Source of the DNA: Bacteroidota bacterium
Lineage (GTDB): Bacteria; Bacteroidota; Bacteroidia; B-17B0; Aurantibacillaceae
Reading direction: 5' to 3'
Length of the DNA: 64,000 bases
NCBI GenBank assembly: GCA_021156365.1
Contig: JAJNDK010000016.1
Span: 1-64,000 of the forward strand
This document shows, piece by piece, positions 1 to 64,000 of this stretch. The position numbers and the translations under genes are program-made. The notes under the pieces were generated by a model. The model was given only the letters and a program-made list of their open reading frames with translations, ran no database searches and was not told the origin of the DNA. Each line of letters starts with the position of its first letter. Position 1 is the first letter of the stretch.

Positions 1-971
1 TCAATGATGACGGATTCGAGTGGTTCGGTGGAACTGTAAACGCAAAAAACATCATCTCTTACCGTAACCTCGATGACGATTTCGATACAGATTTCGGTTT
101 CCGTGGACATATTCAGTTCGGTCTGATCGTAAGAGATCCGAACATTGCTGATCAGTCTGCAACTTCTACTTCTGAAGGTTTTGAGTCGGATAACGATGCT
201 ACAGGAACTGAGAACGGTCCTCATACTACTCCGGTTTTCTCTAACGTAACCGCTATCGGACCTTATCGTGGAAGTACTTCAAACCCTATCGACGCTAAAT
301 TCCGTCGTGCACTGCGTATCAGAAGAAACAGCCAATGCTCTGTATTCAACTCCATCTTCACTGATTTCCCTACAGGTCTTCACGTAGACGGTTCTGCCTC
401 TGTAGATAATGCTTTAATATTAGACAGTCTGCGTTTTGAGCACAATATGTTTGCAGGAATGGGCGCAGGTAAAAACCTTGACGTTACTTCTACAGCACCT
501 GTAAGAACATGGTTCGGCGCACATAACAATGATACAACTTCTGCAGCTACTGCAGCTACTATCATCGTTGCACCTTACAACTTCACAGCAGCTGATTACC
601 GTCTGACTGTTGGATCTGCAGCTTCTACAGGTGCTGATTTCTCCGACACTTATACAGAGATGAGCTGCGGTGCGATCGGTATCAAAGAAAACAACACTTC
701 ATACTCTGCTATCAGCACAGTGAAATTGTATCCAAATCCTGCTGCTGCAAATGTAAGCATGGATATTGAGCTGGCTACAGAAGAAACAGTAAGCGTTTCT
801 GTGTACGACATCACCGGTAAACTGGTGGCTGTGGTTGCAGAGAACACAAGACTGAATACAGGAACAACTACTATCCAGATACCAGCTGCTGAGCTGAGCA
901 ATGGAATGTACTTTGTAACTGTATCTACAGGCAAATATGTACAAACTCAAAAACTGATCATCAACAAGTAA
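1..971 (+). CDS. Secreted protein with T9SS type A sorting domain (5' truncated)
   Basis: The reading frame is open from base 3, so the gene begins left of the window and about 322 C-terminal residues are visible. The first part contains an NDDGFEWFGGTVNAK motif and Asp/Asn-rich turns, a pattern I associate with large repetitive or beta-helical secreted proteins of Bacteroidota. The last 80 or so residues (from about base 714) form a classic sorting domain: a YPNPAAAN motif, a VYDITGKL strand, a GMYFVTV strand and a lysine-rich end. Such proteins are exported by Sec, cross the outer membrane through the type IX secretion system and are usually anchored or released at the surface. The substrate or role of the main domain is not recognisable. 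A strong hairpin terminator follows the stop codon. Confidence 0.85.
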   Translation, partial: NDDGFEWFGGTVNAKNIISYRNLDDDFDTDFGFRGHIQFGLIVRDPNIADQSATSTSEGFESDNDATGTENGPHTTPVFSNVTAIGPYRGSTSNPIDAKFRRALRIRRNSQCSVFNSIFTDFPTGLHVDGSASVDNALILDSLRFEHNMFAGMGAGKNLDVTSTAPVRTWFGAHNNDTTSAATAATIIVAPYNFTAADYRLTVGSAASTGADFSDTYTEMSCGAIGIKENNTSYSAISTVKLYPNPAAANVSMDIELATEETVSVSVYDITGKLVAVVAENTRLNTGTTTIQIPAAELSNGMYFVTVSTGKYVQTQKLIINK

Positions 972-978
972 TAAGAAC

Positions 979-1011
979 AGCCCCGGTGCATTCGTATCGG
1001 GGCTTTCTTTT
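979..1011 (+). terminator. Rho-independent terminator
   Basis: A seven-base stem AGCCCCG / CGGGGCT (979-985 with 998-1004) is followed by a T-rich run. It lies 8 bases after the stop codon of the T9SS protein and separates it from the response regulator. Confidence 0.85.
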
Positions 1012-1062
1012 AAAACATAAGGTTAACATAAAATTAATTAAATGTTGAATTATTCTTACTAA

Positions 1063-1734
1063 ATGAAATCATCCTCCATACTGATCTGCGACAAAGACGT
1101 TTATGAGCTAATCACACTGAAAGACCAGCTTGGTGAATTGGGTTTTAATGTTATTACTGCTGTTTCAAAAAAAGAACTGTTCGAATTCCTCGGACGCTAC
1201 AAAATTGAAGTGCTGCTGATGGATCTCAACCTCGACGATTCTGACGCCATTGTTCTTTGCCAGGAGATCCGTTCCAAAAAAGAGATCCAACAACCCTACA
1301 TCATTATCTACAGCGATAAGAACGAGGATTATATCCAGATCACCTCTTTCAACTCCGGAGCTGATGATTTTCTGATCAAACCCCTGAAGCCTATTATCAT
1401 TTCCGCAAGGATAAAGGCCATGCTGCGCAGATCCCAAAAAGCAGCCGCTGAGAACATGATGCCCCGAAAAGGGATCATTATCGACAAAGAAAGTTACAAG
1501 ATCATCAAGAACAACGAAATGCTGGCCCTGCCCCGCAAAGAATTTGAAATGCTTAACCTGCTGTTCTCCAACCCGAATAAAGTATTCAGCAGGACCGAAA
1601 TAGCCTCAGAAGTGTGGAAGGACGAAAGCGTTGCCAAACAGCGTACGATCGACATTCACATTCGAAATATCCGAAAACTACTTGGTTATGAGGTCATTAA
1701 AACCGTAAAAGGGATCGGGTACTGCATCAATTGA
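1063..1734 (+). CDS. OmpR/PhoB-family response regulator
   Basis: This 223-residue DNA-binding response regulator has an N-terminal receiver domain (about 1-120) and a C-terminal winged helix (about 128-222). In the receiver the acidic pair falls at D10/D12, the likely phospho-acceptor is D54 in the LLMDLNL strand, the switch Ser is S84, and the conserved Lys is K106 in LIKP. The C-terminal part shows the family pattern LPRKEFEMLNLL, RTIDIHIRNIRKLL and VKGIGYCI. No histidine kinase is encoded nearby, so it is an orphan in this window and its partner and regulon cannot be inferred. It has its own transcription unit, with a terminator upstream and about 130 AT-rich bases downstream before the next gene. 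Confidence 0.9.
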   Translation: MKSSSILICDKDVYELITLKDQLGELGFNVITAVSKKELFEFLGRYKIEVLLMDLNLDDSDAIVLCQEIRSKKEIQQPYIIIYSDKNEDYIQITSFNSGADDFLIKPLKPIIISARIKAMLRRSQKAAAENMMPRKGIIIDKESYKIIKNNEMLALPRKEFEMLNLLFSNPNKVFSRTEIASEVWKDESVAKQRTIDIHIRNIRKLLGYEVIKTVKGIGYCIN

Positions 1735-1864
1735 TATGTTATTTTCACAAAATCCGGACTGCTCTCCTTACAGCAAATCAATCAATTAAAAATCAACAAA
1801 TTAGTTTCCATACATTTGTTGATAATTTGATTTTTGGTTGTATTTTTGCTGTATCTGATAATAT

Positions 1865-2305
1865 ATGTTGAATCTTAGGTTTTTTGTTGGCTGGATCATT
1901 TGCGCTATTACGATGTATGCCGCATTTTATATGTGGCACGGTGTTCTTTCTACCGATTTTTACCGGATCCAATATCCCAAATCGATCTTTCTCGTACTTG
2001 CCGGCATTGTTTATTTAGCTGTTTCCTTTATCCTCTACAAAATATACGAATTCAAATTCTGGAACAAATTCACGCATAATCTCTTCCTGAAGGGACTCCT
2101 CTCCGGAACATTCCTCGGCTTTATCCTGTTCGCTATCACCACCGTTCTCGGAGTGGGCTTTTCGTCCGGTCTTTCCACTAAGATCCTTCTGTTCGATATG
2201 GTATGGCAGATGCTGGAGCAATCCATTGGCGGCATCATCATAGCCCTTGCTCATTTATTCATTTTTGTACCTGTTCCCGAAGAAGAAGATGTAAGAAACT
2301 TCTGA
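1865..2305 (+). CDS. Small four-TM membrane protein of unknown function
   Basis: This 146-residue protein is almost entirely hydrophobic. It has four predicted membrane segments (about 5-25, 38-58, 73-95 and 108-135) and a short acidic tail (PVPEEEDVRNF). I do not recognise a catalytic or binding motif. The layout of a MWHG sequence after the first helix followed by three more helices resembles small DUF membrane proteins, but I would not assign a family. It is followed after about 50 bases by the LysM protein, which appears to have its own promoter, so an operon is uncertain. Confidence 0.7.
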   Translation: MLNLRFFVGWIICAITMYAAFYMWHGVLSTDFYRIQYPKSIFLVLAGIVYLAVSFILYKIYEFKFWNKFTHNLFLKGLLSGTFLGFILFAITTVLGVGFSSGLSTKILLFDMVWQMLEQSIGGIIIALAHLFIFVPVPEEEDVRNF

Positions 2306-2330
2306 AAAAGTGCCTCTTCCATTTTGGAAT

Positions 2331-2338
2331 TATATTTG
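2331..2338 (+). promoter_or_regulatory. Bacteroidota -7 element (TATATTTG) for the LysM gene
   Basis: TATATTTG matches TAnnTTTG. It lies 16 bases upstream of the ATG at 2355 and inside the longer GTG reading frame that begins at 2310. This argues that 2355 is the real start. No good upstream TTTG is visible at the usual spacing. Confidence 0.5.
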
Positions 2339-2354
2339 TAGATTTACCGCCCGT

Positions 2355-4160
2355 ATGTATGTATTCAGAATAGCCAGCATCCTTTGTTTTACAGCACTTT
2401 ACCTTGCCGTGGTGCCCGCCTGCTCACAAACCGCAATCAGGTCGACCGTTGTTCAGACCATTAACGGAAAAAAATATTACATCCACAAAGTAGAAAAAGG
2501 ACAAAGTCTTTACGCTATCTCCAAGATCTACGAAACCGACCTGAATACAATAGTGATCGACAATCCCGATGCGATCGACGGCATTAAACCCGGACAGGAG
2601 CTGAAGATCCCTTTTGTGAAAGAACAGAATTCTTCAACAAGCCCTGCTGACTTCGAAAAATACCAGCTGCACAAAGTACTAAAGAACGAAACGGTTTACA
2701 GTATCTGCAAAAAATACAGCATCAGCGAAAAGACCTTCTACGAATGGAATCCCGAAGCAACAAGCGGCCTTCGTGAATTTCAATTAGTGAAAGTAGGCTT
2801 AAAACAAAATGAGCTTACGGTAGCCGAATCCTTTGAAAATTATACGGTAGAAAAAGGCGAAACCGTGTATGCCATTACCAAAAAATTCAATATCAATATT
2901 GATGATTTTTATAACCTGAACCCGGAAACACGCTCGGGCGTGAGTACAGGGCAGATCGTAAAGATCCGCAAAAAAAACAATGCTGTAACCGTTACAACCA
3001 CCACCACTACTACCACAAGTGTCGTACCCCTGGTGATGGATACGGTAATGAAGTCTAAAAAAGACGCGTACAAAATAGGTTTGTTCCTTCCTTTCGAATT
3101 CAACGAAACAGAGCAACTCAGCGCCGACCAGCTCATCAAGGAGAAAAAAGATTTTCCTGAGATGCAGACCATTGCAGTTGACTTTTACGAAGGTGTGAAA
3201 TACGCAATGGATTCGCTGCAGAACAAAGGAGCAAAATACTCCATTCAACTATTCGATACGCAGGATAAAGACTCCATGCAGGTAGATAAGCTGATAAAAC
3301 AACTGCCTTTTACGGATATCGATCTCATCATCGGGCCTATGTTCAATTCCACCTTCAAAGTGGTGTCGGAGAAAGCCCGCGAAAAGAATATTCCCATCGT
3401 TTCTCCCGTAACGCAGCAGAACAAAATCCTCTTCAACAATCCGTATTCCAGCAAAACCACACCTTCCAACATCACACTGCTGGAAGCGCTTGCCGAATTT
3501 GTAGCCGATTCGTTCCGCACCCAGAATATTGTGATCATCAACTCCGGGAAACCAAAAGAACAATCCTTTGTGAAAACATTTAAAACGCATTACAACGAAT
3601 ACCTTGCCCTCACCTACAACAATACAAAAGATACCGTGAACGAAGTGAAAGGCTACCCGCCCGCAAAAGCAGCATACACTTCTGCCAAAAAGAATTACTT
3701 CGTTATCCTGAGTGAAGATGAAGTGTTCCTTACCGATGTGCTTACCCAGCTGAATAGCTTTATTGACAAGAAAAAGGAGCTGAATGTGATCGGGATGAAA
3801 AAGTGGATCACGATCGACCATCTCGATCCGGAGTACCTGAATAAATTCAATTTCACATTCGCAGCAGCGAATTATGTATGTTATTCGAAGCCGGAAATAA
3901 GCCAGGCTGCAAAAGCATACCGGACAAAATATTATATCGATCCAAGCGATTTTTATTTCCAGGGGATCGATATCGGGCTCTACTACATGAATGCATTAAA
4001 AGAATACGGCCCCGATTTCTATAAAAAACTGGATGCAAACAAGAAAAAAGGCATAATCATGGATTTTAATTTTTTCAGACCATCCGAAACTACCGGCTTC
4101 GATAACAAGTCCATCCAGATCATCCGCTACAGCGATTATACCTTCAGTAAAGTAAATTAA
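2355..4160 (+). CDS. LysM-domain protein with periplasmic-binding (type 1) fold
   Basis: This 601-residue exported protein starts with a hydrophobic signal (MYVFRIASILCF...) ending near PACSQ, possibly a lipoprotein signal. It then has three LysM domains at roughly 40-86, 102-145 and 162-205, each with the pattern K(G/N)E/QxxYxIxKK(Y/F) and NP. A threonine-rich linker (eight Thr in a row) leads into a region from about residue 236 that resembles the ligand-binding fold of branched-chain amino-acid receptors (KIGLFLPFEF, LIIGPMFNS, IPIVSPVT). LysM binds peptidoglycan, so the protein probably sits in the periplasm on the cell wall. In related proteins the second fold may be structural rather than a transporter subunit, and no permease is nearby. 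A longer GTG start at 2310 exists, but it would place the promoter inside the gene. Confidence 0.85.
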   Translation: MYVFRIASILCFTALYLAVVPACSQTAIRSTVVQTINGKKYYIHKVEKGQSLYAISKIYETDLNTIVIDNPDAIDGIKPGQELKIPFVKEQNSSTSPADFEKYQLHKVLKNETVYSICKKYSISEKTFYEWNPEATSGLREFQLVKVGLKQNELTVAESFENYTVEKGETVYAITKKFNINIDDFYNLNPETRSGVSTGQIVKIRKKNNAVTVTTTTTTTTSVVPLVMDTVMKSKKDAYKIGLFLPFEFNETEQLSADQLIKEKKDFPEMQTIAVDFYEGVKYAMDSLQNKGAKYSIQLFDTQDKDSMQVDKLIKQLPFTDIDLIIGPMFNSTFKVVSEKAREKNIPIVSPVTQQNKILFNNPYSSKTTPSNITLLEALAEFVADSFRTQNIVIINSGKPKEQSFVKTFKTHYNEYLALTYNNTKDTVNEVKGYPPAKAAYTSAKKNYFVILSEDEVFLTDVLTQLNSFIDKKKELNVIGMKKWITIDHLDPEYLNKFNFTFAAANYVCYSKPEISQAAKAYRTKYYIDPSDFYFQGIDIGLYYMNALKEYGPDFYKKLDANKKKGIIMDFNFFRPSETTGFDNKSIQIIRYSDYTFSKVN

Positions 4161-4161
4161 T

Positions 4162-5079
4162 ATGTCATTTAAAGACGAAATTACGGGCTGGCTGATGCAA
4201 CTGCAGGATTCGATCTGCGCTTCACTGGAGCAGGCAGACGGAACATCCGTATTTACAGAAGACAAATGGACACGGGAAGAAGGTGGCGGAGGCAGAAGCC
4301 GGATCATAGCCGATGGAGCTGTTATTGAAAAAGGCGGTGTTGGTTTTTCAGCCGTGCATGGTCCCACTCCGGCATTCCTTACGAAAGAAGATGAACATGC
4401 TGTTTCATCCGGTATCAGCAGCGGTTCAACTTTTTTTGCCACCGGTGTTTCCATTGTTATCCATCCACAGAGTCCGATGGTGCCTATCATTCATATGAAC
4501 ATCCGCTATTTCGAAACCAGCGACGGAGTAAAATGGCTGGGCGGCGGCATCGATCTCACACCGCATTATGTGAGCCGGGAAGATGCGCGATTCTTTCATG
4601 AAGCATTAAAGAAAGTATGTGACAGCCATGATCCTGCTTACTATCCGAAATTCAAGACCTGGGCCGATGATTATTTTTACATCCCGCATCGTAAAGAAAC
4701 ACGCGGCATTGGCGGCATTTTCTTCGACCGCATTACATCCGGTGACCCGATTGTTTTTCAAAAACAGGTAGCTTTCTGGAAAGAGGTGGGCGAAACCTTT
4801 GTACCCGTTTATACCGAACTGATCCGCCGCAATAAAGAGAAAGTATTCGGAGAAAAAGAAAAGAACTGGCAGCTGTTACGCCGTGGGCGCTATGTGGAGT
4901 TTAACCTCGTTTATGACAAAGGCACCAAATTCGGGCTCGAAACCAATGGCCGCATCGAATCCATCCTCATGAGCCTTCCGAAATATGCTTCCTGGCAGTA
5001 CAACTTTATTCCGGAAGAAGGCTCTGAAGAAGCAAAAACGCTCCTACTGCTAAAAAAAGGACAGGACTTCCTGACATAA
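4162..5079 (+). CDS. hemF: Oxygen-dependent coproporphyrinogen III oxidase
   Basis: HemF catalyses the O2-dependent decarboxylation of coproporphyrinogen III to protoporphyrinogen IX in heme synthesis, in the cytoplasm. The 305-residue length is normal. Family signatures are clear: HMNIRYFE, GGGIDLTPHYV, the KTWADDYFYIPHR and ETRGIGGIFFD stretch, and RGRYVEFNLVYDKGTKFGL near the C-terminus. The ATG lies 1 base after the stop codon of the LysM gene, so the two are probably co-transcribed, although no functional link is obvious. The next gene downstream is separated by a riboswitch region with its own promoter. The enzyme requires molecular oxygen, consistent with an aerobic or microaerobic lifestyle. 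Confidence 0.97.
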   Translation: MSFKDEITGWLMQLQDSICASLEQADGTSVFTEDKWTREEGGGGRSRIIADGAVIEKGGVGFSAVHGPTPAFLTKEDEHAVSSGISSGSTFFATGVSIVIHPQSPMVPIIHMNIRYFETSDGVKWLGGGIDLTPHYVSREDARFFHEALKKVCDSHDPAYYPKFKTWADDYFYIPHRKETRGIGGIFFDRITSGDPIVFQKQVAFWKEVGETFVPVYTELIRRNKEKVFGEKEKNWQLLRRGRYVEFNLVYDKGTKFGLETNGRIESILMSLPKYASWQYNFIPEEGSEEAKTLLLLKKGQDFLT

Positions 5080-5098
5080 ACCTGCTGAAAACTTGATT

Positions 5099-5127
5099 TT
5101 TGCCAATCGGTAAAATCACTATATTTG
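5099..5127 (+). promoter_or_regulatory. Promoter for the SAM riboswitch-metH operon
   Basis: TTTG at 5099-5102 and TATATTTG at 5120-5127 (17 bases apart) fit the Bacteroidota TTTG / TAnnTTTG promoter. The predicted transcript would begin near 5135, just before the riboswitch P1 stem. Confidence 0.7.
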
Positions 5128-5146
5128 TATCATCGTTCTTTACAGT

Positions 5147-5311
5147 ACTTATTACGAAAGGTGGAGGGACACGCCCTGAGAAACCTTACCAACCCAGACT
5201 TTCAATGCTCATTCCGGCAGTACGTTCCAACCCGGAACGCAAAACCCGAAACACGCAATTAAAGCTGAAGGTGGGAAATCGTGATTCTGATTCGTCAGGA
5301 TACAAATAAGT
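5147..5311 (+). promoter_or_regulatory. SAM-I (S-box) riboswitch aptamer
   Basis: The P1 helix is formed by ACTTATT (5147-5153) and AATAAGT (5305-5311), a perfect seven-base pairing. After the 5' arm comes the S-box core: GGTGGAGGGAC, then GCCC, GAAACC and CCAACCC. The 3' part carries the other conserved strand, AAGGTGGGAAAT, around 5268-5280. The region between has GTTCC / GGAAC arms that can form an extended P3. The SAM-I family binds S-adenosylmethionine and turns off methionine genes, which fits the downstream metH. An intrinsic terminator stands between the aptamer and the first gene, so control is probably by premature termination. I judged this by motif order and pairing, not by a covariance model. 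Confidence 0.88.
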
Positions 5312-5353
5312 CGGAAATAGTAGTTAATTTAATTCATTTTATAAATAATTGCT

Positions 5354-5383
5354 CCCTTCCGCTCGCGTGTGAAGGGTTTTTTT
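5354..5383 (+). terminator. Riboswitch-controlled terminator abutting the start codon
   Basis: CCCTTC (5354-5359) pairs with GAAGGG (5371-5376), followed by seven T residues (5377-5383) that touch the ATG at 5384. It is the expression-platform candidate for the SAM-I aptamer. The spacing leaves no room for a conventional ribosome-binding site, as is common in Bacteroidota. Confidence 0.8.
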
Positions 5384-6160
5384 ATGACTGAAAATTCAGA
5401 AAACAGGTTTGCCGACCGCGTAGACAACTATGTGAAATACCGCCCCTCCTATCCGCAGGAGGTGGTAGATCTCTTATTGCAGAAAAACTACATTGGCAGG
5501 CAGGCAGTGATCGCCGATATCGGATCCGGCACCGGAATTTCCGCCAAGCTGTTTTTACAAAACGGTTTTACTGTTATCGGTGTAGAGCCGAATGAGCCGA
5601 TGCGTGGTGCCGCCGAACGTCTTTTGGAAAAAGAGCTCGCAGAAAAAAAATTCATTTCACTGAACGGCACAGCAGAACATACGGGTATTCAAAATGCTTC
5701 GGTCGACCTGGTTATTGCCGCCCAGGCTTTTCATTGGTTCGAACAGGACAAATTTAAAGCGGAATGTAAGCGGATCCTAAAACCGGGCGGGCATGTTGCT
5801 TTGATATGGAACGACCGGAGAACAGGTACTACCGATTTTCTGAAGCTATACGAAGAGTTCCTGCAGATGTTTGCCATTGATTATGCAAAAGTGAACCACA
5901 AGAACGTACAGGATAAAAAAGTGTTTGATCATTTTTTCGGAGAGAATGCGTATACCGAATACACCATTGAATCCTGGCAGGATCTTGATCTCACAGGGCT
6001 TCGGGGAAGAGTGCTTTCCTCCAGCTACATGCCCAATACCGGGCATTCAGAGTACGATCACATGATGTATGTGCTGAGAAAGATCTACCAGCGCTACCAG
6101 GAAAACAACAAAGTCCGTTTGGAATACGACACACGGATCTATATAGGAACAATCAAGTAA
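5384..6160 (+). CDS. Class I SAM-dependent methyltransferase
   Basis: This 258-residue cytoplasmic methyltransferase has a Rossmann-like SAM fold. Motif I is [15 protein letters not shown], the acidic end of strand 2 is [10 protein letters not shown], and motif post-I to IV is [14 protein letters not shown], followed by [14 protein letters not shown]. The N-terminus [16 protein letters not shown] is typical of the Methyltransf_11/25-type enzymes whose substrates are mostly unknown. It is the first gene after the SAM riboswitch, 17 bases before metH, and is therefore predicted to be repressed by SAM. That link suggests a role in methionine or one-carbon metabolism, but the substrate cannot be read from sequence. 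An upstream GTG (5369) lies within the terminator hairpin and was rejected as the start. Confidence 0.88.
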
Positions 6161-6177
6161 AGAGAAACAGAAAGTAT

Positions 6178-9100
6178 ATGGGCAAAATACAGGAAGAATT
6201 AGAAAAAAGAATATTAGTGATCGATGGCGCCATGGGCTCACTCATTCAGCAATACAAGCTGACGGAGGAGGACTTCAGAGGCGAGCGCTTCAAAGATTTT
6301 CACAAGGATGTGAAGGGCAATAATGATCTGCTTTGCATCACACGTCCGGATGTGATCGAAGAGATCCACAAACAATACCTCGAAGCCGGTGCTGATATAT
6401 TGGAAACAAACAGCTTCAGCAGCACCCGTATTTCCATGGCCGATTACGATATGCAGGATATTTGTTACGAACTCAACCTCGCTGCCGCAAAAGTAGCCCG
6501 GAAAGCGGCAGATGAATACACTGCAAAAACTCCTGAGAAACCACGCTTTGTAGCCGGTGCAATGGGCCCTACTACCAAATTATTATCCATGTCGCCGGAT
6601 GTGAACAACCCGGGCTTCCGTGCCATGAGCTACGATGAGCTGGTGGCTTCGTACAAAGAACAGGTAGAAGGCCTCGTTGACGGTGGTGTTGACTTATTAT
6701 TATTTGAAACGATTACGGATACGCTGAATTCCAAAGCAGGTTTGTTCGCTGCACAGAAAGTATTCGAAGAAAAGGGGATCGATCTTCCGATCATGATCTC
6801 AGGAACCATTACCGATGCCAGCGGAAGAACCCTGTCCGGGCAAACTACCGAGGCTTTTCTGAATTCCGTTTCGCATGTGAATTTATTGAGCATCGGGCTG
6901 AACTGTGCCCTCGGAGCCAAAGATATGCGCCCATACCTTGAAGAACTTTCCAATAAAGCACCGTTTTATGTAAGCGCTTACCCGAACGCCGGCTTACCAA
7001 ATCAATTTGGTGAGTACGATCAGGATGCACACGAAATGGGGCACCAGATCGAAGATTTCTTAAAGGCGGGGTTCTTAAATATTGTTGGAGGCTGCTGCGG
7101 AACAACACCTGCTCATATCCGACGGATTGCGGAATTAGCCGCTAAAAGCAAACCCCGTAAAAAAGCAAAACCGGATACACTGATGCATTTGAGCGGACTG
7201 GAACCTTATACACTGACACCTGAAAGTAATTTCCTGAATGTCGGGGAACGTACAAATGTTACCGGCTCTAAAAAATTCCTGCGCCTCATCAAGGAAGGAA
7301 ATTTTGAAGAAGCCCTGACCATTGCCAAAGATCAGGTAGACGGAGGCGCACAGGTGATCGATGTGAACATGGACGAAGGAATGCTGGATAGTGAGCAGGC
7401 GATGACCCTGTTCCTGAACTTAATTGCTTCCGAGCCGGATATCTGCCGTGTTCCGATCATGATCGACTCTTCCAAATGGACAGTGATCGAAGCCGGTTTA
7501 AAATGTGTGCAGGGAAAAGCCATCGTGAATTCTATCTCGCTGAAAGAAGGTGAAGAAAAATTTATCGAACAGGCGCAGAAAATAAAACAATACGGAGCTG
7601 CTGTAATTGTGATGGCTTTTGATGAAGTGGGCCAGGCCGATACCTACGAACGAAGAATAGAGATCTGCAAGCGCGCATACGATGTACTGGTAAACCAGGT
7701 TCATTTTCCTCCGCAGGATATTATTTTCGATCCCAATATTTTCCCGGTGGCAACAGGTATGGAAGAGCATCGCCTGAATGCACTTGATTTTTTCAATGCC
7801 ACCAAATGGATCAAAGAAAATCTTCCCTATGCAAAAGTAAGTGGTGGAGTCAGCAACGTTTCTTTTTCCTTCAGAGGAAATGATCATGTAAGGGAAGCGA
7901 TCCACTCTGCATTTTTATTCCATGCCATTAAGAACGGTATGGACATGGGAATTGTGAACCCTTCGCAGTTGGTGATCTATGATGATATCGACAAAACACT
8001 CCTCGAATTAGTGGAAGACGTATTGCTTAACCGCCGGGATGATGCTACGGAACGCCTGGTAGAGCACGCCGAATCGCTGAAAGGCATAGTAAAAGAAAAG
8101 ACCGACAAAGATGAAGAATGGCGAAAAGGCACAGTGGAACAGCGTTTGAGCTATGCACTTGTGAAAGGACTGGTTGAGCATATTGATGCAGACACAGAAG
8201 AAGCCCGCGTAAAATTAGGCCGGCCCCTGCACGTAATAGAAGGGCCTTTAATGGACGGAATGAATGTGGTTGGGGATCTGTTCGGAAGCGGTAAAATGTT
8301 CCTGCCACAGGTGGTAAAGAGCGCGCGGGTAATGAAAAAAGCCGTTGCCTACCTCGAACCGTATCTGCAGGCCGAAAAAGAATCGAACCGCCTGGCCGGA
8401 ATTGTAGGAAACGGAAGAAGCAATGCCGGAAAGATCCTGATGGCCACCGTAAAAGGAGATGTGCACGATATCGGAAAAAACATTGTAGGCGTGGTATTGG
8501 CCTGCAACAATTACGAGATCGTTGACCTGGGTGTAATGGTTTCCTGTGATAAAATTTTGGAGGAAGCAAAAAAACACAATGTGGATGTAATTGGTCTGAG
8601 CGGACTGATCACGCCATCGCTGGACGAAATGGTGCACGTGGCAAAAGAAATGGAACGGCTGAATTTTAAAACTCCTCTGCTGATCGGTGGAGCCACTACT
8701 TCCAAAGTGCATACCGCTGTGAAGATCGCACAGAACTATTCGGGTCCTGTTGTACATGTAAACGATGCCAGTAAATCGGTACCGGTTGCAGGCAGCCTGA
8801 TCTCGGATGAATTACGCGGTGCATTTATGGACGAGGTGAACAAAGATTATGAACGCGTCCGGGAGCAGAACAAAAATGCACAGGCACAGAATAAGTTCAT
8901 TCCACTGGCAGAAGCACGCAGCAATAAGTTCCCGATCGACTGGAGCAAAGAAGAAATAAACAAACCGGGCTTCACCGGAACGAAAGTATATACATCTTAC
9001 GACCTGTCGGAGATTGCCGAATACATTGACTGGACGCCGTTCTTTCACAGCTGGGAAATGAAAGGCTCCTACCCGAAGATCCTCACGGATAAAGAACGCG

Positions 9101-9864
9101 GGACGGAAGCAAGCAAATTATTTGCAGATGCACAAAAAATGCTGAAGCAGATCATCGCTGAAAAATGGCTGGGTGCAAATGCCATTATCGGGATCTGGCC
9201 GGCCAATACGGTGAATGACGACGACATGGAAGTGTACGATGAAAAAGGGAACACCATAGCCGTCTTCCATGCGATCCGCCAGCAAACGAAGAAACCGCAG
9301 GGACAACACAACATAGCGCTGTCGGATTTTATAAAGCCGAAAGGAGCGGAAACTGATTATATCGGAGCTTTTGCACTAACTGCAGGTATTGGTATTGATG
9401 AGCATGTAGCACGTTTTGAAAAAGACCATGACGATTACAGCTCCATTATGCTGAAAGCGATTGCCGATCGTCTGGCAGAAGCATTTGCAGAATTACTGCA
9501 CAAAAAAGTACGTAAAGAGATCTGGGGATATGCAAAAAACGAGCAGCTCTCCAACGATGACCTGATAAAAGAAGAATATGCAGGGATCAGGCCGGCACCA
9601 GGTTATCCTGCCCAGCCCGATCATACCGAGAAGCTAACGATCTGGAAGCTGATGGATGTGGAAAAGCAAACCGGTATTATACTCACCGAAAGCCTGGCCA
9701 TGGTTCCTACGGCAGCTGTAAGCGGACTGTATTTTGCCAGCAAACACTCCCAGTACTTTGGTCTTGGTAAGATCACGAAAGAACAGGTGGAAGATTACGC
9801 GAACCGTAAAAACATGCCTTTGAAAGATATTGAAAGATGGCTGGGCCCTATTCTGAATTATTAG
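6178..9864 (+). CDS. metH: Cobalamin-dependent methionine synthase
   Basis: MetH transfers the methyl group of 5-methyltetrahydrofolate to homocysteine through methylcobalamin. The 1228-residue protein has the complete domain order: homocysteine-binding barrel (about 1-330) with zinc ligands C243, C306 and C307 ([15 protein letters not shown]); pterin-binding barrel (about 350-620); four-helix cap and B12 domain with DVHDIGKN, where H763 is the lower cobalt ligand; and the C-terminal reactivation domain (about 900-1228) with the SAM-binding [12 protein letters not shown] stretch. It is the second gene of the riboswitch-controlled operon. No metF (methylenetetrahydrofolate reductase) follows, although the two are often linked. 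It implies that the cell makes or imports cobalamin. Confidence 0.98.
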
Positions 9865-9865
9865 C

Positions 9866-9873
9866 TATTTTTG
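9866..9873 (+). promoter_or_regulatory. Possible -7 element after metH
   Basis: TATTTTTG fits TAnnTTTG and lies 23 bases upstream of the next ATG (9897). It suggests the small gene can be transcribed independently of the riboswitch operon. No clear upstream TTTG was seen at 19 bases. Confidence 0.4.
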
Positions 9874-9896
9874 ATATATATTCTTTGTAGCTGCTC

Positions 9897-10274
9897 ATGA
9901 AAACGTTTGAGACCGATATTTATACTATGACCATCCACGACGATGGGCTGATCGAATTCAGGGTAAAAAAGAACAAGACCTTCCGGGAAGAAGATGTATG
10001 GCAGTCGCGTGATCAGTCGGTTGAATATATGCCCGGCAGAAAATTCTTTGTGCTGATGGAGTCGGAAGAGAATTTCAATGCAACCGTTGGTGCAAGAAGA
10101 GCCGGTGCCTCGGAAGAATATACCCATCATGTAAAGGCAGTAGCCATGTACAGCAGCCGGATGCATGAAAGCATTATGGGAAGCATTTACTTGAAGATCA
10201 GTAAGCCGAAAGTGCCCACTAAATTTTTTGACGACCGGGAAAAAGCCATAGCGTGGCTGAGAAGCCAGATGTAA
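9897..10274 (+). CDS. Conserved hypothetical, STAS/SpoIIAA-like fold
   Basis: This 125-residue soluble protein begins with an ETDIYTMTIHDDGLIEFRVKKN segment and ends FFDDREKAIAWLRSQ. This alternation (a strand pair around DDGLIEF, a middle KFFVLMESE strand, a final helix after DDREKAIAWL) matches the SpoIIAA/STAS-like proteins common in Bacteroidota (I think of the DUF7793 group). They are usually about this length and have no known enzymatic residues. No partner kinase or anti-sigma factor lies adjacent. It sits between metH and an acyltransferase gene, probably with its own promoter. The fold call is from pattern memory and is moderate at best; function unknown. Confidence 0.65.
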   Translation: MKTFETDIYTMTIHDDGLIEFRVKKNKTFREEDVWQSRDQSVEYMPGRKFFVLMESEENFNATVGARRAGASEEYTHHVKAVAMYSSRMHESIMGSIYLKISKPKVPTKFFDDREKAIAWLRSQM

Positions 10275-10310
10275 TTATAATTGATCGACCCATAAAAAAG
10301 ATACTTCCTT

Positions 10311-11630
10311 ATGCTCTGGTATTTACTTCGTCCGTTTTTTGCTATTTATACAAAGATCTTTTTTCGTCGTTCGCAGGGCAAAGACCTTAACAATCTTCGT
10401 GTCAAAAACCCGGTGCTGATAGCTCTCACCCACCCCAATGCCTTTATGGATCCCATTGGCTTTTCCTGCATTTTATTTTCACCACGCACTTTTTATATGG
10501 CCCGCGGCGATGCATTCAAAAAAGGAATTGTCTCCACTATCCTTACTTCTGTGGGCATCATTCCTATTTTCAGGATGAGAGATGCTGGTATTGAAGGTGT
10601 AAAAAAGAACAATGCCTCTTTTTCCATTGCCTATAAACTATGGAACAAAAACCACAAGATCATGGTCTTTGCAGAAGGTTTGTGTGTGCAGGAAAGAAGA
10701 CTGAGGCCCATTCAGAAAGGGACAGCACGCATGGCTTTCGGCTTCATGGAAGAATACAAACGGGATGATTTTTTAATTATTCCCGTGAGCGTAAATTATT
10801 CCGATCCCACTGCATTCAGAAGCGATGTATTTTTCGATGCCGGCGCGCCCATTGCCGTAAAGGGTTTCATGGACTTGTACAAAGAAAACCAGGCAAAAGC
10901 AGTCAACCATCTGACCAAAGTCCTTGAAGCGAAAATGCAGGAATTGGTACCGCATCTTATTCACCCGGAAAATGATCAGCTGATCGAACAATTACATCCT
11001 ATCTACAAGCACCAATACCTGGCTGAACATGGATTGGAAGCATCAAGACTCGAACACCAGCAGCTATTTTGGAGATATACGATCGGACAATTGAATGAGC
11101 TCACCGAAAAAGATCCTGAACAGGCAGCAAAGTTACGATCGCATACAACTGTTTACTCCGAACAATTGGCACAACAAAAAATACAGGATATAAATGTCTA
11201 CAGAAGCAGTAAGGACCAATCGTCTTTTGGGAGCTCATTACTCATGCTGATCATAGGCTTTCCTTTTTATGCCATTGGTAAGATAATGAATTTTATTCCC
11301 TGGTATACTGCGAAATCGATCGCAAAAAAAACAGCAAAGAATATTGAATTCTACACTTCTGTAAATTATGCGACCGGCACTTTTCTTTCCTATTTTTATC
11401 TGACAGCCGAATTACTGGTTCTGTGGTTTGTATGGAAAACCTGGTGGTACCTTCCGGTATATTTTGCGATAAAAATTATTTTCAGCTGTCTTGCACTTAT
11501 GTATTCCGACAGAAAAAAAGTCCGTATGGGTGAAATTCGCATTGCCGGACTTCGTAAACAAAAGCCGGCGCTGGTGGCTGAACTGATTGACAAGCGGTCT
11601 GAAATTTTACGTATTTTAACAGGAAAATAA
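10311..11630 (+). CDS. PlsC-family glycerol-phosphate/lysophospholipid acyltransferase
   Basis: This 439-residue membrane-associated acyltransferase carries the PlsC motifs: THPNAFMDP (catalytic H41 and D47, with one extra residue compared with the usual HX4D, as in a known subgroup), IIPIFRMRD, VFAEGLC (motif III) and IIPVSVNY (motif IV). Two hydrophobic segments near the C-terminus (about 300-325 and 360-400) should anchor it in the inner membrane. The family esterifies glycerol-3-phosphate or lysophosphatidate in phospholipid synthesis. The middle region, about residues 215-290, is helical and charged. It is probably not the housekeeping PlsC, because that enzyme is normally near 250 residues. 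The exact acyl donor and acceptor are unknown. Confidence 0.88.
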   Translation: MLWYLLRPFFAIYTKIFFRRSQGKDLNNLRVKNPVLIALTHPNAFMDPIGFSCILFSPRTFYMARGDAFKKGIVSTILTSVGIIPIFRMRDAGIEGVKKNNASFSIAYKLWNKNHKIMVFAEGLCVQERRLRPIQKGTARMAFGFMEEYKRDDFLIIPVSVNYSDPTAFRSDVFFDAGAPIAVKGFMDLYKENQAKAVNHLTKVLEAKMQELVPHLIHPENDQLIEQLHPIYKHQYLAEHGLEASRLEHQQLFWRYTIGQLNELTEKDPEQAAKLRSHTTVYSEQLAQQKIQDINVYRSSKDQSSFGSSLLMLIIGFPFYAIGKIMNFIPWYTAKSIAKKTAKNIEFYTSVNYATGTFLSYFYLTAELLVLWFVWKTWWYLPVYFAIKIIFSCLALMYSDRKKVRMGEIRIAGLRKQKPALVAELIDKRSEILRILTGK

Positions 11631-11696
11631 GGCTATTCCAGGCTTTGTACTTGCTTTGGCATGTGCTTTGACTATCTTTGTTAAACAAGAGAATTC

Positions 11697-12557
11697 ATGA
11701 GATCCGCAGGCAACAAATTGACAATTGCATCTATACTCGCCGGTATTTTTACCGTCATCCTGATCACTGCAGCCGGGACTAAAAACGATTCCTATTCAAA
11801 GATCGGGCAAACAGGTACAAATCAGAACACTTTCAGCAAAGATCTTCCTACCAAAACAAACGAAGCATTCAAGCCCGGAGAATTATTGAGCTACCGCCTG
11901 CATTATGGTGCCCTTGAAGCTGCACACGCTACGCTGGAAGTAAAACCGGACCTGGAAAAGATAGGAGCACGCGATTGTTATCACATTGTGGGTTTAGGTA
12001 TTTCCAAAGGAAGTTTTGACTGGGTTTATAAAGTGCGTGATAAATACGAGACCTATATCGATAAGAACGCTCTCGTTCCCTGGATCTTTAATCGTAATTG
12101 TTCGGAAGGCGGATACGAAATTCACCAGAATTATATTTTTAATCACTTCACCAATAAAGTAGATGTGGGTGGCGGGCAAACTTTTCCTTTCGCTGATGGC
12201 ACACAGGATATGATCTCTGCTTTCTACTCGGCAAGAAACATGGATTTTACCAATGCAAAAGAGGGAGACATCTATTCACTGAATTGTTTTATTGATAAAG
12301 AAAACTGGCCACTGAAGATCAAATTCGTTGGCAGAGAAGTGATCAAAAGCGATGTAGGCAAGATCCGTTGTTTAAAATTCAGACCGATCGTTCAAAAAGG
12401 ACGTGTGTTCAAAAAAGAGGAAGACCTTACGATCTGGATCTCTGACGATAAGAACCACATCCCTATCCGCGGGCAAGCCAAGATACTCATAGGCTCTATA
12501 AAATTAGACCTGACAGGCTTTAAGAACCTTGCGAATGATATTGCCAAAGTTGATTAA
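11697..12557 (+). CDS. DUF3108 family exported protein
   Basis: The 286-residue protein starts with a hydrophobic stretch (LTIASILAGIFTVILITAAG) that is a signal peptide or N-terminal anchor. The rest fits the DUF3108 family: FKPGELLSYRLHYG near residue 62, a DWVYKVRDKYETYID block, and TIWISDDKNHIPIRGQAKI near the end. These periplasmic proteins are predicted to be beta-rich with an LolA/LolB-like shape; their ligand is unknown. The gene runs toward hisS and the two are separated by an inverted repeat that could end transcription from both sides. Confidence 0.8.
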   Translation: MRSAGNKLTIASILAGIFTVILITAAGTKNDSYSKIGQTGTNQNTFSKDLPTKTNEAFKPGELLSYRLHYGALEAAHATLEVKPDLEKIGARDCYHIVGLGISKGSFDWVYKVRDKYETYIDKNALVPWIFNRNCSEGGYEIHQNYIFNHFTNKVDVGGGQTFPFADGTQDMISAFYSARNMDFTNAKEGDIYSLNCFIDKENWPLKIKFVGREVIKSDVGKIRCLKFRPIVQKGRVFKKEEDLTIWISDDKNHIPIRGQAKILIGSIKLDLTGFKNLANDIAKVD

Positions 12558-12589
12558 ACCAACACAGTTTTAGTTTTTCTTATATGTGT

Positions 12590-12634
12590 CGTATATGGTT
12601 CGATGCATTTTTAAACCATATAAGGCATATAATC
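12590..12634. repeat. Palindromic repeat, CATATAAGG family
   Basis: TATATGGTT (12592-12600) and AACCATATA (12614-12622) form a nine-base perfect inverted repeat, flanked by partial extensions (TTATATG / GCATATAA). The same words recur at 48806-48911. It lies between two convergent genes, so it may act as a two-way terminator. Confidence 0.65.
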
Positions 12635-14026
12635 TTAGAAATTCTTGATCGCTGCTACCAACTGATCGAAATTCACCTCTGTTTGCTCGCCTTTCTGCAT
12701 ATCCTTTAGCTTAAAGATCTGCCGGCTCATCTCATCGCCTCCAACGATGCATACAAAAGGGATCTGCTTTTTATCGGCGTATTCGAACTGTTTCTGCAGT
12801 TTTTTATTGAAATCCGGGTACAGCTCCGTACGGATGCCGAGTACACGCAGCTCTTTCACGTACTTCAGCAGGTAGCTTTGTTCGGCCTCGCCAAAATTCA
12901 CAAACAACAGGTCTACTGTTGATCGTTTGCTGATAGAATCCGGGAATAAATTAGCATCGTTCATCACATCAAAGATGCGGTCGATCCCGAAAGAGATCCC
13001 TACTCCACTCATATTCTTCAGCCCGAAAATGCCGGTCAGATCATCATAACGACCGCCACCCGTAATACTGCTGCTCAGGCTGCTCACATTGGCTTTCACT
13101 TCGAAAATAGCGCCGGTGTAGTAATTCAGTCCGCGGGCAAGGGTAATGTCTACTTCCAGATCTGCAGAAGACAATCCGCCCATGTGCGAAACAGTGTTCA
13201 ATACAAAGGCAAGCTCCTGGATTCCTTTTTTTCCGATCTCACTGTCGAATAACAGATTTTCGAGCATGATCAGTTTTTCTTCATTGCTCCCGTTGATGGC
13301 AAAAACTGGTTTTAGTTTTTTGATGGCCTCTTCCGAAAGTCCTTTTTCTGAAAGCTCTTTGATCACATTGTCCTCGCCGATCTTATCCAGCTTATCGATC
13401 GCAACAGTAATATCAATGATCTTATCCGTTTCACCGATCATTTCGGCAATACCACTCAGGATCTTGCGGTTGTTGATCTTGATGGTGGTATCTAATTTCA
13501 GCTCCGTATAAACATCGTCCATCAGTTTCACCAGGTCCACTTCATTCAGCAGCGAGTTACTCCCGATCATGTCTGCATCGCACTGGAAAAATTCTCTATA
13601 TCTTCCCTTTTGAGGCTTATCAGCTCTCCACACCGGTTGAATTTGGTAACGTTTGAAAGGAAAAGTAATATCATTCTGGTGCATCACTACATAACGTGCA
13701 AAAGGAACCGTGAGGTCATAACGCAAAGCACGTTCAGTTAAAAGATCCGTATTCCATGATTTCTCCAGACTTAGCTCAAACTCCCTGCGCAGCTCATCTT
13801 TCTTTTTCGATTCGTTGATCCTTGAATTCAGGATCTTAAAAAGCAATTGATCTCCCTCTTCTCCGTATTTTCCGGTAAGTGTAGACAGATTTTCAACTGC
13901 CGGCGTTTCAATCTGCTCGAAACCATAGAGATGGAAATACTTTTTGATCACGTCAAAAATGTAATTTCTTTTTTGCATCTCTACCGGCGAAAAATCGCGG
14001 GTTCCGCTTGGGATCGAAGGTTTCAT
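12635..14026 (-). CDS. hisS: Histidyl-tRNA synthetase
   Basis: HisS charges tRNA-His in the cytoplasm. The 463-residue protein shows the class II core: N-terminal [11 protein letters not shown], motif 2 [20 protein letters not shown], the histidine-specific [13 protein letters not shown] loop, and motif 3 [10 protein letters not shown] followed by [11 protein letters not shown]. The C-terminal anticodon-binding domain (from about 365) ends IVGGDEM. A good Bacteroidota promoter lies just upstream on the same strand. Gene size and motifs are normal, and nothing suggests a HisZ-type paralogue. Confidence 0.97.
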
Positions 14027-14046
14027 ATCAATTTAAAATTAAAAGG

Positions 14047-14078
14047 CAAAAGTAAGAATTAACCGCAAAGAGCGCAAA
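14047..14078 (-). promoter_or_regulatory. hisS promoter built on an intergenic repeat
   Basis: Read on the minus strand, TACTTTTG (14054 to 14047) is a -7 element and TTTG (14078 to 14075) lies 20 bases upstream. The TTTG belongs to a CGCAAAGAGCGCAAAG repeat, so the repeat supplies the upstream element. The ATG is at 14026. Confidence 0.6.
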
Positions 14079-14104
14079 GAAATACCGCAAAGAGCACGGA
14101 GTTT
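14061..14104. repeat. Degenerate CGCAAAGAGCGCAAAG repeat
   Basis: The words ACCGCAAAGAGCGCAAAG and ACCGCAAAGAGCACGG occur in direct order. The same family, in inverted-arm form, is at 23721-23804. This is a short intergenic element rather than coding sequence. Confidence 0.65.
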
Positions 14105-14167
14105 TGCGAGCTGACTGTAGCCATCAGTTCTGCATATATGTGCGAACACCATGATACAAACTACCGT

Positions 14168-15574
14168 TTAACCCAGCAATACTTTCTTCACATCTGCGAG
14201 AATATCAAAAGCTGAGGCCTTGTCTTTCGCTTCTGCGTATGTTCTCAGTACGGGCTCTGTGCCTGATGCACGGATCATCGTCCAGGTATTGTCATCGAAG
14301 AAGAATTTAAATCCGTCGAGGTCTTCTATACGCTCTATTTTGTATTTACCAAATTCTTTGTATTCGCCTTTTTTGCATTTTTCCACGATGGCGTTCTTTG
14401 TTGCATCATCGATATACAGGTCGTTCCGCTCGAACCAGAACGTACCCGTAATATCGTATACTTCCTGGATCAGCTCTTTCAGGCTCTTGCCGGTTTTAGC
14501 CATAAATTCCCAAAGTGTAAGCCCCATCCAGATACCATCCCGCTCCGGAATATGTCCTTTGATAGCGATCCCTCCGCTCTCTTCTCCTCCAACCAATACG
14601 TCTTCCGTCACCATGATCCCGCAAATGTATTTGAACCCGATCTTTACTACATCCAATGGCAGGTTGTAATGCGCACACATGTTCTTGATCTTTACGGTAG
14701 TGGAAAATGCCGTACACACTTTTCCTTTTTGCCCTTTGTATTTTACGAGGTAATGGATCAGCAAAAGAATGATATGATGTGAATCCACAAAATTACCTTC
14801 ATTGTCGTAAAGCCCGATGCGATCGGCATCTCCGTCCGTACAGAGCCCGCAATCAATTTTACCGTCGGCTTTGATCAGGTTGGAGAATTCTGTGAGATTC
14901 TTATGGATAGGCTCCGGTGCCTGACCTTTGAAGCCCGGATTTTCATCACCATGCAGGTGAATGATGTCGGGGAACAAACGTTTCATGGCACGCTGTCCTG
15001 CTCCGTACATGCTGTCATATGCGAGCTTCAATCCTGAGTTTTTGATCGCTTTCAGATCGAAGCTTTCTTCTACTCTTTTTATGTATAGGTCCTCTAAGGG
15101 AGCGATCTGCAACAGACCGCTTTTCTCTGCCTCGGCAAAATTCACTGTTTCGTAATTGGTAGATGACTTGTCAGCGATCATATCTTCGATCTCCTGCACC
15201 TGTTCCGGCATCATCGGTCCACCGTAATTTCCTTTCAGCTTAAACCCGTTATAGGAAGGAGGATTGTGGCTGGCCGTAAGGATGATCCCTATGCTCGTTT
15301 TGTAATGCACGGTGCCTAACGATACCATCGGTGTGGAAACAAAATCCTTCGCCAGGTATACTTTGATACCATGAGCGAGCAATACTTTTGTAGCCGTTTC
15401 TGCAAACAGTTCTCCTGCAAAACGGCAATCGTGTCCCACTACTGCCGATGGATTGGGTCCTTGTTTTTTCAGCCAGATCGCCGTTGCTTCCGTAACCCTT
15501 GCTACATTTTCTACTGTAAAATCTTTGGCGATAATTGCACGCCACCCATCTGTTCCAAATTTAATCTTCGTCAT
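14168..15574 (-). CDS. Phosphoglucomutase/phosphomannomutase family enzyme
   Basis: This 468-residue alpha-D-phosphohexomutase interconverts sugar 1- and 6-phosphates. Visible signatures are FGTDGWRAI at the N-terminus, the active-site loop TASHNP with phosphoserine S102, the metal-binding loop DGDADR at 247-252, the sugar-specificity loop GGEESGG, and the phosphate-binding RASGTEPVLR near the C-terminus. The GEESGG form is typical of glucose- or mannose-type enzymes rather than GlmM. Physiologically it probably supplies sugar-1-phosphate for nucleotide sugars or glycogen. It is followed downstream by hisS and preceded by the SPFH-M48-barrel cluster; the 33-base gap makes co-transcription with them possible but unproven. 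Confidence 0.93.
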   Translation of the reverse strand: MTKIKFGTDGWRAIIAKDFTVENVARVTEATAIWLKKQGPNPSAVVGHDCRFAGELFAETATKVLLAHGIKVYLAKDFVSTPMVSLGTVHYKTSIGIILTASHNPPSYNGFKLKGNYGGPMMPEQVQEIEDMIADKSSTNYETVNFAEAEKSGLLQIAPLEDLYIKRVEESFDLKAIKNSGLKLAYDSMYGAGQRAMKRLFPDIIHLHGDENPGFKGQAPEPIHKNLTEFSNLIKADGKIDCGLCTDGDADRIGLYDNEGNFVDSHHIILLLIHYLVKYKGQKGKVCTAFSTTVKIKNMCAHYNLPLDVVKIGFKYICGIMVTEDVLVGGEESGGIAIKGHIPERDGIWMGLTLWEFMAKTGKSLKELIQEVYDITGTFWFERNDLYIDDATKNAIVEKCKKGEYKEFGKYKIERIEDLDGFKFFFDDNTWTMIRASGTEPVLRTYAEAKDKASAFDILADVKKVLLG

Positions 15575-15607
15575 TTTATTTTATACTTTTTCTGTTAAAC
15601 ATTTTTT

Positions 15608-16411
15608 TTAAAAGAGATAACCTACTCCGAGGTAAAAAGTGGCAAGGTCTCTCAGATGCAGGCGGTTCGAAATGGTCCAGCTCACGTTTTTTAATGAAAG
15701 GTTTACATCCTTAATATCATCCGAACGCGTCGGCAAAAAGAAACCTATTCCCCTGTTCACCACGATGCGGTCATTATAGATCCTGTTCGTACCAAAGCTG
15801 CAGCCCCAGCCGAAAGACCCTGTTTTGTAATAACCTACATCAGAGTTCAGAACCAATGGATTGAGAACCGAAGCCTCATTATCGCTTTCTAATTGTTTTT
15901 CTACAAACTTGCCCATCATGCTGCAATAACCTGCCGTGAGCTTAAAATACTTTCCATAGGGTGCGAGGGCATTCTTCCCATAGATCACAAACGAACCGGT
16001 GTAATAATGCCCGTATACATTCATCTTTTCATTTGTATAACTATAAGTAGTTGTTACCCCGGTTGCCGAATTTATTACATTGTGATTGAACGTGAAATAT
16101 TCTTTGGAAGCAGCAAACATATAGTTGAACGACATGGAGAATTTTCGGCCCATTACCCGTTCAATGCTGATCGTATGTGTCACATTGAAAGGAATGAATG
16201 CGCTTTCTTCGGCCGTACCCCGCGGATAAACATCGCGGTTTTTTGGCATAATCCTGTTCAGGTAAGTAGGATGCCGGAATGCGGGAGTTACATTCACCTT
16301 ATAGTCAACAAATGTTTTTTTGCCCTGGTATCCGGGCACAATAGATTGTGCGTGTAATGAAATACCAATCACTACCCCTATTACACAAGCGATCTGTTTT
16401 ATCGTTCTCAT
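15608..16411 (-). CDS. Putative outer-membrane beta-barrel protein
   Basis: This 267-residue exported protein has a clear Sec signal (MRTIKQIACVIGVVIGISLHAQS). The mature part is rich in alternating aromatic and polar residues in beta-strand style (RKFSMSFNYMFAASKEYFTF, YGKYFKLTAGYCSMMG), and it ends with ATFYLGVGYLF, a terminal aromatic motif typical of barrels inserted by BamA. I do not recognise a family. Its start overlaps the stop of the M48 protease gene by 4 bases (ATGA), a sign of translational coupling, so a functional partnership with the protease is likely. Confidence 0.7.
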   Translation of the reverse strand: MRTIKQIACVIGVVIGISLHAQSIVPGYQGKKTFVDYKVNVTPAFRHPTYLNRIMPKNRDVYPRGTAEESAFIPFNVTHTISIERVMGRKFSMSFNYMFAASKEYFTFNHNVINSATGVTTTYSYTNEKMNVYGHYYTGSFVIYGKNALAPYGKYFKLTAGYCSMMGKFVEKQLESDNEASVLNPLVLNSDVGYYKTGSFGWGCSFGTNRIYNDRIVVNRGIGFFLPTRSDDIKDVNLSLKNVSWTISNRLHLRDLATFYLGVGYLF

Positions 16412-18795
16412 TTGTATTTGGGCTGTGATTTAATGGTTAACATGGTATCATACACAAAGGCATTCAAAAAATCCTTTGAATCCTTCAATCGTACAACTGT
16501 GGTATTGGTATACAGGATCTCATTTTCCTGCAGATCGTAGACCACTGCGAAATAAAGTGTTTGTTGTTCTTTCCGGAGCAGGTATGGGATCGTGAACGGT
16601 GCAGCGAGACCCAGCGTCAGTATCGTAGTTGCTACTGCAGCTCCTACATGCTCTTTTTTCGTACGATGCGTATATACTCCGCTCCACATTACATAACGTG
16701 TATCGTATTTCTTTTTCAGTTGCTCTGCCGCATCGTTGCTTAAGATCAGCATATTCCTGTTATATCCATGCTCAAGGAATTCCGTCGTCCAGTCGTTCAG
16801 CAGGGTGTAATCATTGTACTTATCAATGTCATCAGTACTCAGCGAGTGGGAATCGATGTAGTCATTTTTTAATCCTACCCGATCTGCATTCTGTTTCAAT
16901 ATCTCACCGAACTGCTGGAGCCGTTCTTCCGAATCGTAATACTTATAGCTCTCTCTTACACGCTCATCCGTTTTAATATAAAAAGGATCGAGGATCACCA
17001 GCTTCTCTATACCTACACCTCCTGTATTTTCTTTCTGTTTTTTGTTCTTAACGATGGAATCGAATTTTCGCCCCCGATATTTTTTATTGAATTCCTCCGC
17101 TGCAGCCAGCTTGTCGGCAAAGTCTTTTTCTCTCAGCAGTTCCGAGAAGGCATACTTATCAAATTCATCATTCAGCTTAGTGATCAGTCTTTGAACACGG
17201 GCCGAATCGGTTTCCACCACTTTTTCTTCCTTCACTTCCACTGTCTTGGTCTGCACATTGATCCGGGTGATCTTGCTATCCGCTTCATCGCTTTCCAGTT
17301 CGTCGAGCGAGCTCAGTGTTTTGCGGATCGTATCGGTTTTCACAACCGTGCTGTCCGTAGCTGTACTGTCTCTTACAATTTTTTGTGGTGTCAACTCACG
17401 GATATATTCCTGCCTTGTTTTTTTATGAAAGTAAGTAGAAGTGATCTCATTGTTCAGAGCCAGTAATACAAAAAGTGAGTCGCAGAGCATTTTCACCTGC
17501 TTGTCATCTTTGAGTTCCTTGTTTAATTTCCAATTGTAATTAAGAGCCGTGATGTTACTTTCGGTAGCCGACAGATTGCTCAGCAAATGATACACCTGCT
17601 GTGAATTTCCTTCTACCACCGAATAATCGTAGGAAATAGTAGCGCTTCCCGAAATGTCCAGTGTAGGCTCGATACAGCCTTTGTATTCTTTTTCCTGCGG
17701 AGCTTTGGCAGCTGCCATATTGAACAGGGCTTTCCCGATCATTTTTTTCAGGTAGACGTTGTCCGGATATTTTTTCAGTAAAACATACGCTTCATAAATG
17801 CAATCCGCATATTCTTCCTGCTGCAGATCGATGTTGCATAGCTCAAAGCGTGCCGTTTCGCGCATCTTGTAAAATTCATCCTTGTTCACGAGGAATTTTT
17901 CCCGGCCGTCATCCGAAAACTCGCCCAGCTCACGGCTTACATTGTCTTTTCTTTTTTTGATGTTCGGATGTGAGCTTTTGCTGTCATCATAGTTCTCATC
18001 CACTTTGATCGGATTCAGTTCTTTGATGAAATAAGTTGCCGGAAATACAAGGTTGCTGTCCTCCAGAAAACTTTTATCAAATTTGATCTCATCGAAAGGC
18101 AGGTACGAGTATTTAAGCATATTAAAAGCACCCGTAATGCCTTTGTAGCTGTACTTTGTTTTTTTAAACAGCTTAAGTCCTTCTGCATCCGCCTCAAATT
18201 CGGCATCCTGGCTATAGCGGTATTCATCAAAACTGTTTGATTTTTTGTAGGTATTCGAATGCGTGGTCACATACGAATCAACCGAGTGTTTTTTGGTAAA
18301 ATGTGAGGCTTCGTGACTGAGAATATAGGCGAGCTGAGCTTCATTATCCAGCTGTGACAAAAGCCCGATGGAAACGATGATCATACCGTTGTCAGCCGTA
18401 AAAGCATTCACAATATCACTCTTCAAAATATAGATCTGGATCCCTTTCCGGATCTCCGGGTCACTTTTGAAGGTTTCGTCGGCTACTTTATTTACAAACT
18501 GCGAGAGCGAATCGTTGAACATTATCTTTCCGCTCCGGAGGATCTGGTCGATCTGGAAGTTGGAGATCAGGTAAAAATTCTCTTTTGCCTTGCGGGTATT
18601 ATAATTCTTTTCTTTTTGTGCGGTGGCGATATCAATATTCGCTTTTTCCGTAGCAGTGGTCGTATAAATGAGCGGCAGCTTACCCATAGAGATCAAAGGC
18701 TTGTAATCTGACTCAAATTGTTTGATCTGCGCATGTGATAGCTGAAACGATAAACAAAAAAGGAAAATAAGAATGGATGCGAAAATTCTCAGCAT
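16408..18795 (-). CDS. Exported M48-family metalloprotease with large C-terminal region
   Basis: This 795-residue protein has a signal peptide (LIFLFCLSFQLSHAQ) followed by an M48 zinc-protease domain. HEASH (H161-E162-H165) supplies two zinc ligands and the catalytic Glu, and E199 in EFEAD is the third ligand. Upstream GMIIVSIGLLSQL also fits the family. The rest (about 250-795) is unusual: a TPR-like helical part (IDLQQEEYADCIYEAYVLL), a charged coiled region near 470-560, and a hydrophobic stretch near 690-715 (VATTILTLGLAAPFTIPYLL) that may anchor the C-terminus. It is predicted to act in the periplasm. The SPFH gene ends 12 bases upstream and the barrel gene overlaps by 4 bases, pointing to one operon. 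Confidence 0.88.
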   Translation of the reverse strand: MLRIFASILIFLFCLSFQLSHAQIKQFESDYKPLISMGKLPLIYTTTATEKANIDIATAQKEKNYNTRKAKENFYLISNFQIDQILRSGKIMFNDSLSQFVNKVADETFKSDPEIRKGIQIYILKSDIVNAFTADNGMIIVSIGLLSQLDNEAQLAYILSHEASHFTKKHSVDSYVTTHSNTYKKSNSFDEYRYSQDAEFEADAEGLKLFKKTKYSYKGITGAFNMLKYSYLPFDEIKFDKSFLEDSNLVFPATYFIKELNPIKVDENYDDSKSSHPNIKKRKDNVSRELGEFSDDGREKFLVNKDEFYKMRETARFELCNIDLQQEEYADCIYEAYVLLKKYPDNVYLKKMIGKALFNMAAAKAPQEKEYKGCIEPTLDISGSATISYDYSVVEGNSQQVYHLLSNLSATESNITALNYNWKLNKELKDDKQVKMLCDSLFVLLALNNEITSTYFHKKTRQEYIRELTPQKIVRDSTATDSTVVKTDTIRKTLSSLDELESDEADSKITRINVQTKTVEVKEEKVVETDSARVQRLITKLNDEFDKYAFSELLREKDFADKLAAAEEFNKKYRGRKFDSIVKNKKQKENTGGVGIEKLVILDPFYIKTDERVRESYKYYDSEERLQQFGEILKQNADRVGLKNDYIDSHSLSTDDIDKYNDYTLLNDWTTEFLEHGYNRNMLILSNDAAEQLKKKYDTRYVMWSGVYTHRTKKEHVGAAVATTILTLGLAAPFTIPYLLRKEQQTLYFAVVYDLQENEILYTNTTVVRLKDSKDFLNAFVYDTMLTIKSQPKYK

Positions 18796-18807
18796 ATCAG
18801 GAAATGG

Positions 18808-19731
18808 TTATTTTTTATTGTTTGAGTCCAGATGCGAAATAGCCATTAATTCTTTTATTGTTCTATCCATGCCCTGTGTAGAGCCATCGAGGAAGATCAC
18901 GTTACCCTTACCCTGCTCGGCAAAATTCTTGATAGATTCGGTCCACATACTGAAGAGGATAAAAGACGGATCGAGCTCAGCCTCGTTCATCATTTTTGCA
19001 GCACCCGACATCCCTTTGGCCACTTCTTCGCGGAATAAAGCAATACCCTGTCCGCGGAGCTGGGCAGCTTCTTTTTCGGCCTGAGCTGCAATTTTGATGG
19101 CATTCCCTTCTGCTTCGGCACCTTTTGTTTTGGTGATCAGTAAAGCCTGACCTTCGTTCTCTGCGGCAGCTTTCAGGTTGTTGGAAGCCACTACTTTTGC
19201 CATCGAGCGCATCACTTCTTCATCAAATGTAATATCATTCAGCTGGAGATCGATCAGGTGATATCCCCAGGATTCAAGCGTTTGATCCAATTGATCTTTT
19301 ACCGCTTCTACAATATCTCTCCGTAATAACAAAACCTCCGATTGTTTTTTGGTAGCAACGAAAGCCCTTACCGAACCTTCGATGGAACGTACGAGTGCCT
19401 GCATAAGATTTCGGTCATCAAGGAATTTAAAGGCTACGTTCTTGATCGTTTCTTCCCGCTGATCCAATACCGAATACAGCAGCATGGCCGTAAAATTCAC
19501 ATTGGCCTGATCCACCGTAACAGCCTGGAATCCCAGCTCTGCCGAACGGTTCTGGATACTGATCTTTTTTGTCACTCTTTCGATGATCGGCAGCTTAAAG
19601 TTTAAGCCGGGTGGTAAAGTCCTCCTGTATTTCCCGAAAATGGTTGTTACTGCTACTGTTCCCTGTTGAACAGTTTTGAAACTCATTAAAAGTAAAAGCG
19701 CGACAACGCCAAGGGTGATGTAAAGAGCCAT
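18808..19731 (-). CDS. SPFH/Band 7 (stomatin-like) membrane protein
   Basis: This 307-residue protein has one N-terminal membrane helix (MALYITLGVVALLLLMSF), an SPFH domain (about 25-190, with VQQGTVAVTTIFGKYRR and PGLNFKLPI), then an alanine/glutamate-rich coiled coil (about 190-240, QALLITKTKGAEAEGNAI). Band 7 proteins oligomerise into membrane microdomains and often sit beside proteases (HflKC with FtsH, stomatins with NfeD-type proteases). Here the following gene, 12 bases away, is an M48 protease, which supports the same principle with a different protease class. The substrates are unknown. Confidence 0.92.
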   Translation of the reverse strand: MALYITLGVVALLLLMSFKTVQQGTVAVTTIFGKYRRTLPPGLNFKLPIIERVTKKISIQNRSAELGFQAVTVDQANVNFTAMLLYSVLDQREETIKNVAFKFLDDRNLMQALVRSIEGSVRAFVATKKQSEVLLLRRDIVEAVKDQLDQTLESWGYHLIDLQLNDITFDEEVMRSMAKVVASNNLKAAAENEGQALLITKTKGAEAEGNAIKIAAQAEKEAAQLRGQGIALFREEVAKGMSGAAKMMNEAELDPSFILFSMWTESIKNFAEQGKGNVIFLDGSTQGMDRTIKELMAISHLDSNNKK

Positions 19732-19807
19732 AAATTAAAATTTGTATAAAACTACGGAAATCCGCTGAAAAAGCGAAACTTATCTTGCCGGCAAAAGCTC
19801 TTATATC

Positions 19808-21931
19808 CTACTGAATGATAAGCTTTTGAGTAACAGCGAATTTGCCATTACCTATCTTCAGAAAATAGATCCCGGGAAGGGCGGTCAATTGAAGGTTTTG
19901 TTTGTCGGTTGTCACCACACCCGTATATACAATTTGCCCGAGTGCATTGATCAGCTCTATTTTACTTCCCACCTGTTCTTTGCCTTGTAATTCAATCTGA
20001 ACGGCTCCATTCGTAGGATTTGGGTATACCATGAAAGTCCCTGACAGCTTATTCATTGTTTGAATGCCGATCGGGTTCTGGCAGGTAAGTGCACCGTAAC
20101 CATCCAGCTTGCCATAGCCATAGGTATTGTTTGGATTGGGCCCTGTGAAACCATCATGGATGGCACAGGTAATGATGTCCTGTTTCAATTGCTGATAAGT
20201 AGCTGTCGGGTACATTTCGAAATACAAAGCGGCGAGCCCCGCCACAACAGGTGATGCAGCCGATGTTCCGCCAAAGATCATATGCATACTGTCCTGCGTA
20301 ACGATATAGGGGAAATTGATCGCCAGCCAGCCCATGAAGGTTTGTTCACCTACCGTAACAATGTTCTCTCCTGTGGCACTGATATCCGGCTTGATACGCC
20401 CGTCGCGTGTGGGTCCCAGACTGGAGTTATCAAAAATGCTGTCTACCACTCCCGGAAAAAAACTAAGTGTATCACGCACATCTATGTAACTATCGCGCCC
20501 TACGTAATTTCCTACACTGATGACCTTGTTGCTGCATTGCAGACTGGTACACATTGTTTGCAATGTATCCGTTCGTTTATAATAGATCATATCAGGGCGG
20601 ATCGCTGTGGAAGGCAGATTCGTATACTTATAATCGAAATTCCAGGAATCGAAATAACCGGAACCTGTAGTTTCAAAAGACCAGAAATAGCCAACACTAT
20701 CGGGTACTACCATCACCGAAAATATGACCAGACTATCGACCACATCCGTATAGGAACTAACAATCCCAATCCTGTTGCCATTGTTCCATAAGGTGTCTGT
20801 TCTCAGCACCGCCAGTGAAGAATCTGCGTTCCGGTAACCGATGTTTCCCCTGTATGAATAACTTATTTTATCTGAAGCGCCAATAGTAAACTGTACATTC
20901 CTGAAATCCGCTGTATCTGCATATACATCGAATATGACCGGATCGGCAGCATTCACATTAGGCGCCTGCAGCCAGGTAAAATTCGTATCGGCATTTACAG
21001 CATATCCCAAATGGAAGGGAATATTTCCTCCGTTACCGTTGGCTGCCACCACTGCCCGCCCGCTCTGTGCAGTCAGCATGTTATCGATAGCCTGCGCCTG
21101 CAGATCTGTTCCGTCGTGTGAACCATAGTAATCACCCAGACTGATATTGATCACGCAGGGTTTTCCTTCCAATGCGGCTTTTGCAAAAATATAATCCATC
21201 GCATCCACAACAGTCGGTCCGGGATTCGTAAAATCAAGCGAAACAAAAATAATATCCGCTTCCGGAGCAATACCTCGATACTGGAAAGCAGAATTACCGT
21301 TGCCGGCAGCTACTCCTGTTACTTTGGTGCCGTGGCCTCCGTTGGTATAATCCGTATGATTGCTCAGGCCGCTGTCGAGCTGTACCCCGCTCCACTCCTG
21401 GCCATAATTGTATGGCATGGGTGTATTCAGCGAATCTGCCTGTGCCTGATCCCAGATCCAGAGTACACGCGACTTTCCACTGCTGTCTTTAAAATCGGGA
21501 TGTGAATAGTCGATCCCGGTATCAATTACCCCGATGATCACATCTTTTCCTTTGTATCCCTGTGTAAGCGGAATTTGTCCTGCATGAACAGGAGTGATAT
21601 TGTTTTTCGACAGCGAGGAATCGTCCAGTACCTTGTAGTGCTGGATATTTAGCTCCATACGCTGAATGCAGCCTGCAGCCGACATCTTCTGCAGATCGGT
21701 TCCTTTTCCACGAATAACAGAAGTGTTTTTTACTGCATATAAAAACTCAAGTCCCAGTTTTTTTGCCTGTTCTTCCACCTGTGCGGCATCGCCTTTCGCT
21801 ATCACCGTGTAGATCGCATCACCATGCTGCTGAATAGCTTTTACCAGCGGAAAGTTAAGTTTGCTGCTTTGTTGGGCAAAAATCAGGGAAGAAAGGAATA
21901 AAAAAGGCAGGAGAAATTTGGATATGGGCAT
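19808..21931 (-). CDS. Secreted subtilisin-like serine protease with T9SS sorting domain
   Basis: This 707-residue S8 peptidase has a signal peptide (FLLPFLFLSSLIFAQ), an inhibitor-like prodomain, then the catalytic triad: D137 in GVIDTGID, H200 in GGHGTKVTGVAAG and S557 in GGTSAASPVVAGLAAL. A beta-rich insert of about 200 residues separates His and Ser, much longer than in subtilisin. The final 80 residues (FMVYPNPTNG..., LTALPGIYFLKI, QKLIIQ) are a T9SS type A sorting domain, so it is exported to the surface or medium, probably for protein degradation. An alternative start 48 bases upstream would overlap the divergent adenylation gene; the ATG just before the signal peptide (21931) is preferred. 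Confidence 0.93.
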   Translation of the reverse strand: MPISKFLLPFLFLSSLIFAQQSSKLNFPLVKAIQQHGDAIYTVIAKGDAAQVEEQAKKLGLEFLYAVKNTSVIRGKGTDLQKMSAAGCIQRMELNIQHYKVLDDSSLSKNNITPVHAGQIPLTQGYKGKDVIIGVIDTGIDYSHPDFKDSSGKSRVLWIWDQAQADSLNTPMPYNYGQEWSGVQLDSGLSNHTDYTNGGHGTKVTGVAAGNGNSAFQYRGIAPEADIIFVSLDFTNPGPTVVDAMDYIFAKAALEGKPCVINISLGDYYGSHDGTDLQAQAIDNMLTAQSGRAVVAANGNGGNIPFHLGYAVNADTNFTWLQAPNVNAADPVIFDVYADTADFRNVQFTIGASDKISYSYRGNIGYRNADSSLAVLRTDTLWNNGNRIGIVSSYTDVVDSLVIFSVMVVPDSVGYFWSFETTGSGYFDSWNFDYKYTNLPSTAIRPDMIYYKRTDTLQTMCTSLQCSNKVISVGNYVGRDSYIDVRDTLSFFPGVVDSIFDNSSLGPTRDGRIKPDISATGENIVTVGEQTFMGWLAINFPYIVTQDSMHMIFGGTSAASPVVAGLAALYFEMYPTATYQQLKQDIITCAIHDGFTGPNPNNTYGYGKLDGYGALTCQNPIGIQTMNKLSGTFMVYPNPTNGAVQIELQGKEQVGSKIELINALGQIVYTGVVTTDKQNLQLTALPGIYFLKIGNGKFAVTQKLIIQ

Positions 21932-21972
21932 GTTCTGGAAATATTTACGAAATTTACAAAGGAATAAGCAAA

Positions 21973-23490
21973 ATGTCAAACACGGGAACTAAATATACGA
22001 TCACGGAAAACGATACGTCTTTGTGCGCAGGTTTCCTGTTTTGGTTGCAGCATTCACCAGATGCTCCTGCCCTTCATATCAATGATACACTCTACACGTA
22101 TCAGCAATTGTTTGATATAGCTATTCCAGTATACGAAGAATTGAAAAAATATCCGAAAGAAAATATAGGGATCTATTGTACACCGGATGTATACTCCTAT
22201 GCATCTATTCTTGCCATCTCCCTCGCTGGAGGCTGTTATGTGCCCCTGAATGTAAAATATCCGAATGCAAAGCTGCGCCATATCATCCGTGATTGTGAGC
22301 TGGAATTGCTGCTGGTACACGGTTCGAAATATGATGTGCCTCCCCTGGAAAAACTGCAGGTAGTAGACACCTCCCTGCTGAAAAAAGTAACTATTACCGA
22401 TGAAGCTCCTGCTTTCATAAGTCAGCACTATGCATATATTCTTTACACATCCGGAACCACGGGAGAGCCCAAAGGAGTGCCGATAAGTAAAAGAAATGTG
22501 AATGCCTTTTTCGGGTTCTTCCTGCAGGAATACGATTTTAATCCGAAAGATCGTTTTTTACAACCCTACGAATTGAGCTTTGACGTATCCGTTTTTTCCG
22601 TTTTTTGTGCATGGAATGCAGGAGCTTCGGTTTATGTAGTAAAGGATGCTCCTGCTAAATACCTGGAGATCTTTAAAACCATTCAAAACCACGGGATCAC
22701 TGTTTCCAGCATGGTTCCTGGCGTGTTGAAACTGGCTGCTCCTTTCTTACAGGAGTTTCATTTTCCTGAGCTACGGTATTCTTTCTTCTCCGGGGATGCT
22801 CTGTACCAGCCGGATGTACAGAAGTGGAAGCCATGCATTCCGAATGCACAGATCCACAATTTTTATGGCCCCACCGAAACAACGATCGTATGCACACGGT
22901 ATTGCTGGGATGAACAAACATCGGCTGCAGAAAGTCATTCCGGTATTGTTCCGCTTGGCAAAGTCTTTCCCGGCATGCATTTTATCTTAGTGGATGAAGC
23001 CGGCAGCCTTATTGATGAAGAAGACATACATAAAAACGCAGGTGAGCTTTGTTTCAATGGGGAACAGGTGATCGATAAGTATGTCGGCAATCGGTCTGCT
23101 GAAAGTTTTTTTGAGCACAATGGCAAAACCTGGTATAAAACAGGGGATTGGGCCAGTGTAAATAAACAAGGAGATCTTATTTTCCGCGGACGACATGACA
23201 CGCAGGTGAAAATAAACGGTTACAGAGTGGAGCTGACAGAGATCGAAAAAAACATTTCCTTACTGACTAAACAGGAATGCAAAGTAATAATGGGTAATCC
23301 GAGCGAACTCCCTGTTCTGATCGCCTTTGTGGAAGGAAGCAAATACACCGAAAGAGAGATGAGAAATGAGCTCAGCTGGTACCTGCCTTCTTATATGCTG
23401 CCTTCAAAAATTATCTTTGTGGAAGCCTTTCCGAAAAACGAGAACGGGAAAACCGATATGAACAAACTAAAAAGAATGCTGTATGCCTGA
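21973..23490 (+). CDS. Stand-alone amino-acid adenylation enzyme (AMP-binding)
   Basis: This 505-residue ANL-superfamily enzyme activates a carboxylate with ATP and passes it to a carrier protein. Core motifs: A3 YTSGTTGEPKG (158-168), A5 NFYGPTETTIVC, A7 YKTGDWA, A8 RGRHDTQVKINGYRVE and A10 NENGKTDMNK with the catalytic Lys. D204 in SFDVSVF corresponds to the Asp that binds the alpha-amino group in NRPS A domains and DltA, which favours an amino-acid substrate. The next gene overlaps by 8 bases and encodes a carrier protein, the natural acceptor. Unlike dlt operons there is no DltB or DltD, and unlike NRPS there is no condensation domain. The substrate and fate of the carrier-bound residue are unknown. 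Confidence 0.85.
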   Translation: MSNTGTKYTITENDTSLCAGFLFWLQHSPDAPALHINDTLYTYQQLFDIAIPVYEELKKYPKENIGIYCTPDVYSYASILAISLAGGCYVPLNVKYPNAKLRHIIRDCELELLLVHGSKYDVPPLEKLQVVDTSLLKKVTITDEAPAFISQHYAYILYTSGTTGEPKGVPISKRNVNAFFGFFLQEYDFNPKDRFLQPYELSFDVSVFSVFCAWNAGASVYVVKDAPAKYLEIFKTIQNHGITVSSMVPGVLKLAAPFLQEFHFPELRYSFFSGDALYQPDVQKWKPCIPNAQIHNFYGPTETTIVCTRYCWDEQTSAAESHSGIVPLGKVFPGMHFILVDEAGSLIDEEDIHKNAGELCFNGEQVIDKYVGNRSAESFFEHNGKTWYKTGDWASVNKQGDLIFRGRHDTQVKINGYRVELTEIEKNISLLTKQECKVIMGNPSELPVLIAFVEGSKYTEREMRNELSWYLPSYMLPSKIIFVEAFPKNENGKTDMNKLKRMLYA

Positions 23491-23719
23491 GCCATTGCTT
23501 CAACAGTTGCAGGAAGTTTTCAGAAATGTATTTGAGAACAGCAGCCTGATCATAACCGATGCTACTAACGCAGCCGATATCCATGGCTGGGATTCACTTA
23601 CGCACATGCACCTGCTGCACCGTATCGAAGAGCAGTTCCGGATCCGCTTCAGCTTTAATGAAGTGAGTGCTTTTGAGAATGTGGGGGATATTGTAAAGAC
23701 CCTTCAGAAGAAAATATAG
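23483..23719 (+). CDS. Acyl/peptidyl carrier protein
   Basis: This 78-residue carrier protein has the phosphopantetheine attachment site GWDSLTHMHLL, with S38 as the modified serine. The helix following (RIEEQFRIRFSFNEV) fits the fold. Its start lies 8 bases inside the end of the adenylation gene, so the two are almost surely co-translated and work as a loading pair. It is shorter and less acidic than a fatty-acid AcpP and lacks its DSLDTVE signature. No thioesterase, transferase or condensation gene follows; the next genes are queE and rpe. Confidence 0.88.
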   Translation: MPEPLLQQLQEVFRNVFENSSLIITDATNAADIHGWDSLTHMHLLHRIEEQFRIRFSFNEVSAFENVGDIVKTLQKKI

Positions 23720-23720
23720 G

Positions 23721-23804
23721 CACGCAGAGATGCAGAGACCGCTAAGCCCGGTAGGAATATTCCCCTTTTCGCGTTACACTTTGCGCTCTCTGCGTCTTTG
23801 CGAG
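23721..23804. repeat. Palindromic repeat, CTCTGCGTCTTTGCG family
   Basis: The left arm CACGCAGAGATGCAGAGACC (23721-23740) is the inverted relative of the right arm TTTGCGCTCTCTGCGTCTTTGCG (around 23781-23803), with about 40 bases between. A degenerate relative is at 14061-14104. It sits between the carrier protein gene and queE. Confidence 0.7.
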
Positions 23805-23829
23805 AAACCACATTAATTCCTTATCTTTG
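23797..23829 (+). promoter_or_regulatory. queE promoter using the repeat's TTTG
   Basis: TATCTTTG at 23822-23829 is a -7 element. TTTG at 23797-23800, inside the repeat's right arm, lies 21 bases upstream. The ATG of queE is at 23841, giving a short leader. Confidence 0.65.
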
Positions 23830-23840
23830 CAGCCTTATTT

Positions 23841-24497
23841 ATGGCACATTACAAACTATCGGGATTATCGGACGAGCAGCAGTCGCAACTGGATGCAGGG
23901 ACATTGCTTCCTTTGATGGAAGAGTTCTACACCATCCAGGGAGAAGGATACAATACCGGCAAAGCTGCTTATTTCATCCGGATCGGTGGATGTGATGTGG
24001 GATGTCATTGGTGCGATGTAAAAGAGAGCTGGAATGCTTCCATTCATCCGCTTACTGCCAGCGACACGATCATTGAGCATGCAATGGCCTGGCCCGGAAA
24101 AGCAGTAGTGGTGACGGGAGGAGAACCATTGCAGTACAAGCTCGATTACCTGACCGCTAAACTGAAAAGCAAAGGGATCCAGACTTTTATTGAAACATCC
24201 GGAGCCTACCCGCTTAGTGGTGATTGGGACTGGATCTGCCTTTCCCCGAAAAAGACCATGCTGCCCCTCGGAGAGATCTATACAAAAGCACACGAGCTGA
24301 AGATCATCGTATTCAATAAACACGACCTGATCTGGGCACAGGAACAGGCTTCAAAAGTCAGTAAGGAGTGTAAACTGTACCTGCAGCCCGAATGGAGCAA
24401 ACGCAATGAGATCATGCCGCTGATCGTTGATTTTATAAAAGAAAATCCGCAGTGGAGAGTGTCGCTGCAGACACATAAATACCTCAATATCCCTTAG
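23841..24497 (+). CDS. queE: 7-carboxy-7-deazaguanine synthase
   Basis: QueE is a radical SAM enzyme that converts 6-carboxy-tetrahydropterin to 7-carboxy-7-deazaguanine in the queuosine pathway. The 218-residue protein shows EEFYTIQGEGYNTGKAAYFIR, then the cluster motif CX3CX2C at C51, C55 and C58 (GGCDVGCHWCD) and the SAM-binding VVTGGEPLQY. It binds a [4Fe-4S] cluster. The rest ends with QTHKYLNIP, typical of the short Bacteroidota QueE. Other queuosine genes (queC, queD) are not in the window. It is served by its own promoter. The following rpe gene is separated by about 140 bases. Confidence 0.95.
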   Translation: MAHYKLSGLSDEQQSQLDAGTLLPLMEEFYTIQGEGYNTGKAAYFIRIGGCDVGCHWCDVKESWNASIHPLTASDTIIEHAMAWPGKAVVVTGGEPLQYKLDYLTAKLKSKGIQTFIETSGAYPLSGDWDWICLSPKKTMLPLGEIYTKAHELKIIVFNKHDLIWAQEQASKVSKECKLYLQPEWSKRNEIMPLIVDFIKENPQWRVSLQTHKYLNIP

Positions 24498-24637
24498 GTT
24501 ATTTCGGGTTATTTATTTGGGGTTATTTATTGATTACACAAGATGCATCAACCAAAAACCCGGGATTTATCTCTTCTTTCGGAATGAAAAATTCCTCCTA
24601 TTGCGATAATTGCTATTTTTACCAAAAAAAATAATTT

Positions 24638-25285
24638 ATGTCTCACATAGTTGCTCCATCTGTACTTTCTGCTGATTTTGGTAATCTTCAGCGTGATATT
24701 GAAATGATCAATAACAGTGCTGCCGACTGGTTCCATGTGGATATAATGGACGGCGTTTTCGTTCCGAATATTTCTTTTGGTTTCCCCGTACTGAAATCTC
24801 TGCAGAAACATGCAAAAAAACCGCTGGACGTGCATTTGATGATCGTGGATCCTGACAGATACACCCAGGCTTTTAAGGATGCGGGAGCAGAAGTGCTTAC
24901 CTTTCATATCGAGGCCTGCCCGCATTTGCACCGCAGTATGCAGAATATCCGCAGTCTCGGGATGAAAGCAGGAGTTGCCATCAATCCGCATACTTCCGTG
25001 GAACTGTTGCAGGATATCATCGCTGATATTGACCTCGTGTGCGTAATGAGTGTGAATCCCGGATTTGGCGGACAAAAATTCATTGAGAATACCTACAAAA
25101 AAGTGGCAAGGTTGAAAGATATGATCCTGCACTCAGGCTCCAAAGCCCTGATAGAAATTGATGGCGGGGTGGATATGAATAATTACCGGAAATTGGTGGA
25201 TACCGGCGCTGATGTGCTGGTGGCAGGAAATACGGTGTTTTCGAGCAGCAATCCTGCTGAGACGATCATTGCACTGAAAAAATAA
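24638..25285 (+). CDS. rpe: Ribulose-phosphate 3-epimerase
   Basis: Rpe interconverts ribulose-5-phosphate and xylulose-5-phosphate in the pentose phosphate pathway. The 215-residue TIM barrel shows APSVLSADFGNL, the metal-binding WFHVDIMDGVFVPNISFG, LDVHLMIVDPDRY, FHIEACPH, VMSVNPGFGGQKF and EIDGGVDMNN, all standard motifs. The length is typical. It is a stand-alone gene between queE and the converging rpmH gene; the gap downstream holds a palindromic repeat and a terminator that could also stop rpe transcription. Confidence 0.97.
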   Translation: MSHIVAPSVLSADFGNLQRDIEMINNSAADWFHVDIMDGVFVPNISFGFPVLKSLQKHAKKPLDVHLMIVDPDRYTQAFKDAGAEVLTFHIEACPHLHRSMQNIRSLGMKAGVAINPHTSVELLQDIIADIDLVCVMSVNPGFGGQKFIENTYKKVARLKDMILHSGSKALIEIDGGVDMNNYRKLVDTGADVLVAGNTVFSSSNPAETIIALKK

Positions 25286-25297
25286 TTAAGCTGAATA

Positions 25298-25450
25298 CAG
25301 ACACAGATTCCGCGGATTTCTCAGATATAATTTCTTTTTAAACTTTAATCTTAAATGAAGAATTTGCGCAGATTTCAATTAAAATGATCTGTGAAAATTT
25401 TAACGCCTCTACATTACCCAATCCGTGACATCTGCGAAATCTGTGTCTGG
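25298..25450. repeat. Inverted repeat element, CAGACACAGATTTCGCAGAT family
   Basis: The left arm CAGACACAGATTCCGCGGAT (25298-25317) is repeated in inverted form at the right end (ATCTGCGAAATCTGTGTCTG, about 25429-25448). Within the 150 bases between them are related words (GCGCAGATTT, ATGATCTGTGAAAAT). A related, rearranged copy lies at 44446-44792. The region has no convincing open reading frame and sits between convergent genes. Confidence 0.7.
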
Positions 25451-25456
25451 GAAGCT

Positions 25457-25486
25457 AAAAAATAAAAAAGACGCCCAGAAGGCGTC
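25457..25486 (-). terminator. Terminator for rpmH (may act both ways)
   Basis: GACGCC (25470-25475) and GGCGTC (25481-25486) form a stem with a five-base loop. On the minus strand it is followed by a T-rich run (complement of 25457-25469). It lies 29 bases past the rpmH stop, and the opposite side has TTTC. Confidence 0.8.
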
Positions 25487-25515
25487 TTTCCTATATAAAT
25501 AAGCAAACAAAACTA

Positions 25516-25671
25516 TTATTTGTGTGTTTTCTCGTCAGAAACAGTTAATTTTTTTCTGCCTTTTTCTCTGCGGGAAGCTATTACCCTGCGACCATTAGCG
25601 CTCGCCATTCTTTCACGGAAACCGTGTTTGTTTTTACGTTTACGCTGCGATGGTTGGAATGTACGTTTCAT
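25516..25671 (-). CDS. rpmH: 50S ribosomal protein L34
   Basis: This small gene on the minus strand encodes a 51-residue basic protein, [18 protein letters not shown] followed by [13 protein letters not shown] and [20 protein letters not shown]. It matches ribosomal protein L34 over its full length (the typical size is 44-53 residues). It has its own promoter and terminator. The usual neighbours rnpA, dnaA and oriC are not beside it, so this is not an origin marker here. It binds 23S rRNA in the large subunit. Confidence 0.97.
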
Positions 25672-25720
25672 GATATTCTAAAATTTATGCGTTAAAATTC
25701 GTTCTTTTAAAATCGGATGG

Positions 25721-25751
25721 CAAAGATAGAGAGTTTTTCCGTACCTGCAAA
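25721..25751 (-). promoter_or_regulatory. rpmH promoter
   Basis: On the minus strand TTTG (25751 to 25748) and TATCTTTG (25728 to 25721) are separated by exactly 19 bases, matching the full Bacteroidota consensus. The start codon is 49 bases downstream of the -7 element. Confidence 0.8.
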
Positions 25752-25942
25752 TTTTAATTGTCAAATTTTTTTGTGAAAAAATCCACCCGGATGGTTGTTT
25801 TTTTCACCTGCTGAAATCAACATCCGGCGGGCAGCATCCTCCCGGTTATCGATGAAATTGAATATTTTTTATCGAATCCACCCCGATTTGCCGGTATTTA
25901 TAGCATAAAGATAGTATTTTTGTACCTCTATTTGAGAATATT
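25752..25942. other. Divergent intergenic region between rpmH and the ABC exporter
   Basis: There is no coding sequence. CCGGATG and CATCCGG, about 30 bases apart (around 25788-25826), can pair as a long-looped stem, but no T-run or known RNA motif accompanies them. TATTTTTG at 25915-25922 is a plausible -7 element for the exporter gene (ATG at 25943). Confidence 0.4.
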
Positions 25943-27772
25943 ATGGCTAAAAGAGGCGGCGAAAACACCAAAGAAGAGATGCCAAAGGCAAAGCTCAGTC
26001 TTGCGAATCTGAAAAAATCACTTCGTTTATTCTCTTATTTAAAAAAACAAAAATGGCAGTTCGCCATGGGAATGGTATTTCTGGCCGGAACAGCCGGTAT
26101 CGGGCTTGTATTTCCGCTGGTTTCCGGTAAAATGTTCAGCTTTTTCGGTGAAACGGGCATGAACAGAGATCAGATGGTCCATGAGATCAATAAAACAGGA
26201 CTTACTTTACTGGTTCTTTTGATCGTACAAAGCTTCGTTTCGTTCGGACGTGTAGCTATGTTCTCGCGGGTTACAGAAAATATCCTGATCGGGCTGCGAA
26301 CAGATACATTCAAAAAACTGGTACAGATGCCGATGGGATTCTTTTCGAAGAACCAGGTGGCCGAACTAAGCAGCCGGATGGCCACGGACATCAATGTGAT
26401 CTCGGAAGCATTCACAATGAATATTGCAGAATTTATACGGCAAAGCATTGTCGGCATTGGTGGTCTTTGCCTCCTTATCTATTATACAAAGCTCGAGATC
26501 GCACTTTGGTTCCTTGCCGTTATTCCTCCTATCATCATTATAACCATTATTTTCGGAAAAAAGATCAGGAAATACTCCAAATCCTACCAGGAAAAAATTG
26601 CCGCTTCCAATGTAGTGGTAGGCGAGGCACTAACCGGGATCAGCAATGTGAAGACATTTACCAACGAGACCTTTGAGATCAAAAGATACAGGGGTATCGC
26701 GGAAGGCATCCGGAAATTCGGTATGAAATACGGGATCTTCCGGGGTAGTTTCTTTGCCTTTGTAATGACCTTTATTTTCGGTTCAATTTTCTTTATCCTC
26801 TACAAAATGCTCCTGATGAAAGCGGATGGAAACCTTTCTGCCGAAGAGTTTGGAAAATTCATGATGCTTGCCCTTTTTATTGCCGGCTCATTGGGCGGAC
26901 TACCGGAACAGATCGCATCCATACAACGTGCATTAGGTGCTACCGACAGGGTGTTTGAGATCCTGGACGAAAAGAACGAAGAGATCGATCTTGCCTATCA
27001 ATCGGCACAGCAGTCCAAAGACCGCAGAGGTGAGCTGGAATTCAGTAATGTAAGCTTCCACTACCCTACCCGCGCGGATTTTAAAGTATTAAAAGAGGTT
27101 TCTTTCAAGGCTGAAACGGGGCAGACCATTGCACTCGTTGGTCCAAGCGGTTCGGGAAAATCAACAATCGCCGGTATGATCCTTCGTTTTTATGATCCGG
27201 AAAAAGGAACGATCCGCCTGAACGGAACGGATACAAAAGATATGTCATTGACGGAGCTTCGCGCTAAAATGGCGATTGTTCCGCAGGATGTGATCCTCTT
27301 TGCCGGCACGATCCGTGAGAATATCCTGTACGGAAGACCCAATGCAACGGAAGAAGATGTGCGGGAAGCCGCACGCCAGGCCAATGCACTGGAATTTATC
27401 GAAAGCTTTCCCGAAAAATTCGATACCGTAGTGGGCGAGCGCGGGATACAGCTATCGGGAGGACAAAGACAACGGATCGCTATTGCAAGAGCCGTATTGA
27501 AAAACCCTTCTATCCTTCTGTTGGATGAAGCCACCAGCTCTCTCGACAGCGAAAGCGAGCGCATTGTACAGGAAGCCCTTGACAAACTGATGGAAGGAAG
27601 AACGAGCATTGTGATCGCACACCGTTTATCTACCATCCGCAATGCCGATAAGATCATCGTGCTCGAAAAAGGCGAAGTGGTGGAAATGGGAACGCACGAG
27701 GAACTGATGCAGTACCCCGACGGGCTTTACAGAAGTTTGTGCCGCCTGCAGTTCGACCTGGTAAAAAATTAG
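25943..27772 (+). CDS. ABC exporter, fused membrane and ATPase domains (MsbA-like)
   Basis: This 609-residue half-transporter has six membrane helices (about 40-330) and a nucleotide-binding domain (about 360-600). The ATPase motifs are intact: Walker A GPSGSGKST (about 400), Q-loop IVPQDVILF, signature LSGGQRQRI, Walker B ILLLDEATSSLD and the H-loop IAHRLST. It should act as a homodimer in the inner membrane, exporting a lipid or hydrophobic compound. The MsbA-like label is by resemblance only; a lipid A function is not shown. Two genes follow at short spacing: a two-TM protein and a PstS-like lipoprotein. Confidence 0.92.
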   Translation: MAKRGGENTKEEMPKAKLSLANLKKSLRLFSYLKKQKWQFAMGMVFLAGTAGIGLVFPLVSGKMFSFFGETGMNRDQMVHEINKTGLTLLVLLIVQSFVSFGRVAMFSRVTENILIGLRTDTFKKLVQMPMGFFSKNQVAELSSRMATDINVISEAFTMNIAEFIRQSIVGIGGLCLLIYYTKLEIALWFLAVIPPIIIITIIFGKKIRKYSKSYQEKIAASNVVVGEALTGISNVKTFTNETFEIKRYRGIAEGIRKFGMKYGIFRGSFFAFVMTFIFGSIFFILYKMLLMKADGNLSAEEFGKFMMLALFIAGSLGGLPEQIASIQRALGATDRVFEILDEKNEEIDLAYQSAQQSKDRRGELEFSNVSFHYPTRADFKVLKEVSFKAETGQTIALVGPSGSGKSTIAGMILRFYDPEKGTIRLNGTDTKDMSLTELRAKMAIVPQDVILFAGTIRENILYGRPNATEEDVREAARQANALEFIESFPEKFDTVVGERGIQLSGGQRQRIAIARAVLKNPSILLLDEATSSLDSESERIVQEALDKLMEGRTSIVIAHRLSTIRNADKIIVLEKGEVVEMGTHEELMQYPDGLYRSLCRLQFDLVKN

Positions 27773-27782
27773 AAAAACAACG

Positions 27783-28010
27783 ATGCAAAACAACGATCTT
27801 TTTAAAAGAGTGTACTGGTATTTGGGAGCATTTATGTCCCTGCTTATATTTATTTTCGGGATAGCGCTCCTTGCCACCCAGGTTTTATATGAAACGATCC
27901 CGCCGCCGAACCGCACCTGGATCGCTATCATATTTTTAGTATATTCGGTGATACGCGGCGCACGCGTAATTCAGCAATACAAACAATTCAAATCCCGGGG
28001 TGATGAATAA
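27783..28010 (+). CDS. Small two-TM membrane protein
   Basis: This 75-residue protein has two membrane helices (about 10-38 and 48-60), separated by TIPPPNRTW, and a basic tail ending KQFKSRGDE. It begins 10 bases after the ABC exporter gene and ends 8 bases inside the next gene, so all three probably form one operon. I do not recognise the family; small partner proteins like this are often membrane adaptors. No motif indicates a function. Confidence 0.72.
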   Translation: MQNNDLFKRVYWYLGAFMSLLIFIFGIALLATQVLYETIPPPNRTWIAIIFLVYSVIRGARVIQQYKQFKSRGDE

Positions 28011-28914
28011 ATCAATTCTTTTTTTCCTTTGTATGGCATGGTTAGTTTCCTGCTCCGACGATGGATACCAGGTAGTGGAAGAAAACAGCCCTACTTCCGG
28101 CAAGTTGAAAGTATATTGCGAGCGCGGCATGCAGCTGCATATAAAGAACCAGGCCTATACCTTCGAAAAAATATACAACCGTGCAAAAATAGAGCTGGTG
28201 TATTGCAACGAAAGTGAAGCAGTACAGGCCTTATTCAACGACAGCTGCAAAACCATTGTGATGAACAGGCAGCTGAGTAGCAATGAAGAAGAACAATTCA
28301 AAAAAAAGAACATCTTTATTAGTGCTATGTTCGTAGGCAAAAGTGCCGTAGCCCTCATCAGCAATAAAGAAGCACCGGACTCCAGCATCACTATAGAATC
28401 ACTCATTGCCATACTAAGCGGTGATACAGCGGGCAGACGTTTTAAGACCATTATTTTCGAAAGCGAAAAAACAAGTACGGCGCTGTATTGCCAGGATAGC
28501 TTATTGCAGGGAAAACCCTTAGGAAAGAACTGTTATGCGGCCTCCGATGTAAATGATCTCGTGAGCCGGATAAACAACAACAAAAATGCGATCGGCGTGA
28601 TGGATTACATCTGGATCAGTGACAGTGATGATTCGCTTCACAAATCGTTTCTGTCGAAAATAGCTTTACTTCCGGTCGCTGCCAAAGGAAATGAAACAGC
28701 TTATTTTCCCGATCAGAGTAATATCCAGACGAATGATTATCCACTCACCCGCAATATGTACATGATCCGCAGAGGTGAAGATTTTTCGCTGGCAGCAGGT
28801 TTCATTACGTATGTTGCAGGCCCCGACGGGCAGATCATCATGCTGAAAAGCGGCCTTGCTCCCTGGAGACAACCGGAACGTTTGATATCGGTAGATATGA
28901 GCCCGGTGAAATAA
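28003..28914 (+). CDS. PstS-like substrate-binding lipoprotein
   Basis: This 303-residue lipoprotein has a lipobox (FLCMAWLVSCSDD, with the Cys near residue 17). The body fits the PstS/phosphate-binding-like fold: GKLKVYCERGMQLHI at the N-lobe, then VMNRQLS, FVGKSAVALISNK, a hinge around SIESLIAILSGD and AIGVMDYIW before the end. The ligand-binding Ser/Thr/Arg pattern of true phosphate-binding proteins is not obvious. There is no pstC, pstA or pstB here; instead it overlaps a small membrane protein and an ABC exporter. The ligand and whether it serves a transporter are unknown. An in-frame GTG one codon upstream was not chosen. Confidence 0.8.
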   Translation: MNKSILFFLCMAWLVSCSDDGYQVVEENSPTSGKLKVYCERGMQLHIKNQAYTFEKIYNRAKIELVYCNESEAVQALFNDSCKTIVMNRQLSSNEEEQFKKKNIFISAMFVGKSAVALISNKEAPDSSITIESLIAILSGDTAGRRFKTIIFESEKTSTALYCQDSLLQGKPLGKNCYAASDVNDLVSRINNNKNAIGVMDYIWISDSDDSLHKSFLSKIALLPVAAKGNETAYFPDQSNIQTNDYPLTRNMYMIRRGEDFSLAAGFITYVAGPDGQIIMLKSGLAPWRQPERLISVDMSPVK

Positions 28915-28930
28915 CAACCCTGTATTGAAT

Positions 28931-29368
28931 ATGATACGGAATTGCATTCTGCTACTTGGTTTTTTTGCGGCTATCCATTCGGGTAGTGCTCAGAAAGCAT
29001 CGAACAATGCACCGGTTCGTCTTAAAGGCACGCATTGGTCAAGCGATTTTTTTCATTACCATAATGATTATTTTTTTGTTTCCGATTCAAGCGGTTACTC
29101 GCTGAACGGGCAGTGGAGCTGGAGCCTGCCGGATGATTCTGCAGTAGTAAATCAGAAAGACAGTATTATTTATGACAAAAAAAAGGACACTTTTCGATAC
29201 ATGCTTAAAGGAAATGTTCTTAGCATTTGTTATTATCCGGATGATGGGAAAGGCGATGTAGATTGCTCCAAAGTTTTTCATTTACGAAAGCAAAATAAAA
29301 GAATTTCTTTTGTATCCGATTACGAATATGTGTATGGTAAAGAGGTGCTTTACAAAGAGGTAAAGTAA
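28931..29368 (+). CDS. Small secreted protein of unknown function
   Basis: The protein has 145 residues from the ATG at 28931 (a TTG two codons earlier is less likely). It begins with a signal peptide (IRNCILLLGFFAAIHSGSAQ). The mature part is beta-rich and aromatic, with WSSDFFHYHNDYFFV, SLNGQWSWSLPDDSAVV and DTFRYMLKGNVLSICYYPDD, which resembles small lipocalin-like periplasmic proteins, but I make no firm family claim. It lies 16 bases after the PstS-like gene and may belong to the same transcription unit. Confidence 0.65.
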   Translation: MIRNCILLLGFFAAIHSGSAQKASNNAPVRLKGTHWSSDFFHYHNDYFFVSDSSGYSLNGQWSWSLPDDSAVVNQKDSIIYDKKKDTFRYMLKGNVLSICYYPDDGKGDVDCSKVFHLRKQNKRISFVSDYEYVYGKEVLYKEVK

Positions 29369-29458
29369 AGTACCGGATGGAATCTTTCAACAATACTCTT
29401 TTTTAGTATATTTGATTGTATCTGAAATTCTCTGAAACAAATAATCACTCTTCCATAA

Positions 29459-30244
29459 ATGGTTACAAACCTCGTAATACTTGAGATCTTTCCATCCTTT
29501 CTTAATTCCTGTTATCTGCAGGTAGAAGAAGAAAGCGGCAAGGCACTCTTTCAAAAAAATCAAGCTCCTGTACTGAACGATGAAGGCGAGTCCTGGAGTT
29601 TTGAAGTAGAACCGGCAAAAGTTTCCGAATTAAAAGAGCTTTCACAAAGGATCATCGCTGCCTCCAGGGAGGATAAACGCCTGATCCTGGATGGTGTTAG
29701 CCTGCACTGCACCCTGGATCTGAATGGTGTTTCTACCCATTACAAATTCAGATGCCCTGAGCAAGGAACGGACGAACTAAAGCTGGTTCGGCTTTGGCTG
29801 GAGCTTGTGGAAGATAAAGTAAAAGATCAGAATTGCGAAAATTACCTGGAGTTGCTAAAAGGATATTTTTTTGAAAGCACCGGTATCAAACACTATGATG
29901 AACAACCTTATCGTATAAAGATCTATGGCGCTCACTCCATTTATAAAAAAGAAGCATTGACAAAGGCTCTTCAATCGGTAAGCAAACGTGATGAGCTGCT
30001 CATTGATATGAGTAACTTTGAAAGTATGGGAACTGCTCTGTACGAATGTTTCACGCCTTTATTCCATGTAAAAAAACTCCGTTTTGCAGCCAATGAAGCG
30101 GCACGTGATCACCTGCTGGAGATGGGATTTTCGGCGGATCTGATTAATCTGGTAGGCAAGTCCGGAAAGAATACCGGAGATCAAAAAAAACCGGAAGGCA
30201 AACAGCGAAATCCTTCGAAAAAGTGGTATGAATTCTGGAAATAA
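29459..30244 (+). CDS. Hypothetical protein with STAS-like C-terminal segment
   Basis: This 261-residue soluble protein has no signal peptide. The first 150 residues are acidic and mixed (ILEIFPSFLNSCYLQVEEESGKALF, TLDLNGVSTHYKFRCPEQ). From about 158 the pattern YRIKIYGAHSIYKK, ELLIDMSNFESMGTALYECF and FAANEAARDHLLEMGF follows the strand-helix order of STAS domains (a strand, then an LLIDMSNF strand before a helix). The tail is basic and lysine-rich (KSGKNTGDQKKPEGK), ending KKWYEFWK. I do not know the family; the STAS call is a guess from the pattern. The neighbours give no functional hint. Confidence 0.55.
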   Translation: MVTNLVILEIFPSFLNSCYLQVEEESGKALFQKNQAPVLNDEGESWSFEVEPAKVSELKELSQRIIAASREDKRLILDGVSLHCTLDLNGVSTHYKFRCPEQGTDELKLVRLWLELVEDKVKDQNCENYLELLKGYFFESTGIKHYDEQPYRIKIYGAHSIYKKEALTKALQSVSKRDELLIDMSNFESMGTALYECFTPLFHVKKLRFAANEAARDHLLEMGFSADLINLVGKSGKNTGDQKKPEGKQRNPSKKWYEFWK

Positions 30245-30280
30245 GAACTACTTGCTTTTTGATAGTATAAAATGATACTA

Positions 30281-30868
30281 TCACCGCTTCATCAACCACT
30301 TGTCCACTCCCCACACAAGGAAGGAAGAACCCACTCCGATCACTATTCCACCAAAAATATCGCTGGGATAATGTACGCCTAAATACATACGTGAATAGGC
30401 TACACCACTGGCCCAGGTATAAGCAGGAACAGCTACGTACCATTTACGACTGGCGAGAGTAAGCGAAGTAGCCGTGGCAAAAGCTGCAGTAGTGTGCCCT
30501 GAAGGAAAAGACAATTTGCCTGCTTTACATTTCTTACAGAAATATTCAGGTGAACGCGAGAAAGGACGCTCTCTTTTGATGGAGTATTTGATGCTGCCGG
30601 AAATAGCTGTACTCAGCAGGATAGATGCTGTAGCCCGATATCCTTCCCGTTGAAGATCCTGGTCCTTGTTGATGAAACCAACCAGGAGAATAGAAGAAGG
30701 GGCCGCAATGGATAAAGGCGTAACTGAATTGCTGAGCCCTCTGCAGAGCTTGTCCTTGAAAATCGTACTGTCGCTATGGATCTTCCGCATCATCCGCACT
30801 TCAAAAGATTGTGCTTGTGTGCTGAATGCAAACAGGGAACAGATCGCTATGTACAGGCTCCTTTTCAT
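30281..30868 (-). CDS. PAP2-family phosphatase, exported
   Basis: This 195-residue enzyme has an N-terminal signal or anchor (SLYIAICSLFAFSTQAQS). The PAP2 catalytic motifs are complete: KRERPFSRSP (motif 1), FPSGHTTAAFA (motif 2) and SRMYLGVHYPSDI (motif 3), the acid-phosphatase core that acts on phospholipid or prenyl phosphates at the membrane. I chose the ATG at 30868, which overlaps the stop codon of the LuxE-like gene in an ATGA arrangement; an alternative TTG/ATG start 18 bases upstream is possible. The coupling suggests a joint role in lipid or polyprenyl-phosphate handling, but no pathway is identified. Confidence 0.85.
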   Translation of the reverse strand: MKRSLYIAICSLFAFSTQAQSFEVRMMRKIHSDSTIFKDKLCRGLSNSVTPLSIAAPSSILLVGFINKDQDLQREGYRATASILLSTAISGSIKYSIKRERPFSRSPEYFCKKCKAGKLSFPSGHTTAAFATATSLTLASRKWYVAVPAYTWASGVAYSRMYLGVHYPSDIFGGIVIGVGSSFLVWGVDKWLMKR

Positions 30869-31848
30869 CCCACTAACAGATTGCATCCCCGGATATCGCT
30901 GTTATCAAAACGTCCGAGGATCTCAAAGCTTCCGTCGGTATGCACTTTCCCAAGATCCTGGGTGGCAATAAAGGGGCAGCTGTATAAATTGGCCAGGTCG
31001 ATCACATTGATGCCCCCACTCTTTTCTTTTCTTCCAGCCGACAAGGGATCACTTACTTCTCTTGTGCTGACCTTCATCCAGGGAGGAGCCTCGTAAATAC
31101 CATCGCCTTTGCTATAGGCCTGTGAGAGCAATTCCGTCATCCCGTACTCGGAATGGATCTTTTTTACTCCGAATGCAGCAGATAAATAAGCATGCAATTC
31201 TTCTTTCAGCATTTCCCTGCGCTTGCCTTTCATACCACCTGTTTCCATCACGATGAATTGCTCATTCAGTTTACAGCCGCTGTCCGCGAGATCCAGCAAG
31301 GCATAGGAAACACCTAAAAGGATCACTTTGGTAGTTTGTTTTTTTAATACTTCGATCGTATTCTTCAGGTCATCAAGGTTGTGTAAATAAAAATCACTGA
31401 GTGGATGTCCGCTTTGTTTGATCAGCTTATCTGTCATATACACGAGTGAAGAGCCCCCCCGCTCGAGGTAAGAAGGCAATAAAGCGAGAATGCAATAGTC
31501 CTTTACATTTCCGTAAAACAAAGAGAATGCTCTTTCAAAACTTTTCTCATACACGACCAGGTTCTCTACATAATGTTTTGAAATTTCCATCCCCGTTGTT
31601 CCCGAACTGGTAAATATGATCTCTTCAGTTTTTGGCGATGCGTATACTTTATGTGTTTTAAAGAATTGAATAGGCAAAAAAGGGATACGATCCAGGGAAC
31701 TCACCTCGTTCTTCTGTATCCCAAGGTGCGAAACGAACTCGCGATAAACAGGATTGTGATCCATCTGGTAGCGGAATGCTTCCAATGCTCCCTGCTCCAA
31801 TTGCTGCGGGTTGTTGATCGAAAATATCCGTTGGAACCAGGTTTGCAT
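30865..31848 (-). CDS. LuxE/PaaK-like acyl-protein synthetase (adenylate-forming)
   Basis: This 327-residue protein resembles the LuxE family of ATP-dependent acyl-protein synthetases. It has FTSSGTTGMEISKHYV (the phosphate-loop analogue of the AMP-binding family), ALLPSYLERGGSSLVYM, VILLGVSYALLDLA and SEYGMTELLSQAY. In luminous bacteria LuxE activates fatty acids for the aldehyde pathway, but non-luminous relatives are common in Bacteroidota and are of unknown substrate. No luxC or luxD is adjacent. It is translationally coupled to the PAP2 phosphatase gene downstream and has a promoter just upstream. It starts almost at the predicted transcription start. Confidence 0.82.
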   Translation of the reverse strand: MQTWFQRIFSINNPQQLEQGALEAFRYQMDHNPVYREFVSHLGIQKNEVSSLDRIPFLPIQFFKTHKVYASPKTEEIIFTSSGTTGMEISKHYVENLVVYEKSFERAFSLFYGNVKDYCILALLPSYLERGGSSLVYMTDKLIKQSGHPLSDFYLHNLDDLKNTIEVLKKQTTKVILLGVSYALLDLADSGCKLNEQFIVMETGGMKGKRREMLKEELHAYLSAAFGVKKIHSEYGMTELLSQAYSKGDGIYEAPPWMKVSTREVSDPLSAGRKEKSGGINVIDLANLYSCPFIATQDLGKVHTDGSFEILGRFDNSDIRGCNLLVG

Positions 31849-31856
31849 GCCAATTG

Positions 31857-31864
31857 CAAAATTA
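31857..31864 (-). promoter_or_regulatory. -7 element for the LuxE-like gene
   Basis: TAATTTTG (31864 to 31857) ends 9 bases from the ATG at 31848. If the start site is the usual 5-8 bases downstream, the mRNA would be leaderless or nearly so. Confidence 0.5.
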
Positions 31865-31929
31865 CGTTAAATATCCGGCTGTTATTGCTTTTGCCAATGC
31901 AATATTTTATCTTTATCTTTATTATTCAA

Positions 31930-32457
31930 ATGCGCCTAAGCCCCAACATACTCCTTGCCTGTATCGTTATTCCGATAGCATTAGGTATCTCTTCCTGCAA
32001 AAAATCAAATGAAAGTTATCCGGAAACTCCTGCACTGGAATTCGGAAGCTTTACTGCAACGAGTAAGTATGATGCGTTCCTGGTATTAAAGTTCACGGAT
32101 GGTGATGGCGACATCGGGCTCCGCACTTCCGATACAATGGGCATGTACGACAAAACGACACCGTACTATTACAACCTTTATATTAAAACAACCTATAAAG
32201 CAGCGGATGGCACTTTTAAAGATACATCCATTTACGACCTGCAGACCAATTCGGTAGATACCGGGCTGATCCGCCAGCGTGTTCAGTATGTGGAAAAAAC
32301 AAGTAAGGAGAGTTATCTGAAAGGTGAATTCCAGATCACGCTGAATGGATATCGTCAATCCACCAAACACAAAATAATCAAATACAAGATCTATTTTTAC
32401 GATCGCGCCCTGCACAAAAGCAATGTGGTGGAAACACCTGAGCTGATCGTTCCATAA
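31930..32457 (+). CDS. Lipoprotein of unknown function
   Basis: The 175-residue protein from the ATG at 31930 has a lipoprotein signal (ILLACIVIPIALGISSC). The mature part has short beta-rich runs: FLVLKFTDGDGDIGLR, YNLYIKTTYKAADGTF and LKGEFQITLNGYRQ, then KYKIYFYDRALHKSN and a PELIVP end. This is a small, conserved-looking lipoprotein of the Bacteroidota; the DGDGDIG motif could be a cation or turn motif. No enzymatic motif is visible. It runs convergently toward dnaX, with 29 bases between the stop codons. The region upstream of the ATG is shared with the divergent LuxE-like gene. Confidence 0.7.
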   Translation: MRLSPNILLACIVIPIALGISSCKKSNESYPETPALEFGSFTATSKYDAFLVLKFTDGDGDIGLRTSDTMGMYDKTTPYYYNLYIKTTYKAADGTFKDTSIYDLQTNSVDTGLIRQRVQYVEKTSKESYLKGEFQITLNGYRQSTKHKIIKYKIYFYDRALHKSNVVETPELIVP

Positions 32458-32486
32458 ACGCAATTCGTAAATCCCGGCAGGTCTTT

Positions 32487-34214
32487 TTACAATCCCACTT
32501 CCAGGTCCAGTCTTTTTTTCAACTCCAGTAAAAGGGGATTTTTTGCCGTCATGGCTGCGAACTTTTCATTTGGAGTATAAGCCTTCTTCACCGTAGCTTC
32601 GGCAGTTTCCACAAATGTAAGCTGAAGGGAATTATTTTTTACAGAAGCCCGGATCGCATCCAGGAATTCCTGCTTGATATCGTCGAACAGCAGTTTCTGC
32701 GCTTCATTCTCTATAAACACAGAAATGGCATTGTTTACAAATGCTACCGGCCGGGCGATGAGTGTTGCTTCCAGCGTCCGTTTACCGGCAGCTCCCTGCT
32801 CTTCTGCATATTTTTTTACGGCCGCCTGCACAATAGCTTCCGTTACATCTTCATCTTCTCTGCCATAAGCTACAGCAGCTTCTTCCACCACCTGCACTTT
32901 TTCTTCTGCCTTTTGTTTGCCGTTACGTCCCAGCTCATTGAGGCGGAATGGCGATTTTACATCGAGGTCTTTGAATGAAGTTACAGGTTTATTAGTGGTT
33001 GCTGCTACTACAGTAGTTGTTTGTGCATAAGACGAAGTGGTAGCTACTTTGGGTTGAGCAACAGCGATCTCACCAGTTGTTTCTAAATCATCGTTTTTTT
33101 TTTCTGCATCTAAGGATGCAGCGTTGTTCAGGTAGCTCATTTGCATGAGGCCTAACTCAATGGCCAGTCGCTGGTTTTTAGAAGCTTTGTAGCTCACATC
33201 GATCCTGTTTACGATGCCTAAGGATTTGAGCAGGAAAGGCATGGAACAAAGCTGTGCCTGTGCATTGTATTTTTCCTTTACGTTCTGCGCTACTTCCAAT
33301 AGCTGTATGGTAGCGACATCTTTGCATACCAGGATATTCCTGAAATGCTCGCCGAGCCCCACCAGGAAATTATGCCCGTCGAAGCCGTTTTTCAGGATCT
33401 CATCAAAGATCAGCAGGGATTGGGAAAGATTACTGGTATAAAGAGCATCCGTAATCCGGAAATAATAATCATAATCAAGTACATGCAGGTTCTCGATCAC
33501 TGCTTTGTACGTAACGTGACTGCCCGAAAAGCTTACCATCTGATCGAAGATACTGCAGGCATCCCGCAAACCTCCGTCGGCTTTCTGCGCGATCAGGTGC
33601 AGGGCATCCTCTTCTGCATTCACTCCTTCTGTAGTGGCAATGTAGGCAAGATGCGAGGAAATATCTTCTATCTTGATCCGGTTGAAATCAAAGATCTGGC
33701 AACGGGAAAGAATGGTCGGCAGGATCTTGTGTTTTTCGGTAGTAGCCAATATAAAGATCGCGTGCTTCGGTGGCTCTTCCAGTGTTTTCAGGAAAGCATT
33801 GAAAGCCGCGGTGGAAAGCATATGAACCTCGTCGATGATATATACTTTATGAGAACCTAATTGCGGTGCAAAACGTACCTGTTCGATCAGGGAGCGGATA
33901 TCCTCCACCGAGTTATTGGAAGCGGCATCCAGCTCGTATACATTCAGCGATGCGCCCGAATTGAAGGATACACAGGATTCGCAGGTATCGCAGGCTTCTC
34001 CTTCGGTAGTGATATTGAAACAGTTGATGGTTTTGGCAAGGATACGCGCACAGGTGGTTTTACCCACACCACGCGGTCCGCAGAACAAAAAAGCCTGTGC
34101 AAGATGATGGCTGGTAATGGCGTTCTTCAGCGTATTGGTAATATGCTGCTGCCCCACAACCGTTCTAAAGGTCTGGGGACGATACTTCCGCGCTGATACA
34201 ACAAAGTTTTCCAT
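32487..34214 (-). CDS. dnaX: DNA polymerase III subunit gamma/tau
   Basis: DnaX is the clamp-loader ATPase subunit. The 575-residue protein has YRPQTFRTVVGQQHI at the N-terminus, Walker A GPRGVGKTT (46-54), a zinc-binding cysteine cluster in CFNITTEGEACDTCESC, Walker B VYIIDEVHML and the sensor region TTEKHKILPTILSRCQIF. After the third domain there is a low-complexity linker (about 375-450) and a C-terminal tau-type region ending LKKRLDLEVGL. I chose the ATG at 34214: a TTG 18 bases upstream would lie inside the -7 element TAAATTTG (34237 to 34230). A single full-length product is expected; no frameshift site for gamma was sought. Confidence 0.95.
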   Translation of the reverse strand: MENFVVSARKYRPQTFRTVVGQQHITNTLKNAITSHHLAQAFLFCGPRGVGKTTCARILAKTINCFNITTEGEACDTCESCVSFNSGASLNVYELDAASNNSVEDIRSLIEQVRFAPQLGSHKVYIIDEVHMLSTAAFNAFLKTLEEPPKHAIFILATTEKHKILPTILSRCQIFDFNRIKIEDISSHLAYIATTEGVNAEEDALHLIAQKADGGLRDACSIFDQMVSFSGSHVTYKAVIENLHVLDYDYYFRITDALYTSNLSQSLLIFDEILKNGFDGHNFLVGLGEHFRNILVCKDVATIQLLEVAQNVKEKYNAQAQLCSMPFLLKSLGIVNRIDVSYKASKNQRLAIELGLMQMSYLNNAASLDAEKKNDDLETTGEIAVAQPKVATTSSYAQTTTVVAATTNKPVTSFKDLDVKSPFRLNELGRNGKQKAEEKVQVVEEAAVAYGREDEDVTEAIVQAAVKKYAEEQGAAGKRTLEATLIARPVAFVNNAISVFIENEAQKLLFDDIKQEFLDAIRASVKNNSLQLTFVETAEATVKKAYTPNEKFAAMTAKNPLLLELKKRLDLEVGL

Positions 34215-34229
34215 TACTTGATTAAGTAG

Positions 34230-34237
34230 CAAATTTA
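34230..34237 (-). promoter_or_regulatory. -7 element for dnaX
   Basis: On the minus strand TAAATTTG (34237 to 34230) fits TAnnTTTG, 16 bases upstream of the ATG. It supports the shorter start codon. Confidence 0.55.
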
Positions 34238-34326
34238 CCTTATTTATCGGCTTTGTGTTAAATATTTATAAACCTTAACAAAGTTATTTTTTCAACTGGG
34301 TGTTTAAAAGTTTATGGTGTATTTTT

Positions 34327-35052
34327 ATGGGCATATTTATCCGTTTGAAAAGGCTCTGTTCCATACTGTTGTTTGCTCTTATTGCCTTTTCGGGGCAGGC
34401 CCAGCGCGAATTCCAGGTCTCCGGGATCATCCTGGACGAAGACAGCACCTCGGCCATTCCTTTTGCCTATGCCATCAATAAACAATCGGGCAATGGCGCG
34501 GTAAGTGATTTCAACGGTCAATTCACCATCAAAGGATTTTCGGGTGACACACTCAGCTTTTCTTTTTTAGGATATCATAAAAAGGAGATCGTGGTAAAAC
34601 ACATCAAAAGTGTGAACGACAGCACCAAGCAGTTCCTGAAAGTGATCCTGAGACGGGAAGTGTATTCGCTCGGCACCTTCAATGTAAATGCCTTTAAGAT
34701 CAAACCCTATGAACGCGAATACATGGAGCGCTTTATAAACAAGCCACGAATTACAGGTATAAATGTGGTGGAAAGCCCCATCACCGCCATCTACGACCAA
34801 TTCAGCCACAAAGGCCGGGCAAACCGGAAACTGGCTGCTTTATTCGAACAGATGTTAATAGATGAGCAGGTAGCACAAAAATTCAACCCGGAGATCCTGA
34901 GAAGACTTACAGGTGATGAGAACATCGATTTTGAGAAGTTCAAAAAATACTGCTACAATGTGAACGATTATTTCATTATCAATCACGAGGGATATGATCT
35001 CTACGCGCCAATTATGGATTGTTACAAGCGGTGGAAAAATGAGGGGAGATAG
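34327..35052 (+). CDS. Secreted CarboxypepD_reg-like protein
   Basis: The 241-residue protein from the ATG at 34327 starts with a signal peptide (LKRLCSILLFALIAFSGQAQ). It then has a beta-sandwich of the carboxypeptidase-regulatory type: FQVSGIILDEDSTSAIPFAYAI, NGAVSDFNGQFTIKGFSGDTLSFSFLGY and KEIVVKH. This is the same N-terminal module found in TonB-dependent receptors, here without the barrel. The C-terminal half (about 115-241) is helical and charged (RGEYMERFIN-like, RRLTGDENIDFEKFKKYCYNVNDYF). It acts presumably in the periplasm or at the outer membrane. Function unknown; no other exported gene is adjacent. Confidence 0.72.
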   Translation: MGIFIRLKRLCSILLFALIAFSGQAQREFQVSGIILDEDSTSAIPFAYAINKQSGNGAVSDFNGQFTIKGFSGDTLSFSFLGYHKKEIVVKHIKSVNDSTKQFLKVILRREVYSLGTFNVNAFKIKPYEREYMERFINKPRITGINVVESPITAIYDQFSHKGRANRKLAALFEQMLIDEQVAQKFNPEILRRLTGDENIDFEKFKKYCYNVNDYFIINHEGYDLYAPIMDCYKRWKNEGR

Positions 35053-35057
35053 AAATC

Positions 35058-35156
35058 GGTGGCTTCGACTCCGCTCAGCCACCATTACTTTTATAGAGAT
35101 TTTTTTTAGAAATAATTTAGTGAAACACGATGGCTGAGCGTAGCCGAAGCCACCAT
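35058..35156. repeat. Inverted repeat, GCTTCGACTCCGCTCAGCC family
   Basis: GGTGGCTTCGACTCCGCTCA (35058-35077) and its near-inverse copy (TGGCTGAGCGTAGCCGAAGC, 35131-35150, extending to CACC) are about 50 bases apart. The element lies between two convergent genes and would form a very strong hairpin in either transcript. The central 45 bases contain a TTTTTTTT run (35100-35107), compatible with transcription stopping. Confidence 0.75.
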
Positions 35157-35163
35157 TGCAGTG

Positions 35164-36402
35164 TTACTTCACGAATTTGAATTCCGTTCTGCGGTTCAGC
35201 TCGTGTTCTTTCTCTGAGCAGCTCACATCATTCTTGCAGCGGTTCAGTGTTTTGCTTTCTCCCATGCCGGTAGCACTTACTTTGGCTTTGTCTACGCCTT
35301 TTGAAACAAGGTATTCCTGCACGGCTTTTGCACGTTTAAGAGAAAGCTCTTTGTTGGAAGCATCCTCGCCTTTTGCATCCGTATGTGATGTTACATTCAG
35401 TTTCAATGCCGGGTTGGCTTTCATCGTTTCTGCAATTTTATTCAGCAGTGTGGCTGTTTTTTCAGACACTTTGAAATCGCCGGTTGCGTAATATACATTT
35501 TCCACGATCAGCATTTCCTTGTCCTTGGATTTACTGAATACATCCAGCTTCATCCCCGGATCTTCTTCCCCGATCTCTGCCAGCTTTGCCACATCCTTAT
35601 CGAGTACTTTGTAATTAAAGCCACTCGCCGAGCGATTGAATTTGGAAACGATGAGCCCGTTTTGTTTCGCCAGATACAGTGCATCCTGGTCGGAGATCTC
35701 GCTTGTTTTGCCTACTGCCAGCTCCGTTCCCTGCACTACAACCTGCCGGAATTCGAAGTCGCCGTAATCGTCTGTTTCTGCTACTTTGATGGTGTCGGTA
35801 CCAGAGATCAGGAATACCTTTTGATGAACAAGCGGTTTCATATCTTTCGGATTTCCATACAACAATTTAGCAAGCAGGTCGGTTGGTTTTGGAACATCTT
35901 TTTGCAGCTCGTTCAGTTTGGTTTGCAAAGCTGATTCGGTAGGATCGATCATAATGATAGTACCTGTAGGGCTCACGAGAAAATCAGCAGGCAGTTTCAT
36001 AAGCTGATACTGCTTTGCGATCTGCGAATAGAGGCCGTTCTTGTCCCAAACATTTTCCACATCGCTCAGGCCATCTTTCACCACGGCCATTTCCCATGAT
36101 TCTTTCAGCTGCTCGAGGCAAACGGAGATAACTGTGAGACCAGCTCCTTTTCCAAGCTGTTTATCCTTGTAGGTGAGCGCCAGCTTGTTGTATAAACTGT
36201 GTCTTTCGCGGCTTTTGACCGTAGAAGGTGACCAGAAATGGATCAGTACATAACGGCCCTTGTTGGCCTGCATAAAATTAACCGGGCTCTCTTTCAGGTT
36301 CTTTAATGTGAAATCAGGAGCCTTGTCACCTACCATCAATGCTTTTGCATGCAGGCATACCACAAGTAAAAGAATGCTTACAAAAAGACGGGGAGCCTGC
36401 AT
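35164..36402 (-). CDS. Thioredoxin-fold (cysteine-less) protein fused to OmpA domain
   Basis: This 412-residue exported protein has a signal peptide (LFVSILLLVVCLHAKA). An AhpC/TSA-thioredoxin fold follows (about 20-165: VGDKAPDFTLKNL, YVLIHFWSPSTVKSRERHS, LPADFLVSPTGTIIM), in which the position of CXXC reads SPST, so it cannot be a conventional disulfide exchanger. A linker leads to a C-terminal OmpA peptidoglycan-binding domain (about 300-412: NVYYATGDFKVSEKTATLLNKIA, TSHTDAKGEDASN, LNRRTEFKF). It probably tethers the dead fold to the cell wall. An intact TlpA-type thioredoxin lies 9 bases upstream. This pairing is unusual; the ligand is unknown. Confidence 0.85.
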   Translation of the reverse strand: MQAPRLFVSILLLVVCLHAKALMVGDKAPDFTLKNLKESPVNFMQANKGRYVLIHFWSPSTVKSRERHSLYNKLALTYKDKQLGKGAGLTVISVCLEQLKESWEMAVVKDGLSDVENVWDKNGLYSQIAKQYQLMKLPADFLVSPTGTIIMIDPTESALQTKLNELQKDVPKPTDLLAKLLYGNPKDMKPLVHQKVFLISGTDTIKVAETDDYGDFEFRQVVVQGTELAVGKTSEISDQDALYLAKQNGLIVSKFNRSASGFNYKVLDKDVAKLAEIGEEDPGMKLDVFSKSKDKEMLIVENVYYATGDFKVSEKTATLLNKIAETMKANPALKLNVTSHTDAKGEDASNKELSLKRAKAVQEYLVSKGVDKAKVSATGMGESKTLNRCKNDVSCSEKEHELNRRTEFKFVK

Positions 36403-36411
36403 AGGAAAGTT

Positions 36412-37026
36412 TTATTTAGAAGGTTTGCTTGTTTCTTTTTTCACCAGCTTTTCCAGCTCTGCATCCAGGGCGGGGCCGCGCAATCCTCTTGCAACGATAA
36501 CACCACGCGGATCGATGAGCCAGTTGGTAGGAATGGAATTTACGCCGTACTTCATGGCAGGCTCAGCAGACCAGCCTTTCAGGTCGCTGATATGATAGGG
36601 CCAGTTGAGCTGGTCTTTTTCGATCGCTTTGATCCAGGCCATTTTATTCTGATCAAGGGAAACATTGAAAATGCGGAAACCTTTTCCAAAGGAATATTTA
36701 GCATTGCTGTACTTATTGTACGCAGCCACCACATTCGGGTTCTCCATACGGCATGGACCACACCAGCTCGCCCAGAAATCGATCAGCACATAATACCCAC
36801 GCAGGGAAGAAAGTTTGATAACGGAATCTTTGGTGTCCTTGTATTCCAGCTCGGGAGCCCGCTGCCCTACTTTCAGTCCTATCGGAAGGCTGTCCGGTGC
36901 ATCGTAATTCTGAACGGCTGCTTTGTTGTTGCTGGTAGTTGATTTTTCCGAACCTTTGCAACCGCTGAACGAGCAAAATGCGATCAGAGAAGCTACGGCA
37001 AGTGAGCTGATAAAAATGTTTTTCAT
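36412..37026 (-). CDS. TlpA-family thioredoxin-like lipoprotein
   Basis: This 204-residue lipoprotein has a lipobox near residue 23 (IAFCSFSGC). The thioredoxin domain is intact: KVGQRAPELEYKDTKDS, then FWASWCGPCRMENPNV with the CXXC pair, and the cis-proline stretch GVNSIPTNWLIDPRG. This family reduces disulfides in the periplasm, for example in cytochrome maturation or in protecting surface proteins. It lies upstream of the cysteine-less thioredoxin-OmpA gene by 9 bases and 4 bases downstream of murA, so a murA-tlpA-fusion operon is likely. A redox pair of an active and an inactive partner is a working idea only. Confidence 0.9.
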   Translation of the reverse strand: MKNIFISSLAVASLIAFCSFSGCKGSEKSTTSNNKAAVQNYDAPDSLPIGLKVGQRAPELEYKDTKDSVIKLSSLRGYYVLIDFWASWCGPCRMENPNVVAAYNKYSNAKYSFGKGFRIFNVSLDQNKMAWIKAIEKDQLNWPYHISDLKGWSAEPAMKYGVNSIPTNWLIDPRGVIVARGLRGPALDAELEKLVKKETSKPSK

Positions 37027-37030
37027 GGTT

Positions 37031-38332
37031 TTATTTTCTTACAATTTCTGCACCGATCGCATTCAGGCGGGTATCGATGTGCTGATATCCCCTGTCGATC
37101 TGGTTAATATTAAAGATGGTACTTTTTCCTTTGGCCGACATGGCAGCGATCAGCAGGGAAACCCCGGCCCTGATATCAGGCGATGCCATCTGGATAGCGC
37201 GCAATTGATTTTTCCTGTCAAGTCCCATTACGACCGCACGATGCGGATCGGAAAGAATGATCTTTGCTCCCATATCGATCAGCTTATCCACAAAGAACAA
37301 ACGGCTTTCAAACATTTTCTGATGGATCAGCACATTACCGCGGGCCTGGATGGCTGTTACCAGCACAATACTGATCAGATCGGGCGTAAAGCCCGGCCAT
37401 GGCGCATCGGACACCGTAAGGATAGAACCATCGATATAGGTATCGATCTCGTAATGATCCTGTGCAGGAATGTACAGATCGTCTCCCTTCAATTCCATTT
37501 TTATTCCCAAGCGCTGAAAGATACCCGGGATCACACCGAGGTTATTGAAAGAAACATTTTTGATGGTGATCTCAGACTGCGTCATAGCTGCAAGGCCAAT
37601 GAATGAGCCGATCTCGATCATATCCGGCAGAAGGCGGTGTGTGGTTCCGCCCAGCTTCTCCACTCCTTCAATGGTCAGTAAATTAGAGCCGATCCCGCTG
37701 ATCTTTGCACCCATGCGGTTCAGCATACTGCACAATTGTTGCAGGTAAGGCTCGCAGGCTGCATTGTAAATGGTAGTAGTACCTTCTGCCAGTACGGCTG
37801 CCATCACAATGTTAGCAGTTCCGGTAACGGATGCTTCATCGAGCAGCATATATGCACCTTTCAGGCGTTTGGCCTCCACTTTGAAAAATTCGTTCTCGTC
37901 GTCGTAATTGAATTGGGCACCCAGGCTTTCGAAACCAAGGAAATGCGTGTCTACCCTTCTGCGACCGATCTTATCTCCACCCGGTTTTGGCATGTAGCCT
38001 TTTCCGTAGCGGGCCAACAACGGACCTACGATCATGATAGAACCACGCAGGTTACCTCCCTTTTTCTTGAACTCCGGAGATACCAGGTAATCAACATTTA
38101 CATCGTCGGCCTGGAAGGTGTATTCCTCGTGGCCCGATTTCTCCACTTTTACTCCCAGATCCTTTAACAGATCTATCAGCTTAATGATATCAACTATTTC
38201 GGGAATGTTCCCGATTGTAACTTTTTCGTTGGTGAGCAATACTGCGCATATGATCTGTAGCGCTTCGTTCTTTGCTCCCTGTGGTATGATGTCTCCTTTT
38301 AATCGTTTGCCTCCGGTTACTTCAAATATCAT
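37031..38332 (-). CDS. murA: UDP-N-acetylglucosamine 1-carboxyvinyltransferase
   Basis: MurA catalyses the first committed step of peptidoglycan synthesis, transferring enolpyruvate from PEP to UDP-GlcNAc. The 433-residue protein has the EPSP-synthase fold and K21-N22 in GAKNEAL. The loop that in most MurA enzymes is PGGCxIG reads PGGDKIG, with D120 in place of the catalytic Cys. Asp at that site is known in mycobacterial and chlamydial MurA, where it gives insensitivity to fosfomycin while keeping activity. Downstream are TlpA-type thioredoxin genes; upstream is the DUF4290 gene, 10 bases away, a common neighbour in Bacteroidota. Confidence 0.95.
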   Translation of the reverse strand: MIFEVTGGKRLKGDIIPQGAKNEALQIICAVLLTNEKVTIGNIPEIVDIIKLIDLLKDLGVKVEKSGHEEYTFQADDVNVDYLVSPEFKKKGGNLRGSIMIVGPLLARYGKGYMPKPGGDKIGRRRVDTHFLGFESLGAQFNYDDENEFFKVEAKRLKGAYMLLDEASVTGTANIVMAAVLAEGTTTIYNAACEPYLQQLCSMLNRMGAKISGIGSNLLTIEGVEKLGGTTHRLLPDMIEIGSFIGLAAMTQSEITIKNVSFNNLGVIPGIFQRLGIKMELKGDDLYIPAQDHYEIDTYIDGSILTVSDAPWPGFTPDLISIVLVTAIQARGNVLIHQKMFESRLFFVDKLIDMGAKIILSDPHRAVVMGLDRKNQLRAIQMASPDIRAGVSLLIAAMSAKGKSTIFNINQIDRGYQHIDTRLNAIGAEIVRK

Positions 38333-38342
38333 AAACTGTTAA

Positions 38343-39038
38343 TTAGCGGTTGTTGTTATTGTTATTGCGGTTGTTATTATGATGCTTACCACGATTGTTG
38401 TTATTGTGGTGCTTGTTGCGGTTGTTGTTGTTATTGTGCTTGTTGCGGTTATTATTGCTGTTGGTGTTACTGGTAAACTGCCTTTTCACCAGCTCGTTGG
38501 CAGAGCTCAGTTGTATGTTCTCTTCCATTTTCAGCTCACCGCCGGATAGCTCATCCATTTGTTTGAAAATGATATCGTCCGACATGAGGTCTTTGGAATT
38601 CCAGGTGATGTAGAATTTCTTCAGGTTGTTGGCGATCACTTTTTTCAACTCTTCTTTTTCCGGACCTTCTTCATAATTCTTGGCTTTGGAAATAATGTCT
38701 TCTATGATCTTGCCGTAATGTTTGTATTTGATCTTACCGGTAGGGTAATCAACCGGTCCAGGTTTGGTATTGAGGGTTTCGGCAGAAGGCATCGGGTATG
38801 GCGAATCCACATCCAGCTTAAATTCGGAGATGATGAAAAGGTGATCCCAAAGCTTGTGGGTGAAATCCGCTACGTCGCGTAAATGCGGGTTTAATTGCCC
38901 CATTACCTGGATGATGGCACGTGCACAACGGTTGCGCTCGTCCCTGTCTTCGAGGGTAATGCAAAAATTGATCATATTCTGGATATTCCTGCCATATTCC
39001 GGAATGATCATCTGAGGCAATTGAGTGTTGTAATCCAT
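38343..39038 (-). CDS. DUF4290 protein with Asn/His-rich tail
   Basis: This 231-residue cytoplasmic protein belongs to the DUF4290 family (start MDYNTQLPQMIIPEYGRN, then LEDRDERNRCARAIIQVMG, LNPHLRDVADFTHKLWDHLF). The family is characteristic of Bacteroidota and usually next to murA, as here (10 bases upstream). The function is unknown; co-transcription suggests a link to envelope synthesis or cell division. The last 45 residues are a low-complexity tail of Asn, His, Arg and Lys, encoded by repeated AAC/AAT/CAT triplets, which probably varies in length between strains. Confidence 0.9.
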   Translation of the reverse strand: MDYNTQLPQMIIPEYGRNIQNMINFCITLEDRDERNRCARAIIQVMGQLNPHLRDVADFTHKLWDHLFIISEFKLDVDSPYPMPSAETLNTKPGPVDYPTGKIKYKHYGKIIEDIISKAKNYEEGPEKEELKKVIANNLKKFYITWNSKDLMSDDIIFKQMDELSGGELKMEENIQLSSANELVKRQFTSNTNSNNNRNKHNNNNNRNKHHNNNNRGKHHNNNRNNNNNNR

Positions 39039-39160
39039 AAAATTCGGGTGAAATTAGAAACTGTAAATAAGCCACTAAGTTAGTAAAAATAATTTACTTA
39101 CCGTTGCTAAGTTTTCCAAGAAAATAGCCATATTTGATCAAACTTTTAACAACAAAAATC

Positions 39161-39604
39161 ATGTTCAACCTCAAACAATCCTTAGACGCGATTTCCGCAA
39201 AGTGGAAATACAAACTCGAAGAACTTTCTACACCGGGTATTTACCGCATGGATGTGGCTATCAAAATCGGCGATGACAAATGGCGCTACCAGTTTGTGTA
39301 TATCTGGGAATCAAAAGAACGTTATTACGGACAGCCGGCTATCTATTTGAACAGCCGTTGCGGTGAGATAAGTGCAAAGCTCAATTTGTACAACATCCTG
39401 AAAGAATCGGCATATGGAAATTTAAGCTCACTGACCATCACCACGGATAAGCGTGCAGATGGTTCCGATTGCGAAACGATCATTTGCCAGGCAGCACTTC
39501 CGGTAGAGTTCATCACAGAGGATATGTTGAGCAAAACGATCTTCGAAGTAGCTAATAATGCGGACATCGTAGAAGAGAAATATTTCGGCGGCGACGGTAA
39601 TTGA
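39161..39604 (+). CDS. Conserved hypothetical protein
   Basis: This 147-residue protein starts at the ATG 39161; a longer TTG frame begins at 39134, over the probable promoter region. It is soluble and mixed alpha/beta: MFNLKQSLDAISAKWKYKLEELSTPGIYRM, WRYQFVYIWESKERYYGQPAIYLNSRCGEIS. The C-terminal half reads TITTDKRADGSDCETIICQAALPVEFI and ends EKYFGGDGN. I see no known motif. It is preceded by the DUF4290-murA operon on the opposite strand and followed by a strong terminator. Confidence 0.65.
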   Translation: MFNLKQSLDAISAKWKYKLEELSTPGIYRMDVAIKIGDDKWRYQFVYIWESKERYYGQPAIYLNSRCGEISAKLNLYNILKESAYGNLSSLTITTDKRADGSDCETIICQAALPVEFITEDMLSKTIFEVANNADIVEEKYFGGDGN

Positions 39605-39631
39605 TCGCCTGCAGGAACTGAATAAAAAAAT

Positions 39632-39665
39632 AAAAAGCGGTACGTTTCAGACGTACCGCTTTTTT
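39632..39665 (+). terminator. Strong intrinsic terminator
   Basis: AGCGGTACGT (39636-39645) pairs with ACGTACCGCT (39651-39660) around a five-base loop, followed by a T run. A-rich sequence before the stem means it may also serve the converging minus-strand gene. Confidence 0.9.
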
Positions 39666-39723
39666 AGTTTATTGCCTTTGTTTGGTTGTTACCAACAGCG
39701 GTCGAAAGGACTCAATCGATAAA

Positions 39724-40098
39724 TTATTTCGCTTTCATTTTATTCCCTTTGGCTTCATGTGTCACTTCCGCCAGTTTCAGTGCTTCCATCAAAGGCGGAA
39801 TATACATTCCCACACGGCCACGTAACCCTTTTTTCAGTCCGTACCAACCAACGACCGGGTTCTTTTCCGAACGTCCCCAGGCCTCTACCGTTCCTTCTTT
39901 TGCAGGTTTCTGCTCATCCGCACTGCCAAGCTCCATCCAGTCGCCGTGCTTTTTCAACATCGCGTGCAGGTCGTTGAGGATGCGCAGATCATAGTGCAGA
40001 ACGGTTTTACCAACCGTGCACACCAAAATTTCTTTTCCGTACTTTTCATCCACATGCATGGTATATTCCGATGACAGAGGTGGTGTTTTCAATACCAT
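39724..40098 (-). CDS. Conserved hypothetical, small cytoplasmic protein
   Basis: This 124-residue protein starts MVLKTPPLSSEYTMHVDEK and contains TVGKTVLHYDLRILNDLHAM, WMELGSADEQKPAKEGTVEAW and GWYGLKKGLRGRVGMYIPPLM. I have seen closely similar sequences annotated as a small uncharacterised family spread across several phyla, but I am not sure of the DUF number. It has no signal or membrane segment. Gene order gives no hint. A strong terminator lies downstream. Confidence 0.75.
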   Translation of the reverse strand: MVLKTPPLSSEYTMHVDEKYGKEILVCTVGKTVLHYDLRILNDLHAMLKKHGDWMELGSADEQKPAKEGTVEAWGRSEKNPVVGWYGLKKGLRGRVGMYIPPLMEALKLAEVTHEAKGNKMKAK

Positions 40099-40155
40099 TT
40101 GTTTTTCATTTTTTTAAAATTAATGGGCCGTTTTTAAATTAGTTTTATAAAGCCG

Positions 40156-42276
40156 CTACAGGCGGATACCGATCACACAAACGTCATCGACCTGCTCCAG
40201 ACTTCCTTTCCAGTCGGTAAATGCTTTCTCAATTATACCGGCCTGCTCCTGCATGGCCAAATGGCTGTTCTTCAGCAGGAGCTCAGCGAAAGGCTTGTAC
40301 TTGAATTTTTTTCCAACCGGTCCGCCAAACTGATCCGCAAATCCATCCGTGAATAAATAAAAAACACTGCCTTCTTTGTATTCGATGTGTTGCGTGGTAT
40401 ATGGCTTCGTGCTGTCGGCTTTTCCTATCGGTTGTTTGTCTGCTTTTATTTCTGTTAAGCTACCTGAGGTGCCCAACGGCCCCGGAACATACCACAATGG
40501 ATTGTTGGCCCCGCTCCAGTATACTTTTTTGCTTTTAGCATTCACACAAAGCAAAGAAATATCCATCCCGTCTTTCACTTCGCTCGTACTTTTTTCGAAG
40601 GTTTGCAGCACCAGCTCACGTGTTTTGTCGAGGATCTTTCCTGTATCGGTAAGCCCGAACTCTTTTACTGTTCTGTTCAGCGCATTGGAACAGACCACCG
40701 AAACCATAGCTCCCGGAACACCATGCCCCGTGCTGTCAGCAGCAGCTATAAAAAACAGATCCCCTATCGATTCGGCCCAGTAAAAATCGCCGGCAACAAT
40801 GTCTTTTGGTTTGTACAGTACAAAATTCTGCGGTAAATGGCTATCGATAAATTCACGTGGAGGAAGAATAGCATCCTGCAGACGTTTTGCATACGTAATA
40901 CTGTCTATCATTTCACGCTGCTGTTCTTCTACTAAGTGCTTTTGTTCTTCAATCAATGCCTTTTGTTTTTGTGTTACTTTAAATCGTTTGTAGAGGAAAA
41001 AGGAGAAAATAACAATGATGACAAGGCCTCCGATCACAAAATACAGGATCATCCGTTGTTGCTGCTTTTCTTCGGCAGTCAATGCATCCTTCTTTTCCTG
41101 TTCGGCAGCGGCGGCCATTTTTTTCTTCTCATACTCGTAATTGACTTCGGAGCGGAATAGCTCTTTTTTATTTTCTTCGTTCCTGATCGAATCGCGGATA
41201 GCTATATATTCCTTATAATGTCCGAATGCCTGGGCCGGTTCTCCCTTAGCTTCATACAGATCGCTCAGGGCATGTTCGATACTCTGCAATTGGAATTTTG
41301 CATCCTGCTGCCTGGCCATCTTCATGGCTTCCAGCAGGTATTTCTCTGATTCTTTGTACTTCTTTGTTTTCAGATACAGTTGCCCGATGTTGGCAAGACA
41401 AAATTGTACCTGTCTGTTATCTCCCAAACCTTCTGCCACATTCAGGGCTTTTCTGAAATTAACGAGCGCTGAGTCATATTGCTCCCGCTCAAGATCCATG
41501 AGACCGATAGTGCCGTAACAACCGGCCATTACGAGCTGTAAGCCATTGCTCTCTGCTATGTTCAACGCCCGTTTATAATGCTCACGCGCTTTAGACGTCT
41601 CTTTCTTCATCCTGTAAACCCCGCCCATATTACTCAGCTGGTTGGCCATCATCAGCTTATCGTCCATTTCAATGGCTGTTGTGAGGGATTTGTTATAATA
41701 TTCAAGCGCTTTATCGGCCTGCTCCTGGGCCCGATAAATATTTCCAATATTGCCTAAGCTGATGGCTCTAGTTTTCTTATCTCCAAGCTCTTCTGCCATA
41801 TGAATTGCAGTGAAAAAATAATCGAGCGCTTTGGTATAATCAGACTGGTCAACATAGATATTTCCTATATTCAGAGAAGTTTTGGCCGTATATATTTTGC
41901 CATACCGGGAAAGCGATTTATCCGGTGAATTTTTCAGCTCTTTCCATATAGCGAGCGCCGCAGTATACCATTCGAGCGAAATAGCATAATTGCCTTTCAT
42001 GTAGTTGAACACACCAAGCAAATGCCGCACATAACCTTCGCCTTTTTTCCAGTGGATCTTTTTGGAAACGGTAAGTGCCTGGGTCCCGATGATAATAGCC
42101 GAATCCAGGTCACTTTTGTAAAGCTCCAGTGAGAGGGAATTTAACATATTTACCCGTACCGTATCTTCTTTTTGTTTTATTAATAAAGCTCTCAGCGAAT
42201 CTGCTTTGGGGTTTTGTGCAATACTGTTCTGAAAAGCTGAAAAGATCAGTACGGAGATAATTATGCGGAGCTTCAT
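40156..42276 (-). CDS. TPR sensor with SpoIIE-type serine phosphatase output
   Basis: This 706-residue membrane protein has a signal peptide, a periplasmic array of about seven TPR units (roughly 60-390, repeated pattern like ALEYYNKSLTTAIEMDD and AREHYKRALNIAESNG), one membrane helix (about 407-428, MILYFVIGGLVIIVIFSFF), a coiled coil with repeated glutamines and lysines, and a C-terminal PP2C/SpoIIE domain (about 515-706). Metal-binding acidic residues are present in DIVAGDFYW, AAADSTGHGVPGAM, LFTDGFADQFG and DDVCVIGI. Such phosphatases dephosphorylate anti-sigma factor antagonists or act on other serine-phosphorylated targets. Candidate STAS-like proteins occur elsewhere in the window but not next to it. 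Confidence 0.92.
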   Translation of the reverse strand: MKLRIIISVLIFSAFQNSIAQNPKADSLRALLIKQKEDTVRVNMLNSLSLELYKSDLDSAIIIGTQALTVSKKIHWKKGEGYVRHLLGVFNYMKGNYAISLEWYTAALAIWKELKNSPDKSLSRYGKIYTAKTSLNIGNIYVDQSDYTKALDYFFTAIHMAEELGDKKTRAISLGNIGNIYRAQEQADKALEYYNKSLTTAIEMDDKLMMANQLSNMGGVYRMKKETSKAREHYKRALNIAESNGLQLVMAGCYGTIGLMDLEREQYDSALVNFRKALNVAEGLGDNRQVQFCLANIGQLYLKTKKYKESEKYLLEAMKMARQQDAKFQLQSIEHALSDLYEAKGEPAQAFGHYKEYIAIRDSIRNEENKKELFRSEVNYEYEKKKMAAAAEQEKKDALTAEEKQQQRMILYFVIGGLVIIVIFSFFLYKRFKVTQKQKALIEEQKHLVEEQQREMIDSITYAKRLQDAILPPREFIDSHLPQNFVLYKPKDIVAGDFYWAESIGDLFFIAAADSTGHGVPGAMVSVVCSNALNRTVKEFGLTDTGKILDKTRELVLQTFEKSTSEVKDGMDISLLCVNAKSKKVYWSGANNPLWYVPGPLGTSGSLTEIKADKQPIGKADSTKPYTTQHIEYKEGSVFYLFTDGFADQFGGPVGKKFKYKPFAELLLKNSHLAMQEQAGIIEKAFTDWKGSLEQVDDVCVIGIRL

Positions 42277-42322
42277 AAACGAGGTTAAGGTTTATGTAAA
42301 TCTACAAATTAGTTCTATCCGT

Positions 42323-42856
42323 TCAAATTTTGTTGGAAGAGATCCGGTAAATATATACATCCCGTCCGGACCAGTTGGTCTGTTTTTCGCGGTGCAGGCC
42401 GTTCTTTTCTGCTACACGCTGCGACTTGATGTTGCGTACATCGATGATCGAGATGATGGAATCGCTTAATTTATTGGCAAAGGCGTAATTCATAAACAAT
42501 TTTGCCGCTTCGGGGGCGAAACCTTGTCCCCAGTTCTTTTTAAAAATGTGGTAGCCCACTTCGAGTTCTTTCACTCCGTCTACTTCCTGGATCAAAAGGC
42601 CGCACTGACCAATGAGGGCATCCGTGCCGGGCTCTATCAGCGCTTTCAGTCCGTACTGCTCATTTTCGTAGCGCCAGATCTGCCGCTGTATCCAGTATTC
42701 TGCTCTTCCTTGCGAGGTTTTTATCCCAAGATCCGGGAACAGCTCTACTGCTTCTTTATCTTCGAAAAAGGCAGTCCAGGCAGGAACATCTGCTATCGTG
42801 AGCGGACGCGTATGAAAGCGAGGTGTTTGGAGACAGTCTTCGTAATAGTTTGCCAA
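42323..42856 (-). CDS. GNAT-family N-acetyltransferase (RimJ/RimL type)
   Basis: This 177-residue cytoplasmic enzyme uses acetyl-CoA to acylate an amino group. The pattern FHTRPLTIADVPAW at the start, LIGQCGLLIQEVDGVKELEVGYHIFKKNWGQGFAPEAAKLF, and then DVRNIKSQRVAEKNGL is diagnostic for the RimJ/RimL-type branch, with QGFA(P) in the acetyl-CoA binding loop. The substrate is unknown. The gene is alone between a TPR phosphatase and two small hypotheticals. Confidence 0.9.
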   Translation of the reverse strand: MANYYEDCLQTPRFHTRPLTIADVPAWTAFFEDKEAVELFPDLGIKTSQGRAEYWIQRQIWRYENEQYGLKALIEPGTDALIGQCGLLIQEVDGVKELEVGYHIFKKNWGQGFAPEAAKLFMNYAFANKLSDSIISIIDVRNIKSQRVAEKNGLHREKQTNWSGRDVYIYRISSNKI

Positions 42857-42919
42857 GCGTTAAGATTTACAACGCAATATACACCAAGTATAGCGAATAG
42901 CAAAACTACGAATTCAATT

Positions 42920-43168
42920 TCAATTAAGTGCTGCATGGCTGTTGGTTTTAAGGTATTCGAAATTATTCTGGCCTTTTTTGTATCCTCTTTCAAAAGGGAT
43001 AAAATCCATTGTTGTTCCTTTGGCTGAAACTACTTCCACAAAGAAGCTATTAAGGAAGTAGATACTGATGATGGTATCTCCTTCTTTATACTGTTCCATT
43101 AATTGGGCTGCATTTATCAGCATCCATTTTTCCTGCGGGCCGAGTTTGGCGTAATCGTATATTGTCAT
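42920..43168 (-). CDS. Small hypothetical protein
   Basis: This protein has 82 residues from the ATG at 43168 (MTIYDYAKLGPQEKWMLI...); a longer frame starts 24 bases upstream. It is soluble, with a beta-hairpin-like middle (GDTIISIYFLNSFFVEVVS) and a FIPFERGYKKGQNNFEYLK end. No motif is recognised. MTIYDYxxL starts occur in many small Bacteroidota proteins, but the role is unknown. Confidence 0.5.
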   Translation of the reverse strand: MTIYDYAKLGPQEKWMLINAAQLMEQYKEGDTIISIYFLNSFFVEVVSAKGTTMDFIPFERGYKKGQNNFEYLKTNSHAALN

Positions 43169-43317
43169 GATCTTGTGTTTTTGTTGATACAAAGATCAGC
43201 AGGAAATACAGGCTGTGTAAGCCGGTTTAAGCGGGGCTATTACGGATGTAAGATTTTTTGGATTTTTGTCAATTGAACGACAGCCAGGGAAGGGGCCGTT
43301 TCCGGTATAACACGCTC

Positions 43318-44310
43318 CTACCAGAACGTATAATACACCTTCGTGATACGGATGCTTTTATTGATATAATCGCGGTTGATGAAGGATTTCACTTTCTGAT
43401 CCGTTTCTTCGAAGAGGTAACTCAGCTCATTTCTCAGCACTTCGTTCCTGTATTGCTTTTCGGTGAGCAAATTATCTTTTTCATCGTACTCGAAGTCGGA
43501 CACGGTTTTCAGGAGATCGCCGGTATTGGAGGTATATATTTTAGCGATCAGCTGCTGCTTCAGATTGTAAAAGAACTTCGATTCCTGGCTGATCCAGGTG
43601 GCAGTAAACACTTCATTGAAGGAAAGAGGTGCGCGATTCTCATCATAGGTAATGATGACCTCTTTGAATACCCTGCCTTCATCATTGAGGCATAGTTTTT
43701 TTATCTGCCGGTCGCCGGTGCGTACATACTGAAAACGCTCGTCGGATAATATGGTCTGCATTCCCAGCTGGAACACATTCCGTTCGCCGCTTACATTGGT
43801 TTCCTTGGCACGCAGCAATTTGGTAATATTATCCAGCGAATCGTATTCGTAATAGGTAGCTTCATAATATGCACCGTCGTTGTATCGACTCAGTATGATC
43901 CGATGCTTCTCATCGTAATAAAAGCGGGTAGAGATCGTATCGTAGATATATTCGTTTTTGTAATACACCCCGCCGTTACTGATCTTCCGGCGCTTATGGT
44001 AAACGGGTCTGCTGTGAAATTCCTGGGTGACGGTTTTGGCAATAACAGTGTAGTAAAACCGGGTAAGCAGGCCGTTCTTATCAAATTCGTAATAATGCAC
44101 CAGGCCTTTGTCTACCGCTACCTGCAGATCTTTTTTATCCAGGATATCAAAGGTGATCGTTTTGACATTGTGCTTTTTGATATACTCCGGGTTGAAGTTC
44201 GGATATTTGTCAAGTGTATTGCTCAGGGACGGAAGCAGCATTTGAGCCCGGGAAGCGCCGCAGATACAGAGGAAAAATGCAATTTTAAGTATGTAAGATA
44301 TTTGTCTCAA
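43318..44310 (-). CDS. Secreted protein with YD-repeat-like strands
   Basis: This 330-residue exported protein has a signal peptide (ILKIAFFLCICGASRAQ). The mature part consists of short beta-strand units with YEFDKNGLLTRFYYT, YYEYDSLDNITKLL, ITYDENRAPLSF and FEYDEKDNLLTEKQYR. These resemble the YD/RHS-like repeats that form a beta-shell or cell-surface fold, but the toxin-type ends and the RHS core motif are absent. It is a stand-alone gene before a repeat-filled gap. Function unknown. Confidence 0.7.
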   Translation of the reverse strand: MRQISYILKIAFFLCICGASRAQMLLPSLSNTLDKYPNFNPEYIKKHNVKTITFDILDKKDLQVAVDKGLVHYYEFDKNGLLTRFYYTVIAKTVTQEFHSRPVYHKRRKISNGGVYYKNEYIYDTISTRFYYDEKHRIILSRYNDGAYYEATYYEYDSLDNITKLLRAKETNVSGERNVFQLGMQTILSDERFQYVRTGDRQIKKLCLNDEGRVFKEVIITYDENRAPLSFNEVFTATWISQESKFFYNLKQQLIAKIYTSNTGDLLKTVSDFEYDEKDNLLTEKQYRNEVLRNELSYLFEETDQKVKSFINRDYINKSIRITKVYYTFW

Positions 44311-44445
44311 TCGAGCCCGGTTTTAGCCAAACACAAATATCTCCTTAAAGAGGGCTGGAAATCCGGTATCGCTTATGAATTCATTAACATAGGATTGTGA
44401 ACAAGCCGGGGCCAGGACTATGCTCCACCTACAGAGCTATGCTTA

Positions 44446-44792
44446 GCAGGCCAGACGCGGATTTCGCAGATGCCGCAGATAATTGATTAGCTGAATAAAT
44501 TAACGCGGATGAAGGTTACTGACTTCTCGTTCATAGGGAGCCAGAGTTTAGATGACCAGATACGGTCCCGATAGCTATCAGAATCGCAGGTACCGCAGTT
44601 CCAATAGCTATCGGGATAGGTATCAATTAAATTGACGCTGGATAGCTGCTTGTGTGGTGTAGAATAAATATAACTCTATATCTGCGCTAATTTCTAACGC
44701 AATTCTGATCTGTACGAAATTAAAATCCGTGAACTTTTCTCAGCGAAGCTAAATCTGCTCCCGGTAGCTATCGGAACTGTGTCAGGCCTGCT
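44446..44792. repeat. Composite palindromic element in a 512-base gap
   Basis: The gap 44311-44822 has no plausible gene. GCAGGCCAGACGC (left, from about 44447) and GTGTCAGGCCTGC (right, to about 44792) look like inverted ends. Inside lie words of the CAGAT repeat family (GGATTTCGCAGATGCCGCAG, TATCTGCGCTAATTTC) and three copies of a CCGATAGCTATCGG-like palindrome (near 44567, 44602 and 44761, the last GGTAGCTATCGG). It looks like a degraded or nested small element, with no transposase. Confidence 0.6.
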
Positions 44793-44822
44793 AAATTATA
44801 TCGTTCTTACGTAGCGATATCT

Positions 44823-46082
44823 TTATTCAATACTTTCATCTTCCAGGCTGAAGATCACCAGTCCACTGCGCATCTTCGGCTCTACCCAGGTGGATTTGGG
44901 CGGCATGATGTTATTCGTATCCGCGATCCATTTCAGCTGCTCCATTGCTACCGGGTACAAGCCAAAAGCCACTCTGGCCTTGCCTGCATCTACCTGCAGC
45001 TTCAGCTCTTTGCTGCCCTTGATGCCGGGTACAAAACCGATGCGTTTGTCCGTTTTGAGGTCATGGATACCCAAAACCGGCGAAAGAATATGTTCGGTCA
45101 GTATAGCTGCATCGAGGCTGCCAACCGGGTCTTTGGAATTGTAGGTGCCTGATTTTGCCTCAAGGGAATACCATTTACCGGCCAGATACATCGACAGCTC
45201 ATGTTTCCTGCCTGGTTTGAAATCGTTCTGACTGAGCTCTTTTACTCCGAAGCTTTTCTTTACTTTTTCAATGAAAGCTTCATTGCTGAGCCCGTTCAGG
45301 TCTTTTACCACCCGGTTGTAATCGTAGATCCGCAGCTGCGTTTCAGGGAAGAACACACCGAGGTAATAATTAAATGCTTCTTTTCCGTTCACATTTTTGC
45401 GTGTACTTCTTTTGATCTTTCCGTACAAAGCAGAAGAAGCAGAACGGTGATGCCCGTCGGCAATATATACAGCAGGAATAGAAGCAAATTGTGCCGCAAT
45501 GGTTTTTACTTCCTTTTTACTCTTTACGATCCAGAGCGTGTGCCGTACTTTATCGGTTGTGGTAAAATCATAATCAGGACGTCCATTGATCACCTCTGCC
45601 GTTACCTGGTCAATGATCTCATCATTCGGGTAACAAAACAAAACCGGCTCTGCATTGAATTCGCAGACCTCAAGGTAATCCTTTAATTTTTCTTCACGGG
45701 TAGTGAGTGTTTGCTCATGGATCTTGATCACGCCGTTCAGGTAATCGTCGATGCTGGTGCAACCGATAATACCGGTATACTCATTGCTCTCTTTCACCTG
45801 CCGGTATATATAATAGGCAGGAGAGGCATCCCTCAGTAAAATATTCTCTTTTACGAAACCTTTGAAACGCTCCTTGATCTTATGTAATCGCTCTTTGGAG
45901 CCCGGTTTTGTTTTATTTCCATCGTCAAAATCGGGATTGATGACATGCAGGAACGTAAAAGGATTCCCGGCCAGCTTCTCCCGAAGCTCTGAAGTATTGT
46001 AACCATCCACCGAACGGGAAGCCACGAGATGAACCTTGTCAGTCTCAGGACGGATCGCTCTGAAAGGAAGAATTTTTGCCAT
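44823..46082 (-). CDS. DUF1015 family protein
   Basis: This 419-residue cytoplasmic protein fits DUF1015: ILPFRAIRPETDKVHLVASR at the N-terminus, FLHVINPDF, YYIYRQ-type and IYRQVKESNEYTGIIGCTSID, then YIADGHHRSASSAL and a C-terminal PKSTWVEPKMRSGLVIF. The family is frequently encoded next to serA in Bacteroidota and is thought to be related to serine metabolism, but the reaction is not known to me. Here it follows serA by 66 bases. The HHRS motif could be part of an active site. Confidence 0.9.
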   Translation of the reverse strand: MAKILPFRAIRPETDKVHLVASRSVDGYNTSELREKLAGNPFTFLHVINPDFDDGNKTKPGSKERLHKIKERFKGFVKENILLRDASPAYYIYRQVKESNEYTGIIGCTSIDDYLNGVIKIHEQTLTTREEKLKDYLEVCEFNAEPVLFCYPNDEIIDQVTAEVINGRPDYDFTTTDKVRHTLWIVKSKKEVKTIAAQFASIPAVYIADGHHRSASSALYGKIKRSTRKNVNGKEAFNYYLGVFFPETQLRIYDYNRVVKDLNGLSNEAFIEKVKKSFGVKELSQNDFKPGRKHELSMYLAGKWYSLEAKSGTYNSKDPVGSLDAAILTEHILSPVLGIHDLKTDKRIGFVPGIKGSKELKLQVDAGKARVAFGLYPVAMEQLKWIADTNNIMPPKSTWVEPKMRSGLVIFSLEDESIE

Positions 46083-46148
46083 ATCTATTTATTATTTCTT
46101 GTTTCGGGTTTCAGGTTATATTTTAACAAGAAACGAGAAACCTGCAAC

Positions 46149-47099
46149 TTAATTCAGCGCTTCAATTATTTTTTCTGCCAGCTCGATGCCGATCCGTTCC
46201 TGTGCTTCGTTGGTAGCTGCACCAATGTGTGGTGTCAATGAAATGCCAGGATGCGTAAGTATATCCTGCTCAGGTGTTGGTTCGTTCACAAACACATCCA
46301 GCCCGGCATGTGCCACTTTTCCGCTATTGAGGGCAGCTATCAGTGCTTTTTCGTTGATCACCCCTCCCCTTGCTGCGTTGGCCAGTATCACACCGTCTTT
46401 CATCATCGCCAGTTCTTTTTCACCGATCACTTCGCCACCCGGAACATGCAGTGTAATAAGGTCGCTTTTCGTGATCAGCTCATCCATGCTAACCGTCGCT
46501 ACACGTACATTCAGGCCTTCTGTTCCGTCAATATCCAGGTGGATCAACGCTTCCTTCACAAAAGGATCAAAAGCCAGCACTTTCATTCCGGTACCCAATG
46601 CAATACGTGCTACTGCCTGCCCTATCCTGCCGAAACCAACGATCCCGATGGTTTTGCCGGTCAGTTCCACGCCTTTTGCATATTTCTTTTTGAGCTCATC
46701 AAATTTCGTATTGCCATTTGCAGGCATATTCCGGTTGCTATCATAGAGGAAACGGACCGCGCTGTAGAAATGCGCAAACACCAGCTCCGCTACGGAATTG
46801 GAAGAAGCTGCAGGTGTATTGATCACTTTTAATCCCTTTGAGCGGGCGTAGTCCACATCTATATTATCCATACCTACACCGCCACGGCCGATCACTTTCA
46901 GGTTGGGACAGGCGTCGATTACTTCTTTACGCACTTTGGTCGCACTTCTTACTGTAAGAGCAGTATATCCCTTTTCGTTGATCTCCTTTGCCAGATCTTC
47001 CTGTGCTACTTTTTCGGTTATTACTTTGTAACCTGCTTTTTCCAGGATCGCTTTTCCTGCCGCATCTATGCCGTCATTGGCCAATATCAGTTTGCTCAT
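46149..47099 (-). CDS. serA: D-3-phosphoglycerate dehydrogenase
   Basis: This 316-residue D-2-hydroxyacid dehydrogenase has the catalytic and NAD-binding motifs: [20 protein letters not shown], the dinucleotide loop [33 protein letters not shown] with the active Arg, the Asp/Glu stretch [13 protein letters not shown], and PHIGAAT with the catalytic His. It lacks the ACT or ASB domain of longer SerA, so it is a short form without serine feedback. The neighbour DUF1015 supports the serine-pathway assignment over other hydroxyacids. serC and serB are not in the window. Confidence 0.9.
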
Positions 47100-47224
47100 G
47101 TAGGGTAAAATTTAAAAAAACGAATGTACTTAATTTTGTCCCTGGATGTATAACCGGGATAAAATTTAATTGGCACTAAATTCGTGAGCAAAAAATCGAT
47201 AATTTTAAAACATAAACCGCATCC

Positions 47225-48787
47225 ATGAGATCTTTCCTTTTGTCCATACCGGCTATTCTATTTACACTGAGCTTAGCCGCACAGAACAGGGAAAACCTCG
47301 GGCCTGCGATAAATTCGGCGGCAGGCGAGATTTCCCCACTCATTTCGGCAGATGGCAAAACACTCTATTTCATTCGCGACGGGGATCCGAAAAACAAAGC
47401 CGGGCAGGACATCTGGTTCAGCACACTTGGCAGCGACGGGAACTGGAAGGAAGCCATAAAAGCCGGCAGTCCGCTCAACCAGGGAAAAAACTCCGGTGTG
47501 CTCAATGTATCGGCCGATGGCAACCAGCTGATGATAAAAGGAGCCTACGTGAACGGGGAATTCGAAAGTGCCGGCATATCTATGGTTATTAAAGAAAAGA
47601 AAAGCTGGTCGGAGCCGGAAAAGATAGAGATCCGGAATTTTGAAAATTATTCGAAACTGGGAAAATACTACGGTGCATTTTTATGCAGCGATGGAAGGAC
47701 GATGCTCTTCTATTTTACCGACAATAGCAACAAAGGCCTTGGGGACCTGTATGTAAGCCACCTGATCCGGAAAAGTACCTCCACTAAAAAAGGACAGAAG
47801 AACAGTTCTCCTTTCACCCACAGCCAATGGAGCGAACCAAAAAAGATGGGAAGCCTGAATACAAAAGAGTTCGATGAGATGTCTCCTTTCCTGGCCCCGG
47901 ACGGTGTTACGCTTTACTTCAGCAGCAACCGCAGTGGCTCGTTTGGCAGCAACGATATCTGGAAAAGCAAACGCCTGGACGAAAGCTGGGAAAAATGGAG
48001 CGAACCGGTGAACATGGGCAGCAGCATCAATACGAGTGAATGGGATGCCTATTATTCACTCGATGCAAAAGGAGAAGAAGCCTATATGGTTTCGTGGAAA
48101 AATTCGATGGGAGCTGCCGATATTGTAAAGATAGCCTTGTCGAAGGAAAACAGGCCCGATCCGGTAGTGCTGATCTCCGGCAAGGTATTTAACGCCCTCA
48201 CCAAAGAGCCCGTAGGCGGGGCACGGATCGAATACGAAGACCTGCTGGAAGGAAAAACAGTGGGTTATACGGTGTCGAATTCGGAGACAGGCGAATACAA
48301 AATAGTGCTGCCCTATGGAAAAAACTATGGTTTCCTTGGACTGGCCGATGCTTTTATTTCCGTTTCCGATAACCTGGACCTTATCCAGGTAGCCGAATAC
48401 AAGGAGATCGCCCGCGATCTGTATCTCGTTCCGCTCACAGTGGGATCAACCATCCGGCTGAATAATATTTTCTTCGATTTTGGCAAGGCTACACTCCGTA
48501 CAGAATCCTTCCCCGAACTGGACCGACTGGTAGCTTATATGGCAAAAAACACAGCGATGGAGATCGAGATCGCCGGGCATACGGATAATATAGGTTCTGC
48601 TGCTGCCAACCTGCAATTGTCGGAAGAGCGTGTGAGCTCCGTAATGGCTTATCTCGTAAGCAAAGGGATCAAAGGAACACGGATCAAAACAAAAGGCTAT
48701 GGAGAAACCAAAGCCATCGCATCCAATGAAACGGAAGAAGGTCAGCAAATGAACAGGCGGGTGGAATTCACGATCCTGAAAAACTAA
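47225..48787 (+). CDS. OmpA-family protein with PD40 repeats (paralogue 1)
   Basis: This 520-residue exported protein has a signal peptide (FLLSIPAILFTLSLAAQ), then a PD40/TolB-like beta-propeller (about 35-310, units such as SADGKTLYFIRDGDPKN and LAPDGVTLYFSSNRSGS), a CarboxypepD_reg-like strand region (about 320-400) and a C-terminal OmpA domain (about 405-520: IFFDFGKATLR, IEIAGHTDNIGS, MNRRVEFTIL) that binds peptidoglycan. The next gene encodes a close paralogue. This layout is common in Bacteroidota surface complexes, including T9SS- and gliding-associated proteins, but I do not link it to a specific system. Confidence 0.9.
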   Translation: MRSFLLSIPAILFTLSLAAQNRENLGPAINSAAGEISPLISADGKTLYFIRDGDPKNKAGQDIWFSTLGSDGNWKEAIKAGSPLNQGKNSGVLNVSADGNQLMIKGAYVNGEFESAGISMVIKEKKSWSEPEKIEIRNFENYSKLGKYYGAFLCSDGRTMLFYFTDNSNKGLGDLYVSHLIRKSTSTKKGQKNSSPFTHSQWSEPKKMGSLNTKEFDEMSPFLAPDGVTLYFSSNRSGSFGSNDIWKSKRLDESWEKWSEPVNMGSSINTSEWDAYYSLDAKGEEAYMVSWKNSMGAADIVKIALSKENRPDPVVLISGKVFNALTKEPVGGARIEYEDLLEGKTVGYTVSNSETGEYKIVLPYGKNYGFLGLADAFISVSDNLDLIQVAEYKEIARDLYLVPLTVGSTIRLNNIFFDFGKATLRTESFPELDRLVAYMAKNTAMEIEIAGHTDNIGSAAANLQLSEERVSSVMAYLVSKGIKGTRIKTKGYGETKAIASNETEEGQQMNRRVEFTILKN

Positions 48788-48805
48788 TCAGCCGCTCTGT
48801 TTTTA

Positions 48806-48911
48806 AACCATAGAAGGACATATTAAGTGGCATACACAGAAAATTCTGTTAATCGTCAGAAAGCCTTCGTTTCCTAAAAACCTTATATGAACTTATATGC
48901 CTTATATGGTT
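48806..48911. repeat. Inverted repeat, CATATAAGG family
   Basis: AACCATAGAAGGACATATTA (from 48806) faces the inverse-oriented arm CTTATATGCCTTATATGGTT (48892-48911), separated by about 65 bases. The same words occur at 12590-12634. The element occupies most of the 303-base gap between two paralogous genes; the rest (48912-49060) is AT-rich with no gene. Confidence 0.7.
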
Positions 48912-49060
48912 CCATTATAAAATAATGATCGGTTTTCAATTCCACTGCTGTTTATACACTATTTCAAAAGTGATAATAAAAACTATCTTTTTTGTCCTAC
49001 CCTCTTACCACTATATCAAAATACCCATTAGCACGTATGTTTTAGCAGGGCCCGCTCCTC

Positions 49061-49068
49061 TACTTTTG
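49061..49068 (+). promoter_or_regulatory. -7 element for the second OmpA/PD40 gene
   Basis: TACTTTTG fits TAnnTTTG and lies 22 bases before the ATG (49091). It shows the second paralogue has its own promoter. Confidence 0.5.
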
Positions 49069-49090
49069 CTTCGTAAAACATACAATCCTT

Positions 49091-50689
49091 ATGAGTATAA
49101 CAAGCAAAGCCACCGCCATCCTTTCCATTGTATTAGCCAGTAATTTCTGCTATGCGCAGGACGAGCTGAAACATCAGAACCTGGGCTCTTCTGTCAATTC
49201 AAGCGTTGATGAGCTGAAACCCATCATTTCGGCCGATGGTAAAACCCTGTATATGATCCGCAACGGGCATGCACAAAACCTGGCCACGGAAGATATCTGG
49301 TATTCGACACTGAGTAGTGACGGCAGCTGGGACAAAGCCCTACACCCGGCCAGCCCACTGAACCAGGGCAAGAACACATCCGTGTGTAATGTGTCGCCCG
49401 ACGGGAACACGCTTGTTATCAAAGGCGCTTATGTAGACGGGGAATATGAAGGATCGGGTTTCTCCATCGTAACAAAAAATAAAAAAGGGAACTGGGGCGA
49501 ACCGAAAAAGCTGGACATTAAGAATTTTGCCAAATATGTGGATGCAGCCGACTGTATGGGAGCCTACTACTGCGGTGATGGGAAAACGATCCTGATCTAT
49601 CTCTGCGATGTGAATGACGGACAACGTACCAATATCTATTTCAGTAAACTGATCGAAAGAGAAAAGTGGAGCAAGGGCAAGTCGCTGAAAGACTTCGGGA
49701 AATTCCTGAGCAAAGCCCTGAATAATAAAACCTGGACAGAACCGGAACTGCTTGGCAATATCAACACAAAAGAATACGAAGAGACCTATTGCTTCTTAGC
49801 TTCCGATGGTGTTACCCTGTATTTTGCAAGCAACCGTCCCGGCGGACAGGGCGACCTCGACCTCTGGATGGCCAAGCGCCAGGACGATACCTGGAAAAAA
49901 TGGAGCGAGCCGGTGAACCTTGGACCGAAAATAAATTCCAAAGGCAGAGATGCCTATTATTGCCTGGATGCAAAAGCTGAATATGCCTATCTTGTATCGG
50001 ATCACAATTCGATCGGTGGTGATGACATCGTGAAAGTGAAGCTGGCAGAGGATATCAAGCCGAACCCGGTTGTATTGATCAGAGGGAAAGTATTCAATGC
50101 AAAAACGAAAGAACCGATCGGTGCCGGTATCGAATACGAGAATTTAGTGGATGGGAAAAATGCAGGTTTTGCCAATTCCAACCCGATGACGGGCGAATAC
50201 ACGATCATTTTACCCTATGGGAAAAATTACGGATTTCTTGGCTCTGCCGAAAAATTCATCCCGGTGTCCGACAATATGGATCTGACACAGGTAGCTGCCT
50301 ACCAGGAGATCAACCGTGATCTGTACCTGGTGCCACTGGAAGTGGGTTCGGTGATCCGTTTGAACAACATTTTCTTCGATTTCGGAAAAGCCACCCTGCG
50401 CCCGGAGTCGGTTCCTGAAATGGAGCGTCTGGCAGGTTACATGGCCAGCAACAAAGGTATGGAGATCGAGATCTCGGGACATACCGACAATGTAGGTTCT
50501 GCCGATGCCAACCTGAAACTGTCGGATGACCGCGCAAAAGCAGTGGCTGATTACCTCGTTTCTATGGGTATTGAAGCACCGAAGATCAAATTCAAAGGCT
50601 ATGGCGAAACCAAACCGGTTTCCACCAACGATACCGACGAAGGAAAACAAATGAACAGGCGGGTGGAATTTACGATCCTGAAGAATTAA
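49091..50689 (+). CDS. OmpA-family protein with PD40 repeats (paralogue 2)
   Basis: This 532-residue paralogue of the preceding gene has the same order: signal peptide (AILSIVLASNFCYAQ), PD40-like propeller (SADGKTLYMIRNGHAQN, LASDGVTLYFASNRPGG), CarboxypepD_reg-like segment and C-terminal OmpA domain (IFFDFGKATLRPES, IEISGHTDNVGSADAN, MNRRVEFTILKN). Identity to the first copy is high across the whole length by eye. A unique insertion is visible near residues 180-215 (KWSKGKSLKDFGKFLS). The pair probably arose by tandem duplication, with the inserted repeat and a new promoter separating them. A strong terminator follows. Confidence 0.9.
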   Translation: MSITSKATAILSIVLASNFCYAQDELKHQNLGSSVNSSVDELKPIISADGKTLYMIRNGHAQNLATEDIWYSTLSSDGSWDKALHPASPLNQGKNTSVCNVSPDGNTLVIKGAYVDGEYEGSGFSIVTKNKKGNWGEPKKLDIKNFAKYVDAADCMGAYYCGDGKTILIYLCDVNDGQRTNIYFSKLIEREKWSKGKSLKDFGKFLSKALNNKTWTEPELLGNINTKEYEETYCFLASDGVTLYFASNRPGGQGDLDLWMAKRQDDTWKKWSEPVNLGPKINSKGRDAYYCLDAKAEYAYLVSDHNSIGGDDIVKVKLAEDIKPNPVVLIRGKVFNAKTKEPIGAGIEYENLVDGKNAGFANSNPMTGEYTIILPYGKNYGFLGSAEKFIPVSDNMDLTQVAAYQEINRDLYLVPLEVGSVIRLNNIFFDFGKATLRPESVPEMERLAGYMASNKGMEIEISGHTDNVGSADANLKLSDDRAKAVADYLVSMGIEAPKIKFKGYGETKPVSTNDTDEGKQMNRRVEFTILKN

Positions 50690-50770
50690 CGATACCCCGG
50701 AGCAGAGCTGCTGTCGGAGAAAGGATAAGGGTTCTCTTACTTTGCAGTCGTTCGCTCCGGGAAAAATTGA

Positions 50771-50812
50771 AACAACAAAATCCTTCCGCTAAGAAGGATT
50801 TTGTTGTTTTCA
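50771..50812 (+). terminator. Perfect 16-bp terminator hairpin
   Basis: The stem spans 50771-50786 with 50793-50808 (AACAACAAAATCCTTC and its exact inverse), with a six-base loop and T residues following. It ends the OmpA/PD40 gene. Confidence 0.9.
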
Positions 50813-50837
50813 GTAGGCTGTGGGCAAAAATTAATGT

Positions 50838-50868
50838 TTTGTTAAAACAATTTCTTTTGCTAAATTTG
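50838..50868 (+). promoter_or_regulatory. tRNA-Arg promoter (full consensus)
   Basis: TTTG (50838-50841) and TAAATTTG (50861-50868) are 19 bases apart, an exact match to TTTG-N19-TAnnTTTG. The tRNA begins 16 bases downstream. Confidence 0.8.
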
Positions 50869-50883
50869 CAAACTCAAAAATCC

Positions 50884-50960
50884 GGTCCTATAGCTCAGCT
50901 GGATAGAGCAACAGCCTTCTAAGCTGTAGGTCTTTGGTTCGAATCCAAATGGGATCACCA
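50884..50960 (+). tRNA. tRNA-Arg (anticodon UCU)
   Basis: This 77-base cloverleaf has the acceptor GGTCCTA pairing with TGGGATC (two G-U pairs), D-arm AGCTCAGCTGGATAGAGC, anticodon stem ACAGC / GCTGT enclosing CTTCTAA with anticodon TCT, T-loop TTCGAAT between TTTGG and CCAAA, and an encoded ACCA end. It reads AGA/AGG codons. An intrinsic terminator follows directly. Confidence 0.96.
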
Positions 50961-51005
50961 AATGGGACTTTTCACAATTTAGTGAATAAGTCCCATTTTA
51001 TTTTG
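50961..51005 (+). terminator. tRNA-Arg terminator
   Basis: AATGGGACTT (50961-50970) pairs with AAGTCCCATT (50988-50997), extended inside by TTCAC / GTGAA, then TTTTATTTTG. It starts right after the CCA end. Confidence 0.85.
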
Positions 51006-51051
51006 TTCAAAAGCCTTGGTATTAGAGGAGATCAGCGCAAGTACATCGTTT

Positions 51052-51342
51052 TTAGTCCAAATCCATTAATCGGGTAAAACCTGTATATGGCTGCAATTCC
51101 ATTATTTCAAAATCTATTATTCCTTTCTTAACCAGCGGTAATTTGTCTAATAGTTGCTTAGCTACAATTTTATCCTCACATTCAAGAATAAGTACAGCAT
51201 TCTTGTTTTCAGAGAAGTATATTTCCCGCAAATTACCTGAAAGCATCAATTTATAAGCTGATTTTGCTTCTTCAATCAGTGTTTGGGATTCATTTTTCCA
51301 ATCAACAGGCATTAATTCTTTTTCTATTGCTAATATTTTCAT
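51052..51342 (-). CDS. Muconolactone-isomerase-like small protein
   Basis: This 96-residue protein from the ATG at 51342 (MKILAIEKELMPVDWKN...) has the pattern AYKLMLSGNLREIYFSENKNAVLILECE, LLDKLPLVKKGIIDFEIMEL and PYTGFTRLMDL. I recognise this as a family of short ferredoxin-like alpha/beta barrel proteins related to muconolactone isomerases, often mis-called superoxide dismutase. Its start overlaps the stop of the decarboxylase gene by 4 bases, so they are co-translated. An ATG 81 bases upstream would overlap the partner further and was rejected. Substrate unknown; the pair may handle an amine or aromatic metabolite. Confidence 0.65.
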   Translation of the reverse strand: MKILAIEKELMPVDWKNESQTLIEEAKSAYKLMLSGNLREIYFSENKNAVLILECEDKIVAKQLLDKLPLVKKGIIDFEIMELQPYTGFTRLMDLD

Positions 51343-52739
51343 TTCTTTTCTACTTGATTTCTGGCTTTTACAAATGATAAAACGGAACGTGTTACATCTT
51401 CTTCTGTTGTTGCCCATGAACAAACACTTATCCTGATTACCTTTTTATTAAACCATTGAGAGCCTCCACACCAACATTCTCTTAATTCCTGCAGGTTTTT
51501 CAAGGTTTCCTCCGTTTCAGAATCACTATCACAAGCAACTAAAACCTGATTAAATACCACCTCATTTAGTATTTTGAATCCATTTTCTGAAAGACCTTCT
51601 GCGAATTGTTTAGCTCGTTCATGTAAGCCATACACCAATTCATCTATACCTTGCCTCCCAAGATATTTCATTGTCGCCCAAAGTTCTACAGCTCTTGCTC
51701 GTCTTGACATTTCAGGAGTGTAAAGCATTCCATCTCTGTTTTCACCATACACGATATAAGAACCTGTTGCCTGAAGAGCAGAGACTAATGCTTCTTTGTC
51801 TTTACACATTAAAATCCCACAATCATACGGAGTATTCAATGTTTTGTGCCCGTCAACAGACCAGGAGTCTGCTTTTTCAATTCCTGATGTTAAGTATTTA
51901 AGATTTTCCGAACCAGCTGCCCATAAACCAAAAGCACCATCAATGTGGATCCAGGTATTTGTCTTTTGTGCTTTATCACATATTTCATTAAAATAATCAA
52001 ATGAACCGGAGTTTACATTGCCTGCCTGAAGAACGAGTATGGTATTTTCATCCAGTTCCGGAATTTTATCTAAGATCATTCTCCCTTCACTATCAACATC
52101 TACCCATTCAATATTATCTTTTCCAAATCCCAGCAAAGCTACGGCTTTTAGAACGGTAGCATGCGCGTGTTGCCCGGCAACAATCCGAACTTTAGGAGCA
52201 TTAATGAATCCCTTTGAATTAATATCCCAGTTCAATCTTTGATAAATCCTAAATCTTGCAGCCGCAAGTCCGCATAGAATTGCCATTGAGGTGCCGCTTA
52301 CAAAACCTGCAACGGTTGATTCCGGAAGGTTAAAAAGTTGTTTCAGCCAACTCTCAACAACTGCCTCAAGTTTTGATGTTATCGGAGAAGTTACAAATAA
52401 AGGTGTATTCTGATCCCAAAAATCATTCAACCATTTAACTGCTAAGGCTGTTGGTATAACACCTCCATTAACTAACCCAAAGTATCTTCCTCCAATTTGA
52501 GTAACTGTTGAAGAAGAACCATACTTATGAAGTACTTCTATTATTCCTAAAGGATCACCTATGTTATCAGGTAATTGTTCATCAAAAATATGTAGTTTTT
52601 TAATTGCTTCATCTGTCGGATAAACATTTCTTTCTAATGCCTTATCTGCATAATCAAACGCATATTCTTTAACCTGATTGAATATTTTTTTATCAATCAT
52701 TTCTTGCTGCATTTGTCTTTGTAATTTCTTCCCGGTCAT
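51339..52739 (-). CDS. PLP-dependent group II decarboxylase
   Basis: This 466-residue enzyme has the fold-type I decarboxylase motifs: FVSGTSMAILCGLAAARF, VAGQHAHATVLKAVALLGFG, NTWIHIDGAFGLWAA and the PLP lysine in SWSVDGHKTLNTPYDCGIL. The family includes glutamate, tyrosine and aromatic amino acid decarboxylases and some aldehyde-forming variants; the substrate is not evident. The gene and its short downstream partner are AT-richer than the neighbours (by eye), with fewer Cs and Gs in the third codon position. They lie next to tRNA-Arg, a common integration site, and may be a recent acquisition. Confidence 0.85.
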   Translation of the reverse strand: MTGKKLQRQMQQEMIDKKIFNQVKEYAFDYADKALERNVYPTDEAIKKLHIFDEQLPDNIGDPLGIIEVLHKYGSSSTVTQIGGRYFGLVNGGVIPTALAVKWLNDFWDQNTPLFVTSPITSKLEAVVESWLKQLFNLPESTVAGFVSGTSMAILCGLAAARFRIYQRLNWDINSKGFINAPKVRIVAGQHAHATVLKAVALLGFGKDNIEWVDVDSEGRMILDKIPELDENTILVLQAGNVNSGSFDYFNEICDKAQKTNTWIHIDGAFGLWAAGSENLKYLTSGIEKADSWSVDGHKTLNTPYDCGILMCKDKEALVSALQATGSYIVYGENRDGMLYTPEMSRRARAVELWATMKYLGRQGIDELVYGLHERAKQFAEGLSENGFKILNEVVFNQVLVACDSDSETEETLKNLQELRECWCGGSQWFNKKVIRISVCSWATTEEDVTRSVLSFVKARNQVEKK

Positions 52740-52924
52740 CTTATTCTATATTATTTCAATTTTGCAGGATGCTGGTTTAAATGGCGTACAACTTACAAAT
52801 ATAAACAACCGGCTTATTTGTAAGCAATTGTATTTTCGCTTTATGAGATATATTTATCTTATAATCAATTAAATAAACTGGAATCAGCCTTTTCTTGTTT
52901 ATTATCCCTTATAGAAGACTCTTG

Positions 52925-53968
52925 TCAGGCTTTTACTGCCCAACGGAGCTTCGCCGAACGTGCACGTGGATTGGTATTGGATTCCTGTGCCGAGGGGCGG
53001 ATTGGGTCCGGTGCCACTTCACTGTAAATTCCTTCCCGAAAAAATTGTTGAAACGACTTTTTTACACGCCTGTCTTCTCCCGAATGAAAGGAAAGAATAG
53101 CTACCCTCCCACCCGGTGCAAGTGCATCAGGCAATTTTTCCAGGAATTCCTCCAATACCCCGAATTCATTGTTCACTTCTATCCGCAATGCCTGGAAACA
53201 ACGCTGGCAGGATTTTTTGGTCTCTTCTTTCCGAATGGATGCCGAAACAAATTCAAGTACTTCCGCAATGATTTCCTGCAGCTGCGTGGTGGTTTCTATA
53301 GCTCCGCCCTCTTTTATCTTATACACAATTGCCCGGGCAATGAGTTCGGAATAAGGCTCATCCGCATTTTCTGTCAAGAGCTCTTCCAGGAGATCCTGTG
53401 AAATAGTTTTTAAGAGGTCGGCGGCGGAAATGCCGCTCGTTGGATTTAACCGCAGATCAAGGGGGCCTTCGATCTTAAAAGAAAAACCTCTTTCCGGATT
53501 ATCGATCTGCATGGAAGAAACACCCAGATCGGCCAGTACAAAATTCAGGGGGCCGGCTTCGGCAGCGATCTCATCTATTCCCGAAAAATTCATTTTCCGG
53601 ATTTTCAAAACATCCGGGCCATATCCCAGGGCTTCCAGTCGTTCTGTTGTTTTCGGTAATTCGAAGGGATCTACATCGGTTGCATATAATATTCCTCCGG
53701 GAGCAAGACACTTTAATATCTCTAAACTGTGACCGCCATAACCCAAAGTAGCATCCAGCCCGGTCTGCCCCGGGCTTATTTGAAGAAATTCCATTATTTC
53801 GTCCACGCAAATGGAACGATGCATACCTGCCGGTGTTCTGCCCTGCTGCATTACTTTTTCCACATCACCTGCATACTGCTCCGGCTGCAGCTCTTTGTAT
53901 TTTTCTTTAAATGCTTTCGGGTGCGTGCCTTTGTAACGTACACGGCGTTTCGGTTTCTGATCATCCAT
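52925..53968 (-). CDS. RsmH-like 16S rRNA C1402 N4-methyltransferase, divergent
   Basis: RsmH methylates N4 of C1402 in 16S rRNA. This 347-residue protein has the SAM fold and family motifs in altered form: GLDATLGYGGHSLEIL, LADLGVSSMQIDNPERGFSF, LDLRLNP, FQALRIEVNNEF and AILSFHSGEDRRVKKSF. A 50-residue basic N-terminal extension (KRRVRYKGTHPKAFKEKYKE) precedes HRSICVDEI. It does not lie in a division/cell-wall cluster, where rsmH normally sits; the surroundings are unrelated genes. It could be the genuine RsmH of this organism or a second, divergent paralogue with a different target. Confidence 0.8.
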   Translation of the reverse strand: MDDQKPKRRVRYKGTHPKAFKEKYKELQPEQYAGDVEKVMQQGRTPAGMHRSICVDEIMEFLQISPGQTGLDATLGYGGHSLEILKCLAPGGILYATDVDPFELPKTTERLEALGYGPDVLKIRKMNFSGIDEIAAEAGPLNFVLADLGVSSMQIDNPERGFSFKIEGPLDLRLNPTSGISAADLLKTISQDLLEELLTENADEPYSELIARAIVYKIKEGGAIETTTQLQEIIAEVLEFVSASIRKEETKKSCQRCFQALRIEVNNEFGVLEEFLEKLPDALAPGGRVAILSFHSGEDRRVKKSFQQFFREGIYSEVAPDPIRPSAQESNTNPRARSAKLRWAVKA

Positions 53969-54126
53969 GTGGTAAATTTAACCATTTAGCAATTGCAACA
54001 CAGTTAAAATTTAACGGACAGCGCAAACGAAAAGCAGCCCTTCCTGATCAAATGAGGGCTTACCCCTATTTCACGCCCTGAGAACATTCCTCACTTTTGG
54101 CATATTAACCTCTAACGATCATCCCT

Positions 54127-54300
54127 ATGAAAGATTTGCTTCTTTACCTGTTTCGAGCCCTGATCCGGGGCAGCGCACCATGGAAAATCACCACAGGAAG
54201 AACTAATTATGGACTTTTTTTTGAAACCTTAAGGCCTGCTTACGTGATCGGGACGAATGGATATGTTTTAAAAAAAAACACTACTAATAATTCGTTTTAG
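54127..54300 (+). CDS. Possible small protein in a 460-base gap
   Basis: A complete 57-residue frame (MKDLLLYLFRALIRGSAPWK..., ending KKNTTNNSF) occupies part of the gap 53969-54430. It could code for a short amphipathic or membrane-linked peptide (LLLYLFRALI). There is no convincing -7 element and no family match; it may be chance. The rest of the gap has no gene, hairpin or known RNA that I can support. Confidence 0.25.
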   Translation: MKDLLLYLFRALIRGSAPWKITTGRTNYGLFFETLRPAYVIGTNGYVLKKNTTNNSF

Positions 54301-54430
54301 CAGTTTCAAAATAGCAAAACTGCTGTTCACATATATTTTTCTGTAGTTCGTCACATTTAATTGGTTGCTCCGGATTAAATGATGTTCTTCGCCACAAATT
54401 TAAAAAATCGCCTATTTTAATCCATTTTTC

Positions 54431-57400
54431 ATGAAAAAAACCGCTATTCATTTATTTCTTGCAGCTATTTCCTGTTTTTTATTCCTTACTTCCAATTGTA
54501 AAGCCCAGGCAGGTGCCGCACTGAATTTTGCCGGAGCCAGCGGTACTGCTGTAAATATCGGCAATTCTATAAGCACTGCTTTGTATACAAAGAACACAAT
54601 TACTGTAGAGGCTTGGGTAAACTCCTCCAGTATCGCAACCCTTGGAGTAATAGCAGGAAATTACTATACAGCCGGAGCCAATCAAATGCAGTTTTTACTG
54701 AGACGTGACGGAAACTCTTTCGCTTTTTGGGTTAACTGCGGAAGCGGTTACCAATCCGTGACTTCGGCCGGCTCTACCGCTCTTCTGAATACATGGCAGC
54801 ATGTGGCCGGTGTATGGAACGGCTCTTCCCTTTTCCTTTATATTGACGGGGTATTAATGGGAACCACCAACTTCGTTAACGGACCGGATTTTGTAGACAT
54901 TGCAGACCCGGTTCTCATGGGAAACAATTCGCTCGGTGAAACATTTACAGGGAGCCTGGATGAAGTAAGGATCTGGGATCATGTAAGAACACAGTGCCAG
55001 ATCCAGGCAGGCATGAATTGTGAAGTTCCTGCTCCTGCCACAGGTTTGATGGCCTATTATAAAATGAACCAGGGCATTGCCGGTGGTGCTAATCCATCTG
55101 TGACTATTGCTGCCGATGCTTCGGGCAATGGCCGCAACGGAACACTTTCGAATTTTTCCCTGACCGGGCCAACAACCAACTGGGTATCACCCGGTGGAGT
55201 TACTTCGGGTGTTTCCTGTAACATGCTTTCAGTAAATCAAAGTACCGGTATATTAACCGGTGGAACTGCTACTTTAACAGCCAGTGGAGCTACATCCTAT
55301 TTGTGGAGCACGGGTGCAACAACTGCCTCCATATCTGTTTCACCAGCAACAACAACAAGTTATACAGTTACAGGTAGTAATGGCAGCGGATGTTCTTTTT
55401 CTTCTGTTGCAACCGTTAATGTTGCTTCGGCTCTGGGTTCTGCTTTGCATTTTGCTGCCGGGGATGACAAGGTAATTGTGCCCGACAATGTCCTTTTGGA
55501 TTTTGGTACCACTGATTTTACGGTTGAAGCAAGTATCCGCACATCCGCTTCAAACCCCAATTATGCAGGTATAGTAGTGAAAGCTGATGGAGCAATGGCC
55601 GGGTATCAACTGGTGCTGGTAAATAACCAGTTTGCCGCTGAATTCGGGAACGGGTCTGTTTTCTTAGGTACTGGCAGTGGCTTACTAACGACAACTCTTT
55701 TAAATGACGGCAACTGGCATCGCCTGGCTATGGTAGTAAGCCGTTCGAACAATAATATAAAACTGATCGTAGACGGGAATGTGGAAGCAAACGTTATCAA
55801 TAGCGCCATTTCCACTACGAACGTGAACAATGCAGTACCTATGTATATGGGTACAGAAAGAGGACAAAGCGCTTTTTATCAGGGCAATATAGATGAAGTT
55901 CGTATCTGGAACAGGGCTTTGTGTCAAAGCGAAATTCAAAATAACCTGAACGCTGAGCTGACGGCAGGGCAGAGCGGGCTCGTAGCTTACTATAAATTTA
56001 ATGAAGGGTATGCGGCTGTTAATAACCTTGGAGTGACAACACTTACGGATATTGGTGGTAATAATTTGGATGGTATGCTTACTAATCTTGCATTATCCGG
56101 TAGTACTTCGAACTGGATCGCTCCGGGCTCTGTCGTAACCGGCTCCGGTACTCCCACATTTGTCAGCCCTGTTGTTTCTGCCACAGGTCCTGTTACCGCC
56201 CCTGTTTGTGCAGGTAATCCAAATATTCTTACAGCAAGCGGATCATCTTCCTATTTCTGGACACCGGCTGCAAATCTTGATAATGCAACGCTCGCTTCTC
56301 CTACTGCTACTCCTCCGGCAACAACCGTGTATAGTGTAACCAGCGGATGTATCGGTGGAAATACGGCAACGGCAACCGTAAATGTGATCCCAACACCCAT
56401 TGCCGTTATTAACGAGCCCAGCGGGATATGCATAGGCGCTACTGTTTCACTGACGGTAAGCGATGCAATGTCCAGCGGTGGGCCCTATACGTATAGCTGG
56501 AGCGATGGCAGCACAAGCGCCGGCAGTAATACAATTACCCCGGGAACCTATTCTGTTACTATTACAAACGGAAGCGCCTGTTCTTCTTCTGCCTCAAAAG
56601 TATTTTTCTCTGCTCCTGTCTCCGTTACATCCACAGGTGGTACGGGAGCCCCAGAACTTTGCTATGCCACCCTCAAAGCAGGATTCGATGCCATCAATGC
56701 GGGCATACACACCGGCGTGGTAGCTATCCAGGTTAAGGGCAATACGACTGAAACGGCAACCTGTGTTTTGAATGCTTCAGGCACCGGAGCTTCTTCTTAT
56801 ACCGCCATTTCTATTCAACCTTCCGGTGGTTCAGCGAGAACAATTACCGGTAACTTAGGTGCTCCGCTAATAGATTTGCAGGGAGCCTCCAATATGACCA
56901 TTGATGGTTTGAATGCAGGCGGGAACAGCATTACTTTTTCAAATCTAAATAGCATCTCCGCGGCAACCACTATACGCTTTATAAACGATGCCAGCAATAA
57001 TACCATTACTAACTGCTCAGTACTGGGATCCTGTGCCTCCGCTGCCGGTCTCGCACCAGCTACTATTTCATTTTCCACAGCTAATCTTACCGGGAATGAT
57101 AACAATACGATCTCTTATTGCAATATAGGGCCGGCCATTGCAACACTCCCGAGTAAAGCCATTTATTTAGGGGGCACTACCGGTAAAGAAAACGACGGCA
57201 TTGTAATCGATCACAACAACATCTATGATTATTTCCGTACCAATATAAATAATTCTGGTATTGAGCTGAATGCCGGAACCAATGGAACCACCATATCAAA
57301 CAATAAATTCTACCAGACGGCTCCAAGGACTTTTCCGGTCGCAAACATTTACCAAAGGGCTATCAATATTAATAATACCACAGGCGGTGGATACAGTATA

Positions 57401-60400
57401 CTCAACAATACTATCGGGTTTGCAAACAGCTCAGGGACCGGAACATCTGCTATTGTTTTCGGTACGGCGACAATAGTATCCAGTTTTGTGCCCATTTATA
57501 TAAATACAGGAACTGTTACTGCCAGCAGCGTACAGGGAAATATCATCACAAATATTTCTGTGACGGGTAACAGCGGGGGGCTCGGTATCGCTGCTCCATT
57601 CAAAGGTATTTATGTACAGGGAGGTTTAGTAAGCATCGGGGATATAAGCGGAAACACGATCGGCAGTATGTCTTCTACCGGCAGTATTACCTATACTTCC
57701 ACAAACGCTACTCAAAGCGATATTATTGGAATACTTTACACCGGTACAGGTAATTGTACTATCAGCAACAACGCTATCGGAGGCATTACTGTTGCTTCCG
57801 GAACTTCAACAGCCAGGAGCTTTTATGGGATCCGGTCGTTAGCAACTTCAGGAACGATGACCTGCAATAACAATACGGTGGGCGGAACAGTAGCTAATTC
57901 CATACAAATAACTGCAGCTAATAATGGTTGTTATATGTATGGTATCCACAACAATGCTTCTTCCGGGACATACACCGGGAACACCATTCGAAATATGAGT
58001 AATGCGGGAAGCAATGTGGGAACCGGTACTACAGCAGCCGTTGCCGGCATTTGTATCCCTGCTGGAGTTGCTCAAACCATCTCTCAAAATACCATAGCCA
58101 ATTTAAGCGCCGTACATACCTTTGCACTTACAACAGTGAGCGGCATTGCACTCAGAGGAGCAGATGGCAACCTGGTAGAACGGAATTTTATTTATAACTT
58201 AAATTCAAACTCTAACAGCACCACAGCCCAGGTAAACGGGATCGCCATTGTCACTACCAGTGCTCTTTCACCCAGCACTTTTCAGAATAATATGATCGCA
58301 ATAGGCCCGGGTGCCAATGCCATAACAGTAAGCGGAATAAGGGAATCAGGCGGAATAAACAATTTCCGGAACAACAGCATTTATATCAGTGGCACACCTA
58401 CAGCAGGTGTTGGCAGCAGCATTGCATTCAACAACACGCACCTGCCAACTTTAGCCCGGAGTACGCAGAACAATATTTTCGTAAACGCAGTAAGCAACAA
58501 TGGCGCTACAGGTAAGAACTATATTGTTACCGTACAGGGGACTGCACCGAACCCGGCAGGTTTAACCATTAACAACAATCTTTATTACGGGACGGGGACA
58601 GGCAATATATTTGGTTTATTTAATTCGGCAGATGTGGTGGATTTAGCCGCATGGCAAGCCGCTGTGGGACAGGATGCCAATAGCTTTACCGGTGATCCTT
58701 TATTTATTGCTCCTGCAGCAACACCACCCAATTTGCACATCAGTACCGCGGGCAGCGTTTCTCCAACAGAGGCAGCCGGTGTTGACCTGGGAGTGATCAA
58801 TGATTTTGACGGGCAAACAAGAGCATCTTTAACTCCTGTAGATATAGGCGCTGATGCATTTTTAGTATGTACCACGCCAATAGCCGGCATAAACGGAACC
58901 ACAACTATTTGTGCCAACAGCAGTGCAACCGTAACGTTTACCGGAACAGCTAATGCAACTGTTTATTACCACGCAAACAGCGGCGCTGCACAAAGCATTG
59001 TATTAAACGGATCGGGAACAAATACACTCACTCATACTTTTACAGCTGATTCTATCTACACAGTCGATAGTGTTAAAATTGCGATCTGCAGGGCAACGAT
59101 CACCGGGCAATCGGCAGTTATCACCGTAAACAATTTACCAAGCGTTTCTATCAGCGGAACAACAACGATCTGTGAAGGAACAAGCACAACATTAACTGCA
59201 GCCGGAGCTGACACGTATGCCTGGACAAGTGGCCCTGCTTCGGCAGATAACACCGTTGCTCCAACTACCAACACAAGCTATACAGTTACTGGAACAATAA
59301 CCGCAAGCGGTTGTACAAATACAGCAACACAATTAGTTACGGTAAATGCAGTGCCGGTTGTTTCTTCAGTAAGCAGCACCAGCGTTACCTGTAATGGCGG
59401 AACAAACGGATCTGCAACTGTGGTGGCATCCGGATCCGGAACATTAACTTATAGTTGGGCAACAGGCGGGGCAACCACTGCAACAGCAGGCGGACTTGCT
59501 GCCGGAACTTATACATGTACAATCACAGATCCAAATTCATGTATCACAACTCAGACAGTTAGTATTGCAGAACCTTCGGCAATTACAGTGATCCTTGCTT
59601 CGCAAACTCCTGTCTCCTGTAATGGCGGAAGCAACGGAGCTGCAAGTGTAACAGCAAGCGGCGGCACAGGAACCTTAACATATAACTGGACACCCGGCAA
59701 CCCAATGGGAGAAGGGACAAACGCTGTTACCGGCCTGACAGCCGGCGTATGGACGTGTACAGTAACGGATATGAATTCATGCACCTCTACTCAATTACTC
59801 CCTATTTTACAACCTGCTGAACCTGTATCGGGATCAACGATTGTCAGCAATGTATTCTGCTTCGGCGAATCAACTGCTTCCATCAATTTAATACCGGCAG
59901 GCGGAACACCGGGCTACACTTTTAACTGGGGAGGCGGCATTACTACAGAAGATCTTACAGGAGTTGCAGCTGGAACGTACACGGTACTGATAACTGATTT
60001 TAATCTTTGTACCGGAACAGTTACTGTAGCGGTTACACAACCGGCAGCACCGATATCAGGGTCAACAGTAGCTACAAATGTTTCCTGTTTCGGTGGTTCT
60101 AACGGAGCGATCAACTTAACAGCAGCAGGTGGCAGCGGCACATATACCTACAATTGGGGCAGCGGTATTACAACTGAAGACAGAACAGGCCTGGCGCAGG
60201 GAACCTACTCAGTAGTTATTACCGATATAGCAGGTTGCACGGGAACAGCAACTGCAACGGTTACACAGCCGGCAGCACCGGTATCAGGAACAACAGTGGT
60301 AACGCAGGTTTCATGCTTTGGCGGTTCAAACGGTACAATCAACTTAACACCAGCCGGCGGAACAGGAGCATATACTTTTAACTGGCTACCTTCCGGACCT

Positions 60401-63400
60401 ACTACTGAAGACAGAACAGGGTTAGTTGCAGGAACATATTCAGTACAGGTTACAGATGTTAATGGTTGCGTAGCTACCGTTACAGCAACAGTTACTCAAC
60501 CAACAGCTCCTGTATCAGGAACAACAGTAGTAACTAATGTAAGCTGCTTCGGCGGATCGAACGGTACAATCAACTTAACGCCAGCAGGCGGAACAGGAGC
60601 ATATACTTTTAACTGGCTACCTTCCGGACCTACTACTGAAGACAGGACAGGATTAACTGCAGGAACATATACAGTGATCATCACCGATGCAAACGGTTGT
60701 ACGGGAACACATACTGCAACAGTTACTCAACCAACAGCCCCGGTATCCGGATCAGCACTTGTAACAAACGTTTCCTGCTTCGGCGGATCGAACGGATCAA
60801 TTGATTTGACACCGACTGGCGGAACAGCAGGCTACACTTACAATTGGGGTAGCAGCATTACTACCCAGGACAGAACAGGATTAGCAGCAGGAACATACAC
60901 AGTGATCATCACCGATGCAAACGGTTGTACAGGAACACATACTGCAACAGTTACCCAACCAACAGCTCCGGTATCCGGATCAGCACTCGTAACAAACGTT
61001 TCCTGCTTCGGCGGATCGAACGGATCAATTGATTTGACACCGACTGGCGGAACAGCAGGCTATACTTACAATTGGGGCAGCAGCATTACTACCCAGGACA
61101 GAACAGGATTAACAGCAGGAACATACACAGTGATCATCACCGATGCAAACGGTTGTACGGGAACACATACTGCAACCGTTTCATCTCCATCAGCTTTATC
61201 TGCATCATCCACATCAAGTCCTGTTTTATGTAATGGTGGGAATTCAGTGGTGACAGTATCTGCAACAGGCGGTACAGCTGCTTATACAGGTACAGGAACT
61301 TTCACAGTAACAGCAGGCACGTATACTTATACAGTAAACGATGCCAACGGATGCACTGCTACTACAAACATTACAGTTAGTCAGCCAACAACTCTATCGG
61401 CATTATCAACATCAACCCCTGTTTTATGCAATGGTGGAACTTCAGTGGTAACAGTTTCTGCAACAGGTGGTACATCTGCTTATACAGGCACGGGAACATT
61501 CACTGTTACTGCAGGCACCTATACTTATACCGTTACGGATGCAAACGGATGTACTGCAACAACGAATAGTACAGTAAATGAACCAACACTTTTATCTGCA
61601 TCATCAACATCGAGTCCTGTTTTGTGTAACGGAGGGACATCGGTAGTAACGGTTTCTGCTAACGGCGGAACGGGGGCATACACCGGCATTGGTGCTTTCA
61701 CTGAAACAGCAGGTACATATACATACACAGTAAGCGACGCGAACGGATGCTCTGCAAACACCACTATCACTATAAACGAGCCGACACTCATCACCTCTTC
61801 CACTTCTTCTACCAGCTCCAATTGCGGAAGCGCAAACGGATCGGCAACGGTGAGCGCAAGCGGCGGAACAGGCACCCTCGTTTATTCATGGGCGCCAGCA
61901 GGTGGTAATGCTGCAACAGCAAACGGTCTTTCTTCCGGTTCGTATACAGTAAGTATAACAGACGACAATGGCTGTGTAGCAACAAATGTGGCAAGTGTGT
62001 CCGATATCGGAGCGCCTGTGGTTAGCAGCACACAACTAAATGTTTCCTGCCATGGCGGAACGAATGGCTCGATCGATAATACCGTTACAGGTGGAACAGG
62101 AGTGTATACATTCAGCTGGAGCAATTCAGCGATCACCGAAGACATGAACACGCTCTCTGCCGATATATATACCTATACGGTAACCGACGGTGCGGGATGT
62201 TCGGCAACAGGTTCGGTAACTATTACAGAGCCGGATGCCATAACTATAATAACTGTTTCACAAACAGATGTAAGCTGTTTCGGCGATGCCAACGGAGCTG
62301 TAAGTGTATCGGCAACAGGTGGAACTGGAGCATTAAGCTTCAACTGGACACCTGGTAACCCAACAGGAAACGGGACAGCTACCATTACAGGTCTTACTGC
62401 AGGCATCTATACCTGTACAGTAAGCGATGACAATTCGTGTATTGGTACAACAACTATAACGATTGCTGAACCTGCCGCTGCTTTAGCCGCATCTTCTACT
62501 GCCACTTCTGTTCTATGTAACGGAGGAACGGCCGATGTAACGGTAAGCGCAACAGGCGGAACACCGGCTTATACCGGAACAGGAGCATTCCCGGGTGTAA
62601 CAGCCGGAACCTATTCGTATACCGTAACGGATGCAAACGGATGTACTGCCGCTACCACTATCACTGTGAACGAGCCGGCTTTATTGACAGCTGCGTCTAC
62701 CGCTACTCTGGTTTTATGTAACGGAGGAACAGCAGTCGTTAGCGTTTCTGCCAACGGTGGCACAGGCGCTTATGCGGGAGCGGGAACCTTCACTGTAACG
62801 GCCGGTAACTATACCTACACAGTTACTGACGATAACAATTGTTCAGCAACTACAGGCATCACGATAAGCGAACCAACAGCCATCACTTCTTCCGTATCTG
62901 CCACCAATTCCAATTGTGGCAGTTCGAACGGATCTGCAACAGTAGTAGCAACCGGTGGAACCGGAACCCTTGTATATGCATGGATGCCAACAGGTGGCAA
63001 TGCGGCAGCTGCAACAGGTCTCTCTGCAGGATCGTATACGGTAAGCACAACAGACGACAACGGATGTACAATTACAGATGTGGCAAATGTATCCGATATC
63101 GGTGCTCCTTCAGTAAGCAATACACAAACAGATGTGTCCTGTCATGGCCAGGCGGATGGCTCGATCGATAACACCATTAGCGGAGGAACCGGTACCTATA
63201 CATTCAGCTGGAGCAATTCAGCGAACACCGAGGATGTGAACATGCTGGTTGCCGGAGTATACAGCTATACGGTAACCGATGTGGCAGGATGTTCAGGCAC
63301 CGGTTCAGTAACTATTACAGAGCCGGGCGCAATAGACGTATCAACCACTGTAGCAGGCACTGTGATCAGTGCGAACAATACAGGGGCTGCTTCTTACCAG

Positions 63401-63811
63401 TGGATCGATTGCAGCACAAATCTTCCGATAGCAGGTGAAACAAATCAAACCTATACAGCGATCGCTAATGGAGATTATGCAGTGATCATTTCGGAAGGTG
63501 CCTGTTCGGATACTTCTGCCTGTGAGCAGATAGCGGGCATTGGCATCAGATCCAACAACACCGGATCTGCCGGCCTGATCTCTGTGTATCCGAACCCGGG
63601 CCTGGGCATATTTTATGTAAAGAGCGCAACAAGTAGTAAGGCAAGTGTTTTCGTATACGATTCAAAAGGCAGCCTGATTCTGGAAAAAGAAACCGAGCTG
63701 AACGCTTCTTCTCCTTTCCAACTGAACATTTATGAGCAGGAAGCCGGTGTTTACTTTGTACGTGTGATCACGGATGCAATCGTTCAACAATTTAAGATCG
63801 TAAAGGAATAA
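54431..63811 (+). CDS. Giant surface protein: LamG, beta-helix, SprB repeats, T9SS signal
   Basis: This 3126-residue secreted protein has a signal peptide (1-26, LAAISCFLFLTSNCKAQ). Two LamG/concanavalin-like domains follow (about 30-215 and 337-545; each ends with DEVRIWD/N and LxAYYKxNxG). Then come Ig-like strands, a long stretch of parallel beta-helix (about 740-1480, with repeats of NNTI, ISGN-like and GNTI), further Ig-like units, and 18 SprB repeats (about 1645-2970), each with C(F/N/H)GG(S/T)NG, a (Y/F)xW, GLxAGTYT and DxNGC. The end (about 3045-3126, VYPNPGLGIFYV, GVYFVRVI) is a T9SS type A sorting domain. Related SprB proteins are surface adhesins for gliding, but no gliding gene is nearby, so adhesion or polymer binding is an inference. 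Confidence 0.93.
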   Translation: MKKTAIHLFLAAISCFLFLTSNCKAQAGAALNFAGASGTAVNIGNSISTALYTKNTITVEAWVNSSSIATLGVIAGNYYTAGANQMQFLLRRDGNSFAFWVNCGSGYQSVTSAGSTALLNTWQHVAGVWNGSSLFLYIDGVLMGTTNFVNGPDFVDIADPVLMGNNSLGETFTGSLDEVRIWDHVRTQCQIQAGMNCEVPAPATGLMAYYKMNQGIAGGANPSVTIAADASGNGRNGTLSNFSLTGPTTNWVSPGGVTSGVSCNMLSVNQSTGILTGGTATLTASGATSYLWSTGATTASISVSPATTTSYTVTGSNGSGCSFSSVATVNVASALGSALHFAAGDDKVIVPDNVLLDFGTTDFTVEASIRTSASNPNYAGIVVKADGAMAGYQLVLVNNQFAAEFGNGSVFLGTGSGLLTTTLLNDGNWHRLAMVVSRSNNNIKLIVDGNVEANVINSAISTTNVNNAVPMYMGTERGQSAFYQGNIDEVRIWNRALCQSEIQNNLNAELTAGQSGLVAYYKFNEGYAAVNNLGVTTLTDIGGNNLDGMLTNLALSGSTSNWIAPGSVVTGSGTPTFVSPVVSATGPVTAPVCAGNPNILTASGSSSYFWTPAANLDNATLASPTATPPATTVYSVTSGCIGGNTATATVNVIPTPIAVINEPSGICIGATVSLTVSDAMSSGGPYTYSWSDGSTSAGSNTITPGTYSVTITNGSACSSSASKVFFSAPVSVTSTGGTGAPELCYATLKAGFDAINAGIHTGVVAIQVKGNTTETATCVLNASGTGASSYTAISIQPSGGSARTITGNLGAPLIDLQGASNMTIDGLNAGGNSITFSNLNSISAATTIRFINDASNNTITNCSVLGSCASAAGLAPATISFSTANLTGNDNNTISYCNIGPAIATLPSKAIYLGGTTGKENDGIVIDHNNIYDYFRTNINNSGIELNAGTNGTTISNNKFYQTAPRTFPVANIYQRAININNTTGGGYSILNNTIGFANSSGTGTSAIVFGTATIVSSFVPIYINTGTVTASSVQGNIITNISVTGNSGGLGIAAPFKGIYVQGGLVSIGDISGNTIGSMSSTGSITYTSTNATQSDIIGILYTGTGNCTISNNAIGGITVASGTSTARSFYGIRSLATSGTMTCNNNTVGGTVANSIQITAANNGCYMYGIHNNASSGTYTGNTIRNMSNAGSNVGTGTTAAVAGICIPAGVAQTISQNTIANLSAVHTFALTTVSGIALRGADGNLVERNFIYNLNSNSNSTTAQVNGIAIVTTSALSPSTFQNNMIAIGPGANAITVSGIRESGGINNFRNNSIYISGTPTAGVGSSIAFNNTHLPTLARSTQNNIFVNAVSNNGATGKNYIVTVQGTAPNPAGLTINNNLYYGTGTGNIFGLFNSADVVDLAAWQAAVGQDANSFTGDPLFIAPAATPPNLHISTAGSVSPTEAAGVDLGVINDFDGQTRASLTPVDIGADAFLVCTTPIAGINGTTTICANSSATVTFTGTANATVYYHANSGAAQSIVLNGSGTNTLTHTFTADSIYTVDSVKIAICRATITGQSAVITVNNLPSVSISGTTTICEGTSTTLTAAGADTYAWTSGPASADNTVAPTTNTSYTVTGTITASGCTNTATQLVTVNAVPVVSSVSSTSVTCNGGTNGSATVVASGSGTLTYSWATGGATTATAGGLAAGTYTCTITDPNSCITTQTVSIAEPSAITVILASQTPVSCNGGSNGAASVTASGGTGTLTYNWTPGNPMGEGTNAVTGLTAGVWTCTVTDMNSCTSTQLLPILQPAEPVSGSTIVSNVFCFGESTASINLIPAGGTPGYTFNWGGGITTEDLTGVAAGTYTVLITDFNLCTGTVTVAVTQPAAPISGSTVATNVSCFGGSNGAINLTAAGGSGTYTYNWGSGITTEDRTGLAQGTYSVVITDIAGCTGTATATVTQPAAPVSGTTVVTQVSCFGGSNGTINLTPAGGTGAYTFNWLPSGPTTEDRTGLVAGTYSVQVTDVNGCVATVTATVTQPTAPVSGTTVVTNVSCFGGSNGTINLTPAGGTGAYTFNWLPSGPTTEDRTGLTAGTYTVIITDANGCTGTHTATVTQPTAPVSGSALVTNVSCFGGSNGSIDLTPTGGTAGYTYNWGSSITTQDRTGLAAGTYTVIITDANGCTGTHTATVTQPTAPVSGSALVTNVSCFGGSNGSIDLTPTGGTAGYTYNWGSSITTQDRTGLTAGTYTVIITDANGCTGTHTATVSSPSALSASSTSSPVLCNGGNSVVTVSATGGTAAYTGTGTFTVTAGTYTYTVNDANGCTATTNITVSQPTTLSALSTSTPVLCNGGTSVVTVSATGGTSAYTGTGTFTVTAGTYTYTVTDANGCTATTNSTVNEPTLLSASSTSSPVLCNGGTSVVTVSANGGTGAYTGIGAFTETAGTYTYTVSDANGCSANTTITINEPTLITSSTSSTSSNCGSANGSATVSASGGTGTLVYSWAPAGGNAATANGLSSGSYTVSITDDNGCVATNVASVSDIGAPVVSSTQLNVSCHGGTNGSIDNTVTGGTGVYTFSWSNSAITEDMNTLSADIYTYTVTDGAGCSATGSVTITEPDAITIITVSQTDVSCFGDANGAVSVSATGGTGALSFNWTPGNPTGNGTATITGLTAGIYTCTVSDDNSCIGTTTITIAEPAAALAASSTATSVLCNGGTADVTVSATGGTPAYTGTGAFPGVTAGTYSYTVTDANGCTAATTITVNEPALLTAASTATLVLCNGGTAVVSVSANGGTGAYAGAGTFTVTAGNYTYTVTDDNNCSATTGITISEPTAITSSVSATNSNCGSSNGSATVVATGGTGTLVYAWMPTGGNAAAATGLSAGSYTVSTTDDNGCTITDVANVSDIGAPSVSNTQTDVSCHGQADGSIDNTISGGTGTYTFSWSNSANTEDVNMLVAGVYSYTVTDVAGCSGTGSVTITEPGAIDVSTTVAGTVISANNTGAASYQWIDCSTNLPIAGETNQTYTAIANGDYAVIISEGACSDTSACEQIAGIGIRSNNTGSAGLISVYPNPGLGIFYVKSATSSKASVFVYDSKGSLILEKETELNASSPFQLNIYEQEAGVYFVRVITDAIVQQFKIVKE
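59384..63330 (+). repeat. 18 SprB repeats within the giant gene
   Basis: Units of 66-81 residues, each with one conserved Cys near the start and one near the end (usually NGC). Three sequence sub-types occur: long CFGG/CNGG units (repeats 1-8, 14), short LCNGG units (9-11, 15-16), and a NCGS-CHG pair (12-13, 17-18). Repeats 10-13 and 15-18 match in order, offset by about 1092 bases at the NCG positions (61823 and 62915), indicating a block duplication. Confidence 0.9.
60741..61196 (+). repeat. Near-identical 228-bp tandem duplication
   Basis: Two consecutive units (starting CGGTATCCGGATCAGCACT at 60741 and 60969) differ at only a few bases over 228 bp. They encode almost the same 76 residues (repeats 7 and 8). 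It is the youngest duplication in the gene. Confidence 0.92.
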
Positions 63812-63831
63812 TATAAACTCAAAGATTACAG

Positions 63832-63858
63832 AAAGCCTGCTTCCCGGAGCAGGCTTTT
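63832..63858 (+). terminator. Terminator of the giant gene
   Basis: AAAGCCTGCT (63832-63841) pairs with AGCAGGCTTT (63848-63857) around a six-base loop, followed by T residues. Confidence 0.9.
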
Positions 63859-63900
63859 TTGTTTATATACTGGCACTGCCGGCCTTTGTCCGAAAAAATG

Positions 63901-63917
63901 TATATTTGTATACAAAT
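63901..63917 (+). promoter_or_regulatory. -7 element overlapped by a 14-bp palindrome
   Basis: TATATTTG (63901-63908) is a -7 element pointing to a gene beginning outside the window (an ATG occurs at 63996). The perfect palindrome ATTTGTATACAAAT (63904-63917) overlaps it and could be an operator for a dimeric repressor. The last 80 bases contain no recognisable gene. Confidence 0.5.
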
Positions 63918-64000
63918 TATAATTTCACTCATTTACTCCTGATCCTACAGGAGGTAGTATCCTGCAAGCGCAGCGATTTTTTTTCACAAAACACAATGAC

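Follow-up and report, generated by a model that had tools for sequence, protein, structure and literature searches.

A gene for a BepA-like exported M48 metalloprotease and the gene directly downstream of it, which encodes a predicted eight-stranded outer-membrane barrel, form a pair whose products probably cooperate in outer-membrane assembly or quality control, because the two genes are directly adjacent in many relatives too. The pair was found in a 64,000-nucleotide stretch of DNA from a Bacteroidota bacterium (the window, meaning the whole stretch analysed). With somewhat better than even confidence, we read it as a two-gene outer-membrane module, in which a periplasmic M48 protease/chaperone has its own barrel as a dedicated client or partner. 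A sequence-only reading of the same DNA had proposed a three-part envelope module that also contained the adjacent SPFH protein; its protease-barrel half is supported by conserved adjacency, but the SPFH half lacks such conservation. The M48-barrel pair is the finding worth keeping, and the SPFH part is dropped. The features of the locus are as follows.

19808-21979, minus strand: subtilase with a type IX secretion sorting domain (Pfam), 76 bases upstream of the SPFH gene.
19731-18808, minus strand: SPFH/Band 7 protein, 307 aa, with one N-terminal TM (Band_7, E 3.2e-32, Pfam).
18795-16408, minus strand: BepA-like exported M48 metalloprotease, 795 aa (Peptidase_M48, E 6.5e-17, Pfam).
16411-15608, minus strand: predicted 8-stranded outer-membrane barrel, 267 aa, with an N-terminal PGYQGK signature after the signal peptide.
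14168-15574, minus strand: phosphoglucomutase/phosphomannomutase (Pfam PGM_PMM I-IV).
11697-12557, plus strand: DUF3108 protein (Pfam), convergent with the HisS gene.

The open reading frames agree with the three-gene arrangement first described, all on the minus strand: 12 bases separate the SPFH stop from the M48 gene, and the M48 stop and the barrel gene share 4 bases. The directon continues past the barrel, with the phosphoglucomutase/phosphomannomutase gene beginning 33 bases after it; this gene is a neighbour in both genus members seen and lies outside the module. The subtilase gene is absent from the corresponding place in the same-genus locus L035. Where the SPFH, M48 and barrel genes adjoin, a site scan of the gaps detected neither promoter-like nor terminator-like sites on the minus strand. 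Three minus-strand promoter-like sites occurred in the scanned region, every one within coding sequence, and promoter-like sites totalled 5 versus 9.6 in shuffles. Terminator-like sites were commoner than in shuffled sequence (9 versus 3.8, sd 2.3), and the sole one on the minus strand (19710-19697) is within the start of the SPFH gene. A scan of the whole window for the TAnnTTTG promoter gave a count at chance.

Membership of the protease in the M48 family is clear from its Pfam Peptidase_M48 score (62.4 bits, cut-off 20.3) and from the presence of HExxH and a downstream Glu. The protein comprises a signal peptide, an M48 domain (~80-290), a helical region (~305-470 and 530-590) and a predicted C-terminal alpha/beta domain (~593-795), with linkers modelled at low confidence (mean pLDDT of the whole model 78.1), and its full-length relatives are ~700-830 aa. 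The active site proposed earlier, HEASH with E199, is upheld, as HEASH occupies residues 161-165 and E199 is invariant in the family alignment. E162, H165, E199, D203, H276 and R282 are kept in all 46 aligned sequences (a count that leaves out one fragment), and H161 and P277 each in 45 of the 46. One long homologue (L049, 6185-8557) has REIAH in place of HExxH and a barrel that is divergent on the other strand; it is possibly an inactive or altered enzyme.

The protease is BepA-like, being an M48 enzyme with zinc ligands, an HPx4R plug and predicted helices. In BepA the plug motif HPx4R consists of H246, P247 and R252 (from the available portion of PMC7950410), a spacing equal to that of H276-P277-R282 in the window protein, and the profile alignment sets stHPntkkR of the M48 family against STHPLTSER of 3c37. 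The first half of the modelled protein matches both BepA 6ait (VIA-align Z 17.7 over 242 residues at rmsd 8.2) and 3c37 (Z 17.1 over 204 residues at rmsd 4.1). Orthology to BepA is not supported by the NCBIfam equivalog M48_BAM_BepA, against which the window protein scores 41.9 bits, far below the cut-off of 570. It shares with BepA/YfgC of Escherichia coli an exported M48 domain that has HExxH, Glu as the third ligand and the HPx4R plug, the helices that follow (between 305 and 468 in the model) and a barrel-related context. In contrast to BepA, it has no TPR match in Pfam, carries an extra C-terminal alpha/beta domain of ~200 aa and has a barrel gene next door. LptD and BamA are encoded elsewhere than BepA. 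Both are substrates on which BepA acts, according to the accessible parts of PMC8423444 and PMC7950410.

Three more M48 genes are present in the window's genome (G000 contigs C7, C18 and C22; L001, L002 and L004), with open frames of 273, 491 and 663 aa. Plasmid carriage of the M48 was considered and rejected, as tblastn gave no match in a plasmid collection at E 1e-10.

For residues ~590-795 of the M48 model, the best VIA fold matches were HpaA, PelC, FlgT, TolB-N, PqiC and CsgG (Z 8.1 down to 5.9), those at Z 7-8, namely HpaA, PelC, FlgT and TolB, spanning 112-146 residues, a score that can reflect just a common arrangement; families missing from this list are not thereby excluded. Foldseek gave HpaA, GNA1162 and PelC (prob 0.96-1.00, E 0.01-0.05). 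The fold match is taken seriously because the rows agree on one superfold and many are envelope accessory proteins. No family of the TolB-N/PelC/CsgG type appeared among Pfam or PDB sequence matches, an absence that does not exclude membership; the best single member in Pfam reached E 0.0069, with nothing convincing or recurring, and comparison with PDB sequences gave no convincing match. The predicted domain is tentatively likened to PelC, the TolB N-domain, CsgG, GNA1162, LpoB and HpaA by fold match. It differs from that group in being fused to a protease, in showing no lipobox to the eye, in lacking detectable sequence similarity and, for part of the family, in a C-terminal hydrophobic stretch. 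Such a stretch (19 residues of mean hydropathy at least 1.6 within the last 160 residues) is found in 16 of 43 long M48 proteins, including that of L035; the window protein, counted apart, scores 1.64. These stretches often contain prolines and possibly form a membrane-dipping loop. In the window's protease a hydrophobic insert of the C-terminal domain (16576-16647, M48 residues 717-740) is predicted to be helical, and it occurs in part of the family only.

The putative barrel of the sequence-only reading gains a structural model, in which eight strands are predicted (mean pLDDT 80.6) and Foldseek finds OmpA-short (1.6e-5), Ail (7.2e-5) and OmpX (6.1e-4). The protein, with a signal peptide judged by eye, ends in GYLF (a C-terminal strand with an aromatic end) and is predicted to be an 8-stranded outer-membrane barrel of the OmpA/OmpX-like kind. 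It resembles OmpA, OmpX and Ail in predicted strand number and fold, but differs from them in its low identity (6-14% in the best fold matches), its N-terminal GYxGK tag and a helix before the last strand. The window's barrel has no Pfam match, and the family has no recurring one (1 of 23 members matches OMP_b-brl at E 0.012). A tag of the form G[YF]x[GN] lies within residues 16-75, just behind the apparent end of the signal peptide, in all 45 barrels of the fetched M48 neighbourhoods, and is followed by K or R in 39 of them. Two of three barrels found later also have the tag; the weak member L116 has none.

Conservation of the gene neighbourhood was assessed in 295 genomes of the class, with an M48 profile built from 20 sequences and long M48 defined as an open frame of at least 690 aa. 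The M48-barrel part of the proposed neighbourhood is kept: among the 98 long M48 genes, 72 have a member of the barrel family within 3 kb, compared with 0 of 10 for mid-sized and 3 of 26 for short M48 rows. An M48 gene lies within 3 kb of 77 of 87 barrels, and 69 of those 77 are on the same strand and downstream. The SPFH part fails, as in the genomes examined the SPFH gene was seen beside the pair only within the genus. As the barrel profile had been seeded with M48 neighbours, the count was repeated without the seed genomes, giving 69 of 79 barrels near M48 and 64 of 88 long M48 near a barrel. Counted by genome, both genes occur in 62, long M48 alone in 13, the barrel alone in 5 and neither in 215 (odds ratio 205, p 2e-44, the p being overstated by relatedness of the genomes). 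In the fetched neighbourhoods 37 of 43 long M48 genes have a barrel. In 34 cases it lies downstream in the same orientation, at a distance of -109 to 81 bases, and 9 of these 34 overlap by exactly 4 bases; gaps are measured from first possible start codons, and long overlaps may be start errors.

The pairing is not one to one throughout. Tandem barrels follow one M48 gene in L043 (two), L044 (three) and L076 (three), and in L039 two M48 genes are followed by four barrels. No barrel was detected near 26 of the 98 long M48 genes in the class sample. When 20 of these loci were re-read with a small-database search, three had a barrel match beside the M48 gene, one a 264-aa neighbour that carries the tag but gave no profile match, one ended at a contig edge and 15 had no barrel beside them. 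Conversely, three genomes have a barrel profile match and no M48 match at E 1e-20. In one genome (G092 C1, 3823636-3828517) M48 rows lie in several pieces with internal stops, beside barrel pieces, and the gene is apparently broken.

An exported family of ~550 aa adjoins 15 of 63 long M48 genes in the fetched neighbourhoods, a non-random set in which 20 loci had been picked because they lacked a barrel, one gene is included twice and one ~550-aa protein, in L039, was counted for two M48 genes. Six of these long M48 genes are without a barrel, namely L050 and five from the 15 re-read loci that had none. The family has no convincing Pfam match (best single member E 0.026) or PDB sequence match. 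Examples, with or without a barrel, are:

L039, 4702-6354: exported protein of ~550 aa.
L043, 8676-10346: exported protein of ~550 aa.
L050, 3215-4786: exported protein of ~550 aa.
L112, 3709-5331: exported protein of ~550 aa.
L117, 683-2359: exported protein of ~550 aa.

The M48-barrel pair is patchily distributed. A further sample covered 198 genomes of the phylum, some of them shared with the class sample, and its listed members are 100% complete. In it, long M48 (at an E limit of 1e-40) or the barrel (at an E limit of 1e-6) was found only in the window's own genome, and one other genome has a short M48. The pair may therefore be uncommon in the best-sequenced lineages, a possible reason for the lack of any earlier description of it in the open-licence full-text literature searched.

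BepA, a protease repressed by its plug, binds LptD during assembly and degrades LptD that has stalled, as described in the available text of PMC8423444, and the same logic is proposed here with a dedicated barrel. The plugged M48 protease would bind the unfolded barrel during assembly, perhaps via the tag, and would degrade it upon stalling, while the C-terminal PelC/TolB-N/CsgG-like domain would dock the enzyme at the outer membrane. Genomes in which several barrels follow a single M48 gene fit a client better than a fixed 1:1 subunit. A fuller version, which is tentative and rather unlikely, is a private quality-control system: the protease, with its own PelC/CsgG-like docking domain, would read the GYxGK tag at the periplasmic start of cognate barrels, hold them during assembly and destroy failures, so that a few related, tagged surface barrels would be served by one protease, as would the unrelated ~550-aa exported protein in other lineages. 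The barrel LptD and, under stress, BamA are the proteins with which BepA is chiefly associated. If a protease has a small barrel of its own, linked to it genetically and marked by a short conserved tag, the pair would offer a compact system for studying how M48 proteases recognise clients and how the His-plug switch works.

The barrel may instead be an outer-membrane anchor or sensor, its periplasmic N-terminal tag binding the M48 C-terminal domain and setting its activity. Close pairing of the two genes is compatible with this, as is the tag, which adjoins what would be the periplasmic end by analogy with OmpA-type barrels, and the predicted resemblance of the C-terminal domain to outer-membrane accessory proteins such as PelC and CsgG. 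However, a fixed anchor accords poorly with the genomes where a single M48 gene is followed by two or three barrels and with long M48 genes that have no barrel, and we consider it an unlikely alternative to a client.

It is more improbable that a general M48 housekeeping protease merely shares an operon with a surface barrel to which it is unrelated in function. Neighbouring genes need not encode proteins that touch, and agreement between M48 and barrel trees is modest (Spearman 0.50, higher than in all 2000 permutations; nearest neighbour shared in 15 of 37), a weak sign that linked inheritance alone would produce. Against this, the pair persists while flanking genes vary in the fetched neighbourhoods, the barrel is found in 45 of 156 sampled genera, and long M48 is present in 62 of the 67 barrel genomes.

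The proposed protease-barrel module probably does not extend to the SPFH protein. An SPFH match occurs in 174 of the 295 class genomes, and the 83 rows of close orthologues were used for the co-occurrence test. Both an SPFH orthologue and long M48 are present in 24 genomes, out of 83 with the orthologue and 75 with long M48 (odds ratio 1.28, p 0.46), which is co-occurrence at chance level across the class. Among the close orthologues of the class sample, that of the window is the only one with a long M48 gene less than 11 kb away, the next nearest pair on one contig being 11.5 kb apart (G284); the class assemblies are fragmented, and contig ends could hide a few such pairs. Among 41 fetched M48 neighbourhoods an SPFH gene was seen only in L035, from the same-genus genome G002, and 16 neighbourhoods of SPFH orthologues elsewhere gave no match to the window's M48 or barrel in a single-sequence search in which some stretches were short. 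G002 has the SPFH-M48-barrel-PGM-HisS order of the window, with an SPFH-M48 gap of about 22 bases and identities of 88% (SPFH) and 72% (M48). In the remaining genus member, whose genome is 66% complete, neither M48 nor SPFH gave a match. Conserved membership of SPFH in the module was accordingly rejected on adjacency (only G000 and G002) and on chance-level co-occurrence. The SPFH gene looks like a local neighbour, which as a co-directional gene is probably co-transcribed with the M48-barrel pair in this genus only.

The window's SPFH protein scores 57.1 bits against NCBIfam HflK (cut-off 159.4), and the genome has three other Band_7 genes and no NfeD match at E 0.001. OMA1 is an M48 enzyme, and the N-terminus of the window's SPFH protein is one that we take to resemble the QmcA type. 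The SPFH domain of QmcA/YbbK faces the cytoplasm (available text of PMC2636767 and PMC10434171). By analogy, that of the window's protein probably does so as well, whereas the M48 protease and the barrel are exported. Links between SPFH proteins and M48 proteases are not wholly without precedent, since multicopy QmcA rescues loss of ftsH and htpX (accessible part of PMC2636767) and prohibitins are tied to OMA1 in mitochondria (accessible part of PMC9643987). Like these pairs, and like SPFH proteins with FtsH or NfeD, the window brings an SPFH protein and a membrane protease into one context, but here the linkage is seen in one genus only and no NfeD accompanies it. One trans-envelope quality-control module of SPFH scaffold, M48 protease and barrel, as first suggested, is thus very doubtful: the shared order, short gaps and high identities in two genus members and the genetic links elsewhere speak for it, but the SPFH gene is not adjacent in the other class genomes examined, co-occurs at chance and encodes a domain that probably faces the cytoplasm. 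In L057, L058, L059 and L061 an exported protein of ~720 aa is encoded directly after the SPFH orthologue, and the two that were scanned, from L057 and L059, belong to the M43 metalloproteases and carry a type IX sorting domain.
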